Assembly: GCF_014396975.1 (NCBI RefSeq) | Contig: NZ_CP060719.1 | Location: forward strand, 1,274,001-1,338,000 | Source of the DNA: Thermomonas carbonis | Lineage (GTDB): Bacteria; Pseudomonadota; Gammaproteobacteria; Xanthomonadales; Xanthomonadaceae | Length of the DNA: 64,000 bases | Reading direction: 5' to 3' | In this document: positions 1 to 64,000 of the stretch, piece by piece | Layout of the letters: each line of letters opens with the position of its first letter | Numbering within the stretch: the stretch's first letter is position 1 | Program-made: the position numbers and the translations under genes | Notes under the pieces: model-generated | Databases searched by the model: none | The model's input: the letters and a program-made list of their open reading frames with translations, nothing else | What the model was told of the DNA's origin: nothing

Positions 1-81
1 GACGACGGCATTACCCCGCGAAATGGCAACGCCGACGCACGGGTCGCTTGCGTGGCCATCAAGGTCGAATGCGCTGGATGA
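1..81 (+). CDS. Possible C-terminal end of a gene entering from the left
   Basis: Frame 1 is open from the first base to a TGA at 79-81 and encodes 26 residues with two cysteines near the end. The next gene ends at 99 on the other strand, so a gene end here is plausible. The fragment is too short for any assignment and may be chance. Confidence 0.25.
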   Translation, partial: DDGITPRNGNADARVACVAIKVECAG

Positions 82-98
82 CATGGCGCGCTGTTGCT

Positions 99-971
99 TC
101 AGCGCAGGCAGTCTTCGATGCCGTCGGCGCAATGCACGAACTGCACCGGCACGCCATGTGCGGCAAGCACCGCGGCGAACTGCCGTTGACGCGCCTGGAA
201 GTATTCGAAGCCGCGTTCCAGCCGCGCGCAATCGGATTCGCCCGCGGCATTACGTGATCGCCATGCCGCCGGATCGAGCATCGCGATCCGCACTTCGCCA
301 TCGCCATAACGCGCCAGCGGTTCCGGAGATGCGTCCAGCCAGGCTTCGGCATCGGGTTGCAGCAAGGCCGTTTCCAGCAGCGGCCACAATGCGTCCAGGC
401 CGCTGTTGCGATATTGCAGCGCGATCATCGCGGCGAGATCGTGCAGGCTGAGATAGCGCGCGTGTTCGACCTGCGCGCCCAGTCCGTCCTGCAACGCCAG
501 CGCCGTATCCGCGGCGGCCATGCCGCGATCCAGCAAGACGTCTTCCAATGCATCGCCGGTTTGACGTGCAGCATCACCGTGCAGCACGAACGGCAGGATC
601 CGCAAGCCGCCGCCGTGCAGGTCGGGATCGCATTGCAGCGGCATCGGCACGGTGCCGGCAGCATCAGCGCCGAAGCCGATCATGCGTGCGCTCTGTGCCT
701 GTCCGGGGGCGCGCTGCAGGAGTTCCGACGCGCGACGATGCAGTGGCCAGCCGGGACGCAACGCCTCGGCCGGATCGAAATGCGCGGTGAGCAGCGCGAG
801 ATCGCAGTCGCGCACGCCGGGCACCAGTGCGGCCAGGTCGCGGCCGAGCATCGCCACCAGATCGCCCGCAGCGCCAGCAACAAGCGCCGCATGTTGCGGA
901 GGCGCACCATCGCGCAGTTCCAGTGCAATCACGCCGCGGAAGATCGCGGGCTCGGCGGGCGTCAAGGGCAT
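99..971 (-). CDS. Conserved hypothetical protein, 290 aa
   Basis: An open frame of 290 codons with the codon bias of the neighbouring genes. The product is probably soluble and cytoplasmic: no signal peptide or membrane segment is visible. It is rich in Ala, Leu and Asp, and contains a segment DPDLHGGGLRILPFVLHG at about residues 114-131 and a C-terminal half with scattered acidic and aromatic residues. I do not recognise a family. It is divergent from the thiolase gene, with about 78 bp between the starts, so the two probably share a promoter region. The opposite strand also has a long open stretch joined to the thiolase frame; I treat that as shadow because thiolase homology starts only at about 1050. 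Confidence 0.7.
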   Translation of the reverse strand: MPLTPAEPAIFRGVIALELRDGAPPQHAALVAGAAGDLVAMLGRDLAALVPGVRDCDLALLTAHFDPAEALRPGWPLHRRASELLQRAPGQAQSARMIGFGADAAGTVPMPLQCDPDLHGGGLRILPFVLHGDAARQTGDALEDVLLDRGMAAADTALALQDGLGAQVEHARYLSLHDLAAMIALQYRNSGLDALWPLLETALLQPDAEAWLDASPEPLARYGDGEVRIAMLDPAAWRSRNAAGESDCARLERGFEYFQARQRQFAAVLAAHGVPVQFVHCADGIEDCLR

Positions 972-1049
972 GTGGAGCTTCGGCTCGGGAAGGCGGCGTT
1001 AGACTGCAGCCATTATGCCCGCGGCTGCGGGCGCAGCCAGGTGAAGCCC

Positions 1050-2327
1050 ATGCAACACGGCCGTCCCGTCGCCATCCTTGGGGGTGTCCGCATCCCGTTC
1101 TGCCGACAGAACACGGCCTATGCCGATGTCGGCAACCTCGGCATGTCGGTGCGCACGCTGGGTGCGCTGGTCGAAAAATACGGCCTGCACGGGCAGCAAC
1201 TCGGCGAAGTGGCGATGGGCGCGGTGATCAAGCATTCGTCGGACTGGAACCTGGGCCGCGAGGCCGCGCTGAGTTCCGGCCTGTCGCCGCTGACCCCGGG
1301 CATCACCCTGCAGCGCGCCTGCGGCACCTCGCTGGACACGATCATCCATATCGCCGGCAAGATCGCGACCGGGCAGATCGAGGCCGGCATCGGCGGCGGC
1401 TCGGACACGACCTCCGACGTGCCGATCGTCTACGGCAAGGCGCTGCGCCATCGGCTGTTGCAAGCCGCCGCGGCCAAGACCACCAAGGCCAGGCTGGCGG
1501 CGTTCAAGGGCTTTCGATTCTCCGAGCTCAAGCCGGACTTCCCCGGTGTGGCCGAGCCGCGCACCGGCAAGTCGATGGGCCAGCACTGCGAGGACATGGC
1601 CAAGGAGTGGAACATCTCGCGCGACTCGCAGGACGAGCTGGCGGTCGCCTCGCACCACAAACTGGCGGCGGCGTATGCGCGCGGCTTCTTCGATGACCTG
1701 GTGGTGAGCTTCCGCGGCGTCTCCCGCGACAACATCCTGCGCCCGGACAGCAGCATCGAGAAACTGGCGACGTTGAAGCCGGCGTTCGACAAGACCTCGG
1801 GCAAGGGCACGCTGACCGCGGGCAACTCCACGCCGCTGACCGATGGTGCATCGGCTTGCCTCCTGGCCACCGATGAGTGGGCCGAACAGCATGGCCACGA
1901 AGTGCTTTGCCATCTGCGTGATGCGCAAGTCTCCGCCGTCGATTTCGTCCATGGCGAAGGCCTGCTGATGGCGCCGACCGTGGCCGTGGCGGAGATGCTC
2001 AAGCGCAACAACCTGACCCTGCAGGAGTTCGATTTCTACGAAATCCACGAGGCCTTCGCCGCCCAGGCGCTGTGCACGCTGCGCGCGTGGGAGGACGAGG
2101 CTTACTGCAAGAATCGCCTCGGTCTGGACGCACCGCTCGGCCGCATCGATCCCGCGAAGATCAATCCGAATGGCTCCTCGTTGGCCGCAGGCCATCCGTT
2201 CGCCGCGACCGGCGCGCGCATCGTCGCCGCGGCGGCGAAGGAACTGAAGCAGCGTGGTAGCGGGCGTTGTCTGATCAGCATCTGCACCGCCGGCGGCATG
2301 GGCGTGGTGGCGATCCTGGAACGCTGA
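1050..2327 (+). CDS. fadI: Acetyl-CoA C-acyltransferase (thiolase), FadI-like
   Basis: Thiolase that cleaves 3-ketoacyl-CoA with CoA in fatty-acid beta-oxidation, or condenses acetyl-CoA in reverse. The 425-residue product has the acylated cysteine in RACGTSLD, the HEAF motif in YEIHEAFAAQ, the NPNGSSLAAGHPFAATGARI block and the C-terminal cysteine in CTAGGMGV. Length and order match the FadI / trifunctional-protein beta family. The frame is open from 357, but homology begins at the ATG at 1050; an in-frame GTG at 1041 is the alternative start. No FadJ-type partner is beside it, so it may act alone or with a distant alpha subunit. Family assignment is firm; FadI rather than another thiolase subtype is less certain. 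Confidence 0.88.
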   Translation: MQHGRPVAILGGVRIPFCRQNTAYADVGNLGMSVRTLGALVEKYGLHGQQLGEVAMGAVIKHSSDWNLGREAALSSGLSPLTPGITLQRACGTSLDTIIHIAGKIATGQIEAGIGGGSDTTSDVPIVYGKALRHRLLQAAAAKTTKARLAAFKGFRFSELKPDFPGVAEPRTGKSMGQHCEDMAKEWNISRDSQDELAVASHHKLAAAYARGFFDDLVVSFRGVSRDNILRPDSSIEKLATLKPAFDKTSGKGTLTAGNSTPLTDGASACLLATDEWAEQHGHEVLCHLRDAQVSAVDFVHGEGLLMAPTVAVAEMLKRNNLTLQEFDFYEIHEAFAAQALCTLRAWEDEAYCKNRLGLDAPLGRIDPAKINPNGSSLAAGHPFAATGARIVAAAAKELKQRGSGRCLISICTAGGMGVVAILER

Positions 2328-2336
2328 GGATTCGCT

Positions 2337-3980
2337 TCAACCGCTGTTGACGATGCTCCGCGCCACCGCTTCCGCGATCTTGATCCCGTCCACGCCGGCC
2401 GACAGGATGCCGCCGGCATAGCCCGCGCCTTCGCCGGCGGGGAACAGGCCGCGGGTGTTGCGGCTCTGGCCATCCTCGCCGCGGGTGATGCGCACGGGCG
2501 ATGACGTGCGTGTTTCCACGCCGGTCAGCAGCGCGTCGTCCATGGCGAAGCCGCGGATCTGTTTCTCGAATGCGGGCAAGGCCTCGCGGATGGCGTCGAT
2601 CGCATAACGCGGCAGCGCTTCGTCCAGCGAGCCCAGGGTCACGCCCGGCGTATACGAGGGCAGAACCGCGCCGAACTCGGTGGACGGACGATTGCGGATG
2701 AAATCGCCGACGCGTTGCCCGGGTGCGCAGTAGTCGCCGCCACCGAGCGCGAACGCCTGCGATTCCCAGTGCCGCTGCAACGCGATGCCGGCCAGCGGAC
2801 CCTCGCCATACGGAGCGTAGTCTTCCGGGGTGATCCCGACCACGATGCCGGCATTGGCGTTGCGTTCGTTGCGCGAGTACTGGCTCATGCCGTTGGTGAC
2901 CACGCGGCCGGGTTCGCTGGCCGCTGCGACCACGGTGCCGCCCGGGCACATGCAGAAGCTGTACACCGAGCGCCCGTTGCTGGCGTGGTGCACCAGTTTG
3001 TAGTCGGCCGCACCAAGCAGTTCGTGGCCGGCCTGCGGGCCGAAGCGCGCCTGGTCGATCAGCGATTGCGGATGCTCGATGCGGAAGCCGACCGAGAAGG
3101 GCTTGGCTTCGACGAACACGCCGCGTGCGTGCAGCATCGCGAAGGTATCGCGCGCGCTGTGGCCGAGAGCCAGCACCACGTGATCTGCGCGCAGCTGTTC
3201 GCCGCTCGCCAGCGTGACGCCGCGCAGTTGGCGCACGCCGGCCGCATCGACCTCGACCAGCACGTCATCGACGCGACTGCTGAAGCGGATCTCGCCGCCC
3301 AGCGATTCGATCGTCGCGCGCATGCGTTCGACCATCGACACCAGCCGGAACGTGCCGATGTGCGGCTTGCTGACGTAGAGGATCTCCTCCGGCGCACCGG
3401 CAGCAACGAATTCGCTGAGGACCTTGCGGCCGTGGTGCAGCTTGTCGCTGATCTGGCTGTACAGCTTGCCGTCGGAGAACGTGCCCGCGCCGCCCTCGCC
3501 GAACTGCACGTTGGATTCCGGATCCAGCACCTTCTTTCGCCACAGGCCGAAGGTGTCGACCGTGCGCTCGCGTACCGCCTTGCCGCGTTCCAGGATGATC
3601 GGGCGGAAGCCCATCTGCGCCAGCACCAGCCCTGCGAACAGCCCGCACGGTCCCATGCCGATCACCAGCGGGCGCAGCGGCAGCTGCGGCGGTGCTTTCG
3701 CGACGAATTTGTACGTGGTGTCCGGGGTCGGGATGACCTTGCTGCCCGCTGTGCCCGGATCCTGCTGCAGGCGCGCCAGCAGTTCCGGCTCGCGCGGGGT
3801 GTCCACGTCCACGGAATAGATCAGCACGATCGCGCCGCGCTTGCGCGCGTCGTAGCTTCGCTTGGCGACGGTGTAACCGGTCAGCTCATCGGCGGCGATG
3901 CCGAGGCGCGCGACGATCGCCGTGGCGAGGGCATCGTCGTCGTGATCCAGCGGCAACTTGAGTTCGGTGATGCGCAGCAT
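2337..3980 (-). CDS. FAD-dependent oxidoreductase (COG2509-like)
   Basis: A 547-residue FAD-binding protein of the uncharacterised COG2509 dehydrogenase type. After an N-terminal ferredoxin-like region of about 95 residues comes the dinucleotide-binding motif GMGPCGLFAGLVLAQMG, then the conserved GEGGAGTFSDGKL block, SVGFRIEHPQ, and a C-terminal FAD contact region GLFPAGEGAGYAGGI. Family members are soluble flavoproteins whose substrates are unknown. The ATG at 3980 lies two bases after the stop of the S9 peptidase gene, so the two are co-transcribed. The same frame stays open far upstream across the peptidase gene; that extension is an artefact of high GC. Confidence 0.85.
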   Translation of the reverse strand: MLRITELKLPLDHDDDALATAIVARLGIAADELTGYTVAKRSYDARKRGAIVLIYSVDVDTPREPELLARLQQDPGTAGSKVIPTPDTTYKFVAKAPPQLPLRPLVIGMGPCGLFAGLVLAQMGFRPIILERGKAVRERTVDTFGLWRKKVLDPESNVQFGEGGAGTFSDGKLYSQISDKLHHGRKVLSEFVAAGAPEEILYVSKPHIGTFRLVSMVERMRATIESLGGEIRFSSRVDDVLVEVDAAGVRQLRGVTLASGEQLRADHVVLALGHSARDTFAMLHARGVFVEAKPFSVGFRIEHPQSLIDQARFGPQAGHELLGAADYKLVHHASNGRSVYSFCMCPGGTVVAAASEPGRVVTNGMSQYSRNERNANAGIVVGITPEDYAPYGEGPLAGIALQRHWESQAFALGGGDYCAPGQRVGDFIRNRPSTEFGAVLPSYTPGVTLGSLDEALPRYAIDAIREALPAFEKQIRGFAMDDALLTGVETRTSSPVRITRGEDGQSRNTRGLFPAGEGAGYAGGILSAGVDGIKIAEAVARSIVNSG

Positions 3981-3982
3981 GG

Positions 3983-6358
3983 TCAGTCTTGTTTCAGGGT
4001 GCGCTCGAACAATTCGTGGATGCGCCGGTATTCGTCGTACCACGCATCCGGATGGGTGAAGCCGTGGCGTTCCAGCGGATAGCTGGCGAGTTCCCACTTG
4101 TCCTTGCGCAGTTCGATCAGGCGCTGCGCCAGCATCACCGAATCCTTGTAGAACACGTTGTCGTCGATCATGCCGTGCGCGATCAGCAAATGATCCTGCA
4201 GGCCTTCGGCGTATTCGAGCGGGCTGGAGCGCTTGTAGGCCTCGGGATCGAGCTCGGGGGTGTTGAGGATGTTGCTGGTGTATTCGTGGTTGTACTGCGA
4301 CCAGTCGCTGACCGGGCGCAGCGCGGCACCGGCCTTGAACACGCCGGGCTGCTTGAACAGCGCGACGAAGGCCATGAAGCCGCCATAGCTGCCGCCGTAG
4401 ATGCCGACGCGATCGCGGTCGCCTTGCTTGTTGGCGACCAGCCAGTCCAGGCCGTCCAGATAGTCTTCCAGTTCCGGCTTGCCCATCCAGCGATAGATCG
4501 CGGTGCGCCAGTCGCGGCCATAACCTTCGGATGCGCGATAGTCGAGGTCGAGGACGATGTAACCCTGGTCCACCAGCAGGTTGTGGAACATCTGCTCGCG
4601 GTAATAGTTCGGATAACGCGCGCTGACGTTCTGCAGGTAGCCGGCGCCGTGCACGAACATCACGATCGGATACTTCTTGCCCGGCTCCAGCGTTGCCGGC
4701 GCGTAGTACTTGCCCCAGATGGTGCCGGCGCCATGCTTGCTCGGCACCTGCACGAGTTGCGGCTGGATCCACGTGCGCGACTTGAAGTCGGCGGTGCGGG
4801 TATCGGTGAGTTGCCTGGCCTGCCCGCTGGTGGCATCGACGACCGACAGCTGCGGCGGCATGTAGGCGGATGAATGCCGGACCAGCAACTTGCTGCCGTC
4901 GGGCGAGGGAACAAAACTCTCCACGCCATCCAGCGATGTCACTTCGCTGATCGTGCCGCCGCGCGCGGGCACGCGGCAGATCTCGTAGTCGCCGGGCTGT
5001 TCGCGGTTGCACAGGAACCAGAAGGCGCTGCCATCGCGCGACGGAACGACCGACGAGGTTTCCCATTTGCCGTCGGTGAGCTGCGCTTTCTTCGCGCCGT
5101 CGAGCGTGTACAGATGCGAGAAACCGCTTTCCTCGCTCAGGTACCAGAGCGTGCGCCCATCGGCCAGCCAGCCGAAGTCGTTGAAGCCCCAATTGATCCA
5201 CGCCGGGTCGGTGAGCCGATGCCGCGGCTGCAGCTTCGCGCCCGCAAGATCGACCGTCGCGATCCAGCGATCCTTGTTGTCGATCGCACGCACCATCACC
5301 GCGGCATTGCGGCCGTCGTTGCTCCACAGCAGGGTTGGCGCGCTGCCGTTGTCGCCACCGGTCGCGACCTGCACCGTGCGATTGCCCTTCAACGCGTCCT
5401 TGCCGGCGGCCTTGCGCATCGCGGCGAGCGGGTCGATGGCGATGCCGGGCAACAGGTCGAACTTGAGTTCGCTGACCTTGCCGGTGGCGACCTCGGCCAG
5501 CCACAGTGTCTGCGGCAGCGGATCGCCACGCCCGACGCGGGTGCGCACGTCCTCGAATTCCTCGTAGCCGGATTCGGTGACGTACTTCGGCATCTTGCCG
5601 AGGGTGCCGACGTCGGCACCCTTCGCGGTGGTTGCGACCAGCAGCCACGCGCCATCCGGCGACAGCGCGGAATCGACGATGTCGACGTCCTTGCCCAGGT
5701 AGATCGGTGCGGGCGCGCGGGTCGGATCGGCACTGCGCCAGGCCTCTGCCTGTTCGCGGGCGGCATCGCGGCGCGCGCGGTCGTCCTTCAGGGTGGCGAT
5801 GAGGCGCAGCTGGCGATCGCGCAGGTCGTCGGCCTTCGGTTGCGTGGTCGGTGCGTCCTCGGCTTTCGGCACTGCGGCTTGGCTGATGATGCGGCCATCC
5901 CAGCGCTGCCAGGCCATGCCGCTGCGCCAGGTGAGCGCGCCATCGCGGCTCCATTGCAGGCGGCCGGCATCGCCACCGGTGCGGGTGAGTTGGGTCAGCG
6001 CGCCGCTGCGCAGGTCGCGCACGAACACGTCGCCATTGCGCACGAACGCGCTGCGCGTGCCGGCGGCATTGATCGCCGCATCGGCGGTATCGAGGTCGGC
6101 GCGTGCGCTGCCTTCCATCCGTGCCGGCGCGCCGCCATCGACGGCGACTTGCCAGGTGTCGCGGATCGTCGCGCCATTGCGCTTCAGCAGGTACTGCGCG
6201 GCCTTGCCATCCCAGCGCCACCAGCCGCTGTCCACCGGCGGCCCGATCCAGTCCGGATCCGCCATCGCCTGCGACAATGTGATCGGCTCGGCGGCGCTGG
6301 CCACGGGCGCGGCGACCAGAGTGGCGAGGAGGGCGAAGGCGAGCGGGGCAAGGCGCAT
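3983..6358 (-). CDS. Prolyl oligopeptidase family S9 peptidase (DPP IV-like)
   Basis: Exported serine peptidase of 791 residues. A signal peptide ends at about residue 22 (AAPVASA-A). Residues 30-530 form the beta-propeller domain and the rest is the alpha/beta-hydrolase domain. The catalytic triad can be placed at Ser657 in GGSYGG, Asp732 in MIDDN and His765 in ERHGF. DPP IV-type enzymes trim dipeptides or short peptides from N-termini, here probably in the periplasm, which fits the protein-degrading lifestyle of this family of bacteria. It is the first gene of a two-gene operon with the FAD oxidoreductase. The ATG at 6358 is the only start that keeps the signal peptide. Confidence 0.9.
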   Translation of the reverse strand: MRLAPLAFALLATLVAAPVASAAEPITLSQAMADPDWIGPPVDSGWWRWDGKAAQYLLKRNGATIRDTWQVAVDGGAPARMEGSARADLDTADAAINAAGTRSAFVRNGDVFVRDLRSGALTQLTRTGGDAGRLQWSRDGALTWRSGMAWQRWDGRIISQAAVPKAEDAPTTQPKADDLRDRQLRLIATLKDDRARRDAAREQAEAWRSADPTRAPAPIYLGKDVDIVDSALSPDGAWLLVATTAKGADVGTLGKMPKYVTESGYEEFEDVRTRVGRGDPLPQTLWLAEVATGKVSELKFDLLPGIAIDPLAAMRKAAGKDALKGNRTVQVATGGDNGSAPTLLWSNDGRNAAVMVRAIDNKDRWIATVDLAGAKLQPRHRLTDPAWINWGFNDFGWLADGRTLWYLSEESGFSHLYTLDGAKKAQLTDGKWETSSVVPSRDGSAFWFLCNREQPGDYEICRVPARGGTISEVTSLDGVESFVPSPDGSKLLVRHSSAYMPPQLSVVDATSGQARQLTDTRTADFKSRTWIQPQLVQVPSKHGAGTIWGKYYAPATLEPGKKYPIVMFVHGAGYLQNVSARYPNYYREQMFHNLLVDQGYIVLDLDYRASEGYGRDWRTAIYRWMGKPELEDYLDGLDWLVANKQGDRDRVGIYGGSYGGFMAFVALFKQPGVFKAGAALRPVSDWSQYNHEYTSNILNTPELDPEAYKRSSPLEYAEGLQDHLLIAHGMIDDNVFYKDSVMLAQRLIELRKDKWELASYPLERHGFTHPDAWYDEYRRIHELFERTLKQD

Positions 6359-6458
6359 GCGGCGGTCCTGAATCGAAGTCGGCGAAGGTTAGCAGCCGTG
6401 GCAATTCGCGCTTGAGCCGAAGGTTGCGGCACTGGCCCTGCGCGATGATGCGGCGCAC

Positions 6459-6464
6459 AATACT
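6459..6464 (+). promoter_or_regulatory. Candidate -10 element upstream of cydA
   Basis: AATACT followed by CCG, 40 bases before the cydA start. Similar ATACTCC hexamers precede the genes at 15030 and 33764. No good -35 hexamer is visible at the right spacing. Confidence 0.3.
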
Positions 6465-6504
6465 CCGTGGGCGTCGCGCCCACGCGCGGCGCGGAGTGCC
6501 ATGC

Positions 6505-7917
6505 GTGGATGCATTGCTGCTGTCGCCGCTGTTTCTTTCCCGAGTGCAGTTCGGATTCGTCATCTCGTTCCACATCCTGTTCCCGGCCTTCACCATCGGC
6601 TTGGCCAGCTGGCTGGCCTTCATCGAATGGCGCTGGCTGCGCACAAAGGACGACCTCTGGCGGGACCTGTATTTCTTCTGGCTGAAGATCTTCGCGGTCT
6701 CGTTCGGCATGGGCGTGGTCAGCGGCATCGTGATGAGCTTCCAGTTCGGCACCAACTGGGCGGTGCTCAGCGAGAAGGCCGGCAACATCCTCGGCCCGCT
6801 GCTCAGCTATGAAGTGCTGACCGCGTTCTTCCTCGAAGCCAGCTTCCTCGGGGTGATGCTGTTCGGCTGGAAGAAGGTCTCCGACAAGCTGCATTTCTTC
6901 GCGACGATGATGGTCGCCGTCGGCACCATGATCTCGACGTTCTGGATCATCTCCGCCAACAGCTGGATGCAGACGCCGCAGGGCTACAGCCTGGACGCGC
7001 AGGGCGTGTTCTACCCGGAAAGCTGGTGGGCGATCGTGTTCAATCCGTCGTTCCCGTACCGGCTGGCGCACATGGTGCTCGCGGCGTTCATCACCACCTG
7101 TTTCGTGATCGGTGGCGTCAGTGCCTGGTACCTGCGGCGCGGCGTGCACGTCGAGGCCGGCAAGCGGATGCTGAAACATGCGGTGGCCTTCGCAGCGATC
7201 GCGGTGCCGCTGCAGATTTTCGTCGGCGACCTGCATGGCTTGAACGTCGGCGAGCACCAGCCGGTGAAACTGGCGGCGATGGAAGCGCACTGGCGCAGCG
7301 AACCACCGGGCCATGGCGTGCCGCTGATCCTGTTCGCGGTGCCGAACGAGCGCGAGGAACGCAACGATTACGAAATCGCCATCCCGAAACTGGGCAGCAT
7401 CATCCTGACCCACACGCTGGATGGCGACATCCAGCCGCTGACCGCGGTCCCGCGCGAGGAACGCCCGCCAGTGGCGCCGGTGTTCTACGCGTTCCGGATC
7501 ATGGTCGGGCTGGGCATGGCGATGCTGCTGCTCACCCTTGCCTCGCTGTGGGCGTGGAGGCGCAAGACCTTGTTCACCTCGCGCTGGGTGCTGGACGGCT
7601 GGCGCGTGTTGGCACCGTCCGGCTTCATCGCATTGCTGGCGGGCTGGTACGTGGTCGAGATCGGTCGCCAGCCGTACGTGGTGTATGGCCTGTTGCGCAC
7701 GGCCGATGCGGTGAGTCCGAACATCGTCGCGGCGGCGGTGCTGACCTCGCTGATCGTGTATGCCGCGGCGTATGCCTTCGTGTTCGGTGCCGGCATCTGG
7801 TACCTGCAGAAACTGTTGCGAAAAGGCCCGGTCAAGCAGCCGCCGAAGGACACCGAGGGCGGCGAGAAGACCCCGGCGCGCCCGATGTCGCTGCCGGACG
7901 AGAAAATCGAGGGGTGA
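6505..7917 (+). CDS. cydA: Cytochrome bd ubiquinol oxidase subunit I, CIO-like
   Basis: Catalytic subunit of the bd-type terminal oxidase, which oxidises ubiquinol and reduces oxygen to water in the inner membrane without pumping protons. The 470-residue product has many membrane helices, the heme b595 ligand His in FVISFHILFP (residue 23), the b558 ligand region YRLAHMVLAA, the FRIMVGLG methionine segment and the GRQP motif in GWYVVEIGRQPY. It is shorter than E. coli CydA (522 aa), consistent with the short Q-loop of cyanide-insensitive oxidases. The start is chosen as GTG 6505 because GGAG lies eight bases upstream and the protein then begins at the first helix. cydB follows only after about 500 bp containing a nuclease gene and repeats. 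Confidence 0.93.
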   Translation: MDALLLSPLFLSRVQFGFVISFHILFPAFTIGLASWLAFIEWRWLRTKDDLWRDLYFFWLKIFAVSFGMGVVSGIVMSFQFGTNWAVLSEKAGNILGPLLSYEVLTAFFLEASFLGVMLFGWKKVSDKLHFFATMMVAVGTMISTFWIISANSWMQTPQGYSLDAQGVFYPESWWAIVFNPSFPYRLAHMVLAAFITTCFVIGGVSAWYLRRGVHVEAGKRMLKHAVAFAAIAVPLQIFVGDLHGLNVGEHQPVKLAAMEAHWRSEPPGHGVPLILFAVPNEREERNDYEIAIPKLGSIILTHTLDGDIQPLTAVPREERPPVAPVFYAFRIMVGLGMAMLLLTLASLWAWRRKTLFTSRWVLDGWRVLAPSGFIALLAGWYVVEIGRQPYVVYGLLRTADAVSPNIVAAAVLTSLIVYAAAYAFVFGAGIWYLQKLLRKGPVKQPPKDTEGGEKTPARPMSLPDEKIEG

Positions 7918-7937
7918 ATGGAGATCCCCATGCGCAC

Positions 7938-7980
7938 TTGCTCGTCATTCCTGCGAAGGCAGGAATCCCGTGTCTTTGAT
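7938..7980 (+). repeat. Left copy of the palindromic repeat flanking the GIY-YIG gene (family A)
   Basis: Contains a 20-bp palindrome at 7947-7966 (8-bp arms, GAAG loop). Bases 7938-7968 match the reverse complement of 8296-8326 exactly over 31 bp. The match resumes as GTCTTTGA nearer the gene, giving about 43 bp with three mismatches in that part. The repeat starts about 20 bp after the cydA stop. Confidence 0.9.
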
Positions 7981-7989
7981 CTTCGATAA

Positions 7990-8280
7990 ATGAAACAACC
8001 GACTGTCTACATGTTGGCAAGTGAGCGAAACGGGACTCTGTATGTGGGTGTCACTAGCGATCTCATCGCCAGGACCTGGCAGCACAAGGAACACGCTGTC
8101 GATGGGTTCACCAAGCAATACGACGTGACGATGCTGGTCTGGTACGAGCTGCATGGGCAGATGGAATCCGCCATCCAGCGTGAGAAGCAGATCAAGGCAT
8201 GGAAGCGGGAATGGAAGATGCGGTTGATTGAAGAGGCCAATCCATACTGGAAGGATCTTTGGCCGGATGTGATCGGGTAA
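7990..8280 (+). CDS. GIY-YIG nuclease family protein, 96 aa, inserted between cydA and cydB
   Basis: Small single-domain GIY-YIG protein of the COG2827/UPF0213 type. The tyrosine strands VYML and LYVG lie at residues 6-20, the catalytic arginine in IARTWQHK at about 28, and the metal-binding glutamate in QREKQIKAWKR at about 64. The length is normal for the family, so the domain looks intact. It starts 10 bases after the left inverted repeat and ends 3 bases before the right one. Family members are predicted DNA endonucleases; most have no known role. The position inside an inverted repeat that splits cydA from cydB suggests a mobile cassette. Endonuclease activity and mobility are inference. 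Confidence 0.88.
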   Translation: MKQPTVYMLASERNGTLYVGVTSDLIARTWQHKEHAVDGFTKQYDVTMLVWYELHGQMESAIQREKQIKAWKREWKMRLIEEANPYWKDLWPDVIG

Positions 8281-8283
8281 GGC

Positions 8284-8326
8284 TTCAAAGACGCTGGATT
8301 CCTGCCTTCGCAGGAATGACGAGCAA
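8284..8326 (-). repeat. Right copy of the palindromic repeat flanking the GIY-YIG gene (family A)
   Basis: Inverted partner of 7938-7980. Bases 8296-8326 are an exact reverse complement of 7938-7968, and the TCAAAGAC tract towards the gene also matches. It holds the same hairpin (8298-8317). Together the two copies bound a 389-bp unit. Confidence 0.9.
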
Positions 8327-8337
8327 AGGCGCAAGGC

Positions 8338-8409
8338 GTCTTTTCCTTCGCGGGAATGACGAGCCAAAACAGAAGGCGTTCCTGCCTTCGCATGCATGAC
8401 AAGCAAGGG
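8338..8409 (-). repeat. Two further degenerate tandem copies of family A before cydB
   Basis: After the right inverted repeat, the CTTCGC-x-GGAATGACGAGC core recurs at about 8338-8377 and 8378-8409, giving three direct copies with a 40-42 bp period counting from 8296. The later copies lose hairpin symmetry. They end next to the cydB start, so they may have supplied its leader and ribosome-binding sequence. Confidence 0.7.
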
Positions 8410-8418
8410 CTGATGCAA

Positions 8419-9426
8419 ATGGAGTACTGGCTTCCCGTCATCTGGTTCGGCGTGATCGGCTTCGGCGTGCTGATGTACGTGCTGCTGGATGGCTTCGTGC
8501 TCGGCCTCGGCATCCTCGCGCCGTTCGCGGAGGACGAGCATCAGCTAGACCACATGATGAACACCGCCGCGCCGATCTGGGACGGCAACGAGACCTGGCT
8601 GGTGCTCGGCGGTGCCGGCCTGCTGGCGGCATTTCCGAAGGCGTATGCGCTGATCCTCTCCGCGCTGTACCTGCCGGTGCTGATGATGCTGATCGCGCTG
8701 GTGTTCCGCGGCGTGGCCTTCGAGTTCCGCTTCAAGGCGGAGCGTTCGAAGTGGCTATGGGGCTGGGCGTTCGCGCTGGGCTCGCTGTGCGCAGCGTTCT
8801 GGCAGGGCGTGATCCTGGGTGCGATCGTCGAGGGCATGCCGCTGCAGGAAGGCAAGTACGTGGGCGGGATGTTCGGCTTCTTCAGCCCGTTCTCGATGCT
8901 GACTGGTGCGGCGGTGGTGTTCGGTTACGCGCTGCTCGGTGCGTGCTGGCTGATCCTGAAGACCGGGGGCGAACTGCAGAAGACCGCGCGCACGCTGGCG
9001 CGGCCGCTGGTGCTGGTGGTGGTCGCCTTCATCGGCCTGGTCAGTGCATGGCTGCCCTTCCTGAGCTCGAAGATCATGGCGCGCTGGTTCGATACCGGGA
9101 ATTTCTGGTGGCTGTCGCCGGTGCCGCTGCTGGTGCTGCTGGTCGCGTTCGCGCTGTGGCGCGCGGCGATGGAACAGGGGCGTGACGGCAAGCCGTTCAT
9201 CCTCACCCTGTGCCTGTTCGCGCTGGCCTTCGCCGGGCTGGTGCTGGGGATCTGGCCGTACATCGTGCCGCCGTCCCTGACGATCTGGCAGGCGGCCTCG
9301 CCGCCGTCGTCGCAGGGCTTCGTGCTGGTCGGGCTGGTGGTCCTGCTGCCGGTGATCCTGGGCTACACGTGGTGGTCGTACCGGGTGTTCGCCGGCAAGG
9401 TGGAATCGGACAGCGGTTACCACTGA
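8419..9426 (+). CDS. cydB: Cytochrome bd ubiquinol oxidase subunit II
   Basis: Membrane partner of CydA, 335 residues with about nine hydrophobic helices. The N-terminus MEYWLPVIWFGVIGFGVLM, the LDGFVLGLGIL segment, the WDGNETWLV motif and the GFVLVGLVVLLPVILGYTWW region near the C-terminus are typical of CydB. The frame is open from 8356 through repeat sequence; I start at ATG 8419, with ATG 8413 possible. The only Shine-Dalgarno candidate, AAGGG near 8405, is part of the last degenerate repeat. No short CydX-type gene is seen after it. The repeat cassette between cydA and cydB should make two-subunit expression depend on read-through or on a new promoter. Confidence 0.92.
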   Translation: MEYWLPVIWFGVIGFGVLMYVLLDGFVLGLGILAPFAEDEHQLDHMMNTAAPIWDGNETWLVLGGAGLLAAFPKAYALILSALYLPVLMMLIALVFRGVAFEFRFKAERSKWLWGWAFALGSLCAAFWQGVILGAIVEGMPLQEGKYVGGMFGFFSPFSMLTGAAVVFGYALLGACWLILKTGGELQKTARTLARPLVLVVVAFIGLVSAWLPFLSSKIMARWFDTGNFWWLSPVPLLVLLVAFALWRAAMEQGRDGKPFILTLCLFALAFAGLVLGIWPYIVPPSLTIWQAASPPSSQGFVLVGLVVLLPVILGYTWWSYRVFAGKVESDSGYH

Positions 9427-9528
9427 GCCGCTTGCAGCAGGCTTGCGAGGCCTCGGCGGTCGCGTCGCCGCGCGCTTTCCCGCACAATCGGGCCTGTTCC
9501 CGACACGGCGGTTCCCCCGGATCGCACG

Positions 9529-9798
9529 ATGCACGCCTACGTCTACAAGAGCCTGAAAAAGGCCGATACCTACGCCTACCTCGCACGTCGCGACGACTTC
9601 GCGTGCCTGCCGGATGCCGTGCGCGCACAGTTGGGTGAATTGCGCTTCGTGCTGGACGTTGCCCTGGTCGAAGGCCGCAAGCTCGCCCTGGCTGACCCGG
9701 CTGTCGTGCGCAAGAACCTGGCCGGGCAAGGCTTCCACCTGCAGTTCCCGCCGACCATGGCCGATCCGATGAGCGAGGACTGGGGCACCGATGCCTGA
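9529..9798 (+). CDS. YcgL domain-containing protein
   Basis: 89-residue protein that begins MHAYVYKSLKKADTYAYL, the signature of the YcgL family (small alpha/beta fold, biochemical role unresolved). The FHLQFPPTM segment near the end is also conserved. Its stop overlaps the start of the ankyrin gene by 8 bp, so the two are translationally linked. A leader of about 100 bp separates it from cydB and may carry its promoter. Confidence 0.85.
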   Translation: MHAYVYKSLKKADTYAYLARRDDFACLPDAVRAQLGELRFVLDVALVEGRKLALADPAVVRKNLAGQGFHLQFPPTMADPMSEDWGTDA

Positions 9799-12700
9799 GC
9801 GGCATCCCGGGATCGGCGTGGCCCTGTTGCTGGCCGGCCTGCTGCTCGCCGCGGCGTGCTGGTTCGATGTCGGCAGCGCCGGCGTGGCGGCGTGGCTGGC
9901 ACAGGTGCCGGCGGCGCTGGGCATCGCCTTCCTGCGCGGTACCCGCAAGCGCGCGCGCCTGGCAGCCGACGCCGGCAGCCTGACCCTGTTGTGGGCGGGC
10001 GGATTCTTGCTGGCGGGCGCATTGCTCGCGTTTCCGCTGTATCGCCTGCTGGTGGCACCGGCGCTGTTGCCGGTACTGGCGCTGAGTACGGCAGCGGGCC
10101 TGCTGCTGGTGCTGCTGTGGCGGCACTGGCCGCTGTGGCACGGCAGCGAGCGCGAAGGCGGCCGGCTGGGGCTGCGCTTCGGCCGCCAGCACCTGCAGGA
10201 TCGCCAGGCTTGGCGCGGATTGCTGCAAGTGGCCTTGCCGGCGTTCCTGCTGCTGGCCGGCGGCGTATTGCTGGCCTGGCCGGGCCTGCTGGCCGGCCAG
10301 GTGCGCATCGTCGCCACCGCGATCTACATCGGCCTGCTGCCCGTCGCCCACCTGCTGCTGCAGGCCTCGCCCGCTCTGGCGTTGGCGCACGGCCTGCCGG
10401 TGGTGGAGATGGACGCCATCGAAGACGAGGCCGACGAACTCGCCGTCGAGGTCGACGACGTGCCGGAACTCGCGCTGCCGCTGGTCACCGTGCCGACGGT
10501 CGACAGCGTGGCGCTGGGCCGCGAGTTGTACGCGGCCGCGCGCAACGGTCGGGTCGACAAGGGCTTGCAACTGCTCGACGCCGGTGCCGACCCGAACCTG
10601 CCGCCCGAGGTAGGCGCGCGCGATCGTCGCGGCTTGCCGGTGCTGGCCGCGGTGCTGCCCGACCTGCGCCTGCTGCGCGCATTGATCGAGCGCGGCGCCG
10701 ACGTGAACCTCATGCTGGCCGGCATGAACCCACTGCTGGCGGCCACCCGCGACAGCTGGCACGGCCGCCCGGAAGCGGTGATGACCCTGCTCGCCAATGG
10801 TGCCGATCCGCGCGCCACCGACGCCGACGGCAACACTCCGCTGCACCACGCCGCGCGCAGCTCCGATCCCGGCGTGGCCGCACTGCTGCGCGATGCCGGG
10901 GCGGAGATGGATGCCCTCAACGTCGATGGCGTATCGCCGCTCGGCACGGCCTGCAGCAGTGGCAACTGGCGGCTGGCGCGCTTCCTGCTGGAGCGCGGCG
11001 CGAAGACCGAACCGGTCGGCGGGCAACCGGTCTTGCTGGCCGCGGCCGGCACCGAGGAAGACGATGCCGCCGGCGTGCAGCTGCTGCTGCGCCACAAGGC
11101 CCGCGTGGATGCCCGCGACGCCCGCGGCCGCAGCGCCCTGCACGAAGCCGCGTTCGCCGGCCACGCCGGCATCTGCGAAGCGTTGCTGGATGCGGGTGCG
11201 GATGCGAATGCGCGCGACAGCGAAGGCCGCACGCCATTGTTGGATGCTGCACGCGCCGGCGCGCTGCCGGCTCTGGAGGCGCTGGTCACGGCCAAGGCCG
11301 ATACGCAGGCCAGCGATGGCCGCGGCGCCAACGCGCTGCACTTGGCCTGCGCCGCCGAAGCGCCCTCGGCGGTGCTGGTCCGCCGCCTGCTGGAACTGGG
11401 CGTCGACCCGCGCGCTGCCGACGCGCAGGGCCAGGGCGCGATCGACCTGGCGGCCTCGGCCGGGCGCTGGACGCTGGTGGCTGCGCTGGATCCGCAACGC
11501 GCGCTGCCGGTATCGATGGGCGAGGACGACGGCGCGCCTGACCGTCCGCCGCCGCTGCTCTTGCGCGAGCGCCTGCTGGACGAGGCGGCGATCGAGACGC
11601 AACTGGCGGCACTGCTGCCGCTGCTGGCCCGTGGCGACCTGGACGGCCTGCTCTGCGATGCCGATGTCGCCGCGGATCCCGCCCGCGTCGCCTGGCTGCT
11701 GGCCCGCGGTGCCAACCCGGAAGCGCGGGTGCGATCCGCGGTGATGCCGGTGCCTGCCGCATTGGCGCGCGGCACCGCCGGCATCGCCAACGCCCGCCTG
11801 CTGTTCGCGCGTGGCGGCTCGCCGGCCGGCGCGGGCGGGCTGGCCAGCTACCTCGCCGCCTGCCTGACCGAAGGCTTCACCGATGCGCAGGGCGAAGGCT
11901 TCGCCCTCGAACTGCTGGAGCGTGGCGCGGATCCCTACGCGGCCTCGCCGGCCGGCGATCCGCCGGTCGCATTGGCGGTGCGCCTGCACTGGCCGCAGCT
12001 GCTGCAGCGGCTGGTCGCGCACGGCGTGGACCTGGACGCGCGCGACAGCCACGGCATGAGCGCGCTGCACCTGGCCGCGGCGCTCGGCCGACTGGACGAA
12101 CTCAAGCAATTGATCGCCGCCGGCGCGGCCCCGGATCGGCGCGCAGCGGACGGACAGACGCCGCTGGGCGTGGCCCTGGCCGCGGGTCGGCGCGACCTGG
12201 CCGGCTGGCTGGACTGGCGTGGCTGGCGCTTGCCGCGTCGCCCGCTGCAGCCGGTCGACCTGCCGGCCGCGGCGATCGTCGGTGACCTCGACGCGGTCCG
12301 CCGCCTGCTGGACCTGGGCTTGCCGGTGAATGCCGTCGACAACCAGGGCTGCAGCGCCTTGCTGCGGGCCGCGGGTGGTGGCCATCGCGCGCTGGTCGAA
12401 TTGCTGCTGGAACGTGGTGCCGACCCGACTTTGGCCGCGAATACCGGTGCCACCCCGTTGTCGGCGGCGGTGAGCATGCGTCAGCTGGAGATCGTCGAGC
12501 GCCTGCTGGAGTCGGGCGCGGGCCTGGAGCAGCGGCTGCCGGGCGATGTCACCGTGCTGATGCTGGCCGCGGCGCTTGGCCTGCCGGAACTGGTCTCGCG
12601 CCTGCTCCAGGGCGGTGCCGACCTGCATGCGGTGGATGCGCAGGGACTCACTCCGCTGCATTGCGCCGCGCTCTACGGCTTCACCGCCCGCGACCGCACC

Positions 12701-13117
12701 CGCCTGCTGGCCTTGCTGGATGCGCTGCTGCTGGCCGGTGCCGATCCGCAACGCACCGCGACCGGTGGTGCCACCCCGCTGCTGCTGCTGCTCGGTGCAC
12801 GCGCGGAACCCGGCACGCCGAGCGCCGAGGACGTGGTACTGGCGGGCGTGGAACGGTTGTTCGACGAGGATGTGCGCCTGGATGCGCGCGACCAGCGCGG
12901 CTTCGGCCCGCTGCATCTGGCCGGCCTGCACGGGCTGCTGCGGGTCGCCCAGGCGCTGCTGCGCGAAGGTGCCGATCCCGACCAGCGCGACCTGCTCAAC
13001 CGAACCCCGCGCGAGATCGCGCTGATGCGCGGTTATGTCGACGTCGCGGCCGAACTGGCGTTGCCCGGCAACGCGCCGCAAGCGCCCGTCTCGATGGCGC
13101 GTTTCCTGCGCGAATAA
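9791..13117 (+). CDS. Large membrane-anchored ankyrin-repeat protein
   Basis: 1108 residues. Residues 1-195 hold about five hydrophobic segments (near 8-25, 60-84, 88-110, 143-165, 172-190). An acidic linker follows at about 196-212. From about 225 to the end there are some 20 or more ankyrin units, with recurring G-x-TPLHxAA and LLExGADPN motifs. The repeat domain is probably cytoplasmic and serves as a protein-binding scaffold; the partner is unknown. It overlaps the ycgL stop by 8 bp. GC is very high, so the opposite strand shows a 1292-codon open frame with low-complexity composition, which I reject. The ankyrin assignment is firm; the function is open. Confidence 0.9.
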   Translation: MPERHPGIGVALLLAGLLLAAACWFDVGSAGVAAWLAQVPAALGIAFLRGTRKRARLAADAGSLTLLWAGGFLLAGALLAFPLYRLLVAPALLPVLALSTAAGLLLVLLWRHWPLWHGSEREGGRLGLRFGRQHLQDRQAWRGLLQVALPAFLLLAGGVLLAWPGLLAGQVRIVATAIYIGLLPVAHLLLQASPALALAHGLPVVEMDAIEDEADELAVEVDDVPELALPLVTVPTVDSVALGRELYAAARNGRVDKGLQLLDAGADPNLPPEVGARDRRGLPVLAAVLPDLRLLRALIERGADVNLMLAGMNPLLAATRDSWHGRPEAVMTLLANGADPRATDADGNTPLHHAARSSDPGVAALLRDAGAEMDALNVDGVSPLGTACSSGNWRLARFLLERGAKTEPVGGQPVLLAAAGTEEDDAAGVQLLLRHKARVDARDARGRSALHEAAFAGHAGICEALLDAGADANARDSEGRTPLLDAARAGALPALEALVTAKADTQASDGRGANALHLACAAEAPSAVLVRRLLELGVDPRAADAQGQGAIDLAASAGRWTLVAALDPQRALPVSMGEDDGAPDRPPPLLLRERLLDEAAIETQLAALLPLLARGDLDGLLCDADVAADPARVAWLLARGANPEARVRSAVMPVPAALARGTAGIANARLLFARGGSPAGAGGLASYLAACLTEGFTDAQGEGFALELLERGADPYAASPAGDPPVALAVRLHWPQLLQRLVAHGVDLDARDSHGMSALHLAAALGRLDELKQLIAAGAAPDRRAADGQTPLGVALAAGRRDLAGWLDWRGWRLPRRPLQPVDLPAAAIVGDLDAVRRLLDLGLPVNAVDNQGCSALLRAAGGGHRALVELLLERGADPTLAANTGATPLSAAVSMRQLEIVERLLESGAGLEQRLPGDVTVLMLAAALGLPELVSRLLQGGADLHAVDAQGLTPLHCAALYGFTARDRTRLLALLDALLLAGADPQRTATGGATPLLLLLGARAEPGTPSAEDVVLAGVERLFDEDVRLDARDQRGFGPLHLAGLHGLLRVAQALLREGADPDQRDLLNRTPREIALMRGYVDVAAELALPGNAPQAPVSMARFLRE

Positions 13118-13141
13118 CGCGGTCGGGGCAGGCGTCCGGAT

Positions 13142-14938
13142 TCAGTCCTTGCGTTCGACGATGCGTCCCAGCGTGCCTTCGCCGGCGTCCGCTTCGAACA
13201 ACTCCTCGAGTTCGCGGCGCGCATTCTTTGCGCTTTGCATCAGGGCGTCTTCATCGTCCTGCATGAGTCGCTGTGCATCCAGCACCCGTTCGTCGAATTC
13301 GCGGAAACGGTTTGCGTACTCCGCGGCCCGCAGCGAATCCAAGCCCAGTGCGACCAGCACTTCGCGGCCCATCTCCAGGCTGCTGCCGAACAGTTCGCGG
13401 AAAGGCTTCACCCCCAGGTCCAGCAATTGCCACGCATGCCGACGGTCGCGCGCGCGCGCGAGCACCTGCGCATCCGGGTAGTGCTTGCGCAACAGCCGCA
13501 CCAGCATGGTCGCCTTGTCCACGTCATCGATGGCGACCACGAACACCTTGACCCGTGCCGCGCCAGCGGAGCGCAACAGTTCGGGATGGGTCGGATCGCC
13601 GTAGTAGACCTGGTTGCCGAAGCGGCGGAAGAAATCGACTTGCTCGTCGTCCGGATCGATCGCGATGAACGGAATTTTCTGCGCCCACAGCAAACGCGCG
13701 ACGATCTGGCCGAAGCGGCCGAAGCCGGCGATCAGTACCTGCGGGTGTTCGTCCGGGATTTCGTCGTACGCACGCCCCCGGCGCTTTTCCACCGCCGGCG
13801 CGAAGCGCGAGATCAGCAAGAGCAGCAGCGGCGTGACCGCCATCGACAGTCCGACCACGGCTACCAGCCGGTCACGCATCGCTTCGACCAGCAGGCCGGC
13901 TTTCATGGCTTCGGCGAACACCACGAACGCGAATTCGCCGCCCAGCGCCAGCACGCCGCCGAGCAACATCGCACCGCGCAGTTCGAGCTTGCCCGGGCGA
14001 AGCCCCAGTGCGAACAGCAACGCGAACTTCACCGCCAGCAACGCGCCGACCCACGCGGCGATGGCCAGTGGTTCCGCGGCGACTTGTTGCAGGTCGATGG
14101 TCATGCCGACCGCCATGAAGAACAGGCCCAGCAACAGGCCCTCGAACGGCTTGATCTGCGCTTCCAGCTCGTGCCGGTATTCGGATTCCGCCAGCAGCAC
14201 GCCGGCCAGGAACGCGCCCAGGCCAGCGCTGAGTTCGGCCAGTTGCATCATCCATGCACTGCCCAGCACCACCAGCAGCGCGGCACCGGTGAACACCTCG
14301 GGCATGCCGGTGCGCGCGATGATCCCGAACAGGTGGCGCAACAGGTAACGGCCACCCAGCACCAGCGCGGCGATCGCCAGCACCGCCTTGGCCACCTCGT
14401 CCCAGCCCAGGCCCTCGCCGCTCGCCTTGCCGAGCAGCGGAATCGCGGCGAGCAGCGGGATCGCGGCCAGGTCCTGGAACAGCAGGATCGCGAACGCCAG
14501 CCGGCCGTGTTCGGCGGTCAGTTCCTTGCGCTCCGACAGCAATTGCAGGCCGACCGCGGTGGACGACAACGCCAGGCCCATGCCGACCACCAATGCCGCT
14601 TTCCAGCCCAGGTCCTGCGACATCGCCAGCGCGCCCAGCGCGAGTCCCGACAGCAGCACCTGCAACCCGCCCACGCCGAAGATCGGCTTGCGCATCACTT
14701 TCAGCCGCGGCAGTGACAGCTCCAGCCCGATCACGAACAGCAGCATCACCACGCCGATCTCGCTGGCCGCCAGCACCGGTTCCGGATTGCGCACCAGCCG
14801 CAGCGCATGCGGCCCGAGCAGCGCGCCGGCGACGAGGTAGCCGAGCACCGCGCCCAGCCCGAAGCGCTTGAACACCGGCACCGCGACCACCGCCGCGAGC
14901 AGGAATACCAGTGCGAGCTCGAGGCCTTCGCCGTGCAT
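13142..14938 (-). CDS. Kef-type monovalent cation:proton antiporter (CPA2) with RCK domain
   Basis: 598 residues. Residues 1-375 are a CPA2 membrane domain with about 12 helices, including GLELSL and the core segment FQDLAAIPLLAA that carries the family's acidic residue. Residues 397-520 form an RCK/TrkA-N domain with the nucleotide motif GFGRFGQIVARLL. KefB and KefC exchange K+ for H+ and are gated by NAD(H) or glutathione adducts at such domains. No KefF/KefG-like ancillary gene is nearby. The gene is convergent with the ankyrin gene, with 24 bp between the stops. Confidence 0.9.
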   Translation of the reverse strand: MHGEGLELALVFLLAAVVAVPVFKRFGLGAVLGYLVAGALLGPHALRLVRNPEPVLAASEIGVVMLLFVIGLELSLPRLKVMRKPIFGVGGLQVLLSGLALGALAMSQDLGWKAALVVGMGLALSSTAVGLQLLSERKELTAEHGRLAFAILLFQDLAAIPLLAAIPLLGKASGEGLGWDEVAKAVLAIAALVLGGRYLLRHLFGIIARTGMPEVFTGAALLVVLGSAWMMQLAELSAGLGAFLAGVLLAESEYRHELEAQIKPFEGLLLGLFFMAVGMTIDLQQVAAEPLAIAAWVGALLAVKFALLFALGLRPGKLELRGAMLLGGVLALGGEFAFVVFAEAMKAGLLVEAMRDRLVAVVGLSMAVTPLLLLLISRFAPAVEKRRGRAYDEIPDEHPQVLIAGFGRFGQIVARLLWAQKIPFIAIDPDDEQVDFFRRFGNQVYYGDPTHPELLRSAGAARVKVFVVAIDDVDKATMLVRLLRKHYPDAQVLARARDRRHAWQLLDLGVKPFRELFGSSLEMGREVLVALGLDSLRAAEYANRFREFDERVLDAQRLMQDDEDALMQSAKNARRELEELFEADAGEGTLGRIVERKD

Positions 14939-14997
14939 GCAGGATGACTCCGTTCAGGGACTTCAGTATCGGCGATCAAGGCCGTCGCCGGCACTGG

Positions 14998-15003
14998 CAT
15001 ACT
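14998..15003 (+). promoter_or_regulatory. Candidate -10 element for the 15030 gene
   Basis: CATACT followed by CCG, 26 bases before the ATG at 15030, with a GGGAG ribosome-binding site at 15017-15021 between them. It resembles the elements at 6459 and 33729. No clear -35. Confidence 0.3.
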
Positions 15004-15029
15004 CCGCCGGCACATCGGGAGATTGGACA

Positions 15030-15896
15030 ATGAAGATGCGTTTGATGGCGGCCATCGCGTTGCTGGTCGGGCTTCTGGTCGCGATGCCGGGCTGGTCCGC
15101 CAATGCCCGCAGCGTGCGCAAGCAGCTCGAATCCAGCCTGCAGGTGTCGGGCACGGTCACGATCGGCAAGGACGGAAGCGTCATCGCCCACACCCTGGAC
15201 CCCAAGGCACCGCTGGGCGAGACCTTGGTCGACTTCGTCAACAAGGCGGTCGCGGGTTGGCGATTTGCGCCGGTCATGGTCGATGGCCAGGCGGTCACCG
15301 CCCGTGTCCCGATGCACCTGCGTCTGGTCGCCAAGCGCGCCGAGGACGACAAGTTCAGCGTGACCATCGCCAGTTCCTACTTCGGCAGCAATGAGGCGGT
15401 GGCCCAGAGCGACAATCCGGGAAGCACCAGGCTTGCGCCTCCGCAGTATCCGAAAGTAGCGCAGCGGATGGGCGGCGAGGGCACGGTCTACCTGATCGTG
15501 CAGATTGATCGCGGCGGCAAGGTGGCCAACGTCGACGCCGAGCAGGTCAACCTGCGGGTCGCCGGCACCGCGAACGAGATGACCCGCCTGCGCGACATGT
15601 TGACGGCGGCGGCGGTCCGCGCCGCCCGTGACTGGAGCTTCACCCCGCCGACCACCGGCGAAACCGCGAACGACGACAACTGGCTGATCCGGGTGCCGGT
15701 CGACTTCGTGCTCCTTGGGCCGGGCGACAAGCAACGCAAGGAAGGCGAGTGGGATACCTACATCCCCGGCCCGCGCAACATGGGCATGCCGTGGGCGCAG
15801 GAAAAGCTGAAGACCGCGGGCAGCCCCGATGCGCTGCCAGGCAGCGGCGCCTATCCGCTGCGCCAAGGCGCCACCCTGCTCACCCCACTGGGCTGA
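15030..15896 (+). CDS. Exported TonB C-terminal-like protein
   Basis: 288 residues with a signal peptide (MKMRLMAAIALLVGLLVAM, cleavage near 23). The PPQYPKVAQRMGGEGTVYL segment at about residues 132-150, followed by a second half ending ARDWSFTPP, has the pattern of TonB C-terminal domains, in which a peptide enters the periplasm and binds TonB boxes. There is no proline-rich spanner or membrane anchor after cleavage, so it is not a canonical TonB. The start at 15030 has GGGAG eight bases upstream. The next gene starts two bases after its stop and encodes a related protein, so they form an operon. Confidence 0.75.
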   Translation: MKMRLMAAIALLVGLLVAMPGWSANARSVRKQLESSLQVSGTVTIGKDGSVIAHTLDPKAPLGETLVDFVNKAVAGWRFAPVMVDGQAVTARVPMHLRLVAKRAEDDKFSVTIASSYFGSNEAVAQSDNPGSTRLAPPQYPKVAQRMGGEGTVYLIVQIDRGGKVANVDAEQVNLRVAGTANEMTRLRDMLTAAAVRAARDWSFTPPTTGETANDDNWLIRVPVDFVLLGPGDKQRKEGEWDTYIPGPRNMGMPWAQEKLKTAGSPDALPGSGAYPLRQGATLLTPLG

Positions 15897-15898
15897 GC

Positions 15899-16651
15899 AT
15901 GAAGACGATCGCGTTCAGTTTCGCCATCGCCTGCGCGGCTGCCATGCCGGTCCTTGCCGCGGATACGCCGGTCCGGGACGTTGTCGCGTTCAACGTGGGC
16001 GTCAAGGTCGAAGTGGATGCCGTCGGGAAGCCGATCAGCGTCCAGGCACCGGCCGACTTGCCCGAAGCGATCCGCGCCTTCGTGGAAAAGCGGGTCGCGT
16101 CGTGGCAGTACACGCCGGCGCAGGTGGCGGGCGTACCGCAACCGGCAATCACCTATGTCGGAGTGAATGCGTGTGCCGTGCCGGTCGGAGCGGGCTATCG
16201 GCTCGGCCTTGATTTCGCGGGCAATGGGCCGCGCACCGCAGCGGACAGGACGCTGTTGCCACCGATGTATCCGCGTCTCGCGCAACGGAGCGGCACCTCG
16301 GCCGAGTTCGTCCTGATCCTTGGCATCGAGGCGGATGGCCGCGCGGTCATCGACCAGATCGAACGTGCGGACATCTCGGGGCGGCCGGGCGCGAGTGAGT
16401 TCGAGGCGGTCCTCCGGCAGTGGATCAAGACCGTGCGTTTCGATCCCGAGCAGATCGCCGGCAAGCCTGTCCGTGGCCAGGTTCGGATGCCGGTCGAGTT
16501 CAGCATGCGCGGGGACCGGCAGGCCCTGCGCGAGGAGCTGCAAGTCAAGGCGAAGACATCGCGCGAATGCCAGATTGCATCCGGCGAAAACGACATGAAG
16601 CCGGTCGCGTTGCAGCCGGTCGTCACCGTGATCCCGACGCCCGCGGGCTGA
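15899..16651 (+). CDS. Exported TonB C-terminal-like protein, second of a tandem pair
   Basis: 250 residues with a signal peptide (cleavage after MPVLA at about residue 20). The middle segment PPMYPRLAQRSGTSAEFVL parallels the PPQYPKVAQR segment of the preceding gene, and both proteins carry an N-terminal segment with an internal W-x(2-3)-P motif. The pair probably arose by duplication and diverged. The ATG is two bases after the upstream stop. Function unknown; a periplasmic binding role near the outer membrane is possible from the fold only. Confidence 0.72.
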   Translation: MKTIAFSFAIACAAAMPVLAADTPVRDVVAFNVGVKVEVDAVGKPISVQAPADLPEAIRAFVEKRVASWQYTPAQVAGVPQPAITYVGVNACAVPVGAGYRLGLDFAGNGPRTAADRTLLPPMYPRLAQRSGTSAEFVLILGIEADGRAVIDQIERADISGRPGASEFEAVLRQWIKTVRFDPEQIAGKPVRGQVRMPVEFSMRGDRQALREELQVKAKTSRECQIASGENDMKPVALQPVVTVIPTPAG

Positions 16652-16730
16652 CCAACGGCCCTCAGTCTGCGGCCGCTGTGCCGCCTGCCCTGCGTTGCTG
16701 CCTGTATCCACGGCAGATCGGGGCAAGGCC

Positions 16731-17585
16731 ATGCACCACATCGTGCGAATCGGTTTCGGTGCGGCGGCGCTGTGCATTGGATTGGCGGTGAATGCCGCCG
16801 ACCGCGGCAGTGGCCATTTCCGCAAGGGCGAGCTGCGCCTCGACACCACCCATGTCCTCGCGGTGGAGGTCGACGAAGAGGTCGATGCGGCGCAGGCGCA
16901 GACCTACGTCTACCTGAGCAGCGTGGTGCTGGACGCCGCCAAGATCGCCACCGCGTTCCAGCCCGGTTCCGCCGTCGACGGGCAGTTGGGCGATGGTAGT
17001 GCAGGCTACGTGCGGATCTGCATCAATGCCGATGGCGGCGAGTGCGGCCTGTACTTCTCGCACAACAACCCGAGCGCCTCGTTCAATTCGTCGGGCTACG
17101 GCGAATTCGAGTTGGTGGCGGCGCCTGCCGGCCGCATCGCCGGGCGCTGGGCACTGATCGAACCTGGTGATTTCTTCGGCGAAACCTACGATTTCGACCT
17201 GAACTTCGATGTCGCGGTCACCCCGCCACCCGGCAAGCCGTTGCCGGCGGACGGCGGTGAACCCGGCAAGGCGTATCGCGCCTGGACCACGGCGGTCGCC
17301 AAGGGCGACATCCCGGTGCTGGGTGCATTGGTCGGCGACGACTACAACAGCTGGCGGATCAAGTCCGACGACGAGAACGACGTCAAGGCCGCACTCAAGG
17401 ACCTGCGCGATGGCACCCCGGTCAAGGCCACGATCCTGCGCGGCCGCATCGATGGCGACAACGCGGTGCTGTGGGTGGAAGGCAAAGATCGAGATGACAT
17501 CCTGCGCCGTGGCCGCGTGCTGCTGGCGAAGGCCGAAGGCGACTGGCGCTTCATGGAAGCGGACCTGGACAGCGTGTCGGATTAA
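16731..17585 (+). CDS. Exported hypothetical protein, 284 aa
   Basis: A signal peptide of about 20 residues (GFGAAALCIGLAVNAAD) is followed by a beta-rich region with two cysteines (about 95-105) and a C-terminal half that begins after a Pro-rich linker (TPPPGKPLPADGG). No family recognised. It sits about 80 bp after the TonB-like pair and may belong with it. Its TAA stop overlaps the stop of the convergent kinase gene (TTAA at 17582-17585). Confidence 0.7.
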   Translation: MHHIVRIGFGAAALCIGLAVNAADRGSGHFRKGELRLDTTHVLAVEVDEEVDAAQAQTYVYLSSVVLDAAKIATAFQPGSAVDGQLGDGSAGYVRICINADGGECGLYFSHNNPSASFNSSGYGEFELVAAPAGRIAGRWALIEPGDFFGETYDFDLNFDVAVTPPPGKPLPADGGEPGKAYRAWTTAVAKGDIPVLGALVGDDYNSWRIKSDDENDVKAALKDLRDGTPVKATILRGRIDGDNAVLWVEGKDRDDILRRGRVLLAKAEGDWRFMEADLDSVSD

Positions 17586-20260
17586 GCCGAGGCCAGCCGC
17601 AGTTCCTCACGCGCCAAGTCCTTGCGGCGCGTGCCGGGTTCGCGTTCCGCATCGGCGGCGGCCATCGCGCGTCGTGCCATCGAGGCGGCGGCATCGGGCA
17701 GGCCCGCCAGTCGCAGGGTTTCGGCGGCCATGGTCAGGTAGGGCGCGCGCAGCGTGGTCGGCACCGCGTCCCAGTCGCGGACGATGGCCTCGACCTGCGC
17801 GCGCAGGCGCTCACGAGGCAGCACTATCGCTTGCGTGCGCAACAGGCGCAGGCGCAGGCCCAACGCGCGGCGAAGGTCGCCGTTGTCGTCATCCGATGGC
17901 GTGCCCAACAGGGTCAGCCCATCCCGCGCGAAGCCTGCGGCAGCCGGGGCTTCCTCCTTCGCCCATGCGAGGTCCGATTGCGCGGTCAGCACCACCAGAC
18001 GCACGCCGCGCGATACGCGTTGCGACGGATCCGGGCGGAACGTCGCCGCTTGCCGCAGTAACGCCTCTGCTGCCGCCAGGTCGCCCTGCTCGCGCAGCAG
18101 GTCGGCTTGCAGCGCCTGCAGCCAGGGCAGGTAGAACGGCAGCAGCCGTGCCTGGTGCCGGCGGGCAGTGGCTTCCGCCGCCTGCAATACCTGCAGTGCC
18201 TCGCGCGCGCCGCCGTCGGTCGGTCGCAGGGCCTCGGCCAGGCTCACGCTGGTGCTGATCTCATCCATCGGCGCGGCATGCTTGCCGGTACGGAAACGTT
18301 GCAGGGACTTCCGCAGCTGCGCCGCCGCCGCCGCATGTCGTCCGTCCAGGATCAGCGCGCGTGCATGCGAATCCCTGGCGATCAGGCTGCGCCGGTGCTC
18401 CGCGCCGTAGCGTTCGACCGTGGCATCCCAGGCCGCGCGCTTGGCTGCGACCGCGTCGTCGAAACGGCCGGACTGGTCCAGCGCCCAGCCGTATGAACGC
18501 AGCGTGCGCAGCCGCAGCTGCAGCATCTCCTCGTCGAGTGGGTGCGGCAGGGCATCGAGCAGGCGCAACAGCGGGGGCGCGAGCCGTTGCATCTCCGCGA
18601 GCTCGTGCCGGTTTTCGGCCAGCGTGAGTTGCACGTCGAGTTGCTGCGCCAACAGGCGCGGGCGCGTTGCGCCGGCGGCGGCGACCAGTGGCCGCACCTG
18701 CGCCAACATCGCGCGTTCGCCGGCTTCATCGCCCGCCGCGCCGATGCGCAACAGGCGCAGCAGCAGTTGAGCCCGCGCGGGTCCATCAAGCGTGTCGCCC
18801 TGCGTGCCCATCGCACTGGTGGCGTCGATCAGGTCGCGCACGCTGGTGCCGCGACCACCGTCCATCGCCAGCGAGCGCGCGAACATGCCGGTCAGCAGTT
18901 CCTGCACCGCCAGCGAACTGTCGGCCTGCATCCGCACCAGTTCGGCCTGGCGTTCGGCAAGGTGTTGCTGCACCTGCGCGCGTTGCGCTTCCTTGCGCGC
19001 GATGCCGGCCTGCCACACGGAGATGCCCGTACCGGCGAGCAATGCCAGCACGGCAATCATGGCGGCGGCGGATGCAACGGCATGGCGATGCAGGAAGCGA
19101 CCCATGCGATAGCGCAGGCTCGGCACCTGCGCCGCCACCGTGCGTCCGTCCAGCCATGCCGTCAGGTCGGCGCGCAACGCATCGACGCTGTCGTAGCGCT
19201 GCTTCGGGTCGTTCTCCAGGCAACGCCCGGCGATGGCGGTGAGGTCGCCGTGCAATTGCGAGGCGAGTCGGGTCGGCGTGCCGGCGCGGCAGGCCGCGTC
19301 CTTGATCGAGGCTTGCCGCGCCGCTTCCCACAGCGGTTGCGGTTGGCCGTCCATGCGCGTCAGCCGCGTGCGCAAGGGCGTGTCGCCGGTCAGGCCATAG
19401 GGATGCGATTGCGCCAGCAACGCGTACAGCAGCACGCCCAGCTGGTAGAGGTCGGTGGCGGCGGAGATCGCCTCGCCATGCAGTTGTTCGGGCGATGCGT
19501 ACTCGGGGGTGAACGCGCGGTCGCCGGTGCGGGTGTGGCCGTCGCCTTCCTCGCCCTCCATCAACTTGGCGATGCCGAAGTCGAGCAGGAAGGCCTTGCC
19601 GTTGGCATCGACCAGGATGTTCGAGGGTTTCAGGTCGCGATGCACCACCAGTTGCAGGTGCGCGAAGGCCACTGCGTCCAGCACCTGCAGGAACAGGCGC
19701 ACGCGGCCACGCACGTCGAGCGTGCGCGCATCGCACCATGCGGTGATGCGCTCGCCCTGCACCAGCTCCATCGCGAAATACGGCGCGCCATCGGCATCGA
19801 CCCCGCCATCGAGCAGTGCGGCGATGTTGGGATGCCGCAGCCGGGCGAGGATCTGCCGCTCGCGCAGGAAGCGCTTGCGCAGGTCCGGATGGTCCATGCC
19901 GATGCGGATGCGCTTGATCGCGGCCAGCTGCTGGAAGCCGCCTTCCACGCGCTCGCCGCGATACACCGCGCCCATGCCGCCGCTGCCGAGGATGCCGGTG
20001 ACGTGCCACGGTCCGATCCGGCGCGCGATGACGTCGAGCTGCGCATCCGTTGCCGGCGTGATCGAGGACAGCAGTGATTGCGCGTCGCGTTCGAGCAGGC
20101 CGTCGGCGGCATCGGCTTCGAGCAGCGCGCGGACTTCCGCGTGCAGCGCGGGATCTCGCGCTGCGAGTTCGCCCAGCTGCGCCTGTTGTTGCGCGGCCGG
20201 CAGATCCACCCATGCATCGAACAGGTCGAGTGCGAGCCGTGCGCGTTGTTCGGAGGTCAC
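17582..20260 (-). CDS. Membrane Ser/Thr protein kinase with TPR-like C-terminus (module 1)
   Basis: 892 residues. The Hanks-type kinase domain spans about 82-350: GSGGMG at 92-97, Lys116 in AAIKR, catalytic HRDLKPSN at 207-214 and DFG at 227-229, so it should be active. One membrane helix follows at about 375-400 (AMIAVLALLAGTGISVWQAG), then about 480 residues of helical, TPR-like sequence outside the membrane. The start is GTG 20260, whose GTGA overlaps the stop of the ECF sigma gene, so translation is coupled. Sigma-plus-kinase pairs of this kind are common in Xanthomonadaceae, and the kinase is expected to act on or with its sigma factor; that link is inference here. The frame remains open to 20968, but this is shadow over the sigma gene. 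Confidence 0.88.
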   Translation of the reverse strand: MTSEQRARLALDLFDAWVDLPAAQQQAQLGELAARDPALHAEVRALLEADAADGLLERDAQSLLSSITPATDAQLDVIARRIGPWHVTGILGSGGMGAVYRGERVEGGFQQLAAIKRIRIGMDHPDLRKRFLRERQILARLRHPNIAALLDGGVDADGAPYFAMELVQGERITAWCDARTLDVRGRVRLFLQVLDAVAFAHLQLVVHRDLKPSNILVDANGKAFLLDFGIAKLMEGEEGDGHTRTGDRAFTPEYASPEQLHGEAISAATDLYQLGVLLYALLAQSHPYGLTGDTPLRTRLTRMDGQPQPLWEAARQASIKDAACRAGTPTRLASQLHGDLTAIAGRCLENDPKQRYDSVDALRADLTAWLDGRTVAAQVPSLRYRMGRFLHRHAVASAAAMIAVLALLAGTGISVWQAGIARKEAQRAQVQQHLAERQAELVRMQADSSLAVQELLTGMFARSLAMDGGRGTSVRDLIDATSAMGTQGDTLDGPARAQLLLRLLRIGAAGDEAGERAMLAQVRPLVAAAGATRPRLLAQQLDVQLTLAENRHELAEMQRLAPPLLRLLDALPHPLDEEMLQLRLRTLRSYGWALDQSGRFDDAVAAKRAAWDATVERYGAEHRRSLIARDSHARALILDGRHAAAAAQLRKSLQRFRTGKHAAPMDEISTSVSLAEALRPTDGGAREALQVLQAAEATARRHQARLLPFYLPWLQALQADLLREQGDLAAAEALLRQAATFRPDPSQRVSRGVRLVVLTAQSDLAWAKEEAPAAAGFARDGLTLLGTPSDDDNGDLRRALGLRLRLLRTQAIVLPRERLRAQVEAIVRDWDAVPTTLRAPYLTMAAETLRLAGLPDAAASMARRAMAAADAEREPGTRRKDLAREELRLASA

Positions 20261-20838
20261 GTCGGGTCGTCCTCCCCGCCGTCGCCGCCGCCCATCTCGC
20301 GATACAGGAAGGCACGGGCCTTGCGCCATTCGCGGCGCACGGTGCGCCCGGTGACGTCGAGCATGGAGGCGATCTCGGTTTCGCTCATGCCGCCGAAGTA
20401 ACGCCATTCGACGATCCTGGCCAGACGCGGATCCAGCGCTGCCAGTTTGTCTAGCGCGGCGTCCAGCGACAGCACGTCGGCGTCCGCTGCCTCCATCTGC
20501 GCGACATTTTCGTTGAGGGTGACGCGGATGTCGTTGCCGCCGCGCTTCTCCGCCATCGCGCGGCGCGCCTGGTCGACCACGATGTGGCGCATCGCCAGCG
20601 AGGCAAGCGCGAGGTAGTGCTCGCGGTCGCGCACCGGCACCTCGGCATCGGCCAGTTTCAGCCAGGCCTCGCCGACCAGCATCGTGGTGCACAGCGTGTA
20701 CTGGCCGCCGCGCTTGCGCAGCTGCTGGTGCGCGGCCGCGCGCAGGCGGTCGTAGATCAGCGCGTAGGCGCGGTCGTGCGCATCGCCATCGCCGTCGCGG
20801 GCATGCGCAAGCAATCGCGTGAACGATTCGGTTTCCAT
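20257..20838 (-). CDS. ECF-type RNA polymerase sigma factor (module 1)
   Basis: 193 residues with sigma region 2 ([24 protein letters not shown]) and a region 4 helix-turn-helix ([30 protein letters not shown]). The pattern fits the sigma-70 ECF subgroup that lacks an anti-sigma gene and is paired with Ser/Thr kinases. The ATG at 20838 is the first start before region 2; an open stretch continues upstream without homology. The kinase gene overlaps its stop by four bases. It is divergent from the trimeric autotransporter gene, which could be a target. Confidence 0.87.
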
Positions 20839-21169
20839 CGTGCGGCCCCGTGTGCGTTGCGCGACTAGGTTCGCCGATGCCCGATGTACGGGCAAGCAGT
20901 GCGCGCGGGCTTGCGATGTCCTGTGCCGACGCGGGAATGCGAGTGCGGACGTGGGGCGGTGGCGGCACGGGCCCGTGCCGCAGTCATCGGCCCGGCATGT
21001 ACCGGGCGTTGGCCGTGCCGCCGCCGGCCCCTTGCGAACCCGATGTCCTGTTCTTTCGTTGGTTCGCGAGGTGGTTGTCCAGGCCGATGAAAACGGCGCG
21101 AAAGCGGCACCGGCCCGGCACGGCACCACGCATCCGACACCTCACACCTACACGACCAAGGAAAGCACC
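20839..21169. promoter_or_regulatory. 331-bp divergent intergenic region with three palindromes
   Basis: No credible gene. An 18-bp perfect palindrome, CGGCACGGGCCCGTGCCG, lies at 20963-20980. Two looser palindromes share a GCCCG-(x)-ATGTA-(x)-CGGGC layout: TGCCCGATGTACGGGCA at 20878-20894 and a 6-bp-arm version around CATGTA at about 20990-21007. They could be operators for the sigma/kinase operon or the autotransporter. An AAGGAAA ribosome-binding site is at 21159-21165. Confidence 0.4.
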
Positions 21170-23296
21170 ATGAACATCCGCATCAAACGTTGCCCGCTGG
21201 CCCTCGCGCTGTCCGCCCTCCTGCTCCTGCCCGCCGCGGCTCCCGCCGCCGACTTCGGGGGCTGCGCCATTTCCTACAACGAGATCCTCGACTGGACCGA
21301 TGGCGGCTCCACCGCCAATGGCGGTAATGCGGTCGCCTGCGGAAACAACAACAAGGCGAACGGGATCAAGTCCACTGCATTCGGGCACACCAACACCGCC
21401 GATGGCGAAAGTTCCAGCGCGATGGGTCACCTCAACTACGCCAGCGGGCTCGAAAGCGCCGCCTTCGGCTTCCGTAACTTGGCGATGGCCGCGCATGCCT
21501 CGGCGTTTGGCTACTTCAACTCCGCGAGCGGCCTCGACAGCGCCGCGCTGGGCTTCAACAACACCGCCGAAGCCGAGGTCGCAGCCGCGGTCGGCGCACA
21601 GAACCGCGCTCGCGCGGCGGCCTCCAGTGCCTTCGGTCGCTCCAATGACGCCATGGGCCTGCGCAGCAGCGCGTTCGGTTATTCGAACGAGGCGCAGATG
21701 GACAACGCCAGTGCCTTCGGTTTCGACAACACTGCCGGCGGCCTGTACAGCGGGGCATTCGGCTACATGAACGTGGCCAGCGCGACCAGCGCAATGGCGT
21801 TCGGCACGCTCAACACCGCCAGCGGCGAAGCCAGTGGCGCCTACGGCCGCTTCAACACCGCAGAGGGCGCCCGCAGCGCGGCATTCGGTTACAACAACGA
21901 TGCGCTGGCGAACGACAGCAGCGCATTCGGCAACGCCAACACCGCCGATGCGGAGTCCGCCAACGCGCTGGGTTCGTCGAACGAAGCGCATGGCCTGAAG
22001 TCCAGCGCGGTCGGCTACCTGAACGCCGCTTCCAATACCAACGCCAGCGCGTTCGGCACCAACAACATCGCCGGCGGGGCCAACAGCAGCGCATTCGGTG
22101 TAGGCAACAAGGCAACCGCGGTCAACAGTGTCGCCTTCGGCCTCAACAACACCGCCACCGGGGTGAATGCCATGGCCTTCGGCATCGGTAGCCTTGCAGG
22201 CAACACCGGGAGCGTGGCGCTGGGCTACCAGTCAGTGGCGGACCGCGACTACGCGATCTCCGTCGGCAAGAGCGGCGGCGAACACCAGATCATCCATCTG
22301 GCCGACGGCACCCAGGACACCGACGCGGTCAACCTGCGCCAGTTGAACGCGGCGATCGCCGGCGTTTCGCTGGGCGGCGGCGTCAACCTGTTGCCGGTGG
22401 CCAATGCGTTCGGCGGCGGCGCCAGCTGGAGCAACGGCACGTTCACCGGCCCGACCTTCACCATCCAGGGTTCGAATTACTCGAACGTCGCCGCCGCGTT
22501 CGCCGCGGTCGACGGCAAGCTCACCGAACTGGCCAACGCCGGTGGTGGCGGCCAGGGCCCCGCGGGTCCGGCGGGGCCGCAGGGACCGCAGGGCGAACCC
22601 GGGCCGATGGGCCCGCAGGGTCCGCAGGGCGAGCCCGGGGGCGGCAGTGGCGAGCCGGGTCCCGCCGGCCCGCAAGGCCCGCAGGGCGAACAGGGCCCGA
22701 TGGGTCCGCAGGGTCCGGCCGGCGCGGATGCCGACCTGGGGCTGGTGGCGCAGATGATCGAAGCCGGCGACGCCGCCACGCTGGAGGCCGCCAACGCGCA
22801 TGCCGATGCCGGCGATGCCGCCACGCTCGAAGCCGCGAATGCGCATGCGGACGCGGGCGACGCCGCGACCCTGGCGGCGGCGAATGCGCATGCCGATGCC
22901 GGCGATGCGGCCACCCTGACCGCATCGAAGTCCTACACGGACGGCAAGGCGACGCAGACGCTGGCTTCGGCAAATGCCTACACCGACAGCAAGTTCGCGG
23001 CCTGGAACGACACCTTCACCCAGTACCAGCAGCAGGTGGACCTGCGCTTCCAGCGAACCGACCGTCGCATCGACCAGATCGGGGCGATGAGTGGCGCGAT
23101 GACCTCGGCGGCCATCAATACCGCCGGCCTGCCGGGCCAGAACCGCGTGGGCATGGGGGTAGGTGTGCAGAACGGCCGTTCCGCCATCGCGATCAGCTAC
23201 CAGCGCCTGGTGCGTCCGCACGCCAGCGTGTCGCTGACCGGTGCGTTCTCCTCTGGCGAGAGCAGCGTCTCTGCCGGCGCGGGCTTCAGCTGGTGA
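21170..23296 (+). CDS. Trimeric autotransporter adhesin (YadA-like) with collagen-like segment
   Basis: 708-residue surface adhesin. After a signal peptide (cleavage near 26, AAPAAD) comes a head of about 14-residue YadA-type units (SSAFG-xx-N-x-A-x-G) over residues 40-370, then a neck with DAVNLRQLN. Residues about 463-517 are Gly-X-Y collagen-like repeats ([12 protein letters not shown]) with one short break. Four copies of a 15-residue unit, [15 protein letters not shown] and variants, form the stalk. The last 90 residues are a YadA membrane anchor ending in SAGAGFSW. Three chains would form one 12-strand pore and a fibre. It probably mediates adhesion. It is divergent from ECF sigma/kinase module 1. 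Confidence 0.92.
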
Positions 23297-23343
23297 TCGC
23301 ACGGCGGCCCGTCACGCGGCGGGCCGCCCTGCAGGCAACGGAC

Positions 23344-23895
23344 ATGAGCATGAAGAAGACACACCACGCCGTCGTGCGCCTTGCCGGCGAGGCGGATGCG
23401 CAGGCGCTTGCCTTGTTGTTGACTGAGCCGTTCATGGCGGTGAACGGGCAGGACGACGATGCGAAAGGCGGCCCGTTTCGCGATGGACAGAGACGGGATG
23501 ACATTCCCCTGCAGGAGATCCGCAGCCGCCAGATCGATACGGTGGTGGCGGAGTGCGGCGAAGGCCTGCAGGGATTCCTGCAGCTTCGCTGGGGCGAACG
23601 GGCACCGGCAAGCGGCTGGATGCGCGGGTCGGTGGAACTGCGCCGCCATTACGTGCGGGCCCGCCATCGCGGTGCCGGCGTGGCCGGATGCCTGCTGGAG
23701 CGCGCGGTGGACATCGCCCGTGCCGGCGATGCGGTTTGCATCTGGTTGAAGGTGCGCAAGGACTCGCCGCAGGCGGTGCGCTTCTACCAGAAGCACGGGT
23801 TCCGGTTGGCCGGCACGGCGATGTTCCGCGACGGAGTGCGCCTCAGGGAAACATGGGTGATGCACCGGGTCGTCTCGCAGCGGCCCGCCACCTGA
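23344..23895 (+). CDS. GNAT family N-acetyltransferase
   Basis: 183 residues with the acetyl-CoA binding region ARHRGAGVAGCLLERAVDIA (R/Q-x-x-G-x-G/A) and the motif B segment LKVRKDSPQAVRFYQKHGF. Substrate unknown. ATG 23344 and ATG 23350 are both possible. A GTG at 23293 overlapping the autotransporter stop is a third choice, but it adds an Arg-rich stretch without homology. It may be co-transcribed with the autotransporter; a strong terminator follows. Confidence 0.82.
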   Translation: MSMKKTHHAVVRLAGEADAQALALLLTEPFMAVNGQDDDAKGGPFRDGQRRDDIPLQEIRSRQIDTVVAECGEGLQGFLQLRWGERAPASGWMRGSVELRRHYVRARHRGAGVAGCLLERAVDIARAGDAVCIWLKVRKDSPQAVRFYQKHGFRLAGTAMFRDGVRLRETWVMHRVVSQRPAT

Positions 23896-23910
23896 ATCAT
23901 GGTCGGATGA

Positions 23911-23946
23911 AAGCAAAAAGCCCCGCAGAGCGGGGCTTTTTGCTTG
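23911..23946. terminator. Bidirectional rho-independent terminator
   Basis: A hairpin CCCCGC-AGA-GCGGGG is flanked by AAGCAAAAAG on the left and CTTTTTGCTT on the right, so it has a U-tract on both strands. It separates the acetyltransferase gene from the convergent rho gene. Confidence 0.92.
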
Positions 23947-23961
23947 GAGCCGTTTGTTGCG

Positions 23962-25764
23962 TCAGCGCTTCATCGAACCGAAGAACTCGTCGTTGGACTT
24001 GGTGCTCTTCATCTTGTCGAGCAGGAATTCCATCGCCGCGATTTCGTCCATCGGGTGCAGCAACTTGCGCAGGATCCAGATCTTCTGCAGCAGGTCGGGC
24101 TCGATCAGGTAGTCCTCGCGGCGGGTGCCGGAGGCATTGACGCCGATCGCCGGGTACACGCGCTTCTCGGTGATCCGGCGGTCCAGGTGCACTTCGCTGT
24201 TGCCGGTGCCCTTGAACTCTTCGTAGATCACCTTGTCCATCGCGCTGCCGGTGTCGATCAGGGCCGTCGCGATGATCGTCAGCGAACCGCCTTCCTCGAC
24301 ATTGCGCGCGGCGCCGAAGAAGCGCTTCGGGCGATGCAGGGCGTTGGCGTCCACGCCGCCGGTCAGCACCTTGCCGGAGCTCGGCAGCACGTTGTTGTAG
24401 GCGCGCGCGAGGCGGGTGATCGAGTCGAGCAGGATCACCACATCCTTCTTGTGCTCGACCAGGCGCTTGGCGCGCTCGATCACCATTTCGGCGACCTGCA
24501 CGTGGCGCGCGGCGGGCTCGTCGAAGGTGGAGGAAATCACCTCGCCGCGCACGGTGCGCTGCATCTCGGTGACTTCTTCCGGGCGCTCGTCGATGAGCAG
24601 CACGATCAGGTGCACATCGGGATGGTTGTAGCTGATCGCGCTGGCGATCTGCTGCATCATCATGGTCTTGCCGGCCTTCGGCGGGCTGACGATCAGCGCG
24701 CGCTGGCCTTTGCCTTGCGGGGCCATCAGATCGAGGATGCGGCCGGTGATGTCCTCGCTGGAACCATCGCCGCGCTCCAGCTTGAACTTCTTGCGCGGGA
24801 ACAGCGGGGTCAGGTTCTCGAACAGCGCCTTGTTCTTCGAGGCTTCGATCGGCTCGCCGTTGATGGTATCGACGATGTTCAGCGCGAAATAGCGCTCGCC
24901 GTCCTTCGGCCAGCGGATGCGGCCGGAGATGTGGTCGCCGGTGCGCAGGTTGAAGCGGCGGATCTGGCTGGGACTGATGTAGGTGTCGTCCGGGCCGGCG
25001 AGGTAGGACGCCTCGGCCGCGCGCAGGAAGCCGAAGCCGTCCGGCAGGATTTCCAGCACGCCGTCGGCGGCCACGCCTTCACCGTGGCGGGTCAGCACCT
25101 TGAGGATGCCGAAGATGATGTCCTGCTTGCGCGCGCGGGCCACGCCCTCGCTGATCTGCAACTGGTCGGCGATCTCCAGCAGCTTGTGCGCCGGCATCCG
25201 CTTGAGGTCGCCCAGCGAGTACTGCGGGAAGCCTTCCGGCACCTGCGGGTGTGGGCGTGCGACGAAGCCTTCGCCGTTGCCGCCGCCGTTGTCGTCCGGG
25301 AAACCCTGCTGGTCGCGCGGGCGGTCACGGTTGCGATCGCGGCGGTTCTTGAAGCGGTCGCGGCGGTTGCCTTGCTGGTCGCCGCCCTGATTGTTCTGAT
25401 TGTGCTGGGCGTTTTGGCCGTGCTGGCGGTTCTGGCCGTGGTGCTGGGCGTTGCCGCCGGCATCGCCGCCATCAATCGATCCGGTCGACGGTGCCGATGG
25501 CGCAGGCGTTTCGTGGGTCGCGTGGGACGCAGCGGCGGGAGCGGGAGCCTGCTGTCGGGCCGGCGGCGGAGACGGTGCCGAGGGCGGCACGGCTGCCTGC
25601 GGCGGCGAGGCCGGTGCTGGCGCGGGTGCAGCGGGCGGGGCTGCCGAAGCGGCGTCCAGCGGCGGGATGGTCAAGCTGTCCTTGGCGGCGGCGGGCTTGG
25701 CCACGCGGGTCTTGCGCACGCGCTTTTCGGCGGGTTCGCCGGGATCAACGGTCGGGTCTGACAA
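23962..25764 (-). CDS. rho: Transcription termination factor Rho with long N-terminal extension
   Basis: Hexameric RNA helicase that ends transcription at rho-dependent sites. The product is 600 residues against about 420 in E. coli. The extra 180 residues are an N-terminal low-complexity region: Pro/Ala-rich at 40-90, Asn/Gln-rich at 104-134 ([13 protein letters not shown]) and Arg-rich at 135-151. The canonical fold starts near 181 ([18 protein letters not shown]); an RNA-binding DGFGFLR motif, Walker A PPKAGKT and Walker B VVILLDS follow. The catalytic core is complete. The gene lies downstream of trxA in the same direction, the order known from E. coli, with a 263-bp leader containing a repeat. 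Confidence 0.96.
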
Positions 25765-25941
25765 GGGAAATCCTCGCTAACGTTGCGAGCGCCCGCGAGT
25801 CGCGGGCGGGGTCGTGGGGAGTGGATCAGAAGGGGTGCGGCGCGCCCGAAGGCTGCATTTCGCGATGGATCGGCGCCGGGTTCAGCGGAAAACTAGCACT
25901 GGCGCGGCATGGCGCGCAACTAGGCGGCGGTGGATGGTTCA

Positions 25942-26016
25942 GTAGCCCGGACAAGGCCGAAGGCCGCATGCGGGTTGCGAGGCGGTTCCCGGGTGCGCTG
26001 CGCCTACCCGGGCTAC
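25942..26016. repeat. Inverted-repeat element between trxA and rho (GTAGCCCGG ends)
   Basis: About 75 bp bounded by GTAGCCCGG on the left and CCGGGCTAC on the right, with an internal CCCGGGTGCGCTGCGCCTACCCGGG-like hairpin. It resembles dispersed intergenic repeats seen in many gammaproteobacteria. It begins 12 bases after the trxA stop, so it may act as a trxA mRNA 3' hairpin. Confidence 0.6.
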
Positions 26017-26027
26017 GTCCGTCGAAC

Positions 26028-26354
26028 TTACAGCGACTTATCGATCATTTGCGCCAGCTGTGCCTTGCCGACCGCGCCGATCTGGGTCGCCTGCACCTGG
26101 CCGCCCTTGAACAGCAGCAGCATCGGGATCGAGCGCACGTGGTAGCGCATCGCGGTGGCCTGGTTCTGGTCGACATCGACCTTCACGATCTTGGCGCGGC
26201 CGGCGTAGGTGCCGGCGAGGTCGTCCAGCGCCGGCGCGATCATCTTGCAGGGGCCGCACCAGGGTGCCCAGAAATCGACCAGCACGGGCTGGTCGGAAGC
26301 CAGGACCTGATGGTCGAAGTCGGCGTCGGTGACGTGCAGGACGGTGTCGCTCAT
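26028..26354 (-). CDS. trxA: Thioredoxin 1
   Basis: 108 residues, the normal size of bacterial thioredoxin, with the active site WCGPC at 32-36 and the cis-proline in RSIPMLLLF. It reduces protein disulfides in the cytoplasm. rho lies downstream on the same strand and rhlB is divergent, the arrangement known from enterobacteria and xanthomonads. The 217-bp gap to rhlB should hold both promoters. Confidence 0.96.
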   Translation of the reverse strand: MSDTVLHVTDADFDHQVLASDQPVLVDFWAPWCGPCKMIAPALDDLAGTYAGRAKIVKVDVDQNQATAMRYHVRSIPMLLLFKGGQVQATQIGAVGKAQLAQMIDKSL

Positions 26355-26571
26355 GGTGTCTCCAATGGCTCACGGGGCCGTGCGCAAGGGGGCGGCGGCC
26401 GGGGTGATAGGATGATGGGGTTGCATCCCGCCACAACCAAGGCGGGTGCCGTGCCGGGAATGACCAGACCCGGAACCTGTCCCGGCAGTCTGCGTGGCTG
26501 CCCCCAATTCATGCAAGCGCGGATCGTGGCGTCCCCTGGAACGCCGCATCGAGTCCGCCGGAGGCCGCCCC

Positions 26572-28281
26572 ATGTCCGACAAACCGCTGACCGACGTCAC
26601 CTTTTCCTCGTTCGACCTGCATCCGGCGCTGATCGCCGGGCTGGAAGCCGCCGGCTTCACCCGCTGCACCCCGATCCAGGCGCTGACCCTGCCGCTGGCG
26701 CTGGCCGGCCGCGACGTCGCCGGCCAGGCCCAGACCGGCACCGGCAAGACCCTGGCTTTCCTGGTCGCGGTCATCGACCGCCTGCTGAAGCGCCCCGCGC
26801 TGGCCGACCGCAAGGCCGAAGACCCGCGCGCACTGATCCTGGCCCCCACCCGCGAGCTGGCGATCCAGATCCACAAGGACGCGGTGAAGCTGGGCGACCA
26901 GCTCGGCCTGAAGTTCGCCCTGGTGTACGGCGGCGTGGACTACGACAAGCAGCGCGAGCTGCTGCAGCGCGGTGCCGACGTGATCATCGCCACCCCTGGC
27001 CGGCTGATCGACTACGTCAAGCAGCACAAGGTGGTCAGCCTGCACGCCTGCGAGATGTGCGTGCTGGACGAGGCCGACCGCATGTTCGACCTCGGCTTCA
27101 TCAAGGACATCCGCTTCCTGCTGCGCCGGATGCCGGAGCGCACCACCCGGCAGACGCTGCTGTTCTCGGCCACGCTCAGCCATCGCGTGCTGGAGCTCGC
27201 CTACGAGCACATGAACGAGCCGGAAAAGCTCGTGGTCGAAACCGAATTCATTACTGCGGCGAAAGTCCGGCAGAAGCTGTACTACCCGGCCGACGAGGAA
27301 AAGCTGCCGCTGCTGATCGGCCTGCTGTCGCGCAGCGAAGGCGCGCGGACGATGGTATTCGTCAACACCAAGGCGTTTGTCGAGCGCGTGGCCCGCGGGC
27401 TTGAACGCGCGGGTTATCGCGTCGGCGTGCTCAGCGGCGACGTGCCGCAGAAGAAGCGCGAGTCGCTGCTGAAGAAGTTCCAGGCCGGCCAGCTGGAATT
27501 GCTGGTGGCCACCGATGTGGCCGCGCGCGGCCTGCACATCGATGGCGTCTCGCACGTCTACAACTACGACCTGCCGTTCGATGCCGAGGACTACGTGCAC
27601 CGCATCGGCCGCACCGCGCGCCTCGGTGCCGAGGGCGACGCGATCAGCTTCGCCTGCGAGCGTTACGGGATGTCGCTGCCCGACATCGAGGCCTACATCG
27701 ACCAGAAAATCCCCGGCGAACACGTCACCCCGGAGATGCTGATCGCGCTGCCGCGCAAGCCGCGCGAAGGCGTGGAAGCCAATCCCGAAGATGGCGAGAG
27801 CATCGGCGAGATCTTCAAGGAAGTGCGCGAGGCACGCGCCGCCGAAGACGCCAAGCGCGGTGGTGGTCGTGGCGGTCCGCCGTCGCGCGGTCGTTCCGGC
27901 GAACGCAGCGGGTCCTCGTCCCGCTCTGGCTCCAGTTCGAGTTCCGGCGAACGCCCCGCGCGTGGCCCGCGTCCGCCGCGCAAGCCACGCGTCGAAGGTG
28001 AAGCGGTTGCCGCTGCCAATGTCGATGCCGTGATGCCCGCAGCCGCGGCACCCGCGCAGCAGGCAGTACCTTCGACCACCGGCATCGAGGACGACGCGCG
28101 CAAGCCGCGCAAGCGTCGCCGCCGCCGGCATGGCCGTCCGCTGGAAGGCGAGGCCGGCACCACGCCGAATGCAACGACTGCGGCTGGCGACAAGCCTGCG
28201 GCCACACCGGCATCGGGCGGCGACAAGCCTTCGCTGTTGAGTCGCCTCGGTCGCCGCATCAAGTCGCTGGTCGGCGGCTGA
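26572..28281 (+). CDS. rhlB: DEAD-box ATP-dependent RNA helicase RhlB
   Basis: RNA helicase associated with RNA decay. Motifs in order: Q-motif region, Walker [19 protein letters not shown] in [13 protein letters not shown] in LFSATLS, and HRIGRTAR. The 569-residue product is much longer than E. coli RhlB (421 aa). Residues from about 430 onward are a low-complexity tail with RGG/Ser-rich and Lys/Arg-rich stretches ([13 protein letters not shown]), likely an RNA-binding extension. ATG 26572 has GGAGG 8-12 bases upstream. The frame is open to 26494 without homology. It is divergent from trxA. Confidence 0.94.
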
Positions 28282-28294
28282 TTCCGCCGGCGCG

Positions 28295-30658
28295 TCAGCG
28301 CGCCGGACACGCTGCGGGGGTCGTGCAGACCCGCGCGCGCACCTTCTCCAGATAGGCCAGCATGCTCGGCGCGGGATCCTTCACCGTGTCCCGCACCGTG
28401 TCCGCGCGTCGCAATGCGGCGGCGGCCCCGGTAGTGTCGCCATTGGCCAGGCGGACATCCGCCACGGTGGCCCAGGTCGAGGCGTGGCGGCCATTCGGTA
28501 CCTCCGCATAGACGCGGTCGGCCATCGCCCCCGCGTCCTCCGCTATCGGCAGCGCCTGCCTGGCCTCACCCACGTCCAGCGACACCCGCGCGACATTGGT
28601 CAGCGCGGTCAGGGTCATCGGGTGCTCGCTGCTGAACACCTTGCGGCGCATCGCCAGCGATTGCCGATGCAGGGCGAGTGCCGCTTGCGTGTCGCCGCGA
28701 TCTTCGGCCAGCAGCGCGCGATTGTTGAGCAGGATCGCCTGGTCCGGACTGCCTTGCGGATACGCCACCGCCATCGCCGCCTGTGCGCTTGCATACAGCG
28801 TGTCGGCACGGGGCAGGTCTTCCAGGCCGTGCGCGGCATGCGCCAGGTTGGACAGGATGTTGACCCGGTCCTTCTCTGCCGCGCCGGGATGCGCATCGAA
28901 CCAGGTCATGCTCTTGCGCAGCCAGGGATCGGCCTGGCGATAGTCTTCGCGCACCAGGTACAGATTGCCCAGATTGCCCAAGACGATGCCGTACAGCGGA
29001 TCGTCGGTCAGGCGATTGCGCTCCAGCCGCGCGATCACCTCGCGGAAACCGGCTTCGGCTTCCTTGCCGCGATCCTGTTCCTGCCGTAGGTAGGCGATCG
29101 CGTCGCCGATGCGCAAGCTGCGGATGTCGTCGTCGCCGAACGCCGCGCGACTTTCCGCCAGTGCCTTGCCCAGCTGCGCCTCCGCGGCGTCGAGCCGGTA
29201 GCGGCTGAGCATGCTGTAGGCGATGCCGAAGCGGATCTCCGCGGCCAGCTCCGGGCGGCTGCCGAAACGTTCGTCGATGCGAGTGGCGGCGACATCCAAC
29301 GCTTCGCTCAAGGTCAGCTCGCGGTCGGCGTCGAACGGATCCGAGGCCTGCGTGACTTCCAGCAGGAAGTCGTTCATTTCGCGCAGGTCGGCGGCACCCT
29401 GGCGTGCCTGTTGCGCCTGCCACATCGCAATACCCGACGCGGCCAGCACCGCCGCCAGCGCCAACGTGCCTGCAGCCACGCCCAGCGGGTGCCGGCCAAC
29501 GAACTTGCGCAGCCGGTAACCCGCCGAATCCGGATGCGCCAGCACCGGCTTGCCCTGCAGCCAGCGCTCGATGTCGGCGGCCAGCGACTGCGCGGTGGCG
29601 TAGCGGCGCGCGGCGTCCTTGTGCATCGCCTTGGCGACCACGTGCTGCAGATCGTCGGTCAGTTGCGATGCGCGTTCGCCGCGCGACGGATCAGCATCGC
29701 CGGCGCGCTGCAGCACACTGCGCAATGACGGCGGCTCGCCATCGCAGATCGCCCGTTCGGCTTCGGCCGGGGTCAGCCCGTCCAGCCGATACGGGCGCTC
29801 GCCGGCGACCAGCTGGAACAGCAGCACGCCCAGCGAATACACGTCGGACGCGGTGGTCAGCGGTTGCCGGCGCACGTGTTCCGGGCTGGCGTAGGCCGGG
29901 GTCATCGCGGTCAGCTGGGTCGCGCCGGGATCGCCATTGGCATCTTCGCCGAGGGTGCGCGCGATGCCGAAGTCGAGCAGCTTGGGTTCGCCGTCGCGGG
30001 TGACCAGGATGTTGTCCGGCTTGAGGTCGCGGTGCACGACCAGGTGGCGATGCGCTTCCTGCACGCCGGCGCAGACCTTCAGGAACAGGCGCAGGCGCGC
30101 GCGCAGGTCGAGCGCGTCGCGGTCGCAATGACCGGTCAGCGATATGCCGTCGACGAACTCCATCGCCAGCCACGGCAGGCCGGACGCGGTGCGCCCGCCG
30201 TCGAGGATGCGCGCGATGTTGGGATGCTGCAGGCGGGCCAGCAGGATCCGTTCCTGCTCGAAGCGCGCCAGCATCTGCCGGCGGAATTCGGGCGCCGCCA
30301 TAAGATGCAGCGGACGGATCAGCTTGACCGCCACGTCCTGGTCGTAGCTGCCGTCGGCGCGGCGTGCGCGGTAGACCACACCCATGCCGCCGGCATCCAG
30401 CCGCGCCAGCAACTGGTAGTTGCCCACGTGCTCGCCGATCGCCGGGAAGCCTTCCGGCTCCGGCGCACTCGCGCTGTGTTCGAGGAAGCCGCCGAGCGAA
30501 CATTCGGTGTCCAGCAGGCGTTGCACCCGCAACCGCAGCGCATCCGGCAAATCCTGCGCTGCGAGCCAGGTCTTGCGTTGTTCGCCGGGCTGCTCCAGTG
30601 CGCGTTCGAACCAGTCCAGCACGGCGCTTTCGGTCGACGTCTCTGTCGGCACTGTCAT
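28295..30658 (-). CDS. Membrane Ser/Thr protein kinase with TPR C-terminus (module 2)
   Basis: 787 residues with the same architecture as the kinase at 17582-20260. The kinase domain is at about 80-350 with DAGGMG at 88-93, Lys112, catalytic HRD at 209-211 and DFG at 229-231. A membrane helix lies near 420-440 (GVAAGTLALAAVLAASGIAMW), followed by TPR-like helical repeats with LGNLGNLYLVREDYRQA. ATG 30658 has AGGGG at a proper distance. The sigma gene is divergent here, unlike module 1 where the pair overlaps. Targets unknown. Confidence 0.88.
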   Translation of the reverse strand: MTVPTETSTESAVLDWFERALEQPGEQRKTWLAAQDLPDALRLRVQRLLDTECSLGGFLEHSASAPEPEGFPAIGEHVGNYQLLARLDAGGMGVVYRARRADGSYDQDVAVKLIRPLHLMAAPEFRRQMLARFEQERILLARLQHPNIARILDGGRTASGLPWLAMEFVDGISLTGHCDRDALDLRARLRLFLKVCAGVQEAHRHLVVHRDLKPDNILVTRDGEPKLLDFGIARTLGEDANGDPGATQLTAMTPAYASPEHVRRQPLTTASDVYSLGVLLFQLVAGERPYRLDGLTPAEAERAICDGEPPSLRSVLQRAGDADPSRGERASQLTDDLQHVVAKAMHKDAARRYATAQSLAADIERWLQGKPVLAHPDSAGYRLRKFVGRHPLGVAAGTLALAAVLAASGIAMWQAQQARQGAADLREMNDFLLEVTQASDPFDADRELTLSEALDVAATRIDERFGSRPELAAEIRFGIAYSMLSRYRLDAAEAQLGKALAESRAAFGDDDIRSLRIGDAIAYLRQEQDRGKEAEAGFREVIARLERNRLTDDPLYGIVLGNLGNLYLVREDYRQADPWLRKSMTWFDAHPGAAEKDRVNILSNLAHAAHGLEDLPRADTLYASAQAAMAVAYPQGSPDQAILLNNRALLAEDRGDTQAALALHRQSLAMRRKVFSSEHPMTLTALTNVARVSLDVGEARQALPIAEDAGAMADRVYAEVPNGRHASTWATVADVRLANGDTTGAAAALRRADTVRDTVKDPAPSMLAYLEKVRARVCTTPAACPAR

Positions 30659-30755
30659 CGGTGCATCCCCTGTTGGCGCGCCTGTTCGCGCGTCGCGTCT
30701 CGGCGATGCCACCGTAGCAGGCGGCGATGCGCACCTGCCGTGCACGCACCGTTGC

Positions 30756-30761
30756 TAGACT
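30756..30761 (+). promoter_or_regulatory. Candidate -10 element giving a leaderless sigma-factor mRNA
   Basis: TAGACT ends eight bases before the ATG at 30769, the distance expected between a -10 box and a start site. No Shine-Dalgarno sequence is present. The -35 region is not convincing. Confidence 0.3.
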
Positions 30762-30768
30762 CGGGTGC

Positions 30769-31332
30769 ATGTCTTCGAGCGACGATTTCACTGCGCTGTT
30801 GGGTGCCTGGCGCGCGGGCGACCAGACCGCACGCGATCGCCTGGTCGGTATCGTCTATCCCGAGCTCCGCGCGATCGCGCGCCGGCAACTGGCCAACGAA
30901 CGCGGCGACCACACCCTGCAGCCCACCGCGCTGGTCAACGAGGCCTACATGCGGCTCAGCCGGCTGGACCGCATCGACTGGCAGGATCGCGTGCATTTCG
31001 TGCGGATGGCGGCGCGGTTGATGCGCGAGATCCTGGTCGACCACGCGCGCCGGCATGGCGCCGGCAAGCGCGATGGCGGCGAACGCGTGCCGATCACCCA
31101 GGTCGACGTGGCCGCGTCGGTCGGCGACATCGACATGCTCGCCCTGGATGGCGCGCTGGATCGGCTGGCGGCGATCGACCCGGCGCGCGCGCAGCTGGTC
31201 GAACTGCGCTACTTCGGCGGCCTGACCATCGAGGAAACCGCAGAGGCGCTGTCGATCTCCCCGGCCACGGCCAAGCGCCACTGGCAGGCTGCGCGGGCGT
31301 GGCTGTTCGAGGCCCTGTCCGAACCGTCCTGA
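30769..31332 (+). CDS. ECF-type RNA polymerase sigma factor (module 2)
   Basis: 187 residues with sigma region 2 (DHTLQPTALVNEAYMRL, MREILVDHARRHGA) and region 4 (RYFGGLTIEETAEALSISPATAKRHW). Sequence pattern and length match the kinase-associated ECF subgroup and the sigma of module 1. ATG 30769 is chosen because the upstream 14 codons lack homology. It is divergent from the module 2 kinase across about 110 bp. Confidence 0.87.
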   Translation: MSSSDDFTALLGAWRAGDQTARDRLVGIVYPELRAIARRQLANERGDHTLQPTALVNEAYMRLSRLDRIDWQDRVHFVRMAARLMREILVDHARRHGAGKRDGGERVPITQVDVAASVGDIDMLALDGALDRLAAIDPARAQLVELRYFGGLTIEETAEALSISPATAKRHWQAARAWLFEALSEPS

Positions 31333-31510
31333 GCGATTGTTTGGCGATGTGGCGTGCATGGCTCCCGGCGCTGGGCAGTCCGTCGTGCATGCACAGGCGC
31401 ACTCCGGGGCGAAGCCGGCTCATCGTCGCAGTGATCGCGATGACGTGAGCCGATTGGCCGGCGTCCTGCGCCTGTTGGTCTGACAGGACATTCCGTCCGG
31501 AGATCAGCGC

Positions 31511-32743
31511 ATGGCACAGCATCGGGGAACGCAACTGGCATTGATCACGGCGCTCGCCTTGGCGGGTTGCCAGCAGGGCGGCAGCCCGGCGCAGGAGATC
31601 GTGGCGCAGGGCACAACGCCGCAAGGCATGACGGAGGGCTTCCCCGCGGTGGCGATGACGGACGCCGCAGCGCCTGCGGTCACCGAAGCCGGAAGCATGC
31701 CGCCGCTACTCGACACCAGCCGCATGCAGGCCGCGCAAATCGTCGACAGCAACGGTTTCGGCCAGCCGATGGTCGCCGCGGAGCTGCAGATTCCCGCCGG
31801 CTGGCAGGCGGTAGGCGGGGTCACCTGGAATGACGCCACCAACTGCATCGCCAACCAGTTGCAGATCGGCTGGAGCGCGATCGGGCCGGACAGCCTGACC
31901 GCGGTGGAAATCCTGCCCGGCTTCAACTGGCAGGTCGCGGGTACCGAGATCCAGATGAATCCCTGCCCGTCCGCGCCGTATCGCAGCACCCGCGAATTCC
32001 TCGAAGCCACCGTGCAGCGCACCCGGCCCGGTGCGCGCGTGCTCGACTACCAGGATCAGCCCGAGATCGCCCAGCAGATGGCGCGCGCCGCGCAGGCGCG
32101 ACCGCAAGCCAACCAGCAGGCGCAGGTGCGCCATGACGCCGGCCGCCTGCTGATCGCCTACCCCAAGGATGGCGTGGACATGCGTGAGGTCCTCACCGCC
32201 ACGGTGAGCTTCTCGTCGATGCAGGGCAACGTGGTGGGCGGCACCGCGACGATCAGCTCGATTCGCGCGCCAAACAACCGGCTGGACTTCGACCTCGGCA
32301 CGCGCGTGCTCGCCGGCATGCGCGCCAACCCGCAGTGGTTGGACGCGATGAGGCAACGCAGCATGGCCAACCTGCAGCGGGTCAGCAACGCGCAGAGCAG
32401 CAGCATCAACGACTGGCACAACCGGCAGATGGCGATCATCAACGCACGCGGCGCCGCCGACCGCGCGGCGATCCGGATGCGCACCAATCAGGAGGTCTCC
32501 GGCATCTACAACGCGATCGCCGCCAACACCAGCGCGACCAGCGACAGCATGCACAAGACGACCATGTCCGGCGTCCGGGAGGTCAACAACTACGCCGGTG
32601 TGGATGGAAGCACGGTGCAGTCCAGCATCCATGGCGGCAGCCAGGTGTTCCAGGACACCGCCAATCCCGCCAATGCCTACAGCACCGATGCGCCGTACCC
32701 CAGTCCGCCGGCCGGTTATGTCGAACTGGAGCGCGAGCAATGA
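31511..32743 (+). CDS. Predicted lipoprotein, 410 aa
   Basis: The signal peptide ends in the lipobox LALAGC (Cys20), so the protein should be lipid-anchored. A conserved-looking domain at about 90-260 (IPAGWQAVGGVTWN, PKDGVDMREVLTATVSF) is followed by a Gln/Asn/Ser/Ala-rich helical region with many Met and Asn. No family recognised. GGAG lies nine bases before the ATG. Its TGA overlaps the ATG of the rhodanese-like gene (ATGA), so the two are translated together. Confidence 0.75.
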   Translation: MAQHRGTQLALITALALAGCQQGGSPAQEIVAQGTTPQGMTEGFPAVAMTDAAAPAVTEAGSMPPLLDTSRMQAAQIVDSNGFGQPMVAAELQIPAGWQAVGGVTWNDATNCIANQLQIGWSAIGPDSLTAVEILPGFNWQVAGTEIQMNPCPSAPYRSTREFLEATVQRTRPGARVLDYQDQPEIAQQMARAAQARPQANQQAQVRHDAGRLLIAYPKDGVDMREVLTATVSFSSMQGNVVGGTATISSIRAPNNRLDFDLGTRVLAGMRANPQWLDAMRQRSMANLQRVSNAQSSSINDWHNRQMAIINARGAADRAAIRMRTNQEVSGIYNAIAANTSATSDSMHKTTMSGVREVNNYAGVDGSTVQSSIHGGSQVFQDTANPANAYSTDAPYPSPPAGYVELEREQ

Positions 32744-33477
32744 GCACGATGACCAGGTGGGCGGGATGTCTCTCGGTGGCGATCGCCGGTTGTCTCGCGA
32801 TACCCGCTGCATTCGCCCAGGACAGCTTCGGCAGTCCGGCGCGCCCGCAAGCGCCGCCTGCACGCCCGACAACGGCGCAGCAGCCGATGCCGCAACGACC
32901 GATGCAACAACCCGCACCGACCTCGCGGTTGCCGGAAATGGCGATGCCGATCGGCCTTGCGAATGGCGAAGCGCAGGATTTCGGCGTGGCACCGACTGGC
33001 GAGCTGCGCGCCAGCCAGCAGCTGCACGGCCCCACCCCGACCTCGATCCCGGGCGGCAAGGTCATCGCGACCCGCCAACTTTCGCAACTGCTGCAAGGCG
33101 GCCAGGGCAACGTGCTGCTCCTGCATGCCTACGGCGCACCCGAACATCTGCCGGGCGCGCAGGCGGCCGGTCCGGCATCGCAGGGCGGCAGTTTCGACGA
33201 CCAGGTCCAGCGCGAATTCGGCCAGTACCTGCGCCAGGCCACCGGTGGCGACACGTCGCGCATGTTGGTGGTGTATTGCGCGGGACCACAGTGCTGGGGT
33301 TCGTACAACGCGGCGCTGCGCGCCATCCGGATGGGGTTCCGCAACGTGCATTGGTATCGCGGCGGCGTCGAGGCCTGGCGACAGGCGGGTTTGCCGGTGC
33401 AGGGCGGGCAGGGTCGTCCGATGCCGCCATCGACCGCACCGGGACAGGGCACGGCACCCGCGCGCCAGGGATGGTGA
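32740..33477 (+). CDS. Exported rhodanese-like protein with C-x4-C-W active loop
   Basis: 245 residues: a signal peptide (cleavage near 26, AAFAQ), a Pro/Gln-rich linker at 30-65, then a rhodanese domain. The active-site loop reads VVYCAGPQCWGSYNAALR, a CxxxxCW arrangement resembling the CXXCW-motif rhodaneses tied to PQQ-dependent catabolism, with the typical RGGVEAWRQAGLPV end. It may carry sulfur or act on a periplasmic disulfide. It is co-translated with the upstream lipoprotein (ATGA overlap); a lipoprotein/rhodanese pair suggests one envelope complex. No PQQ genes are in view. Confidence 0.78.
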   Translation: MSTMTRWAGCLSVAIAGCLAIPAAFAQDSFGSPARPQAPPARPTTAQQPMPQRPMQQPAPTSRLPEMAMPIGLANGEAQDFGVAPTGELRASQQLHGPTPTSIPGGKVIATRQLSQLLQGGQGNVLLLHAYGAPEHLPGAQAAGPASQGGSFDDQVQREFGQYLRQATGGDTSRMLVVYCAGPQCWGSYNAALRAIRMGFRNVHWYRGGVEAWRQAGLPVQGGQGRPMPPSTAPGQGTAPARQGW

Positions 33478-33728
33478 TTCCGCTTCCACGCCCGCGACAC
33501 AGGGAGGTGTGCGGGCACCACGCGCAATGCGCAGCACCAGGAGGCTGGCCCGGATGGTCCTGGCGAATCGTTCGCCATGGTCATCCGGGCCAGGCCGTTT
33601 GCCGGCAATCGCGGATCCCGCTGATTGGTCTTGCGATGTAGCTGGCGGTTGCGATCAGCCGCTGCTGCGCGATCCGGCGGACGCGGTGCCGCGCTGACGT
33701 CGCGCTGGTCGCGGCCAGCGGCTCGGGC

Positions 33729-33734
33729 GATACT
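33729..33734 (+). promoter_or_regulatory. Candidate -10 element of the ftsE operon
   Basis: GATACT followed by CCC lies 29 bases before the ftsE ATG. The 286-bp gap from 33478 to 33763 otherwise shows no gene and no strong terminator. Confidence 0.3.
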
Positions 33735-33763
33735 CCCTGTCCGCCCGCTCACGATCCCCCGCG

Positions 33764-34453
33764 ATGACGGTCCTGCGTTTCGACAGCGTCAGCAAGCAAT
33801 ACCCCGGCGGGCACACAGCCCTGTCCGAGGTCAGCTTTGCCGTGGACGCCGGCGAGATGCTGTTCGTCACCGGTCATTCCGGTGCCGGCAAGAGCACCCT
33901 GCTGAAGTTGATCCAGCTCGCCGAGCGGCCCAGTCGTGGCGCGGTGCTGTTCGGCGACCGCAACCTGCTGAAGGTGCGCGGTGGCGCCATCGCCCGGCAT
34001 CGGCGCAGCGTCGGCGTGGTCTACCAGAACCACCAGTTGCTGATGGACCGCAGCGTGGCCGAAAACGTCGCCCTGCCGCTGGTGCTGCGCGGGATGAAGC
34101 GGGCGGAAACCGGCAAGCGCGTGCGTTCGATCCTGGAACGCCTCGGCCTGGGCGCGCGTGACCGTGCGCTGCCCTCGCAGCTGTCCGCGGGCGAGCAGCA
34201 ACGCGTGGGCATCGCCCGCGCGGTGGTCGCCGAGCCGACCCTGCTGATCGCCGACGAGCCCACCGGCAACCTCGATCCCACCCTGTCCGCCGAGATCATG
34301 GCGTTGTTCGCCTCGCTGCCCGAGCGCGGCACCAGCGTGCTGGTCGCCAGCCACGACCTGGGCCTGGTCAAGCGCATGAAGAAGCGCGTGCTGGTGCTCG
34401 ATCACGGCCGGTTGCTGGACGACATTTCGCCGGAGGACCTGGCGGATGAATGA
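33764..34453 (+). CDS. ftsE: Cell division ATP-binding protein FtsE
   Basis: ABC ATPase of 229 residues with Walker A GHSGAGKST (37-45), signature LSAGEQQRVGIARA, Walker B LLIADEP and the His-loop SHD. With FtsX it forms the divisome complex that controls amidase activators at the septum. Length and motif order are typical. The FtsX gene overlaps its end by 8 bp. Confidence 0.95.
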   Translation: MTVLRFDSVSKQYPGGHTALSEVSFAVDAGEMLFVTGHSGAGKSTLLKLIQLAERPSRGAVLFGDRNLLKVRGGAIARHRRSVGVVYQNHQLLMDRSVAENVALPLVLRGMKRAETGKRVRSILERLGLGARDRALPSQLSAGEQQRVGIARAVVAEPTLLIADEPTGNLDPTLSAEIMALFASLPERGTSVLVASHDLGLVKRMKKRVLVLDHGRLLDDISPEDLADE

Positions 34454-35399
34454 GCAGGCATCGGCGAACGCGCAGGCCAGTCGCTTCGGCGCATGGCTGG
34501 ACCACCACGGCTTCAGCATCGTCGCCAGCCTCGGCCGGCTGCTGCGCAAGCCGTGGGCGACCCTGCTCACCGTCGGGGTGATGGCGGTCGCGCTGGCGCT
34601 GCCGCTGGGCCTGTGGGTAGTGATGCAGAACCTGTCGCGGTTGGGCGGCGAAGTGCAGTCCTCGCGCGATGTCGCCGTGTTCCTCAAGCCGGAAATCGAC
34701 GCCGCCCGGGCGCAGGCCATCGCCGCCACCCTGCGTGCGCGCGGCGATGTGGCGAAGGTCGAGCTCATCGCCCCCGAACAGGCCTTGCAGCAATTGCGCG
34801 CTCGCGACGACTTGGCCGCGGCCATCGATGCACTGGGCGAAGAGGCGGCGCGCGCGGCATTGCCCAGCGTGCTGCGGGTCAGCCCGCGCGGCGACGAATT
34901 GCTGTTGGCGGAATCGCTCAAGGCACTGCCCGACGCCGAACGCGTGCAGCACGACGCGCTCTGGCGCGAACGCCTCGATGCGTGGCTGCGCTTCGGTGGT
35001 CGCGCGGTGCTGGTGCTGGCCGCGTTGCTTGGCCTCGGCGCGTTGCTGGTGGTCGGCAATACCGTGCGCCTGGACATCCAGTCGCGCCGCGAGGAAATCG
35101 GCGTGCTGCAGTTGCTCGGCGCGAGTGATGGATTCGTGCGCCGGCCGTTCCTGTATCTCGGTGCGTGGTACGGCCTCGGCGCGGGCGCATTGGCGCTGGG
35201 CGTGCTGACGCTGGCCTGGCTTGCGCTGCGCGAGCCGCTGGCCGACCTCGCCGCGCGTTATGGCAGCAGTTTCGCGTTGCAGGGCCTGCCGCCGTTGCCT
35301 GCGTTGGCAGTGCTGGCCGCTGCCGGATTGCTTGGCTGGCTTGGGGCCGGTGTCGTGACCGGCCACTATCTGCGGCAGACCCGCCCAGTGGAGCGCTGA
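34446..35399 (+). CDS. ftsX: Cell division protein FtsX
   Basis: 317 residues with the FtsX topology: one helix at about 38-60, an extracytoplasmic domain (about 65-165, with VAVFLKPEIDAARAQAIA), then three helices at about 185-205, 235-260 and 285-305, with the cytoplasmic EIGVLQLLGAS coupling loop. It is the membrane partner of FtsE and overlaps it by 8 bp. The next gene begins one base after its stop. Confidence 0.94.
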   Translation: MNEQASANAQASRFGAWLDHHGFSIVASLGRLLRKPWATLLTVGVMAVALALPLGLWVVMQNLSRLGGEVQSSRDVAVFLKPEIDAARAQAIAATLRARGDVAKVELIAPEQALQQLRARDDLAAAIDALGEEAARAALPSVLRVSPRGDELLLAESLKALPDAERVQHDALWRERLDAWLRFGGRAVLVLAALLGLGALLVVGNTVRLDIQSRREEIGVLQLLGASDGFVRRPFLYLGAWYGLGAGALALGVLTLAWLALREPLADLAARYGSSFALQGLPPLPALAVLAAAGLLGWLGAGVVTGHYLRQTRPVER

Positions 35400-35400
35400 C

Positions 35401-36240
35401 ATGGCCAACGATCTCCGTCACGTCGTCGGCGATGCCCCGCGGGTGATGGTCGTCGATGGCAGCAAGCTGGTGCGCAAGCTCATCGGCGACACCTTGTTGC
35501 GCGAATTGCCCGGCACCGAAGTGATCGGTTGCGCCGGCATCGCCGAAGCGCGCGCGATCCTGGCCAACGGCGCGGTCGACCTGGTGACCACCGCACTGGT
35601 CCTGCCCGACGGCGATGGCATGTCGTTGGCCCGCATCGTGCGCGAGGCGCAGGGGCAAGCCTACGTGCCGGTCATCGTGGTGTCCGGCAATGCGCAGGAG
35701 ATGCTGGAAACGCGCGCGTTCACCGAAGACGTCACCGATTATTTCGACAAGTCGCTGGGCCATGGCGCGCTTGCCGCGTTCATCCGTGGCTATGTGCAGC
35801 CTGCACCGATCGAAGGCGCGCGGATCCTCTATGTCGAGGACAGCCGGGTGGTGGCGGTGGCGACCAAGCGCATGCTGGAGCGTCAGAACATGCAGGTGTT
35901 GCATGTCCTCAGCGTGGAGGATGCGCTGGAGCACCTGCACCGCTTCCGCGGGCGCACGGATGGCGATGTCGGTGCCGACCTGGTGCTCAGCGACGTGTAT
36001 TTGAAAGGCATCCTCAACGGCCACGATCTGCTGGCGCAGATCCGCACCGCCTTCGGCTACGGCAAGCGCCGGCTGCCGATGGTGATGATGACTGGCGACG
36101 ACAACCGCGATAACCAGGCTTCATTGCTGCGCGATGGTGCCAATGACCTGGTGCTGAAGCCGATCGAGGAACGGCTGCTGGTGACCAAGGTGCTGTTCCA
36201 GTTGCGCCTGGGCAAGTTGCCGGAGCCGGGGAAAGGGTGA
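35401..36240 (+). CDS. Double receiver-domain protein; first REC lacks its phosphoacceptor
   Basis: 279 residues made of two REC domains and no output domain. REC1 (about 14-130) has a reduced acidic pocket (VVDGSK) and Ala65 where the phosphorylated Asp should be (DLVTTALVLPD). REC2 (about 142-265) keeps the pocket Glu146-Asp147, the phosphoacceptor Asp198 in LVLSD and Lys253 in VLKP. REC1 probably acts as a docking or dimerisation module and REC2 as the switch. The ATG lies one base after the ftsX stop, so it is likely part of the ftsEX transcript. That suggests a role near division or polarity, which is inference only. Confidence 0.85.
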   Translation: MANDLRHVVGDAPRVMVVDGSKLVRKLIGDTLLRELPGTEVIGCAGIAEARAILANGAVDLVTTALVLPDGDGMSLARIVREAQGQAYVPVIVVSGNAQEMLETRAFTEDVTDYFDKSLGHGALAAFIRGYVQPAPIEGARILYVEDSRVVAVATKRMLERQNMQVLHVLSVEDALEHLHRFRGRTDGDVGADLVLSDVYLKGILNGHDLLAQIRTAFGYGKRRLPMVMMTGDDNRDNQASLLRDGANDLVLKPIEERLLVTKVLFQLRLGKLPEPGKG

Positions 36241-36281
36241 GTCTCCAGAAATCTTCGCGTGTGCGCCGATCAGCTGGCGGT

Positions 36282-36340
36282 TGGCCGGGGGTTGCGCAAC
36301 CAAGCGAGTATAGGGGAGCGACTTGCGCAACCCCCGGCCA
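36282..36340. promoter_or_regulatory. Perfect 18-bp inverted repeat around a -10-like box before ung
   Basis: Arms at 36282-36299 and 36323-36340 are exact reverse complements with a 23-nt spacer. Each arm contains the palindrome TTGCGCAA (36292-36299 and 36323-36330), centred 31 bp apart. The spacer holds TATAGG at 36309-36314, a possible -10 element for ung. A transcript end for the ftsEX operon is the alternative, but no U-tract follows. Confidence 0.55.
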
Positions 36341-36357
36341 GCCGGCTGCGACGCAAC

Positions 36358-37068
36358 ATGGCTGACATCCGCCTCGAACCCAGCTGGAAATCCCGCATCG
36401 GCGACTGGTTCGCGCGCGAGGACATGCAGCAGCTGTCGGCCTTCCTGCGCCAGCGCAAGGCGGCCGGCGCAACCGTGTATCCGGCCGGCGCGAACATCTT
36501 CGCCGCCTTCGACGCCACCCCGTTCGATGCGGTGAAGGTCGTGATCCTCGGCCAGGACCCGTACCACGGGCCGGGGCAGGCGCACGGGCTGTGTTTTTCG
36601 GTGCTGCCCGGTGTGGACGTGCCGCCGTCGCTGCAGAACATCTACAAGGAACTGGCCAGCGATGTCGGTTTCGCGCGTCCCGATCACGGCTGCCTCCTGC
36701 CGTGGGCGCGGCAGGGTGTGCTGCTGCTCAACAGCGTGCTGACGGTCGAAGCGGGCCAGCCCGGTTCGCACCAGGGCAAGGGTTGGGAAGGCTTCACCGA
36801 CCATGTGGTGGACGTGCTCAACCGCGAGCGCGAAGGCCTGGTGTTCCTGCTCTGGGGCAGCTACGCGCAGGCCAAGGGCAAGGTCATCGATGCGCGCCGG
36901 CACCGCGTGCTGAAGGCCCCGCATCCGTCGCCGTTGTCGGCGCATCGCGGCTTCCTGGGCTGCGGGCATTTTTCCGCGGCCAACGAGTACCTCGCGCGCA
37001 ACGGGCAGGCACCGATCGATTGGACCTTGCCATCGCGTGCCGCGCTGGATGTATCCGCCGTCCGCTGA
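36358..37068 (+). CDS. ung: Uracil-DNA glycosylase
   Basis: Removes uracil from DNA as the first step of base-excision repair. The 236-residue product has the catalytic water-activating motif GQDPYHG (Asp67), the stacking segment GLCFSV, the LLLNSVLTV strand and the leucine loop HPSPLS, and matches Family 1 UDG throughout. ATG 36358 starts the conserved region; the frame is open to 36259 through the inverted repeat. It probably has its own promoter. Confidence 0.95.
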
Positions 37069-37206
37069 ATGCCTCGCGCGATCCGCATTGGGTGCGCAAT
37101 GATCGATGTCGGATCTTCGTATTGCTGAGCTGCATTGCGCCGCGCGGTTGATTTGCCGCGCGGGCGCACGCATCTCGATCACATCGCAGAATTTTTGCAG
37201 GACGCC

Positions 37207-39255
37207 ATGGACAACCCGCTGCTCGACTTCTCCGGCCTGCCGCGCTTCGACGCGATCCGCGCCGAACACGTGGCACCCGCCATCGACACCTTGCTGGCCG
37301 AAGCCGAAGCTGCGGTCTCGCATGCGGAAACCGTCGCGGCGGTGACGTGGTCGAGTTTCGTGACCCCGCTGGAAGACGCCACCGAGCGCCTGTGGCGGTC
37401 CTGGGGGCAGGTCGCTCACTTGCAGGCCGTGGCCGACACCCCGGAGCTGCGCGAGGCCTACAACGCCAACCTGCCGAAGGTGACCCGATTCGGTGCTGCG
37501 CTGGGCCAGAACCTGGCGCTGTTCGCGCAGTACCGCGCGCTTGCGACATCGCCGGAGTTCGCGCAGTACGACGCCACTCGCCGCAAGGTCATCGACAACG
37601 CGCTGCGCGATTTCCGCCTCGGCGGTGCCGAGCTGGACGATGCCGGCAAGGCCCGTTTCGCCGCGATCCAGGAAGAACTCTCGGCGTTGTCTGCGACGTT
37701 CTCGCAGAACGTGCTCGATGCGACCGATGCTTTCAGCCTGCACATCGACGACGAAGCGCGACTGTCCGGCCTGCCCGCCGACGTGATCGCCGCCGCGCGC
37801 GCCGCCGCCGAGAAAGCCGGCAAGTCTGGCTGGACGCTGACCCTGAAGATGCCCTGCTATCTGCCGGTGCAGGCGTACGCGGGCGACCGCGGGTTGCGTG
37901 AAGCGCTATATCGCGCCAGTGGCGTGCGCGCCTCGGAACAAGGGCCTGCCGCACTCGACAACAGCGGTCACGTCGACCGCATCCTCGCCTTGCGCGCGGA
38001 GCTGGCGGAGCTGCTCGGTTTCGCCAGCTATGCCGACTATTCGCTGGCGACCAAGATGGCGCAATCGCCCGCGGCCGTGCTCGCATTCCTGCGCGACCTC
38101 GCCAGCCGCGCGCTGCCGTTCGCGCGTCGTGATCGCGAAGAACTCGAAGCGTTCGCCCGCGACGAGCTCGGCATCGACGACCTGCAGCCGTGGGACGTGG
38201 CCTATGCCAGCGACAAGCTCAAGCAGGCTCGCTACGGCTATTCCGGACAGGAGGTGAAGCGCTACTTCACCGAACCGAAGGTGCTCGCCGGCCTGTTCGA
38301 GGTGATCGAGTCGCTGTACGGCGTGCGCGTGCGCGAGGACGGCGCGCCGACCTGGCATGCGGACGTGCGTTTTTTCCGGCTGGAGGATCGCGACGGTCGC
38401 TTGCTCGGCCAGTGTTACCTCGACCTGTACGCCCGCGAGGGCAAGCGCGGCGGCGCGTGGATGGACGATGGCCGTAATCGCCGTGTCATCGCCACCGACA
38501 CGCTGACGCAGGCTGTTCAAACGCCCCTCGTATATCTGGTCTGCAATTTCGGCAAGGGTGTGGACAGCCAGCCGGCGACCTTCAGCCACGACGAAGTGAC
38601 CACTCTGTTCCACGAGATGGGCCACGGCCTGCACCAGTTGCTGACCGCGATCGACATATTGCCGGTGGCCGGCATCAACGGCGTGGAGTGGGACGCGGTG
38701 GAGCTGCCCAGCCAGTTCATGGAGAACTTCTGCTGGGAATGGGCGCGGGTGCAGGCGATGACCGCGCATCTCGATACCGGCGCGTCGCTGCCGCGCGCGC
38801 TGTTCGACGGGATGCTGGCGGCGCGGAATTTCCAGAGCGGCATGGCCACCGTGCGCCAGCTGGAATTCGCCCTGTTCGACATGGCCATCCATGGCGATTT
38901 CGATGCGGTGCATGACAGCGTGGCCGCGTTGCTGGAGCGCATCCGCGACGAGGTCGCGGTCAACCGTCCGCCGGCCTGGCACCGCTTCCCGCAGCAGTTC
39001 AGCCACATCTTCGCCGGCGGGTATGCGGCCGGGTACTACAGCTACAAATGGGCCGAGGTCCTCAGCGCCGACGCCTACGCGGCTTTCGAGGAAGCCCCCG
39101 AGCGGCTGGCCGAAACCGGCGCGCGGTTCCTGGCCGAGGTCTTGTCGCGCGGTGGCAGCCGCAGCGCGCTGGAGAACTTCACCGCCTTCCGCGGCCGTCC
39201 GCCCAGCATCGACGCCCTGCTCCGGCATGCGGGCATGGCCGAAAACGCGGCCTGA
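37207..39255 (+). CDS. prlC: M3 family oligopeptidase (oligopeptidase A)
   Basis: 682-residue zinc metallopeptidase that degrades short peptides in the cytoplasm, including cleaved signal peptides. The zinc site HEMGH is at 469-473, with the third ligand Glu in the downstream GVEWDAVELPSQ helix. Length fits oligopeptidase A (680 aa). The ATG at 37207 follows AGGA; an open frame from 37135 has no homology. Co-transcription with ung, 138 bp upstream, is possible. Confidence 0.94.
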   Translation: MDNPLLDFSGLPRFDAIRAEHVAPAIDTLLAEAEAAVSHAETVAAVTWSSFVTPLEDATERLWRSWGQVAHLQAVADTPELREAYNANLPKVTRFGAALGQNLALFAQYRALATSPEFAQYDATRRKVIDNALRDFRLGGAELDDAGKARFAAIQEELSALSATFSQNVLDATDAFSLHIDDEARLSGLPADVIAAARAAAEKAGKSGWTLTLKMPCYLPVQAYAGDRGLREALYRASGVRASEQGPAALDNSGHVDRILALRAELAELLGFASYADYSLATKMAQSPAAVLAFLRDLASRALPFARRDREELEAFARDELGIDDLQPWDVAYASDKLKQARYGYSGQEVKRYFTEPKVLAGLFEVIESLYGVRVREDGAPTWHADVRFFRLEDRDGRLLGQCYLDLYAREGKRGGAWMDDGRNRRVIATDTLTQAVQTPLVYLVCNFGKGVDSQPATFSHDEVTTLFHEMGHGLHQLLTAIDILPVAGINGVEWDAVELPSQFMENFCWEWARVQAMTAHLDTGASLPRALFDGMLAARNFQSGMATVRQLEFALFDMAIHGDFDAVHDSVAALLERIRDEVAVNRPPAWHRFPQQFSHIFAGGYAAGYYSYKWAEVLSADAYAAFEEAPERLAETGARFLAEVLSRGGSRSALENFTAFRGRPPSIDALLRHAGMAENAA

Positions 39256-39385
39256 CGCGACCGGGATCCCGGGACTTGAGGTGGGCGAGGGGCATCCCCA
39301 CGTCGGTTTGACGGGGCCTGTGCCTCAATGGGGTCTTTGGCGCGCCAGCGTTCCATGAATGCAACAGTAGTGAACTATTGGCAGG

Positions 39386-39414
39386 GTTAGCAGTCGGATA
39401 TGTCGACTGCTAAC
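39386..39414. promoter_or_regulatory. Perfect 11-bp stem-loop in the rpoH upstream region
   Basis: GTTAGCAGTCG and its exact reverse complement enclose GATATGT. It ends 24 bases before the chosen rpoH ATG. If transcribed, it is a stable leader hairpin; if not, an operator. An in-frame ATG (39400) lies in the loop. The rest of 39256-39438 shows no gene. Confidence 0.5.
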
Positions 39415-39438
39415 ATCGCCCACATGAACGGAGCAACC

Positions 39439-40305
<867 letters not shown>

Positions 40306-40330
40306 GTGCAGCCGCATCGATGCAATCAAG

Positions 40331-40358
40331 ACGGCCCGGAGCGATCCGGGCCGTTTTC
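40331..40358. terminator. Rho-independent terminator after rpoH
   Basis: A perfect 10-bp stem (ACGGCCCGGA / TCCGGGCCGT) with a GCGA loop is followed by TTTCG. It lies 25 bases after the rpoH stop, and the stem could also end the convergent minus-strand operon. Confidence 0.8.
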
Positions 40359-40368
40359 GTTCGGGCGA

Positions 40369-41001
40369 TCAGGGCGTGTCGGCGTCGCGCGCCACCGGCA
40401 ACCGCCACCCTCGCCGAATCGCCATGAAACGCAGGCCGAAACACAGCAGCGCGCCGACCACCATCGCCGGTGCCTGCGGCCAGCCGAGTGCGTGGGCGAT
40501 GGCGACGATGCCGCCGCCGACCAGTGCGGCGACCGCGTAGAGTTCGGTCTGCTGCAGCACCACCGGCGTGCGTGCGACCAGCAGGTCGCGGGCGATGCCG
40601 CCGCCGATGCCGGTGATGATGCCGAGCAACGTCGCTGCGAACGGCGACAGGCCAAAGGCCAGCGCCTTGGCGGTGCCGAGCACGGCGAACAGGGCGAGTC
40701 CGGCGGCATCGAACATCAGCACCGGATTGCGCAGGCGTTCGATGATGCCGTGCCAATGGAACGTCACCACGCCCGCCAGCATCGCAGTCGACAGCAGCGT
40801 CCAGTCTGCCAGCGCGGCGGGCGGCACCGCACCGATCAGCACGTCGCGGACGATGCCGCCGGTCACCGCAGTGGCGCAGGCCAGCACCAGCACGCCGAAC
40901 AGATCCAGCCGGTGGCGAACCGCCAGCACGCCGCCGCTGAGCGCGAACACGAAGATGCCGATGAGATCGAACAACTGGATCGCGAACGACATCGTGGTCA
41001 T
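40369..41001 (-). CDS. TRIC / UPF0126 family membrane protein
   Basis: 210 residues, mostly hydrophobic, with two homologous three-helix repeats. Each repeat contains a Gly-rich turn: TAVTGGIVRDVLIGAVPP in the first and TGIGGGIARDLLVARTPVVL in the second. This is the signature of the UPF0126/trimeric intracellular cation channel family; some members have been annotated as glycine transporters. The start ATG 41001 overlaps the stop of the NADH dehydrogenase gene (ATGA), so they are co-translated. Confidence 0.87.
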   Translation of the reverse strand: MTTMSFAIQLFDLIGIFVFALSGGVLAVRHRLDLFGVLVLACATAVTGGIVRDVLIGAVPPAALADWTLLSTAMLAGVVTFHWHGIIERLRNPVLMFDAAGLALFAVLGTAKALAFGLSPFAATLLGIITGIGGGIARDLLVARTPVVLQQTELYAVAALVGGGIVAIAHALGWPQAPAMVVGALLCFGLRFMAIRRGWRLPVARDADTP

Positions 41002-42257
41002 CGTCTTTCGCCGCGCCCCAGGATGATCCGCGCCGCGCGCTGGTAGCTCCAGTACGCCCACCACCAGTTGAGCAGCACCACCAGGCGGTTGCGGAAGCCG
41101 ATCAGGAAGAACACGTGCATGACCAGCCAGAACCACCACGCCAGCACGCCGGAGAACCTGATCTTGCCGAGATCCACCACCGCGGCCATGCGACCGATGG
41201 TGGCGAGGTTGCCGTAGTCCTTGTAGGCGAACGCGCTGGTCTTGCCGCCCGACAAGCGCGCGCGGATGTTGCGTGCGACCAGGCCACCCATCTGCTTGGC
41301 CGCGGGGGCGACGCCGGGCACCGGCTTGCCGTTGGCTTGCGTGAGCGAAGCAAGGTCGCCGGCGACGAAGATGTCCGGATGGCCGGGCACGCTGAGATCC
41401 GGCTGCACCTGCACGCGCCCGGCGCGATCCAGCGGCGCACCGAGCAGTGCGCCCAGCGGTGAAGCCGCCACGCCTGCGGCCCAGACCACGGTCTTCGCGG
41501 GCACGAACGCATCGCCCAGTTGGTAACCGTCCGCGTTGATCTCTTTCACCGGCGTGCCCAGCGCGACGTCCACGCCGAGTTTCTCCAGTTGCCGTTTCGC
41601 CTTCGCCGACAGGTCTTCGGGGAATGCGGCGAGCACGCGCGGCCCGGCTTCGACCAGGCGCACGCGCGCCTGCGCGGGATCGATGTTGCGGAATTCATCC
41701 TTCAGCGTGTGCCTTGCGATCTCGGCGAGCGTGCCGGCGAGCTCCACGCCGGTCGGGCCGCCGCCGACGATCGCGAAATGCAACCACGCCTCGCGTTCGG
41801 CGGGATCGGTCGCGGCTTCGGCGCGCTCGAACGCGAGCAGCAGCTTGCGGCGCAGGTCCAGCGCATCGTCCAGCGTCTTCAGGCCGGGCGCATGTTCGGC
41901 CCAGTGGTCGTTGCCGAAGTACGCATGCGTCGCGCCGCTGGCGAGCAAGAGAGTGTCGAAGTCGAGCGCGCTGCCATCGTCCAGCGTGATGCGTTTCGTG
42001 TCGGCGTCGATGCCGGTGACCGTCGCCATCCGCACTTCGACGTTGCGTTGCGCGCGCAGGATGTGGCGCAGCGGCGCGGCGATGTCCGGCGCGGACAGGC
42101 CGGCGGTGGCGACCTGGTAGAGCAGCGGCTGGAACAGATGGTGGTTGCCGCGATCGACCAGGGTGATCCGCAGCTTTGCCGAAGCAAGACCACGCACCGC
42201 CCACAGGCCGGCGAAGCCACCGCCGATGATCACGACATGCGGCTGGCCTGTGGTCAT
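40998..42257 (-). CDS. ndh: Type II NADH:quinone oxidoreductase
   Basis: 419-residue non-proton-pumping NADH dehydrogenase on the inner membrane. The FAD motif IIGGGFAGLWAVRGL is at 10-24, the NAD-binding motif AIVGGGPTGVELAGTLAE near 160, and a hydrophobic C-terminus (VLAWWFWLVMHVFFLIGF) probably anchors it to the membrane. It would feed electrons to quinone and so to the bd oxidase encoded at the other end of the window. It overlaps the TRIC gene by four bases and lies ten bases after the transaldolase stop, forming a tal-ndh-TRIC operon. Confidence 0.88.
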   Translation of the reverse strand: MTTGQPHVVIIGGGFAGLWAVRGLASAKLRITLVDRGNHHLFQPLLYQVATAGLSAPDIAAPLRHILRAQRNVEVRMATVTGIDADTKRITLDDGSALDFDTLLLASGATHAYFGNDHWAEHAPGLKTLDDALDLRRKLLLAFERAEAATDPAEREAWLHFAIVGGGPTGVELAGTLAEIARHTLKDEFRNIDPAQARVRLVEAGPRVLAAFPEDLSAKAKRQLEKLGVDVALGTPVKEINADGYQLGDAFVPAKTVVWAAGVAASPLGALLGAPLDRAGRVQVQPDLSVPGHPDIFVAGDLASLTQANGKPVPGVAPAAKQMGGLVARNIRARLSGGKTSAFAYKDYGNLATIGRMAAVVDLGKIRFSGVLAWWFWLVMHVFFLIGFRNRLVVLLNWWWAYWSYQRAARIILGRGERR

Positions 42258-42267
42258 CGCGGCATCC

Positions 42268-43209
42268 TCAACCGAGCTTGGCGGCCAGCAGCGCTTCCAG
42301 CTTGCGCTGGTCGGCGGCGAAGTTGCGGATGCCCTGGGCGAGCTTGTCGGTGGCCATCGCGTCCTCGTTGTGCTGCCAGCGGAACGCGGCTTCGCTGAGC
42401 GGCGCAGGCGGCGCGGCGCGTTCGCCGTTGTCGACCAGTGCGCGTTCGAGGCTTGCATCCGACGATTCCAGCGCCGCCAGCAAGTCCGGCGAAATCGTCA
42501 GCCGGTCGCAGCCCGACAGCGCCAGCACTTCGCCGGTGTTGCGGAAGCTGGCGCCCATCACCACCGTGCCGTAGCCGTGCTGCTTGTAGTACTGCCAGAT
42601 GCGCTGCACGGATTGCACGCCGGGGTCGTCCTGCGGCGTCGCCGGCGTGGCCATGCCGTTGGCCAGGTGCCAGTCGAGGATGCGGCCGACGAAGGGCGAG
42701 ATCAGGAACACGCCGGCCTCGGCGCAGGCGACGGCCTGTGCGAACGAGAACAGCAGGGTGAGGTTGCACTGGATGCCTTCGCGTTCCAGCCGCTCGGCGG
42801 CGCGGATGCCTTCCCACGTGCTCGCAACCTTGATCAGCAGGCGGTCGGTGCCGATGCCGGCATCCGCGTACAGCTGCACCAGCTTGTGCGCCTTGGCGAC
42901 GGTCGCCTCGGTGTCGAAGCTCAGCCGAGCATCGACTTCGGTGGAGACGCGCCCGGGTACCAGCTTGAGGATCTCCCCACCGATCGCCACCGAAAGACGG
43001 TCACCTGCATCGCCGACCTTGTCGTCGCCGCTGGCCGCCGCGATCGCGTCGTCGATGTGCGACGCATAGGCCGGTAGCGATGCCGCCTTCAGCAACAGCG
43101 ACGGATTGGTGGTCGCGTCCATCGGCTTGAAGCGGGCGATGGCCTCGATGTCGCCGGTATCGGCGACGACGACGGAATGCTGGCGGAGCTGTTCGAGTTG
43201 AGTGGTCAC
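42268..43209 (-). CDS. tal: Transaldolase
   Basis: Pentose-phosphate enzyme that moves a dihydroxyacetone unit between sugar phosphates in the cytoplasm. The Schiff-base lysine is Lys127 in LLIKVAST, the [13 protein letters not shown] motif lies near 31-43, and FGRILDW-type phosphate-binding residues appear in [10 protein letters not shown]. At 313 residues the size matches TalB. The start is GTG 43209, giving [10 protein letters not shown] as in homologues; the longer open frame is shadow. It leads the tal-ndh operon. Confidence 0.93.
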
Positions 43210-43312
43210 GTGGGCGGTCGCGAAGGGGCGTGCCGCGATTGTCGCCGATGCGGCGCACGCGACCAATGCGAAGTCGCGATGACCGCCGCCGGGAACGGCA
43301 TGCCGCCGTCGC

Positions 43313-45508
43313 TCAGTAGAGCTCGACCGGATCCACGTCCAGCGACCAGCGCACCTTGCGCGCATCCGGCGCGGCGTACAGCGCGGGCATCACCACCTCG
43401 AGCGCCACATGCAGGTCGCGGCGCTGGGCCGCGGAGAGCACCAGTTGGGCGCGCTGGTAGCCGGCGCGGCGCGGCATCGGTGCCGGCAACGGACCGGAGG
43501 CTTCGATGGCGAAGTCCTTCGCCGCCGCCTTCGCCACATGCAGGAACTGCATCGGCGGATCGGCATGCCGGGCCTCCGCGCGCAGCAGGGCGAGATGCGC
43601 GAACGGCGGGAAGCCGGCGGCCTGGCGCAGTTCGAGTTCGCCCTCGGCGAAGGCGTGGTAGCCGCCATTGACCAGGATCTGCAACAAAGGGTGGTCGGGA
43701 TGATGGGTCTGCAGCAGCACGGTGCCGGGCTTGTCGGCGCGGCCCGCGCGGCCGGCGACCTGCACCAGCAACTGCGCGAGCTTCTCGCTGCTGCGGAAAT
43801 CGGCGGAGAACAGGCCTTCGTCGATGCCGACCACCACCACCAGGGTCAGGTTGGGCAGGTCGTGGCCCTTGGCCAGCATCTGCGTGCCGACGAGGATGCC
43901 GGGCTGCGCGCCGAGTTCGTCGAAGTGCTGCTGCAAGGCATCGCGATGACCAGTGCTGCCGCGGTCGATGCGCAGCACCGGCATGTCGGCGAAGCGCGCC
44001 TGCAATTCGGCCTCGATGCGTTCGGTGCCGTTGCCCTGCGGCTGCAGGCCCAGGCTGGCGCAATCGGGGCAGGCCAGCGGCGATGGCCGGCGATGGCCGC
44101 AGTGGTGGCATTGCAGGCGCCGGCCATGCGCATGCACGGTCATCGGCGTCGGTTTGTCGGGCGTGCTGCAACGCGGGCAATGCGCGCTCCAGCCGCAGTC
44201 GTGGCAGAGCAGCACCGGCGCGTAGCCGCGGCGATTGCGGAACACCAGCACCTGGCCGCCGGCATCCAGCGCACCGCGGATCGCCAGCAGCGCGTCCTCG
44301 CCAAGGCCGGCATGCAGCGGCCGCTTGCGCACGTCGAGCACGCGCACATGCGGCGGCCTGGCGTTGCCGGCGCGATGGCGAAGGCGCAGGTGTACGTAAC
44401 GGCCGGCCTGTGCGTTGTGCAGCGATTCCAGCGAGGGCGTGGCGCTGCCCAGCACTGCCGGCACGCCGAGCGCGCGGGCGCGGACGATGGCGACGTCGCG
44501 GGCGTGGTAGCGGATGCCGTCGAACTGCTTGTAGCTGCCGTCGTGTTCCTCGTCGACCACGATCAGGCCGGCGTCCGGCAGCGGCACGAACACCGCCGAG
44601 CGGGTGCCCACGATCACCCGCGCCTGCCCGCGCGCGGCGGCCAGCCAGACCCGCGCGCGCTGGTTGTCGTTCAAGCCGGAATGCAGGGCATGGACCGGCA
44701 CCCCAAGACGCTTGCGGAAACGCGCAAGCGCCTGCGGGGTGAGGCCGATCTCCGGCACCAGCACCAGCGCCTGCTTGCCACGGGCGAGGCAGTCGGTGAT
44801 CGCGTCCAGGTAGACCTCGGTCTTGCCGCTGCCGGTGACGCCGTCGAGCAGGAACGCGGCGAAACCGTCGGCGGCGCGGACGGCGTCGGCGGCGACACGC
44901 TGTTCGTCGTTGAGCGAAAAAGCGGGGTCAGAGTCGCCTTTCCGAGGGAAAGGCGACTCTGACCCCGCTTTCTCCCGCTCCACCAGGCCGCGCTCGCGCA
45001 GGCTGCGCAACGACGCGCGCCAACCGGGAACTTCGTCGTCCAGCCAGTCCTCGGCGCGCACGCTGGCCAGCAACGTCGCCAGCGCCTTCGGCTTGCCGTT
45101 GCGCATTGCCGGCAGGGCGGTGTGGCCGGCTTCGGTCAGGACCCAGCCGTAGGCGGTGGTGTCCGCCGCCGGTTCGCCACGGCGCAGCGCGGCCGGCAGG
45201 GCGGTGGCCAGCACTTCGCCCAGCGGCGCATGCAAATAACCGGCCAGCCACTGCAGCGAGGCCAGCAACTCGCCACGCAGGAGTGGCTGCGGATCCGGCA
45301 GGGCCAGCGCCTGGCGCAGTTCCACGCCCGGTTCGGCATGGCCATGGCCGATGACGATGCCGCAGGCCTCGCGCGAGCCGAACGGCACCTGCAGGCGCTG
45401 GCCGACAGCAATCGCGTCGGTGGCCAGCCCGATGGGCGGCAGGTAGTCGAACAGCCGCGGCAGCGGCACCGGCAGGGCCACGCGCAGCACGGGGGTCGGG
45501 GCCGGCAT
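43313..45508 (-). CDS. priA: Primosomal protein N' (PriA helicase) with a palindrome-encoded insert
   Basis: 731-residue superfamily 2 helicase that restarts collapsed replication forks. An N-terminal 3'-end-binding domain and winged helix (1-178) are followed by Walker [12 protein letters not shown], the DEAH box as [11 protein letters not shown], eight zinc-binding cysteines ([13 protein letters not shown] ... CHHCG ... CPDC) and QVAGRAGR. Residues about 180-197 ([18 protein letters not shown]) are encoded by a 53-bp perfect palindrome and sit between the winged helix and the helicase core. They have no counterpart in the PriA domain plan, so they look like an in-frame DNA insertion that the protein tolerates. 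Confidence 0.94.
44919..44971. repeat. Palindromic repeat family B inside priA
   Basis: Perfect inverted repeat: arms 44919-44943 and 44947-44971 (25 bp each), loop GAG. It shares the GGGGTCAGAGTCG core with the repeat at 46452-46538. It is read in frame as part of priA with no stop codon. Confidence 0.93.
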
Positions 45509-45952
45509 CGCGCCAGTCTAGCGGGGCGGCGCCGGGGCGCTGGCCAGTTGCAGCGCAATGCTGAGCCAGCGCGCACCAAAGTGCCCCAAGTGCCTGTTCC
45601 TGCTGGGAAAGCCTGTTTATCCACATCGCATGTGGATAAGTCTGTGCACGGACTCCGGATGAGCCTGCGCGAGGGCCGCCACATGGGCCTTGTCCGGCCG
45701 CTGGCGAAAAAACCGCCATTCGGGTCATTCCCTTGAAAATCAATCACTTGGTCGTGAAACACGGTTGTCATGATCCGTTCCAATCGCGTGAAACCGGGAT
45801 CCGTGACGATTTATTGACGGCTGTGCACAACTGGTTTGCCCACAGCCCGCGCCACTGCTCGCGGAGCCACCCATGCGGGGCGTGTCAAGCGGTTTTTCGG
45901 ACGGCTTGCGGCAGGTCGCCCGGCTAAGATGGGGCGTGCCCGTGACTTGCCC
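45509..45952. other. 444-bp intergenic region upstream of priA with DnaA-box-like sites
   Basis: No credible gene. It separates divergent priA (minus) and the DUF3106-like gene (plus). It is less GC-rich than its surroundings, especially 45720-45820 (GAAAATCAATCA, GATTTATTGACGG). Besides the DnaA-box pair at 45617-45639, a TGTGCACAA site lies at 45822-45830. It must hold the priA promoter. TAAGAT at 45925-45930 is a -10-like hexamer for the rightward gene. Confidence 0.5.
45617..45639. promoter_or_regulatory. Inverted pair of consensus DnaA boxes
   Basis: TTATCCACA at 45617-45625 and TGTGGATAA at 45631-45639 are both exact consensus boxes, facing each other across 5 bp. The pair is about 110 bp upstream of the priA start. 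DnaA binding here could regulate priA or mark a DnaA titration or reactivation site. No dnaA or dnaN gene is in the window. Confidence 0.65.
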
Positions 45953-47362
45953 ATGACCCCGGCTGCGCCCGACACCCCTTCGCCGGCGGCGGTGACCGCG
46001 TTCCTGCGCGGACTCGACCGTCGCGCCCGCCTGTTTGCGGGCGTGCAGGCCGGCGACGAGGCCTCGGCCCGGCATGCGCTGGCGGTGGTCGCCCGCGTGT
46101 TCGCCGGCGAGGCCGGGCAATGGCCGCTCGCTGAATGGCCGCGCCAGTACTGGCGCCTGCTGCTGGCCGCGCCGTCGATGCGCAAGCCGCCGGCCGAGGC
46201 TTCCGCGCCACGCTTGCCGGGGATCGCCCGCCTGGCGGTGGAGACGCGTGCGGCGGTGCTGCTGCACCTGGTTGCCGCGCTGGACGATGCGGATGCGGCC
46301 GGCGCGCTCGGCATCGACACGGCGGCCTACCAGGCACGCATCCGCGACGCCCTGCCGCTCGACGCGCTGGGCCAGCCCGATGTGGATGTCTGGCGCACCT
46401 GGCGCGCGGCGGCGGAACGCGAACTGGCGCAGCTGGCAGAACCCGAAGCGCCGAAAGTGGGGTCAGCGAAAGTGGGGTCAGAGTCGACTTTCCCCCGGAA
46501 AGTCGACTCTGACCCCACTTTCGCTGACCCCACTTTCGATACCCGCCACCGCCATCGCCTGCGCTGGCTCTGGGCCGGCGTGGTGTTGTGCGTGCTGGCG
46601 TTGATGGCCACGTTCTTCCTGCATCCGCGCGGGCGCGAAGTGCTCGATCAGTGGCGCGCGGAGATCAAGCGCGAACCGCTCGATGCCGCGGCAGCGCCCA
46701 AGGCGCGTTTCGATGCCGGCGACCTTGCCCTGCATCCCGACCGCGAATTGCTGTCGATGCCGGGCGAACTCGGCTTCGCCGTGCAACTGCCGCTGCTCGC
46801 ATGGCTGGAGGTTGCCGGTGCCGATCCGCGCGCGGCCGATGCGGTGCGCTTGCCGGTGATCGTTGCGGCGACGGATGCGGGCATGTCCATCGCAGCGGAC
46901 GACGCGGCGCCGTTGCCACGCGTGCAGCGCTGGGATGCCTTGTCGCCGACATCGCGCGCCACCCGGCGTGGTGCCTGGCAGGCCTGGCGCACGTTGCGGC
47001 CTGCAGAGCGCGTGCGCCTGCGTGCCATCGCCACGCGCTGGCGTTTGCTGGGCAGCGAAGAACAAGCCGCATTGCGAGCGCGTTTCGATGCGCTGCCGGC
47101 GGATGCCCGCCACGGCTGGTGGCTGGGGCCGGACATGGGCCGGCATTGGCCACGGGTGGCCGCGCTGTTTGCGTTCGCGCCGGCAAGCCAGCGCGATGCG
47201 CTGTTGGCGTTGCTGCGCGCCGCGGATGCCGAAGACATCGACGCACTGGAACGGCTGGCGCAGATCACCCCGCCGGAAGAACGCGATGCCTTGCGGCTGG
47301 ATTTGCTGCGGGTACCGCTGGCGCAACGGCGGGCGTGGATGCTGGCGAAAGTGCAGGGCTGA
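45953..47362 (+). CDS. DUF3106-like membrane protein with a palindrome-encoded insert
   Basis: 469 residues. The N-terminal 160 residues are Ala/Arg-rich and soluble. Residues about 168-196 (containing KVGSESTFPRKVDSDPTF) come from a perfect palindrome. A membrane helix follows at about 204-222 (LWAGVVLCVLALMATFFLH). The C-terminal 150 residues have repeated L-x-P-x-x-R-x-x-x helices (LRPAERVRLRAIATRWRLL, LPADARHGWW), as in DUF3106 proteins, which are of unknown function. ATG 45953 lies 22 bases after a TAAGAT box; ATG 45929 overlaps that box and is less likely. The DUF3106 match is by pattern only. Confidence 0.7.
   Translation: MTPAAPDTPSPAAVTAFLRGLDRRARLFAGVQAGDEASARHALAVVARVFAGEAGQWPLAEWPRQYWRLLLAAPSMRKPPAEASAPRLPGIARLAVETRAAVLLHLVAALDDADAAGALGIDTAAYQARIRDALPLDALGQPDVDVWRTWRAAAERELAQLAEPEAPKVGSAKVGSESTFPRKVDSDPTFADPTFDTRHRHRLRWLWAGVVLCVLALMATFFLHPRGREVLDQWRAEIKREPLDAAAAPKARFDAGDLALHPDRELLSMPGELGFAVQLPLLAWLEVAGADPRAADAVRLPVIVAATDAGMSIAADDAAPLPRVQRWDALSPTSRATRRGAWQAWRTLRPAERVRLRAIATRWRLLGSEEQAALRARFDALPADARHGWWLGPDMGRHWPRVAALFAFAPASQRDALLALLRAADAEDIDALERLAQITPPEERDALRLDLLRVPLAQRRAWMLAKVQG
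46452..46538. repeat. Palindromic repeat family B inside the DUF3106-like gene (nested)
   Basis: Perfect inverted repeat with 42-bp arms (46452-46493 and 46497-46538) and a CCC loop. Each arm has a duplicated GCGAAAGTGGGGTCA unit, so it is a basic element of the priA type with an extra outer repeat. The full 87 bp equal 29 codons and keep the reading frame. Confidence 0.93.
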
Positions 47363-47412
47363 CCGTACCTGCTGTTGCGGCCGCGCGGGGCCTATGCCGA
47401 AAAGCGTCTGCG

Positions 47413-47418
47413 TATGAT
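47413..47418 (+). promoter_or_regulatory. Candidate -10 element for the two-component operon
   Basis: TATGAT in the context GCGTATGATGC lies 46 bases before the response-regulator ATG and 50 bases after the previous stop. No clear -35 hexamer. Confidence 0.35.
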
Positions 47419-47464
47419 GCAGGCCGTGACTCGCAACCCACCCGATGATTGCTCTGGATCAAGC

Positions 47465-48133
47465 ATGCAAGCGCAGGTCATCGCCCTGCAGACGGTGCTG
47501 GTCGTCGAAGACGATCCGATCGCGCAGGTGCGTGCAATCCGCCTGCTGCGTGAGGTCGCCGGCGATGCCGTGCAGGTCGATGTGGCCGGCGATATCGCAT
47601 CGGCGCAGGACGGTCTCGATGCCGGCAAACGCTATGACCTGGCGCTGGTCGACATGCAGTTGCCAGACGGCAACGGCATCGACTTCATCGCCTGGATGCG
47701 CGCGCAGCGACCGACCTTGCCGGCAGTCGTGGTGTCCTCGTGGGCGGAGGAGGAGACCATCCTCGCCGCCTTGCGCAATGGCGCGATCGGCTACCTGCTG
47801 AAGAACGCCGAAGACATCGAGTTGGCGATGCACCTGCGCAGCCTGCAACGGGGCGGTGCCGCGATCGACCCGATCATCGCGCGGCGCCTGCTGGAACTGA
47901 TGCCGCAGACGCCGCCCACACCAGCGCCGCGCGACGACATCCATCTGTCCGCGCGCGAAACCGAAATCCTGCAATTGGTCTCGCGCGGGTTGAGCAACCG
48001 CGAGATTGCCGATGCGGTCTCGCTGTCGCGGCTCACCATCGAAAGCCACGTGCGCAACATCTACCGCAAGCTGGCGGTCGGGTCGCGCACCGCCGCGGTG
48101 TTCGAGGCGCAATCGCTGGGCCTGCTGCATTGA
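47465..48133 (+). CDS. NarL/FixJ family response regulator
   Basis: 222 residues. A REC domain (about 10-125) has the acidic pocket VEDDP, phosphoacceptor Asp63 in LALVDMQLPDGNG, the switch residue in VVVSSW and Lys in YLLKNAE. A LuxR-type helix-turn-helix follows (SARETEILQLVSRGLSNREIADAVSLS). It should bind DNA as a phosphorylated dimer. ATG 47465 starts the conserved domain; upstream in-frame ATGs overlap the -10 candidate. The sensor kinase gene starts on the last base of its stop (TGATG), so they are a cognate pair. Confidence 0.92.
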   Translation: MQAQVIALQTVLVVEDDPIAQVRAIRLLREVAGDAVQVDVAGDIASAQDGLDAGKRYDLALVDMQLPDGNGIDFIAWMRAQRPTLPAVVVSSWAEEETILAALRNGAIGYLLKNAEDIELAMHLRSLQRGGAAIDPIIARRLLELMPQTPPTPAPRDDIHLSARETEILQLVSRGLSNREIADAVSLSRLTIESHVRNIYRKLAVGSRTAAVFEAQSLGLLH

Positions 48134-49971
48134 TGCGGGCAGTCGCGGGTTTGCTGGTCGGCCTGCTGCTGGCCTGTGCGGGGTGTGCCCAGCGCGTGGA
48201 CGACAAGACGCCCGCACCTGTGCTGATCGAGCGCGCGGAGGCCGTGCGCGGCGACTGGCAGGACAGCGCGCCACCCGCGAGCGGCTGGACGCCGGTCGCG
48301 TTGATGGATGTGTGGACCACGCGCTGGCCGGGCCACGACGGCGTGGTCTGGTATCGCGTCCGTTGGCAGCAGGCCGATGCGACGATGCCGACCGGGTTGA
48401 TGATCGATTACATCTGCATGGCCGGCGCGATCTACGTCAACGGCAGCCTGGTGTCGCGCGATCACTCGCTGGTAGAGCCGCTGTCGCGTGCATGGATCGC
48501 CCCGAAATACCTGCTGCTGGACGCGCCCTTGCTGAGGCAGGGCGAGAACGAGTTGCTGGTGCGGGTGTCCGGCCTCTCTGCCTATCAGCCGGCGTTCGGC
48601 ACGGTCACGGTCGGCGACCCGGCACAGGTGGAAGCGATGTATCGCAGCGACAAGCGCGTGCGCTTCGACCTGCAGATGCTGGATACCGCCATCGGGGCGG
48701 TGCTGGCGGCCGTGTTCGGCCTGTTCTGGCTCCTGCGGCGGCAGGACACGACCTACGGCTGGTACGCCGCCGGCGGTCTGTTCGGGATGCTGTATGGATT
48801 GAACTGGGTCGTCGCCAGCCCCTGGCCGTTCCGCACCACCGATGGCTGGCAGGCGTTCATTGCCGCCTGCTACGTGGCGCTGGCCGCCTGTTACGTCATC
48901 TTTCTGCTGCGATTTGCCGATCGGCGATGGCCGCGCATCGAACGCAGCCTGCTTGCGCTGGCCGCACTGGTGTTCGCGCTGGCCCTGCTGCTTCCGTCGC
49001 TCATGGGGCCGCAGCGCGACCTCTACGTCGTCCCGATGATCGCCTTGCACTATCTGGCCAGCGTGGTGTTCATGGTCTGGGCGTTGCGCGTTGGCGGTAC
49101 TGCGCAGAAGGTGCTGGGGCTGTGCATCTGCATTCCGTTGCTGATCGCGCTGCACGATTTTGGCGTCTACATCGGTGCGATCCGTGGCGATGGATTCGTC
49201 GGATCCTTCGCTTCGCCGATCATGCTGCTGGGCATGGGCTTCGTGCTGGCGCACCGCTTCGCGACCACGATGAAGCGGGTCGAGGGTTTCAACGTCGAAT
49301 TGCGCAGCGAAGTGCACGCAGCCACCTCGCAGCTTGCGGACACGCTCAACCGGCAGCATGCGCTGGAGCTTGCGCATGGCCGCGCGGGCGAACGCCTGCA
49401 ACTGGTGCGCGACCTGCACGACGGCTTCGGCGGCACCCTGGTCGGCGCAATCACCCGCTTGCAGCAGGCCTGCATCGATACACCGAAGGCAGAGGTCGTC
49501 GACCTGCTCAAGGAGATGCGCGACGACCTGCGCCTGGTGATCGATACCACCGCGCAGGAACACGCGGAACTCGCTTCGTTGATTGCCCCGTTGCGACATC
49601 GCGCCACGCGCCTTTTGGAAGCCGCCGACATCGAGGCCCACTGGCAGATCGAGGGGATCGACGGCTTGCATCTGGAGCCCGCCCGGACCCTGGACCTGCT
49701 GCGCCTGTTGCAGGAAGCACTGACCAATGTGTTCAAGCACAGCCGCGCCAGTCGCGTGTATGTGCGCATCGTCCGCGAAGGTGATCGCCTGCACCTGCAG
49801 GTGGCCGACGATGGCGTGGGCATGGCCGATGCGGTGGCGTCGCCAATCGCGGGTGGTGGTGCCGGCATGTCCTCGATGCGGTTGCGCGCGCAGCGGCTGG
49901 GCGGGGAGCTGCGGATCGAGCAGCGCAAACGCGGCACCGAGCTGCATGTGGACATGCCGCTGGCCGCCTGA
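48133..49971 (+). CDS. Sensor histidine kinase, NarL-partner type, with 7TM sensor
   Basis: 612 residues. The N-terminus resembles a lipoprotein signal (LLLACAGC, Cys18). Residues about 30-170 form a periplasmic beta-sandwich, then seven hydrophobic helices span about 185-385, like 7TMR-DISM sensors. The cytoplasmic part has the HisKA_3 box LVRDLHDGFGG with phosphorylated His429 and an HATPase domain (EALTNVFKHS, DDGVGM, GGAGMSSMRLRA). It should phosphorylate the adjacent response regulator. Ligand unknown; a carbohydrate is typical for such sandwiches but not shown here. Confidence 0.9.
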   Translation: MRAVAGLLVGLLLACAGCAQRVDDKTPAPVLIERAEAVRGDWQDSAPPASGWTPVALMDVWTTRWPGHDGVVWYRVRWQQADATMPTGLMIDYICMAGAIYVNGSLVSRDHSLVEPLSRAWIAPKYLLLDAPLLRQGENELLVRVSGLSAYQPAFGTVTVGDPAQVEAMYRSDKRVRFDLQMLDTAIGAVLAAVFGLFWLLRRQDTTYGWYAAGGLFGMLYGLNWVVASPWPFRTTDGWQAFIAACYVALAACYVIFLLRFADRRWPRIERSLLALAALVFALALLLPSLMGPQRDLYVVPMIALHYLASVVFMVWALRVGGTAQKVLGLCICIPLLIALHDFGVYIGAIRGDGFVGSFASPIMLLGMGFVLAHRFATTMKRVEGFNVELRSEVHAATSQLADTLNRQHALELAHGRAGERLQLVRDLHDGFGGTLVGAITRLQQACIDTPKAEVVDLLKEMRDDLRLVIDTTAQEHAELASLIAPLRHRATRLLEAADIEAHWQIEGIDGLHLEPARTLDLLRLLQEALTNVFKHSRASRVYVRIVREGDRLHLQVADDGVGMADAVASPIAGGGAGMSSMRLRAQRLGGELRIEQRKRGTELHVDMPLAA

Positions 49972-50091
49972 CGCAACATCGCCGCCGATGCGGCCGGTAC
50001 CCGACTACCTGATTTCGTGGATGTTCAAGCCCTCTGCACCGCCGTAGCGTGATCGCGGGGACGTGCCTGTGCACGCCGATCGGGAATCGCG

Positions 50092-53000
50092 ATGACGACA
50101 CATGCATGGATCTGGATGGGTTTGCTGGCACTGGTGTTGCCGTTGGCCGCGGCGGCCGGCGAGGGCAGTGCCACGCCCATCAGCGTGACCGAAGGCAGTA
50201 GCCGGGTGGTGGCGGTGACGGCTGGTGGCAACCACAGCTGCGGCCTCCGTGCGGACGGCAGTGCGGTGTGCTGGGGCGACAATCTTGCGGGCCAGGTCCT
50301 GCCTCCCGCAGCCGGTGACCGAGCCAAAATGGCTGGTCCTTTTGTATCGCTCAGTGCCGGCCTGGACCACACGTGCGGCTTGAAATCGGATGGCACTGCG
50401 GCCTGTTGGGGCAGCAATGGCTGGAACAAGGCAACACCAGGTTCGAACAGCGGCTACGTTCAATTGGGTGCTGGCGATGACTTCACCTGCGGCCGCAAAT
50501 CGAGTGGCAGTCTCGTCTGCTGGGGCCACTACAACCTGACGTCACCGCCATCGGCCGGGCGGCAGTTCATCGATCTGGCAACCGGTTCGGCACACGCCTG
50601 CGCGCTGATGGCGAATGGCAACGCATATTGCTGGGGCAGCGACACATCGGGGGAAGCGCCTGGTTACACATCGACCCAGTCTTCGAAGACCGGTCCCTTC
50701 CTGGCGCTGGCGGCGGGCAAGGCCTTTACCTGCGGGTTGAAGGCGAATGCCGAAGTGCAGTGCTGGGGTGCGGGTATTGGCGGTAACCCACCTGCCGGAT
50801 CGTTCATCGCATTGGCCGCGGGCGATGCTCACGCGTGCGCGTTGCGCACGGATGGCGAGGCCGTCTGCTGGGGTGACAACAGTCAGGGCCAGGCACAGCC
50901 CGCAACCGGTGGTCCATTCCTCGCACTGGCCGCCGGCGCGGCGCATGCATGCGCGTTGCGGGCCGATGGCGCAGTCGATTGCTGGGGCAGGAACGATGAG
51001 GGCCAGCGCGTGGTGGCGACCGAAATGGGCGAAGCCGCATTCGGCCAGATCGCTGCCGGCAACGCCCATGCCTGTCAGGTGCTGCGTGATGGCCGCCTGG
51101 GCTGCTGGGGCCGGAATGACGCCCTCCAGGCAACCGTTCCCTCCGGCACCTACACCCAGGTTGCCGCAGGCGATACCCAGAGCTGCGCCATCGACAGCAC
51201 GGGCACTATCGTCTGCTGGGGTGCAGATGCGGCGAACCTCGCCGCGGCATTCAGCGACAAGGCGTGGCGGTTGATCTCGATGGGCCAGTCGGGCGGATTG
51301 TGCGCGGTGCCGGTGATCGGCGAACTGGTTCGCTGCAGGACGCCAGCGGGCGTGGTCAGCAATCGTGCCGGCAAGCTCGGTGACAGCATCGTCGATGCGC
51401 CCGTTCGCACCATGACCTACGTATCGAATCCTGCGGGCGGCTTCTGCGCGGCCATCGCACCGGGAAGCACGACCAGCACGACAACCTACACAACCGGTTA
51501 CTGCACCCCGGGAATCAGCTATCCGGGTGGGCGCTGGCAGTCGCTCGCATCCGGGCTGTGGCACACCTGTGCGGTACAGACCAACGGCGTCCTGCAATGC
51601 TTCGGTGCCTTCAGCCAGCAAACCACGATTCCCGCTCCCCACAACACCTACCTGTATCGCGCGGTCAGCGTGGGAACCAGCCACAGCTGCGCAATCCGCG
51701 ACAACGGCAGCCTGTACTGCTGGGGCGATTCGACCAACGGAAAGTTGAATGCGCCACCCGGCACCTTCGTGCAGGTCGCCGCCGGCAACACCTTCACCTG
51801 TGCAATTCGCAGCGACGGCATCCGGCTCTGCTGGGGTGATAACGCCGCGGGTCAGGCGCCGCAGCTGAGCCTGCAACCAACGACCATCCAGGGCACCGCA
51901 GAAGCGGGCATTGCCTACCCGGCCACGACCTTCGGCCTGGTCGTGGCGAACGGCAACTATTCACCGCCCACGCCTGCCTACGGGGTGCTGTTCGGCAGCC
52001 TCCCGCCAGGTCTGACGCTCGCTGCGAACGGCAGCCTGAGCGGCACGCCAACGGCTGGCGGCGACTTCACTTTCACCGTGGAAGGTGAAGACGCCAACGG
52101 GCTTGCTGCACGTGGCACCTACACCATCAGCATCCCCATCGCCGACAGCACGCCGCCGGCGATCAGCTACACGCTCAACGGCATCGCCGCGCCGCCTGCA
52201 TCGCCCGATGGCGGGAACGGCTGGTACGTGAGCGACGTGGCGGTGGCGTGGACGGTGATCGATCCGGAAAGCGGGATTGCCAGCAGCACCGGCTGCGCCG
52301 CCAGCACCCTGACCGGTGATGCCACGGGCGCATCTGCCAGCTGCACCGCGACCAATGGTGTCGATCTGGACGCCGCAGTCACCACGGTGCCGGTGAACAT
52401 CGACGTCACCACGCCCACGATTGCCGTGAGTGCCGCACCTGCGGCCAACGGTTCGGGCTGGAACAACAGCGACGTGACGGCGAGCTACACCTGCACAGAC
52501 GGCACCTCCGGCATCGCCAGCTGCCCGAACGACCAAGTGTTGTCCACCGAGGGCATCGGCATCGCCTCCACGTTCCAGACGGCGAAGGATGTGGCCGGCA
52601 ATGTCAGCGAGGCCAGCAACGTGGTGACGGTGAACATCGACAAGACCGCACCGACCATCACCGCCGCGGCCACCACCGCGCCGAATGCGAACGGCTGGCA
52701 CGACGGCGACGTCACCATCCGCTTCAGCTGCAGCGATGCGACATCGGGCCTGGCCAGTGCGTGCCCGGCCGATCAGACCCTGACCGGCGAAGGCACCGGC
52801 ATCGCCAGTACCGCGCAGACAATCCAGGACACGGCCGGCAACAGCGGCAGCAGCAATGTGGTGATGGCCAACATCGACAGGACCGCACCGGTCTTGGCAC
52901 CGACCTTGCCCGGCCTGATCCTGCAGGGCGGCAGCTACACCGCCATGGCCAACGCGACCGATGCGCTATCGGGCATCGACACGGCCAGCTGCACCCCGCT

Positions 53001-53463
53001 GGACACCAGCAGCGCAGGCACCCGCACGGCAACCTGCAATGCCACCGACAACGCCGGCAACACCGCTACGGCCACCGTCAGCTATACCGTGACGGGGTTG
53101 TACAGCTTCCAGTGGCAGCAGCCGCTGCTGCCGGTGCTGTACCAGGTCAGCCCGGGCCAGCGGATCCTGCTGCAGTTCCGCCTGGTGGGCACCAATGGCT
53201 GGATCACCACCCTGGACAGCGCCACCACCAGCAGCACGTTGATCACCTGTCCCAGTCCGTATGCGATGAACCTGGCCGCCTACCGGGGCAGTGCGATCGA
53301 CCTGCAGCACACCAACAACGGGATTTATCGCAAGACCTGGGATGCGCCCGGCATCCAGGGCGGCCCGCAACTGGTTCCCGGCGGACAGCGCGGCAGTTGC
53401 TACCGGATGACCCTGGACATCAACGATGGCCAGAGCCACAGCATCATCATCAAGCTCAAGTAA
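50092..53463 (+). CDS. Large secreted RCC1-repeat protein with Ig-like and PxKF-like domains
   Basis: 1123 residues, exported (signal peptide 1-22). Residues about 30-590 carry about 11-13 RCC1/BNR-type repeats with the motif C-x-L-x-x-DG-x-x-x-CWG, a probable beta-propeller with paired cysteines. An Ig-like putative domain follows near 597-680, then three or more Ig-like units with repeated VNIDKTAPTI-type boundaries (690-1000). The last 120 residues resemble the PxKF domain found at the end of secreted proteins. Likely surface or extracellular, binding function unknown. A terminator follows directly. The upstream two-component pair is separated by 120 bp and may be its regulator. Confidence 0.85.
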   Translation: MTTHAWIWMGLLALVLPLAAAAGEGSATPISVTEGSSRVVAVTAGGNHSCGLRADGSAVCWGDNLAGQVLPPAAGDRAKMAGPFVSLSAGLDHTCGLKSDGTAACWGSNGWNKATPGSNSGYVQLGAGDDFTCGRKSSGSLVCWGHYNLTSPPSAGRQFIDLATGSAHACALMANGNAYCWGSDTSGEAPGYTSTQSSKTGPFLALAAGKAFTCGLKANAEVQCWGAGIGGNPPAGSFIALAAGDAHACALRTDGEAVCWGDNSQGQAQPATGGPFLALAAGAAHACALRADGAVDCWGRNDEGQRVVATEMGEAAFGQIAAGNAHACQVLRDGRLGCWGRNDALQATVPSGTYTQVAAGDTQSCAIDSTGTIVCWGADAANLAAAFSDKAWRLISMGQSGGLCAVPVIGELVRCRTPAGVVSNRAGKLGDSIVDAPVRTMTYVSNPAGGFCAAIAPGSTTSTTTYTTGYCTPGISYPGGRWQSLASGLWHTCAVQTNGVLQCFGAFSQQTTIPAPHNTYLYRAVSVGTSHSCAIRDNGSLYCWGDSTNGKLNAPPGTFVQVAAGNTFTCAIRSDGIRLCWGDNAAGQAPQLSLQPTTIQGTAEAGIAYPATTFGLVVANGNYSPPTPAYGVLFGSLPPGLTLAANGSLSGTPTAGGDFTFTVEGEDANGLAARGTYTISIPIADSTPPAISYTLNGIAAPPASPDGGNGWYVSDVAVAWTVIDPESGIASSTGCAASTLTGDATGASASCTATNGVDLDAAVTTVPVNIDVTTPTIAVSAAPAANGSGWNNSDVTASYTCTDGTSGIASCPNDQVLSTEGIGIASTFQTAKDVAGNVSEASNVVTVNIDKTAPTITAAATTAPNANGWHDGDVTIRFSCSDATSGLASACPADQTLTGEGTGIASTAQTIQDTAGNSGSSNVVMANIDRTAPVLAPTLPGLILQGGSYTAMANATDALSGIDTASCTPLDTSSAGTRTATCNATDNAGNTATATVSYTVTGLYSFQWQQPLLPVLYQVSPGQRILLQFRLVGTNGWITTLDSATTSSTLITCPSPYAMNLAAYRGSAIDLQHTNNGIYRKTWDAPGIQGGPQLVPGGQRGSCYRMTLDINDGQSHSIIIKLK

Positions 53464-53492
53464 GCGGACGCCCGCGTCGAACCGCATGGAAC

Positions 53493-53516
53493 AGCCCGGC
53501 ATAGCCGGGCTTTTTC
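53493..53516. terminator. Rho-independent terminator after the RCC1-like gene
   Basis: Stem AGCCCGGC / GCCGGGCT with an ATA loop, then TTTTTC. It lies 30 bases after the stop and before the convergent DUF3667 gene. Confidence 0.9.
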
Positions 53517-53543
53517 ATGGGCGGTGCGCAGGCGGGCTCAGGA

Positions 53544-54722
53544 TTACATCCACACCAGACTGGCGATCGCCGCGCCGCTGATCGCGAAACCGAGCAGGGT
53601 CATGTAGGCGGTGCCCAACGCGAAATATTTCAGCAGGGTCATCGGCCAGCCCTGTCCGTAGACGCGCTTCTGCATCAGCAGCAGGTAGATCGGCATCCAG
53701 GTGATCAGCAGGCCGATGCACCAGCCCAGCAGATCGGTCGCCAGGCCGTTGGCCGGCACCAGTCGCTGCAGCGCCATGCAAGCGAACACCAGCAACAGGT
53801 TCAGGCTGAGAAAGGCATGACTGTGCAGCGACACCACCAGGTGTTCCATGTACAGCCGGCGCTTGAACGCATAGACCAGCTTCAACATCAGCGCGAAGAT
53901 CGGCACCAGCACGAACAGCGCGGTCGGGATCGAACTGACGAAGGTTTCCACGTATTGCGCCGGCTCGGCCTTGATCCGCTTGATGTTCTGTTTTGCGCGG
54001 CCGATCTTCTGGTTGAACCAGCCATCGACGAACTTCGGCGCGCCCGGCACGTGCACCGGATTTTTCTTCTCGTCCCAGGCACCGTTCTTGCCGAAGCTGA
54101 AGGTGTCGTCCATCGCCGCTGGTGCCGGTTCTCCCTTTGCAGCGGCGTCGCGCAGCTGCTTGATGCGTGTCTCTGCAGTGCTGCGTGCCTGGTCGGCTTG
54201 CACGTCGAAGCCGACCTCGGCACCGCCCTTGCCGGGGCTGTCGGGGATCTTCGCCTTTGCGTCGTTGAATCGCTTGAGTGCTGCGTCGCGCCGGACGATC
54301 ACCTCGGCTTCGGTCATCGCCGCGCCGATCTCGCCGGCCTCGGGATCGTTGATGTTGACGTCGAGGCCGTCGCCACTGTCGATCGCCAGCCGCGCCACGA
54401 AGAACGCCAGGATGCACAGGAAGAAGAACAGCCTTACCGGTGTGACGTAGCGCACCTGGCGACCGGCGAAGTATTCGGTGGTCAGGAAACCGGGCTTGGC
54501 GAACAGTGGCGGGATCGTGCGCAGCACCCGCGTGTCGATGTTGAACACGCTGTCCATGAGGTCGCCGAACAGATTGCCCAGTGGCCGCACCAGCCCCTTC
54601 ACCGGCTGCCCGCAGGCGTAGCAGTGCGGGCCGTGCAGGGTCGAGCCGCAGTTGCGGCAGGCGGCCGGTGGCGGGGCGGCAGGGTCGGTGGCGGGCGTGG
54701 CGGTGTCGGCGGTTTCGTTCAT
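53544..54722 (-). CDS. DUF3667 domain-containing membrane protein
   Basis: 392 residues. A zinc-ribbon-like CRNCGSTLHGPHCYACGQ motif lies at about 22-39. A region typical of DUF3667 (LVRPLGNLFGDLMDSVFNID) is followed by a helix at about 95-110, a long charged soluble segment (120-255) and four hydrophobic helices towards the C-terminus. Members are often found with membrane-stress or secretion genes; no function is established. The charged 135-residue segment between helix 1 and helix 2 probably faces one compartment as a separate domain. Confidence 0.83.
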   Translation of the reverse strand: MNETADTATPATDPAAPPPAACRNCGSTLHGPHCYACGQPVKGLVRPLGNLFGDLMDSVFNIDTRVLRTIPPLFAKPGFLTTEYFAGRQVRYVTPVRLFFFLCILAFFVARLAIDSGDGLDVNINDPEAGEIGAAMTEAEVIVRRDAALKRFNDAKAKIPDSPGKGGAEVGFDVQADQARSTAETRIKQLRDAAAKGEPAPAAMDDTFSFGKNGAWDEKKNPVHVPGAPKFVDGWFNQKIGRAKQNIKRIKAEPAQYVETFVSSIPTALFVLVPIFALMLKLVYAFKRRLYMEHLVVSLHSHAFLSLNLLLVFACMALQRLVPANGLATDLLGWCIGLLITWMPIYLLLMQKRVYGQGWPMTLLKYFALGTAYMTLLGFAISGAAIASLVWM

Positions 54723-54803
54723 GGGCTTCCTTCCATCGGTCGTTAAGATGGCAGCCCGCGCGCGCGCGCGCCAGCGCGCGGAGCGTCATCACTGTCTTCA
54801 GCT

Positions 54804-54882
54804 CGTCATTCCGGCGAAAGCCGGAATCCAGCTCCTGGCCATACATCGCAAATGCTGGATCCCGGCTTTCGCCGGCATGACG
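54804..54882. repeat. Gene-less inverted pair of family A palindromes
   Basis: Two 29-bp copies in opposite orientation, 54804-54832 and 54854-54882, match with two mismatches and are separated by 21 bp. Each copy contains the ATTCC-x-GCGAA-x-GC-x-GGAAT hairpin seen around the GIY-YIG gene. There is no ORF between them. They lie upstream of the MATE gene. The rest of the 183-bp gap contains an alternating CG tract at about 54758-54780. Confidence 0.85.
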
Positions 54883-54905
54883 GCGAGAACCCACGCACCG
54901 CACGC

Positions 54906-56297
54906 ATGTCCAATAGGAAAAACCCGCCGCGCTTCCGCGAGGAAGTCGCCCGCACCGCGCGCCTGGCCGCCCCGCTCGCGGCCGGGCATCTGTCGCATGG
55001 GCTGGTCGGCTTCGTCGACACCGTGGTCGCCGGCCACCATGGCACCGACACCCTGGCGGCAGTCGCGGTCGGCACGGCGATGTTCTGGTTGCCGATGATG
55101 CTGCCGATGGGCGTGCTGATGTCGCTGCCGCCGGCCGTGTCGCAGCTGGATGGTGCCGGTCGTCGCGGCGAGATCGGCCCGCTGTTTCGCCAGGCGCTGT
55201 GGCTGGCATTGGCGCTGGGCGTGTTGCTGTTCGGACTGATGACGCTGGCACCACTGGCGCTGGCCCCAATGGGCATGGCCACGGACATCATTCCCGGCGC
55301 GACCGATTTCATCCACGCGATCCGTTGGGGCATCCCGGCGTTCACCCTGTACCTGGCGATGCGCTATCTCAGCGATGGCCTGCACTGGTCGATGCCGACG
55401 ATGGTGCTGGGTTTCGGCGGCCTGCTGTTGCTCGCGCCGCTGGGGTACGTGCTGGCCAATGGGCGCTTCGGCTTTCCCGAGATGGGCGCGGCGGGCCTGG
55501 GCATCGCCTCCGCGCTGATGTTCTGGGCGCAGGCGATCGCGTTCGCGCTGTACCTGTGGCGCTCGCGCCGCTTCGCCGACCTGCAGCTGTTCTCGCATTG
55601 GCAGCGCCCGCGTCGTGCCGTGCAGCGCGAGCTGCTGCGCACCGGCCTGCCGATCGGGGTGATGGTGGCGATGGAGGGCAGTCTGTTCATCGTCACGGCG
55701 CTGCTGATCGGCCGGCTGGGCGAACTGCCGGTGGCCGCGCACCAGATCGCGATCAACGTGGCCTCGATGTGTTTCATGATCCCGTTCGGCGTGGCCGAGG
55801 CCACCACGATCCGCGTGGGCCATGCGCTCGGCCGCGGCGATCGCCGCGGCCTGCGCTACGCGTATTTCGCCGGATTGGTACTGGTGCTGACCACGCAGAC
55901 GATCTCCGCGATCGTGCTGTTGACCGGTAATCACGCCATCTCCGCGCTTTACACCAGCGATGCTGCGGTGGCCGCACTGGCGGCATCGCTGCTGCTGTAC
56001 GCCGCGCTGTTCCAGTTCCCGGACGGCATCCAGGTGCTCTCCGCCGGTGCGTTGCGCGGCCTCAAGGACACCCGCATCCCGATGCTGCTTGCGATGCTGG
56101 CGTATTGGGGCATCGGCATGCCGGTGGGTGCTGGCCTGGGCCTGGCGCTGGGCTGGGGGCCGCGCGGGATGTGGCTCGGCCTGACCGCCGGGCTGACCGT
56201 CGCGGCATTCCTGATGGCGCGTCGATTCTTGCGCAGCAGCCTGCGTGTCCCCATCGTGTCCACTTCGCCATCGGTCACGGTGACCGACGGCGGATGA
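54906..56297 (+). CDS. MATE family efflux transporter
   Basis: 463 residues with 12 predicted helices in two homologous halves (GLVGFVDTVVAGHHG in the first and VAMEGSLFIVTALLIGRLG in the second), typical of NorM-like cation-coupled multidrug exporters. The first conserved region begins at ATG 54906 (MSNRKNPPRFREE); the frame is open to 54852 through repeat sequence, so an earlier start is unlikely. No Shine-Dalgarno sequence is obvious. Substrate unknown. It follows the family A repeats by 23 bases. Confidence 0.9.
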   Translation: MSNRKNPPRFREEVARTARLAAPLAAGHLSHGLVGFVDTVVAGHHGTDTLAAVAVGTAMFWLPMMLPMGVLMSLPPAVSQLDGAGRRGEIGPLFRQALWLALALGVLLFGLMTLAPLALAPMGMATDIIPGATDFIHAIRWGIPAFTLYLAMRYLSDGLHWSMPTMVLGFGGLLLLAPLGYVLANGRFGFPEMGAAGLGIASALMFWAQAIAFALYLWRSRRFADLQLFSHWQRPRRAVQRELLRTGLPIGVMVAMEGSLFIVTALLIGRLGELPVAAHQIAINVASMCFMIPFGVAEATTIRVGHALGRGDRRGLRYAYFAGLVLVLTTQTISAIVLLTGNHAISALYTSDAAVAALAASLLLYAALFQFPDGIQVLSAGALRGLKDTRIPMLLAMLAYWGIGMPVGAGLGLALGWGPRGMWLGLTAGLTVAAFLMARRFLRSSLRVPIVSTSPSVTVTDGG

Positions 56298-56370
56298 GCG
56301 TTTCACGCATGCCCGCTAGCATGTCCATGTCCACGCGCCGCATCGGCGTTGCCTTTCCCGGAGTTACCGC

Positions 56371-58263
56371 ATGAACGAACCGCGCCGTCGCGGACCCATC
56401 GCCCGCATCGCCATCGGCCTGTGGGACACGGTCAATTTCACCCGCCGGCTGGTGTTCAACCTGCTGTTCCTGGCGCTGCTGGTCCTGGTGCTGGCGATGA
56501 TGTTCGGCGGCGGCAAGCTGGCGCCGCTGTCCGAGCGTTCCACCCTGGTGATCGCGCCGGAAGGCCGGCTGGTCGAGCAGTTCAGCTGCGACGCGCTGAG
56601 CCGCAACATCGCCCGCGCCACCAACAGCAACGATTGCCGTGAAGTGCGCCTGCGCGACCTGCTGCGTGCGCTTGACGCCGCGCGCACCGACACCCGCATC
56701 GAGCGCGTGGTCCTGCATCTGGACGACCTGCAGCCCAGTGGATTCGCTTCGATGCGCGATGTCGCCGCGGCGATCGCCAAGGTCAAGGCGGCGAAGAAGC
56801 AGGTGGTCGCGTACGGCGACAACTACAGCCAGGGCCAGTACCTGCTGGCCGCGCAGGCCAACGAGATCTACCTGGACCCGATGTCGCAGGGCGGGGTGAT
56901 GCTGGAAGGCCTGGCCTCGTACCGCCAGTACTTCCGCGAGGCACTGCAGGACAAGCTCGGCGTGGACATGCACCTGTTCAAGGTCGGCGAATACAAGTCC
57001 GCGGCGGAGCCGTACATCCTCGATGCGGCATCACCGGAATCCAAGGAAGCCGACCTGTTCTGGATGAACGACCTCTGGCAACGGATGCTGGCCGATGCCG
57101 GCAAGGCGCGCGGCATCGCGCCGGCCGCGCTGGCCGCGCAGGCCGACGCGCTGGCCGAACAGGTGAAGGCGGTCAATGGCGACCTTGCGCAGCTGGCACT
57201 CAACCAGAAGCTGGTCGATGGACTGAAGACCCGCGAACAGGTCGAGGACCTGCTCGTCGAACGCGGCGTGGCCGATGACGGCGCCGCCGGTGGTTTCCGC
57301 CAGGTCGCGCTGGACACCTACCTGCAGCATCTCGATGGCGCGTTGCCGCAGGCCGATGCGCGTCCGCAGGTCGCGGTGGTGGTGGCCGAAGGCGGTATCG
57401 CCGGTGGCGAGCTGCCGCCGGGCCAGGTCGGTGGCGAATCCACCGCGGCGTTGCTGCGCGATGCGCGCGACGACGACAACGTGAAAGCGGTGGTGCTGCG
57501 GGTGAATTCGCCGGGCGGCGAAGTGTTCGCGTCCGAGCAGATCCGTCGCGAGGTGGCCGCAATCAAGGCGGCCGGCAAGCCGGTGGTGGTATCGATGGGC
57601 GATGTCGCCGCGTCCGGCGGTTACTGGATCAGCATGAACGCGGATCGCATCTACGCCGACCCCTCGACGATCACCGGTTCGATCGGCATCTTCGGGTTGT
57701 TCCCGACCATCGACCGCAGCCTGGACAAGATCGGCGTGCATACCGATGGCGTGTCCACCGCGAAATACGCCGGCGCATTCGACATTACCCGTCCGCTCGA
57801 CCCGGGCGTGGCGACCACCGTGCAGGCGGTGATCGAGAAGGGCTACCGCGACTTCACCGGCAAGGTCGCGCAGGCGCGCGGTCGCAGCGTCGAGCAGATC
57901 GATGAAGTCGCGCGCGGTCGCGTCTGGAGCGGCGCGCAGGCCAAGGAACGCGGCCTGGTCGATGTGCTCGGCGGCCTGGACGCCGCGCTGGCCGATGCCG
58001 CCGCGCGCGCCAAGCTGGGCAAGCCGGACGCCTGGCAGGCGCGCTACATCGAGGACAGCGCCACGCCGTTGTCGCAGTGGTTCGGCGGCATGCTGCAGAG
58101 CCGCGCCGGGCTGTCGCTGTTGCAGGCGTCCGGCATCGGCGAGCTGGTGCTGGCCCGCCAGTTGCAGGCGCAGGCACCGCTGCGTTTCATCGAGAACGCG
58201 TTGCGCAATCGTGGCAATGTGCGGGTCACGCCGCTGGCCTACTGCTTCTGCACCGTGCAGTAG
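56371..58263 (+). CDS. sppA: Signal peptide peptidase SppA, 67K type
   Basis: 630-residue inner-membrane protease that degrades cleaved signal peptides. One N-terminal helix (about 28-45) is followed by two ClpP-like halves. The Ser/Lys dyad is Lys209 in KVGEYKS and Ser415 in GDVAASGGYW, both in the positions known from E. coli SppA (Lys209, Ser409). It is divergent in function from the upstream MATE gene and has a 73-bp gap; a GC hairpin follows. Confidence 0.94.
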   Translation: MNEPRRRGPIARIAIGLWDTVNFTRRLVFNLLFLALLVLVLAMMFGGGKLAPLSERSTLVIAPEGRLVEQFSCDALSRNIARATNSNDCREVRLRDLLRALDAARTDTRIERVVLHLDDLQPSGFASMRDVAAAIAKVKAAKKQVVAYGDNYSQGQYLLAAQANEIYLDPMSQGGVMLEGLASYRQYFREALQDKLGVDMHLFKVGEYKSAAEPYILDAASPESKEADLFWMNDLWQRMLADAGKARGIAPAALAAQADALAEQVKAVNGDLAQLALNQKLVDGLKTREQVEDLLVERGVADDGAAGGFRQVALDTYLQHLDGALPQADARPQVAVVVAEGGIAGGELPPGQVGGESTAALLRDARDDDNVKAVVLRVNSPGGEVFASEQIRREVAAIKAAGKPVVVSMGDVAASGGYWISMNADRIYADPSTITGSIGIFGLFPTIDRSLDKIGVHTDGVSTAKYAGAFDITRPLDPGVATTVQAVIEKGYRDFTGKVAQARGRSVEQIDEVARGRVWSGAQAKERGLVDVLGGLDAALADAAARAKLGKPDAWQARYIEDSATPLSQWFGGMLQSRAGLSLLQASGIGELVLARQLQAQAPLRFIENALRNRGNVRVTPLAYCFCTVQ

Positions 58264-58283
58264 CCGTTCCTGGATGTGCAAAG

Positions 58284-58317
58284 ACGACGCGCCGCACCTG
58301 CGGCGCGTTGTCGTTTG
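58284..58317. terminator. Candidate terminator hairpin after sppA
   Basis: A GC-rich stem (GCGCCGCA / TGCGGCGC with flanking complementarity and a small bulge) is followed by GTTTGC. The U-tract is weak. It separates sppA from the convergent kinase gene. Confidence 0.5.
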
Positions 58318-58332
58318 CAGAACCGCGGATCC

Positions 58333-59352
58333 TCAGCGACGCACGTCCAGGCGCTCGCCGTTGACCAGTGCCATGACCTCATCGATGCCGAGGGTGCAGG
58401 CGTCGCCCGGCAGGTAGTGCTTGAGCACGCCGCTGGCCAGGCCGAAGGCCAGGCTGTCGGCATCGTCCATCGCCGACAACACCCCGTGCAGCACGCCGGC
58501 CGCGAACGCATCGCCGGCACCGATGCGATCGACGATCCCGGCGAGTTCCATCGATGGACAAACATGCAGCGCGCCATCACGGGTGGCCATCAGCGCGCCC
58601 AGCCGGTGGTGATCCACGCTGGATTGCGTGCGGGTGGTGCAGGCGATCCGTTGCAGGTGCGGGAACGCGGCAAACGCAGCGCCGGCCGCCGTGGCGAAGC
58701 GCGTCTGCGGATCGTCCGCCTCGAACGTGGTGCCCAGCACCAGGCCGATGTCGCGATGATCGGCGAACGCGATGTCGGCCTGGGCGAACAGGCCGCGCAG
58801 GATCGTCGGCGGGTCGCTGTCCCAGGCCGCCCACAGCTTGGCGCGGAAGTTGCCGTCGAAGCAGACCAGAGCGCCGTGCGCACGTGCCGCGCGTGCGCCA
58901 TCCAGTGCTGCCTGCGCGGTGCCGGGCCCCAATGCGGGCGTGATCCCGGACAGATGCAAAAGCCGCGTGCCGGCGACCAGCGCGGGCCAGTCGTGGCTCT
59001 GCGCTGGTGCGTCCGCGAAGGCGGAATGCGCGCGGTCGTACAGCACCTCGCTCGGTCGTTGCCCGGCCCCTGTCGTGTAGAAATACAGGCCCATGCGCCC
59101 GGGTGCGAACGCCAGCGCCGTGGTGTCCACGCCGTTGCGCCGCAACTGGTCGCGCGCCGCGCGGCCCAGCGCGTTGTCCGCCAATGTCCCGGCCATCGCC
59201 ACTGCATGACCGAACCCGGCCAGCGCCACTGCCACGTTCGCTTCGGCACCGCCCACGTGCACGTCCAGATGCGGCCGTTGCAGCAGCAATTCGTTGCCTG
59301 GCGCGGCCAAGCGCAGCAGGAGTTCGCCGAAACACAGCACCCGATCCGTCAT
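58333..59352 (-). CDS. kdgK: PfkB family sugar kinase, 2-dehydro-3-deoxygluconokinase-like
   Basis: 339 residues with the PfkB signatures GGAEANVAVALAGFG (near 36-50) and the active-site DRIGAGDAFAAG (Asp base). The N-terminus CFGELLLRLAAPG and the GLYFYTTGAGQRPSEVLYDR segment fit KdgK, which phosphorylates 2-keto-3-deoxygluconate from pectin, alginate or uronate breakdown. ATG 59352 has GGGAG nine bases upstream. Convergent with sppA, divergent from two TonB-dependent receptors, so a polysaccharide-use locus is plausible. Substrate specificity is inferred. Confidence 0.82.
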   Translation of the reverse strand: MTDRVLCFGELLLRLAAPGNELLLQRPHLDVHVGGAEANVAVALAGFGHAVAMAGTLADNALGRAARDQLRRNGVDTTALAFAPGRMGLYFYTTGAGQRPSEVLYDRAHSAFADAPAQSHDWPALVAGTRLLHLSGITPALGPGTAQAALDGARAARAHGALVCFDGNFRAKLWAAWDSDPPTILRGLFAQADIAFADHRDIGLVLGTTFEADDPQTRFATAAGAAFAAFPHLQRIACTTRTQSSVDHHRLGALMATRDGALHVCPSMELAGIVDRIGAGDAFAAGVLHGVLSAMDDADSLAFGLASGVLKHYLPGDACTLGIDEVMALVNGERLDVRR

Positions 59353-59434
59353 CACCCACTCCCTGTTTGAGGTTGCACCTTACCGGCCGTTGCGCACTGC
59401 AGCATGCCTTGTCGTCCGGCTTTTGCTACGGTTT

Positions 59435-59449
59435 TGACCAGCGGTGTCA
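59435..59449. promoter_or_regulatory. Operator-like palindrome between kdgK and the first receptor
   Basis: TGACCAGCGGTGTCA has TGAC/GTCA ends with an imperfect core, like LacI- or GntR-type operators. It lies in the 181-bp divergent region and could control both genes. No regulator gene is in view. Confidence 0.3.
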
Positions 59450-59533
59450 TTTTCGCCGCTCGGAACCTAAGCAACTGCGCCTGCCACGTCAAGGCACGCA
59501 TCAAAACAATCGCTGACCCGGGAGGGGATTCAG

Positions 59534-62329
59534 ATGCGCCGCACTACGAACAACAGAAAGACACCGGTTTCCATCCTGGCGGCGTCGATCGCCATCGCGT
59601 TGCACATGGTGCCTGCCACCGCCCTTGCCCAGGACGCCGCGGCAGCCCCGCAGACCGCGACGGACGACAAGGTCACCGAGCTCGACACCGTGCAGGTCGT
59701 CAGCAGTTATCGCGCCAGCCTGGAAAAGGCGCTCGACATCAAGCGCAGCGAGAAAGGCGTGGTCGATGCGATCGTGGCCCAGGACATCGGCAAGTTCCCC
59801 GACCTCAACCTGGCCGAATCGCTGCAGCGCATCCCCGGCGTGGTGATCGCGCGCGATGCCGGCGAAGGCCGCAGCATCACCGTGCGCGGCCTCGGCCCGC
59901 AGTTCACCCGCGTGCGCCTCAACGGGCTGGAAGCGATGAGCTCGGTCGGCAGCAGCGACGGCCAGGGTGGTGCGAATCGCGGCCGCGGCTTCGATTTCAA
60001 CGTGTTCGCGTCCGATCTGTTCTCGCAGCTGATCGTGCGCAAGACCGCCTCGGCCGATGTCGAGGAAGGTTCACTGGGTGCGACCGTGGATCTGCGCACC
60101 GGCCGCCCGTTCGACTACGACGGCTTCACCGCGAGCGCCAATCTGCAGGGCAGCTTCAACGATGCCGCCTCCACCACCAGCCCGCGTTTTGCGGGCCTGG
60201 TGTCCAACAGTTGGGCGGATGGCAAGTTCGGCGCGTTGGTCTCGCTGGCGTATTCCGAGCGCCAGACCCTGGACGAAGGCACCGGCACCGTGCGCTGGGC
60301 GGGCGGCACCACCAACGGCGGCTTCAGCCCGCTCTCGCCGTACCAGCCCGCACTTGCGTCAGACGTCTACGCGCCGCGCTTCCCGCGTTACACGCTGCAG
60401 GAACACGACCAGAAGCGCCTGGGCATCACTGCTTCGCTGCAGTTCAAGCCCGCGCCGGACACCTTGTTCACCCTCGACGCGCTGTATTCCAAGATCGACG
60501 CAGTGCGCGACGAGAAGTACATCGAAGCGAATGGCCTCAGCGCCAGCGGGACCACCGGCAAGCGGCAGATCCTGGTACGCGATGGCGTGATCGAGAATGG
60601 CGCACTGGTGTACGCACTGATGGATGACGTGGACATCCGCTCCGAGAGCCGCCACGACGAATGGACCACCACGTTCAAGCAGCTGAGCCTGGACGGGGAG
60701 CACCGCTTCAGCGACAGCTTCCGCGTGACCGGCAAGATCGGTACCTCCAAGTCCGATCACAGCAACCCGGTGCAAGCGACGGTGATGATGGACAAGCTGA
60801 ATGTCGATGGTTACAGCTACGACTATCGCGGCAATCCCAACCTGCCGGTGTTCGATTACGGATTCGATCCCACCGATCCGGCGGGCTGGAACCTGTCGGT
60901 GATCCGCCTGCGCCAGAACGAGGTCACCAACAGCTTCGACACCGGCCAGTTGGACTTCGAGTGGTCGCTGAATCCATCGCTGACCCTGCGCGGTGGCATC
61001 CAGGCCAAGAACTACGCGTTCGGCTCGAAAGAGCGCCGTCGTACCGGCGCGGAAACCGTGGTTCCGACCTTCAGCGGCGGCACCGTCGCGGTGCCGGCCG
61101 ACATGACCGAACTGGCCAGCCTGAGCGGCCTGCAGGGCTCGCCCAACGATTGGGTGGTGCTCAACTTCGCCAAGATCGCGGAGACGTTCGGCATCCTCAA
61201 CGGCACGGGCATCTTCGCACTCGACAACTTCGCTGCCAGCGATCAGGCCGTCAGCGAGCAGGATCGCGGTGCCTACGTCATGGGTGAGTTCAACACCGAC
61301 CTCGGTTCGATCCCGTTCTCCGGTAACGTCGGCGTACGCTACGTGCGCACCAGCCAGACCTCGTTCGGCATCGCCACCACGCGCGTCAACAACGTGTCGG
61401 TGTTGACCCCGACCACGGTGGAAAGCGAGTACAGCGATGTGCTGCCCTCGATGAACCTGGTCGCCGAAATCCGCCCGGATTTCCTGGTCCGTTTCGGCGC
61501 GGCCAAGGTGATGTCGCGGCCCCCGCTGGGCAGCCTCAGCCCCGGCGTGACCGTGAGCGTGAGCGGTTCGGCAAAGACCGTCACTGCCGGCAACCCGTTG
61601 CTGGAGCCGGTGCGCGCCAAGACTGCCGACCTCGGTTTCGAGTGGTATTTCGATGAAGGCGCGATGCTCGGCCTGGGCCTGTTCTACAAGGACATCGAGA
61701 GCTTCATCCAGAACACCCGCGAATCGCGCCCGTTCAATACCAGCGGCTTGCCTGACGACATCCTGGTGGGCACGGGTGCCAGTCCGACCGACGACTTCCA
61801 GTTCACCGTGCCGCTCAACACCCCGGGCGGCGAGCTGACCGGATTCGAGGTCAACTACACCCAGCCGTTCACCTTCCTGCCTGGTGCGTTGAGCAACTTG
61901 GGCATGCAGTTGAATTACACGTATGTCGATTCGAAGATCCAGTACCTGCTCACCTCCGGTGCCTTGGCGCAGAAGGAAGACTTGACCGGCCTGTCGAAGA
62001 CCTCGTGGAACGCCACCCTGTACTACGAGGGCGATCGTTTCTCGGGCCGCGTGTCGGCGACCAACCGCGCCGACTACCTGATCCAGGTGCCGGGCAGCGA
62101 AGTCGGCTTCAACAGCGATGCCAGCGGTGTGCATGGCCAAAGCGGCACCACGGTGCTGGATGCGTCGATCCGCTACAAGATCAACGATCATTTCGAGGTC
62201 AGTCTGGAAGGCAGCAACCTGACCAACGTGGCGCAGGAATCGTGGGTCGCCAACCCGGCCCTGCAGTTGCCGCTGGAATACAGCAAGGCCGGCCGCCAGT
62301 ACCTGCTGGGCCTGCGCTACAAGTTCTGA
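59534..62329 (+). CDS. TonB-dependent outer-membrane receptor 1
   Basis: 931 residues. Signal peptide (cleavage near 33, ALAQD), a TonB-box region with DTVQVVSSYRASLEKAL, plug domain (GKFPDLNLAESLQRIPGV, ITVRGLGPQFTRVRLNG), and a 22-strand barrel ending in RQYLLGLRYKF with terminal Phe. The motif set is that of the Xanthomonas/Caulobacter TonB-dependent receptor subfamily, typically for oligosaccharides. GGGAGG lies a few bases before the ATG. It is divergent from kdgK and 106 bp from a second receptor of the same type. Confidence 0.92.
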   Translation: MRRTTNNRKTPVSILAASIAIALHMVPATALAQDAAAAPQTATDDKVTELDTVQVVSSYRASLEKALDIKRSEKGVVDAIVAQDIGKFPDLNLAESLQRIPGVVIARDAGEGRSITVRGLGPQFTRVRLNGLEAMSSVGSSDGQGGANRGRGFDFNVFASDLFSQLIVRKTASADVEEGSLGATVDLRTGRPFDYDGFTASANLQGSFNDAASTTSPRFAGLVSNSWADGKFGALVSLAYSERQTLDEGTGTVRWAGGTTNGGFSPLSPYQPALASDVYAPRFPRYTLQEHDQKRLGITASLQFKPAPDTLFTLDALYSKIDAVRDEKYIEANGLSASGTTGKRQILVRDGVIENGALVYALMDDVDIRSESRHDEWTTTFKQLSLDGEHRFSDSFRVTGKIGTSKSDHSNPVQATVMMDKLNVDGYSYDYRGNPNLPVFDYGFDPTDPAGWNLSVIRLRQNEVTNSFDTGQLDFEWSLNPSLTLRGGIQAKNYAFGSKERRRTGAETVVPTFSGGTVAVPADMTELASLSGLQGSPNDWVVLNFAKIAETFGILNGTGIFALDNFAASDQAVSEQDRGAYVMGEFNTDLGSIPFSGNVGVRYVRTSQTSFGIATTRVNNVSVLTPTTVESEYSDVLPSMNLVAEIRPDFLVRFGAAKVMSRPPLGSLSPGVTVSVSGSAKTVTAGNPLLEPVRAKTADLGFEWYFDEGAMLGLGLFYKDIESFIQNTRESRPFNTSGLPDDILVGTGASPTDDFQFTVPLNTPGGELTGFEVNYTQPFTFLPGALSNLGMQLNYTYVDSKIQYLLTSGALAQKEDLTGLSKTSWNATLYYEGDRFSGRVSATNRADYLIQVPGSEVGFNSDASGVHGQSGTTVLDASIRYKINDHFEVSLEGSNLTNVAQESWVANPALQLPLEYSKAGRQYLLGLRYKF

Positions 62330-62340
62330 TCCATGCGGAC

Positions 62341-62368
62341 ACCCGGCCGGATGGGGATCCGGCCGGGT
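62341..62368. other. Perfect 12-bp hairpin between the two receptor genes
   Basis: ACCCGGCCGGAT / ATCCGGCCGGGT with a GGGG loop starts 11 bases after the first stop. No U-tract, so it may be a 3' stabiliser or attenuator. A second 8-bp hairpin (CAGGCCGC/GCGGCCTG) lies at 62400-62418, just before the next ribosome-binding site. Confidence 0.6.
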
Positions 62369-62435
62369 CGTCCTGGCAACAATCATCACGATTTCGACAC
62401 AGGCCGCGATGCGGCCTGCTCCGGGGAGGGACGAA

Positions 62436-64000
62436 ATGCGATCCAAGCACGTTGCAAAAAAGACACCGGTGTCCTTGCTGTCCGCAGCGATCGCCACAGC
62501 GCTGTTCGCGATGCCGGGCCTCGCCCTTGCGCAGCAAGCGGCCACTGCCGAACAGAACAAGCCCGAACCGAAGGATCTGGACAAGGTCACCGTGGTCGGG
62601 GGCAGTTATCGGGCCAGCCTGGAAAAGGCGCTCGAAGCCAAACGCGACAGCGCCGACCAGATCGACGTGGTCATGGCCGAGGACATCGGCAAGTTTCCCG
62701 ATCTGAATCTCGCGGAATCGCTGCAACGCGTGCCCGGCATCACCATCGACCGCGACGCCGGCGAGGGACGCTCGATCAGCGTGCGTGGCCTTGGCGGCGA
62801 TTTCTCGCGGGTGCGCATCAACGGCATGGAAGCGTTGTCCACGACCGGCGGTACCGACAGTTCCGGCGGTGCCAACCGCAGCCGCGGCTTCGACTTCAAC
62901 GTGTTCGCCTCGGAACTCTTCAGCAGCCTGACCGTGCGCAAGACGCAGTCGGCGCAGGTCGATGAGGGCTCGCTCGGCGCGACCGTGGATCTGCGAGTGG
63001 CGCGTCCGTTCGACTACGACGGTTTCACCTCCACCATCGCCGTGCAGGCGGCGCACAACGACCTGTCCGGTGCGACCAAACCGCGCGTCTCCGGTCTGAT
63101 CGCCAACACCTGGGCGGACGGTCGCGTGGGCGGCCTGCTGTCGGTGTCGTACAGCGAACGCAGCCTGTACGAGGAAGGCTTCAGCAGCGTGCGCTGGGGC
63201 GAAGGCGGCACCTCCGGCACGACCACGTTTTGCAGCCCGCTTGGCTATGATCCGCGCCTGCCCGGCAACAACAGTGGCCGCGGCTCCTCGGCGACGCATT
63301 GCCACAACTCCGGTGGCGTGGTGATCCCGCGCCCGGCGAACACGGCGGACAGCGTGGCGGCCTACGAGACCGCGCGCGACTCGTTCCACCCGCGCCTGCC
63401 GCGCTATGGCCGACTGAGCCACGAACAGACCCGCACCGGCATCACCGGCTCCCTGCAGTTCAAGCTGGCCGACGCCACCACGCTCAGCGTCGACGGCATG
63501 TACTCCAAGCTCGACGCGACCCGCGCCGAGAATTTCCTGCAAACCATTTCCTTCAGCCGCAACTCTTCGCAGGGCGGCAAGGCGCAGACCATCGTCCGCG
63601 AGGCCGAGGTCAACGAGCGCGGCGACCTGGTCTATGGCGTGTTCGACAACGTCGACGTGCGCTCGGAATCGCGCTTCGACGAGCTGAGCACCGAGTTCAA
63701 GCAGTTCAGCGCATTGCTGGAGCATCGCTTCAACGACCGCCTGAGCATGAGTGCGCTGGTCGGCACCTCGAAGTCGGTGTTCGACAATCCCGTGCAGACC
63801 ACGGTGACCTTCGACATCCAGAACCTGCAGGGTTACAGCTGGGACTTCCGCGACAATCCCGACTTGCCCGACATCACCTACGGCACGTTGGATCCGGCCA
63901 ATCCGGCGTCGTGGAACTGGATCAGCAATCCGGTCGCCAACAGCACCGGTTCGGAGATCCGCATCCGTCCGCAAGCGACCAGCAACCAGTTCGACAACGC
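62436..64000 (+). CDS. TonB-dependent outer-membrane receptor 2 (3' end beyond the window)
   Basis: 521 codons are visible and the frame runs off the right edge. It has a signal peptide (cleavage near 32, LALAQ), then DKVTVVGGSYRASLEKALEAKR, plug motifs GKFPDLNLAESLQRVPGI and ISVRGLGGDFSRVRING, and the start of the barrel. The plug is very similar to receptor 1, but the loop at about 260-300 has extra Cys/His (FCSPLGYDP, ATHCHNSGG). GGGGAGGG precedes ATG 62436. The pair probably arose by duplication and serves related ligands. Confidence 0.92.
   Translation, partial: MRSKHVAKKTPVSLLSAAIATALFAMPGLALAQQAATAEQNKPEPKDLDKVTVVGGSYRASLEKALEAKRDSADQIDVVMAEDIGKFPDLNLAESLQRVPGITIDRDAGEGRSISVRGLGGDFSRVRINGMEALSTTGGTDSSGGANRSRGFDFNVFASELFSSLTVRKTQSAQVDEGSLGATVDLRVARPFDYDGFTSTIAVQAAHNDLSGATKPRVSGLIANTWADGRVGGLLSVSYSERSLYEEGFSSVRWGEGGTSGTTTFCSPLGYDPRLPGNNSGRGSSATHCHNSGGVVIPRPANTADSVAAYETARDSFHPRLPRYGRLSHEQTRTGITGSLQFKLADATTLSVDGMYSKLDATRAENFLQTISFSRNSSQGGKAQTIVREAEVNERGDLVYGVFDNVDVRSESRFDELSTEFKQFSALLEHRFNDRLSMSALVGTSKSVFDNPVQTTVTFDIQNLQGYSWDFRDNPDLPDITYGTLDPANPASWNWISNPVANSTGSEIRIRPQATSNQFDN

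Follow-up and report, generated by a model that had tools for sequence, protein, structure and literature searches.

Between cydA and cydB of Thermomonas carbonis lies a small gene for a predicted GIY-YIG nuclease, enclosed by two inverted palindromes, and the locus raises the question of whether gene and palindromes are parts of one mobile entity and which enzyme would drive it. The question reaches beyond this site. CGTC-tagged REPs are known from five phyla with no dedicated transposase apparent, and the part of the text of Di Nocera et al. (2013, PMC3733652) available to us leaves the matter for later. We propose that the gene and its two hairpins constitute one unit of the RAYT/REP kind, run by an unrelated predicted nuclease; the probability that we give to this reading is roughly 0.7. 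The features of the window, that is, the whole 64,000-nucleotide stretch of DNA analysed, are collected in Table 1.

Table 1. Features of the window that bear on the nuclease gene and its repeats
Feature	Position	Strand	Basis
GIY-YIG nuclease gene (predicted), 96 aa, single domain	7990..8280	+	PF01541, E 5.8e-15
Left CGTC-tagged REP, CGTC tag outward, tail gene-ward	7938..7968	+	31-bp exact inverted match; hairpin -8.5 kcal/mol
Right CGTC-tagged REP, tag outward, CCA tail gene-ward	8296..8326	-	Same as for the left arm
Inner extension of left arm (GTCTTTGA, common to right arm)	7969..7979	+	Inverted-repeat pair
Inner extension of right arm	8285..8295	-	Inverted-repeat pair
Extra partial REP downstream (CCTTCGCGGGAATGACGAGC)	8345..8364	-	95% complementary to left arm
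Degenerate third REP copy, opening the third 40-bp direct repeat	8385..8404	-	60% to reference copy
Gene-less REP dimer, same tags-outward layout	54804..54882	.	Upstream of predicted transporter gene, ORF 54852-56297
cydA, left neighbour	ORF 6412..7917	+	PF01654, E 5.4e-166
cydB, right neighbour	8420..9426	+	PF02322, E 2.2e-97; start by comparison with G016, G001 and G010

The nuclease ORF is free of internal stops, and its product gave 55.8 bits with PF01541 (cut-off 22.6) over residues 5-77 of 96, the sole Pfam match; no known transposase family is matched by the enclosed gene, PHROGs and NCBIfam yielded no match for the protein, and no second same-strand gene of the window's ORF list fits between the arms. 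In a 25-row alignment Y7, Y18, R28, H32 and N84 are invariant and E65 is conserved in at least 90%; we take the Tyr, Tyr, Arg, His, Glu and Asn at those positions to be the GIY-YIG catalytic residues, and the subgroup is presumably COG2827. Profile comparison matched the UPF0213 structures 1zg2 (E 4.1e-6) and 1ywl (0.0017), and SLX1 weakly (0.062). Caulobacter crescentus, for which three COG2827 genes appear in the available text of PMC1839093, is among the CGTC-positive species of PMC3733652, likewise in its available part. On the right side of the gene, the cydB ORF spans 8356-9426 and comparison makes the ATG at 8420 its likely true start; close to cydB, a 1108-aa ORF (9791-13117) has a sequence that resembles ankyrin repeats.

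The arms belong to an inverted repeat of 52 nt with 90% identity (7928-7979 and 8285-8336), in which, by inspection, a run of 31 bp is exact (TTGCTCGTCATTCCTGCGAAGGCAGGAATCC; 7938-7968 against 8296-8326 reversed) and the inner GTCTTTGA supplies a second match. From the gene to the inner ends of the arms there are 10 bp and 4 bp. The earlier note had described, from the letters alone, an intact 96-codon gene between cydA and cydB, a perfect 31-bp inverted repeat with a second inner match, and a gene nearly filling the space between the repeats, and each of these descriptions was confirmed. Both arms fold into a hairpin with an 8-bp stem and a 4-nt loop (DNA energies; z -4.1 and -3.5), both carry the CGTC tag (GCTCGTCATTCC...), and their stems start with complementary AT, as the definition of CGTC-1 REPs asks; the unpaired tail is CCA in the right arm and CCC, a variant, in the left. 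The arms are CGTC-tagged REPs, members of a known superfamily. They share with the dRS3 elements of Neisseria and RPE-4/6 of Rickettsia, as described in the text available of PMC3733652, the tag, the AT-starting 8-bp stem, the 4-nt loop, the CCA tail and head-to-head dimers; they differ in that no dedicated enzyme is assigned in that text, whereas here a gene family is tied to the REPs. The 24-bp REP core occurs three times in the window at up to three mismatches (expected 0.00). Between the unit and cydB, three 40-bp direct repeats (8305-8424) contain decaying REP copies, which suggests local REP duplication.

The genome of the window (G000; 3.46 Mb, one contig) contains 48 REP sites at up to two mismatches, against none for the reversed pattern. 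All 12 adjacent REP pairs less than 1.5 kb apart are oriented with their tags outward; 11 of them are dimers spaced 54-77 bp and the twelfth, spaced 355 bp, encloses the gene, so that the unit resembles a REP dimer with a gene inside. The close dimers account for 22 of the 48 sites, all tag-outward, and the remaining sites are mostly single. The enclosed gene is the sole homologue in this genome at E <= 0.001. The description of hairpin ends without a transposase was right on both points and missed that the ends form a genome-wide family in which gene-less copies are far commoner. The gene-less dimer at 54804-54882 was found in one of 23 congeneric loci at up to four mismatches (the G011 locus being badly anchored), and G016 has a degenerate one by eye.

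Empty sites were sought at cydA-cydB of the congeners. Orthologous cydB is present in five of them, six others having distant ones only (33-36%). The unit lies at cydA-cydB in G000 and G016 and is absent from G001, G003 and G010, in which the cydA stop overlaps the cydB start and no REP is seen. Hence it does not hold that all close relatives carry the gene at the same place: two of five do, and three of five are clean empty sites. The G016 gene has 79% protein identity to the window copy, and the pair gives dN 0.139 and dS 1.08 (NG86), the latter near saturation; the resulting dN/dS of about 0.13 indicates that the gene is under constraint. Because the G016 copy occupies the same place, the unit of the window is no fresh insertion. 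The cyd tree of the five species gave no resolved order and the transporter-gene tree groups G000 with empty-site species, and three histories agree with this: one gain and then a clean loss, two gains, or exchange of the cyd operon. Both copies may go back to one old event; a single-origin insertion was tried as an explanation and stays one of the histories that fit. The hexamer ATGGAG is repeated on both sides of the G000 unit; no clear duplication was seen in G016 or at the ligD sites described below.

Flanking of the gene elsewhere was assessed by a motif-free comparison of the 200 bp upstream with the reverse complement of the 200 bp downstream, a score of at least 15 being taken as flanked. 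The 142 loci used gave 144 located copies, 143 of them with enough flank; outside this set stand L133 (flank too short), L087 (no hit of 60 residues) and 20 later paralogue loci. Inverted repeats matched around 102 of the 143 homologues at this score and around 109 at 12 or more, as against 10 of 1344 equal-spaced intervals in the same loci, 11 of 201 other ORFs and 174 of 1700 cross-locus pairings. The sample is not random, since the loci taken first include many that matched the query best; in the later fill-in loci (L063-L142) 55 of 79 copies were flanked by our own count. Sampling usually took one copy per genome, and 16 of 102 gene-positive genomes of the phylum, mostly low-scoring or edge-cut, were left unsampled. 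A crude search for tags in the 102 flanked copies gave 65 outward, 7 inward, 13 both and 17 without tag, several of the last having variant tags by eye. Matching inverted CGTC-type REPs are seen to enclose the predicted nuclease in most copies examined, nearly all from Pseudomonadota, and the possibility that the gene is rarely flanked elsewhere did not hold. The 41 copies unflanked at a score of 15 are interspersed with the flanked ones in the tree (34 label changes against 36 in shuffles). At E <= 1e-10 the gene occurs in 43 of 119 relatives (G000 included), in 5 of 25 genomes within the genus, and in 102 of 398 genomes of the phylum sample, with up to six genes per genome among the matches listed. 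At L077 (G095) and at L037 (G392) the GIY-YIG gene stands as a tandem pair of closely similar copies less than 1 kb apart.

Movement of the unit is best followed in pairs of loci. Nineteen pairs have at least 220 bp in common across the gene, with an identity of 78% or higher. In 11 of them long flanks are also common, which indicates that copies are often inherited in place; the other eight share 401-477 bp only, that is, the unit. Seven of these eight are within g188, an alphaproteobacterial genus, and the eighth, L098/L108 from another genus, has 401 bp in common and nothing more. In g188 the common block has 74-89% identity and measures 514-529 bp in full copies and 417-477 bp in L139, L140 and L237. 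It is the sole homology between the 3' end of ligD (five species), L138 (G286), L140 (G188), the orthologous loci L135 and L136, and L237 (G172), whose right flank ends at the contig end; flanking ORFs of the tested loci gave no cross-locus hit beyond short repeat matches. Homology between these loci begins, and in full copies also ends, about 20 bp or less from the outer CGTC tags. By this comparison, the inverted repeats bound the moving segment in g188, and the REP-gene-REP unit moves as a discrete block. Two loci of the same genome, L138 and L238 (both G286), share 743 bp, which exceeds the unit and may represent a larger duplication. In G172 the three examined copies occupy three loci. 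Units at different loci can resemble each other more (89.9%, L138 against L237 of G172) than ligD units do across species (77.4-88.6%), with species distance contributing to these values (L136 is left out of the table of unit identities). The idea of a minimal mobile cassette thus gains from another genus the movement of the unit seen by comparison, although the cydA-cydB copy that gave rise to it is not fresh.

Among 30 ligD loci, five hold the unit, three a lone REP (G520, G535 and G543) and one half a REP (G528); the other 21 have no recognisable CGTC REP, with a possible tag remnant in G510 and a G532 locus that covers 307 bp past the stop only. The lone REPs carry a tag at each end, as a deletion between the stems that took out the middle of a unit or dimer would leave them. 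Among loci L207-L236 the REP includes the stop codon of ligD in G168, G520 and G535, and in many other species that position is taken by an unrelated CCTCTCCCCC-type repeat. Carriage of the gene by phages was considered and rejected, 50,697 phage records having given no match at E <= 1e-5.

If the nuclease acts on its repeats, gene and repeats should vary together. REP stems differ widely across loci and the two arms of one gene match each other; several flanking REPs have stems longer than, or quite unlike, those of CGTC-1 REPs. The unusual type that flanks the G112 gene has 18 copies in G112 and none in the other 118 genomes; the one that flanks the G072 and G094 genes, with 46 copies in G072 and 2 in G094, is absent from the remaining 117, and in G094 it is unamplified, the two copies being those that adjoin the gene. 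Protein and arm similarity are correlated (Mantel r 0.518, with 0 of 2000 permutations as high; 94 of the 102 flanked copies, arm length 20-75), a correlation that partly reflects common descent. The number of REPs also follows the gene. With the common REP pattern, whose reversed control was 0 in every genome, the median in f1, the family of the window's genome, was 46 REPs with the gene (n=24) and 1 without it (n=47; Mann-Whitney p 1.2e-9), and with one genome for each of the other 46 genera of f1 the medians were 46 (n=19) and 0 (n=27; p 5e-8). Other REP types dominate elsewhere in the order, and there the common pattern gave medians of 1 and 0, a weak co-occurrence. Ten of 76 gene-negative relatives carry at least 10 common REPs. 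REP-rich genomes that are gene-negative at E <= 1e-10 include G105 (68), G118 (64), G022 (48) and G063 (30).

The CGTC REPs might instead be moved by a RAYT or another Y1 transposase, the GIY-YIG gene being a passenger caught between two REPs. Y1_Tnp (PF01797; RAYT/IS200 family) is common, being present in 84 of the 119 relatives, and any short gene could be enclosed by a REP pair; however, REP number in f1 is independent of Y1_Tnp (p 0.17), with medians of 46 and 44 with and without it in gene-positive genomes and of 1 and 0 in gene-negative ones. Seven gene-positive f1 genomes lacking Y1_Tnp keep high REP numbers (median 44), other ORFs are seldom bracketed (11/201), and Di Nocera et al., in the part of their text available, found CGTC REPs around no tyrosine transposase gene (PMC3733652). 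RAYT was rejected as the mover because its presence leaves REP number in f1 unchanged, and the passenger explanation is very improbable. Alternatively, the protein could be a host repair enzyme like SLX1 or YhbQ that resolves REP hairpins or cruciforms, in which case it would keep its place next to REPs because it is regulated by them or because they mark its sites, and mobility would amount to no more than repeat recombination. The structure matches given above agree with this, as do the prediction, in the accessible portion of PMC1564403, that prokaryotic Slx1-like proteins act in break repair, the annotation of the unflanked E. coli yhbQ as a DNA damage response nuclease, the likeness of the three lone ligD REPs to deletion products of a unit or dimer, and the inheritance in place of 11 of the 19 close pairs. 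Nevertheless, a housekeeping gene would account less well than a selfish unit for the patchy presence (5/25 in the genus, 43/119 relatives), the several copies of some genomes, the differences in REP type and the homology of unrelated loci over the unit alone, and we regard a repair role as unlikely.

GIY-YIG is the fold of I-TevI-type homing enzymes, and in homing endonucleases such as I-TevI and T4 Seg the GIY-YIG gene spreads selfishly, as proposed here for the unit. By homing, the nuclease would cut REPs that lack the gene and break repair would copy the gene into an existing dimer, so that only the gene moves. That the gene occupies exactly the position of the dimer spacer, that a lone REP is found at three ligD sites where five others hold the unit, and the shared fold are all in keeping with such a process. 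On the other hand, the empty cydA-cydB sites hold no REP, the lone ligD REPs are tagged at both ends as after deletion from a unit or dimer, and REPs and gene are common to the loci as one block; moreover, Pfam detects no homing DNA-binding domain or NUMOD in the protein, and the unit differs from homing endonucleases also in its hairpin ends and in having no phage match. Homing is accordingly quite unlikely, a little more so than a repair role.

We return to the reading in which nuclease and REPs form one unit. Like the REPtrons of RAYT (TnpA-REP), as described in the available parts of PMC3733652 and PMC8266576, it places a single small enzyme gene between tagged palindromes in inverted orientation, its cognate REPs are scattered through the genome, and enzyme and REP type are paired; it differs in its enzyme, a 96-aa GIY-YIG protein and not an HUH/Y1 transposase, in its tag, CGTC and not GTAG, and in a REP number independent of Y1_Tnp. 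With UPF0213 (YhbQ, YazA) and Slx1-like proteins it shares a single-domain GIY-YIG protein, 1zg2 and 1ywl being the closest solved structures by sequence; in contrast, E. coli yhbQ has no flanking REPs. Dunin-Horkawicz et al. (2006, PMC1564403) put standalone prokaryotic GIY-YIG domains in the Slx1 group and described one case in which such a domain had recently inserted into an HsdR gene; in the portion of that text available REPs are not mentioned, and the group is given "no C-terminal Asn", whereas the family of the window keeps an invariant N84 (25 rows). A table of a Moraxella clade includes RAYT and a GIY-YIG gene, with no link drawn in the text available (PMC9465073), and the text of RepRanger (2025, PMC12306157) is without the words "nuclease", "GIY", "transposase" and "RAYT". 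Among the matches listed by a search with preprints and most subscription papers outside its scope, we found no literature tying GIY-YIG to REP, RAYT, REPIN, CGTC or dRS3.

In the model that we propose, the unit is a REP dimer in which the nuclease gene would replace the short spacer. The predicted nuclease would recognise and nick its own REP hairpin, the substrate being single-stranded or extruded DNA at replication forks. Gene-less REP dimers would be the non-autonomous form, copied often, and the whole unit would be copied rarely (one to six genes per genome). GIY-YIG enzymes hydrolyse DNA and are not known to form a covalent intermediate, and strand joining would thus need other factors; host repair or replication would finish the insertion. 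At cydA-cydB the unit would have entered at the overlap of stop and start, leaving both genes intact. The predicted nuclease would then play for CGTC REPs a role akin to that supposed of RAYT for GTAG REPs, with an unrelated catalytic fold. The action of the enzyme on REPs is what we infer from these comparisons of sequence.

A hint of the substrate comes from one lineage. In G072 the orientation of a 37-bp REP type largely follows the replichores, plus in the first half and minus in the second, with a switch near 2.97 Mb. Its 64 sites form 36 clusters: 12 are plus, 1 minus and 1 mixed at 0-2.1 Mb, a stretch of mostly positive sampled GC skew, and 15 are minus, 2 plus and 2 mixed at 2.976-5.8 Mb. 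The outliers are two plus clusters, at 2.62 and 2.96 Mb, in a region of already negative sampled skew, and one ++ cluster at the contig end; Fisher tests gave p 1.7e-5 without the three outliers, 2.3e-4 counting them against, and 0.005 with conservative grouping. The switches of skew and of REP orientation are some hundreds of kb apart. This orientation hints at single-stranded DNA at forks in this lineage; strand bias as a general feature was rejected, single REPs of G000 being without bias by eye.

We give about even odds to the wider claim of a class of bacterial transposable elements with CGTC ends in which a single-domain GIY-YIG nuclease, the sole protein, recognises its own hairpin ends, moves as REP-nuclease-REP and powers CGTC REP families at large, dRS3 included, in convergence with RAYT, with co-evolving REPs and strand-oriented insertion in at least one lineage. 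If true, GIY-YIG nucleases would join the enzymes that spread DNA repeats, the REP/enzyme arrangement would have a second, independent origin, and the patchy small 'UvrC-like' genes of many genomes would be explained. For the question raised in 2013 about the missing transposase of CGTC REPs, a specific family of small proteins that are easy to purify now offers a direct test.

A collection of plasmids extends the sample: 33 records had a match, of which eight were examined together with E. coli K-12. Six of these nine copies reached the score of 15 taken as flanked (Neisseria gonorrhoeae, Azospirillum lipoferum, Sinorhizobium meliloti, Novosphingobium aromaticivorans, Sphingobium and Shinella), the Planktothrix copy scored 14, and Photobacterium and E. 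coli yhbQ scored 8, with no repeat. The available text on CGTC REPs names Neisseriae (dRS3), A. lipoferum, S. meliloti and N. aromaticivorans (PMC3733652). On p1 of Planktothrix agardhii (L178) the GIY-YIG gene has an MmeI-like restriction enzyme on one side and DISARM drmA on the other, with GTCATTCTGAG repeats nearby, and on A. lipoferum pAZO3 (L175) a REP-flanked GIY-YIG gene splits the sufB/sufC operon, with REP dimers on both sides.
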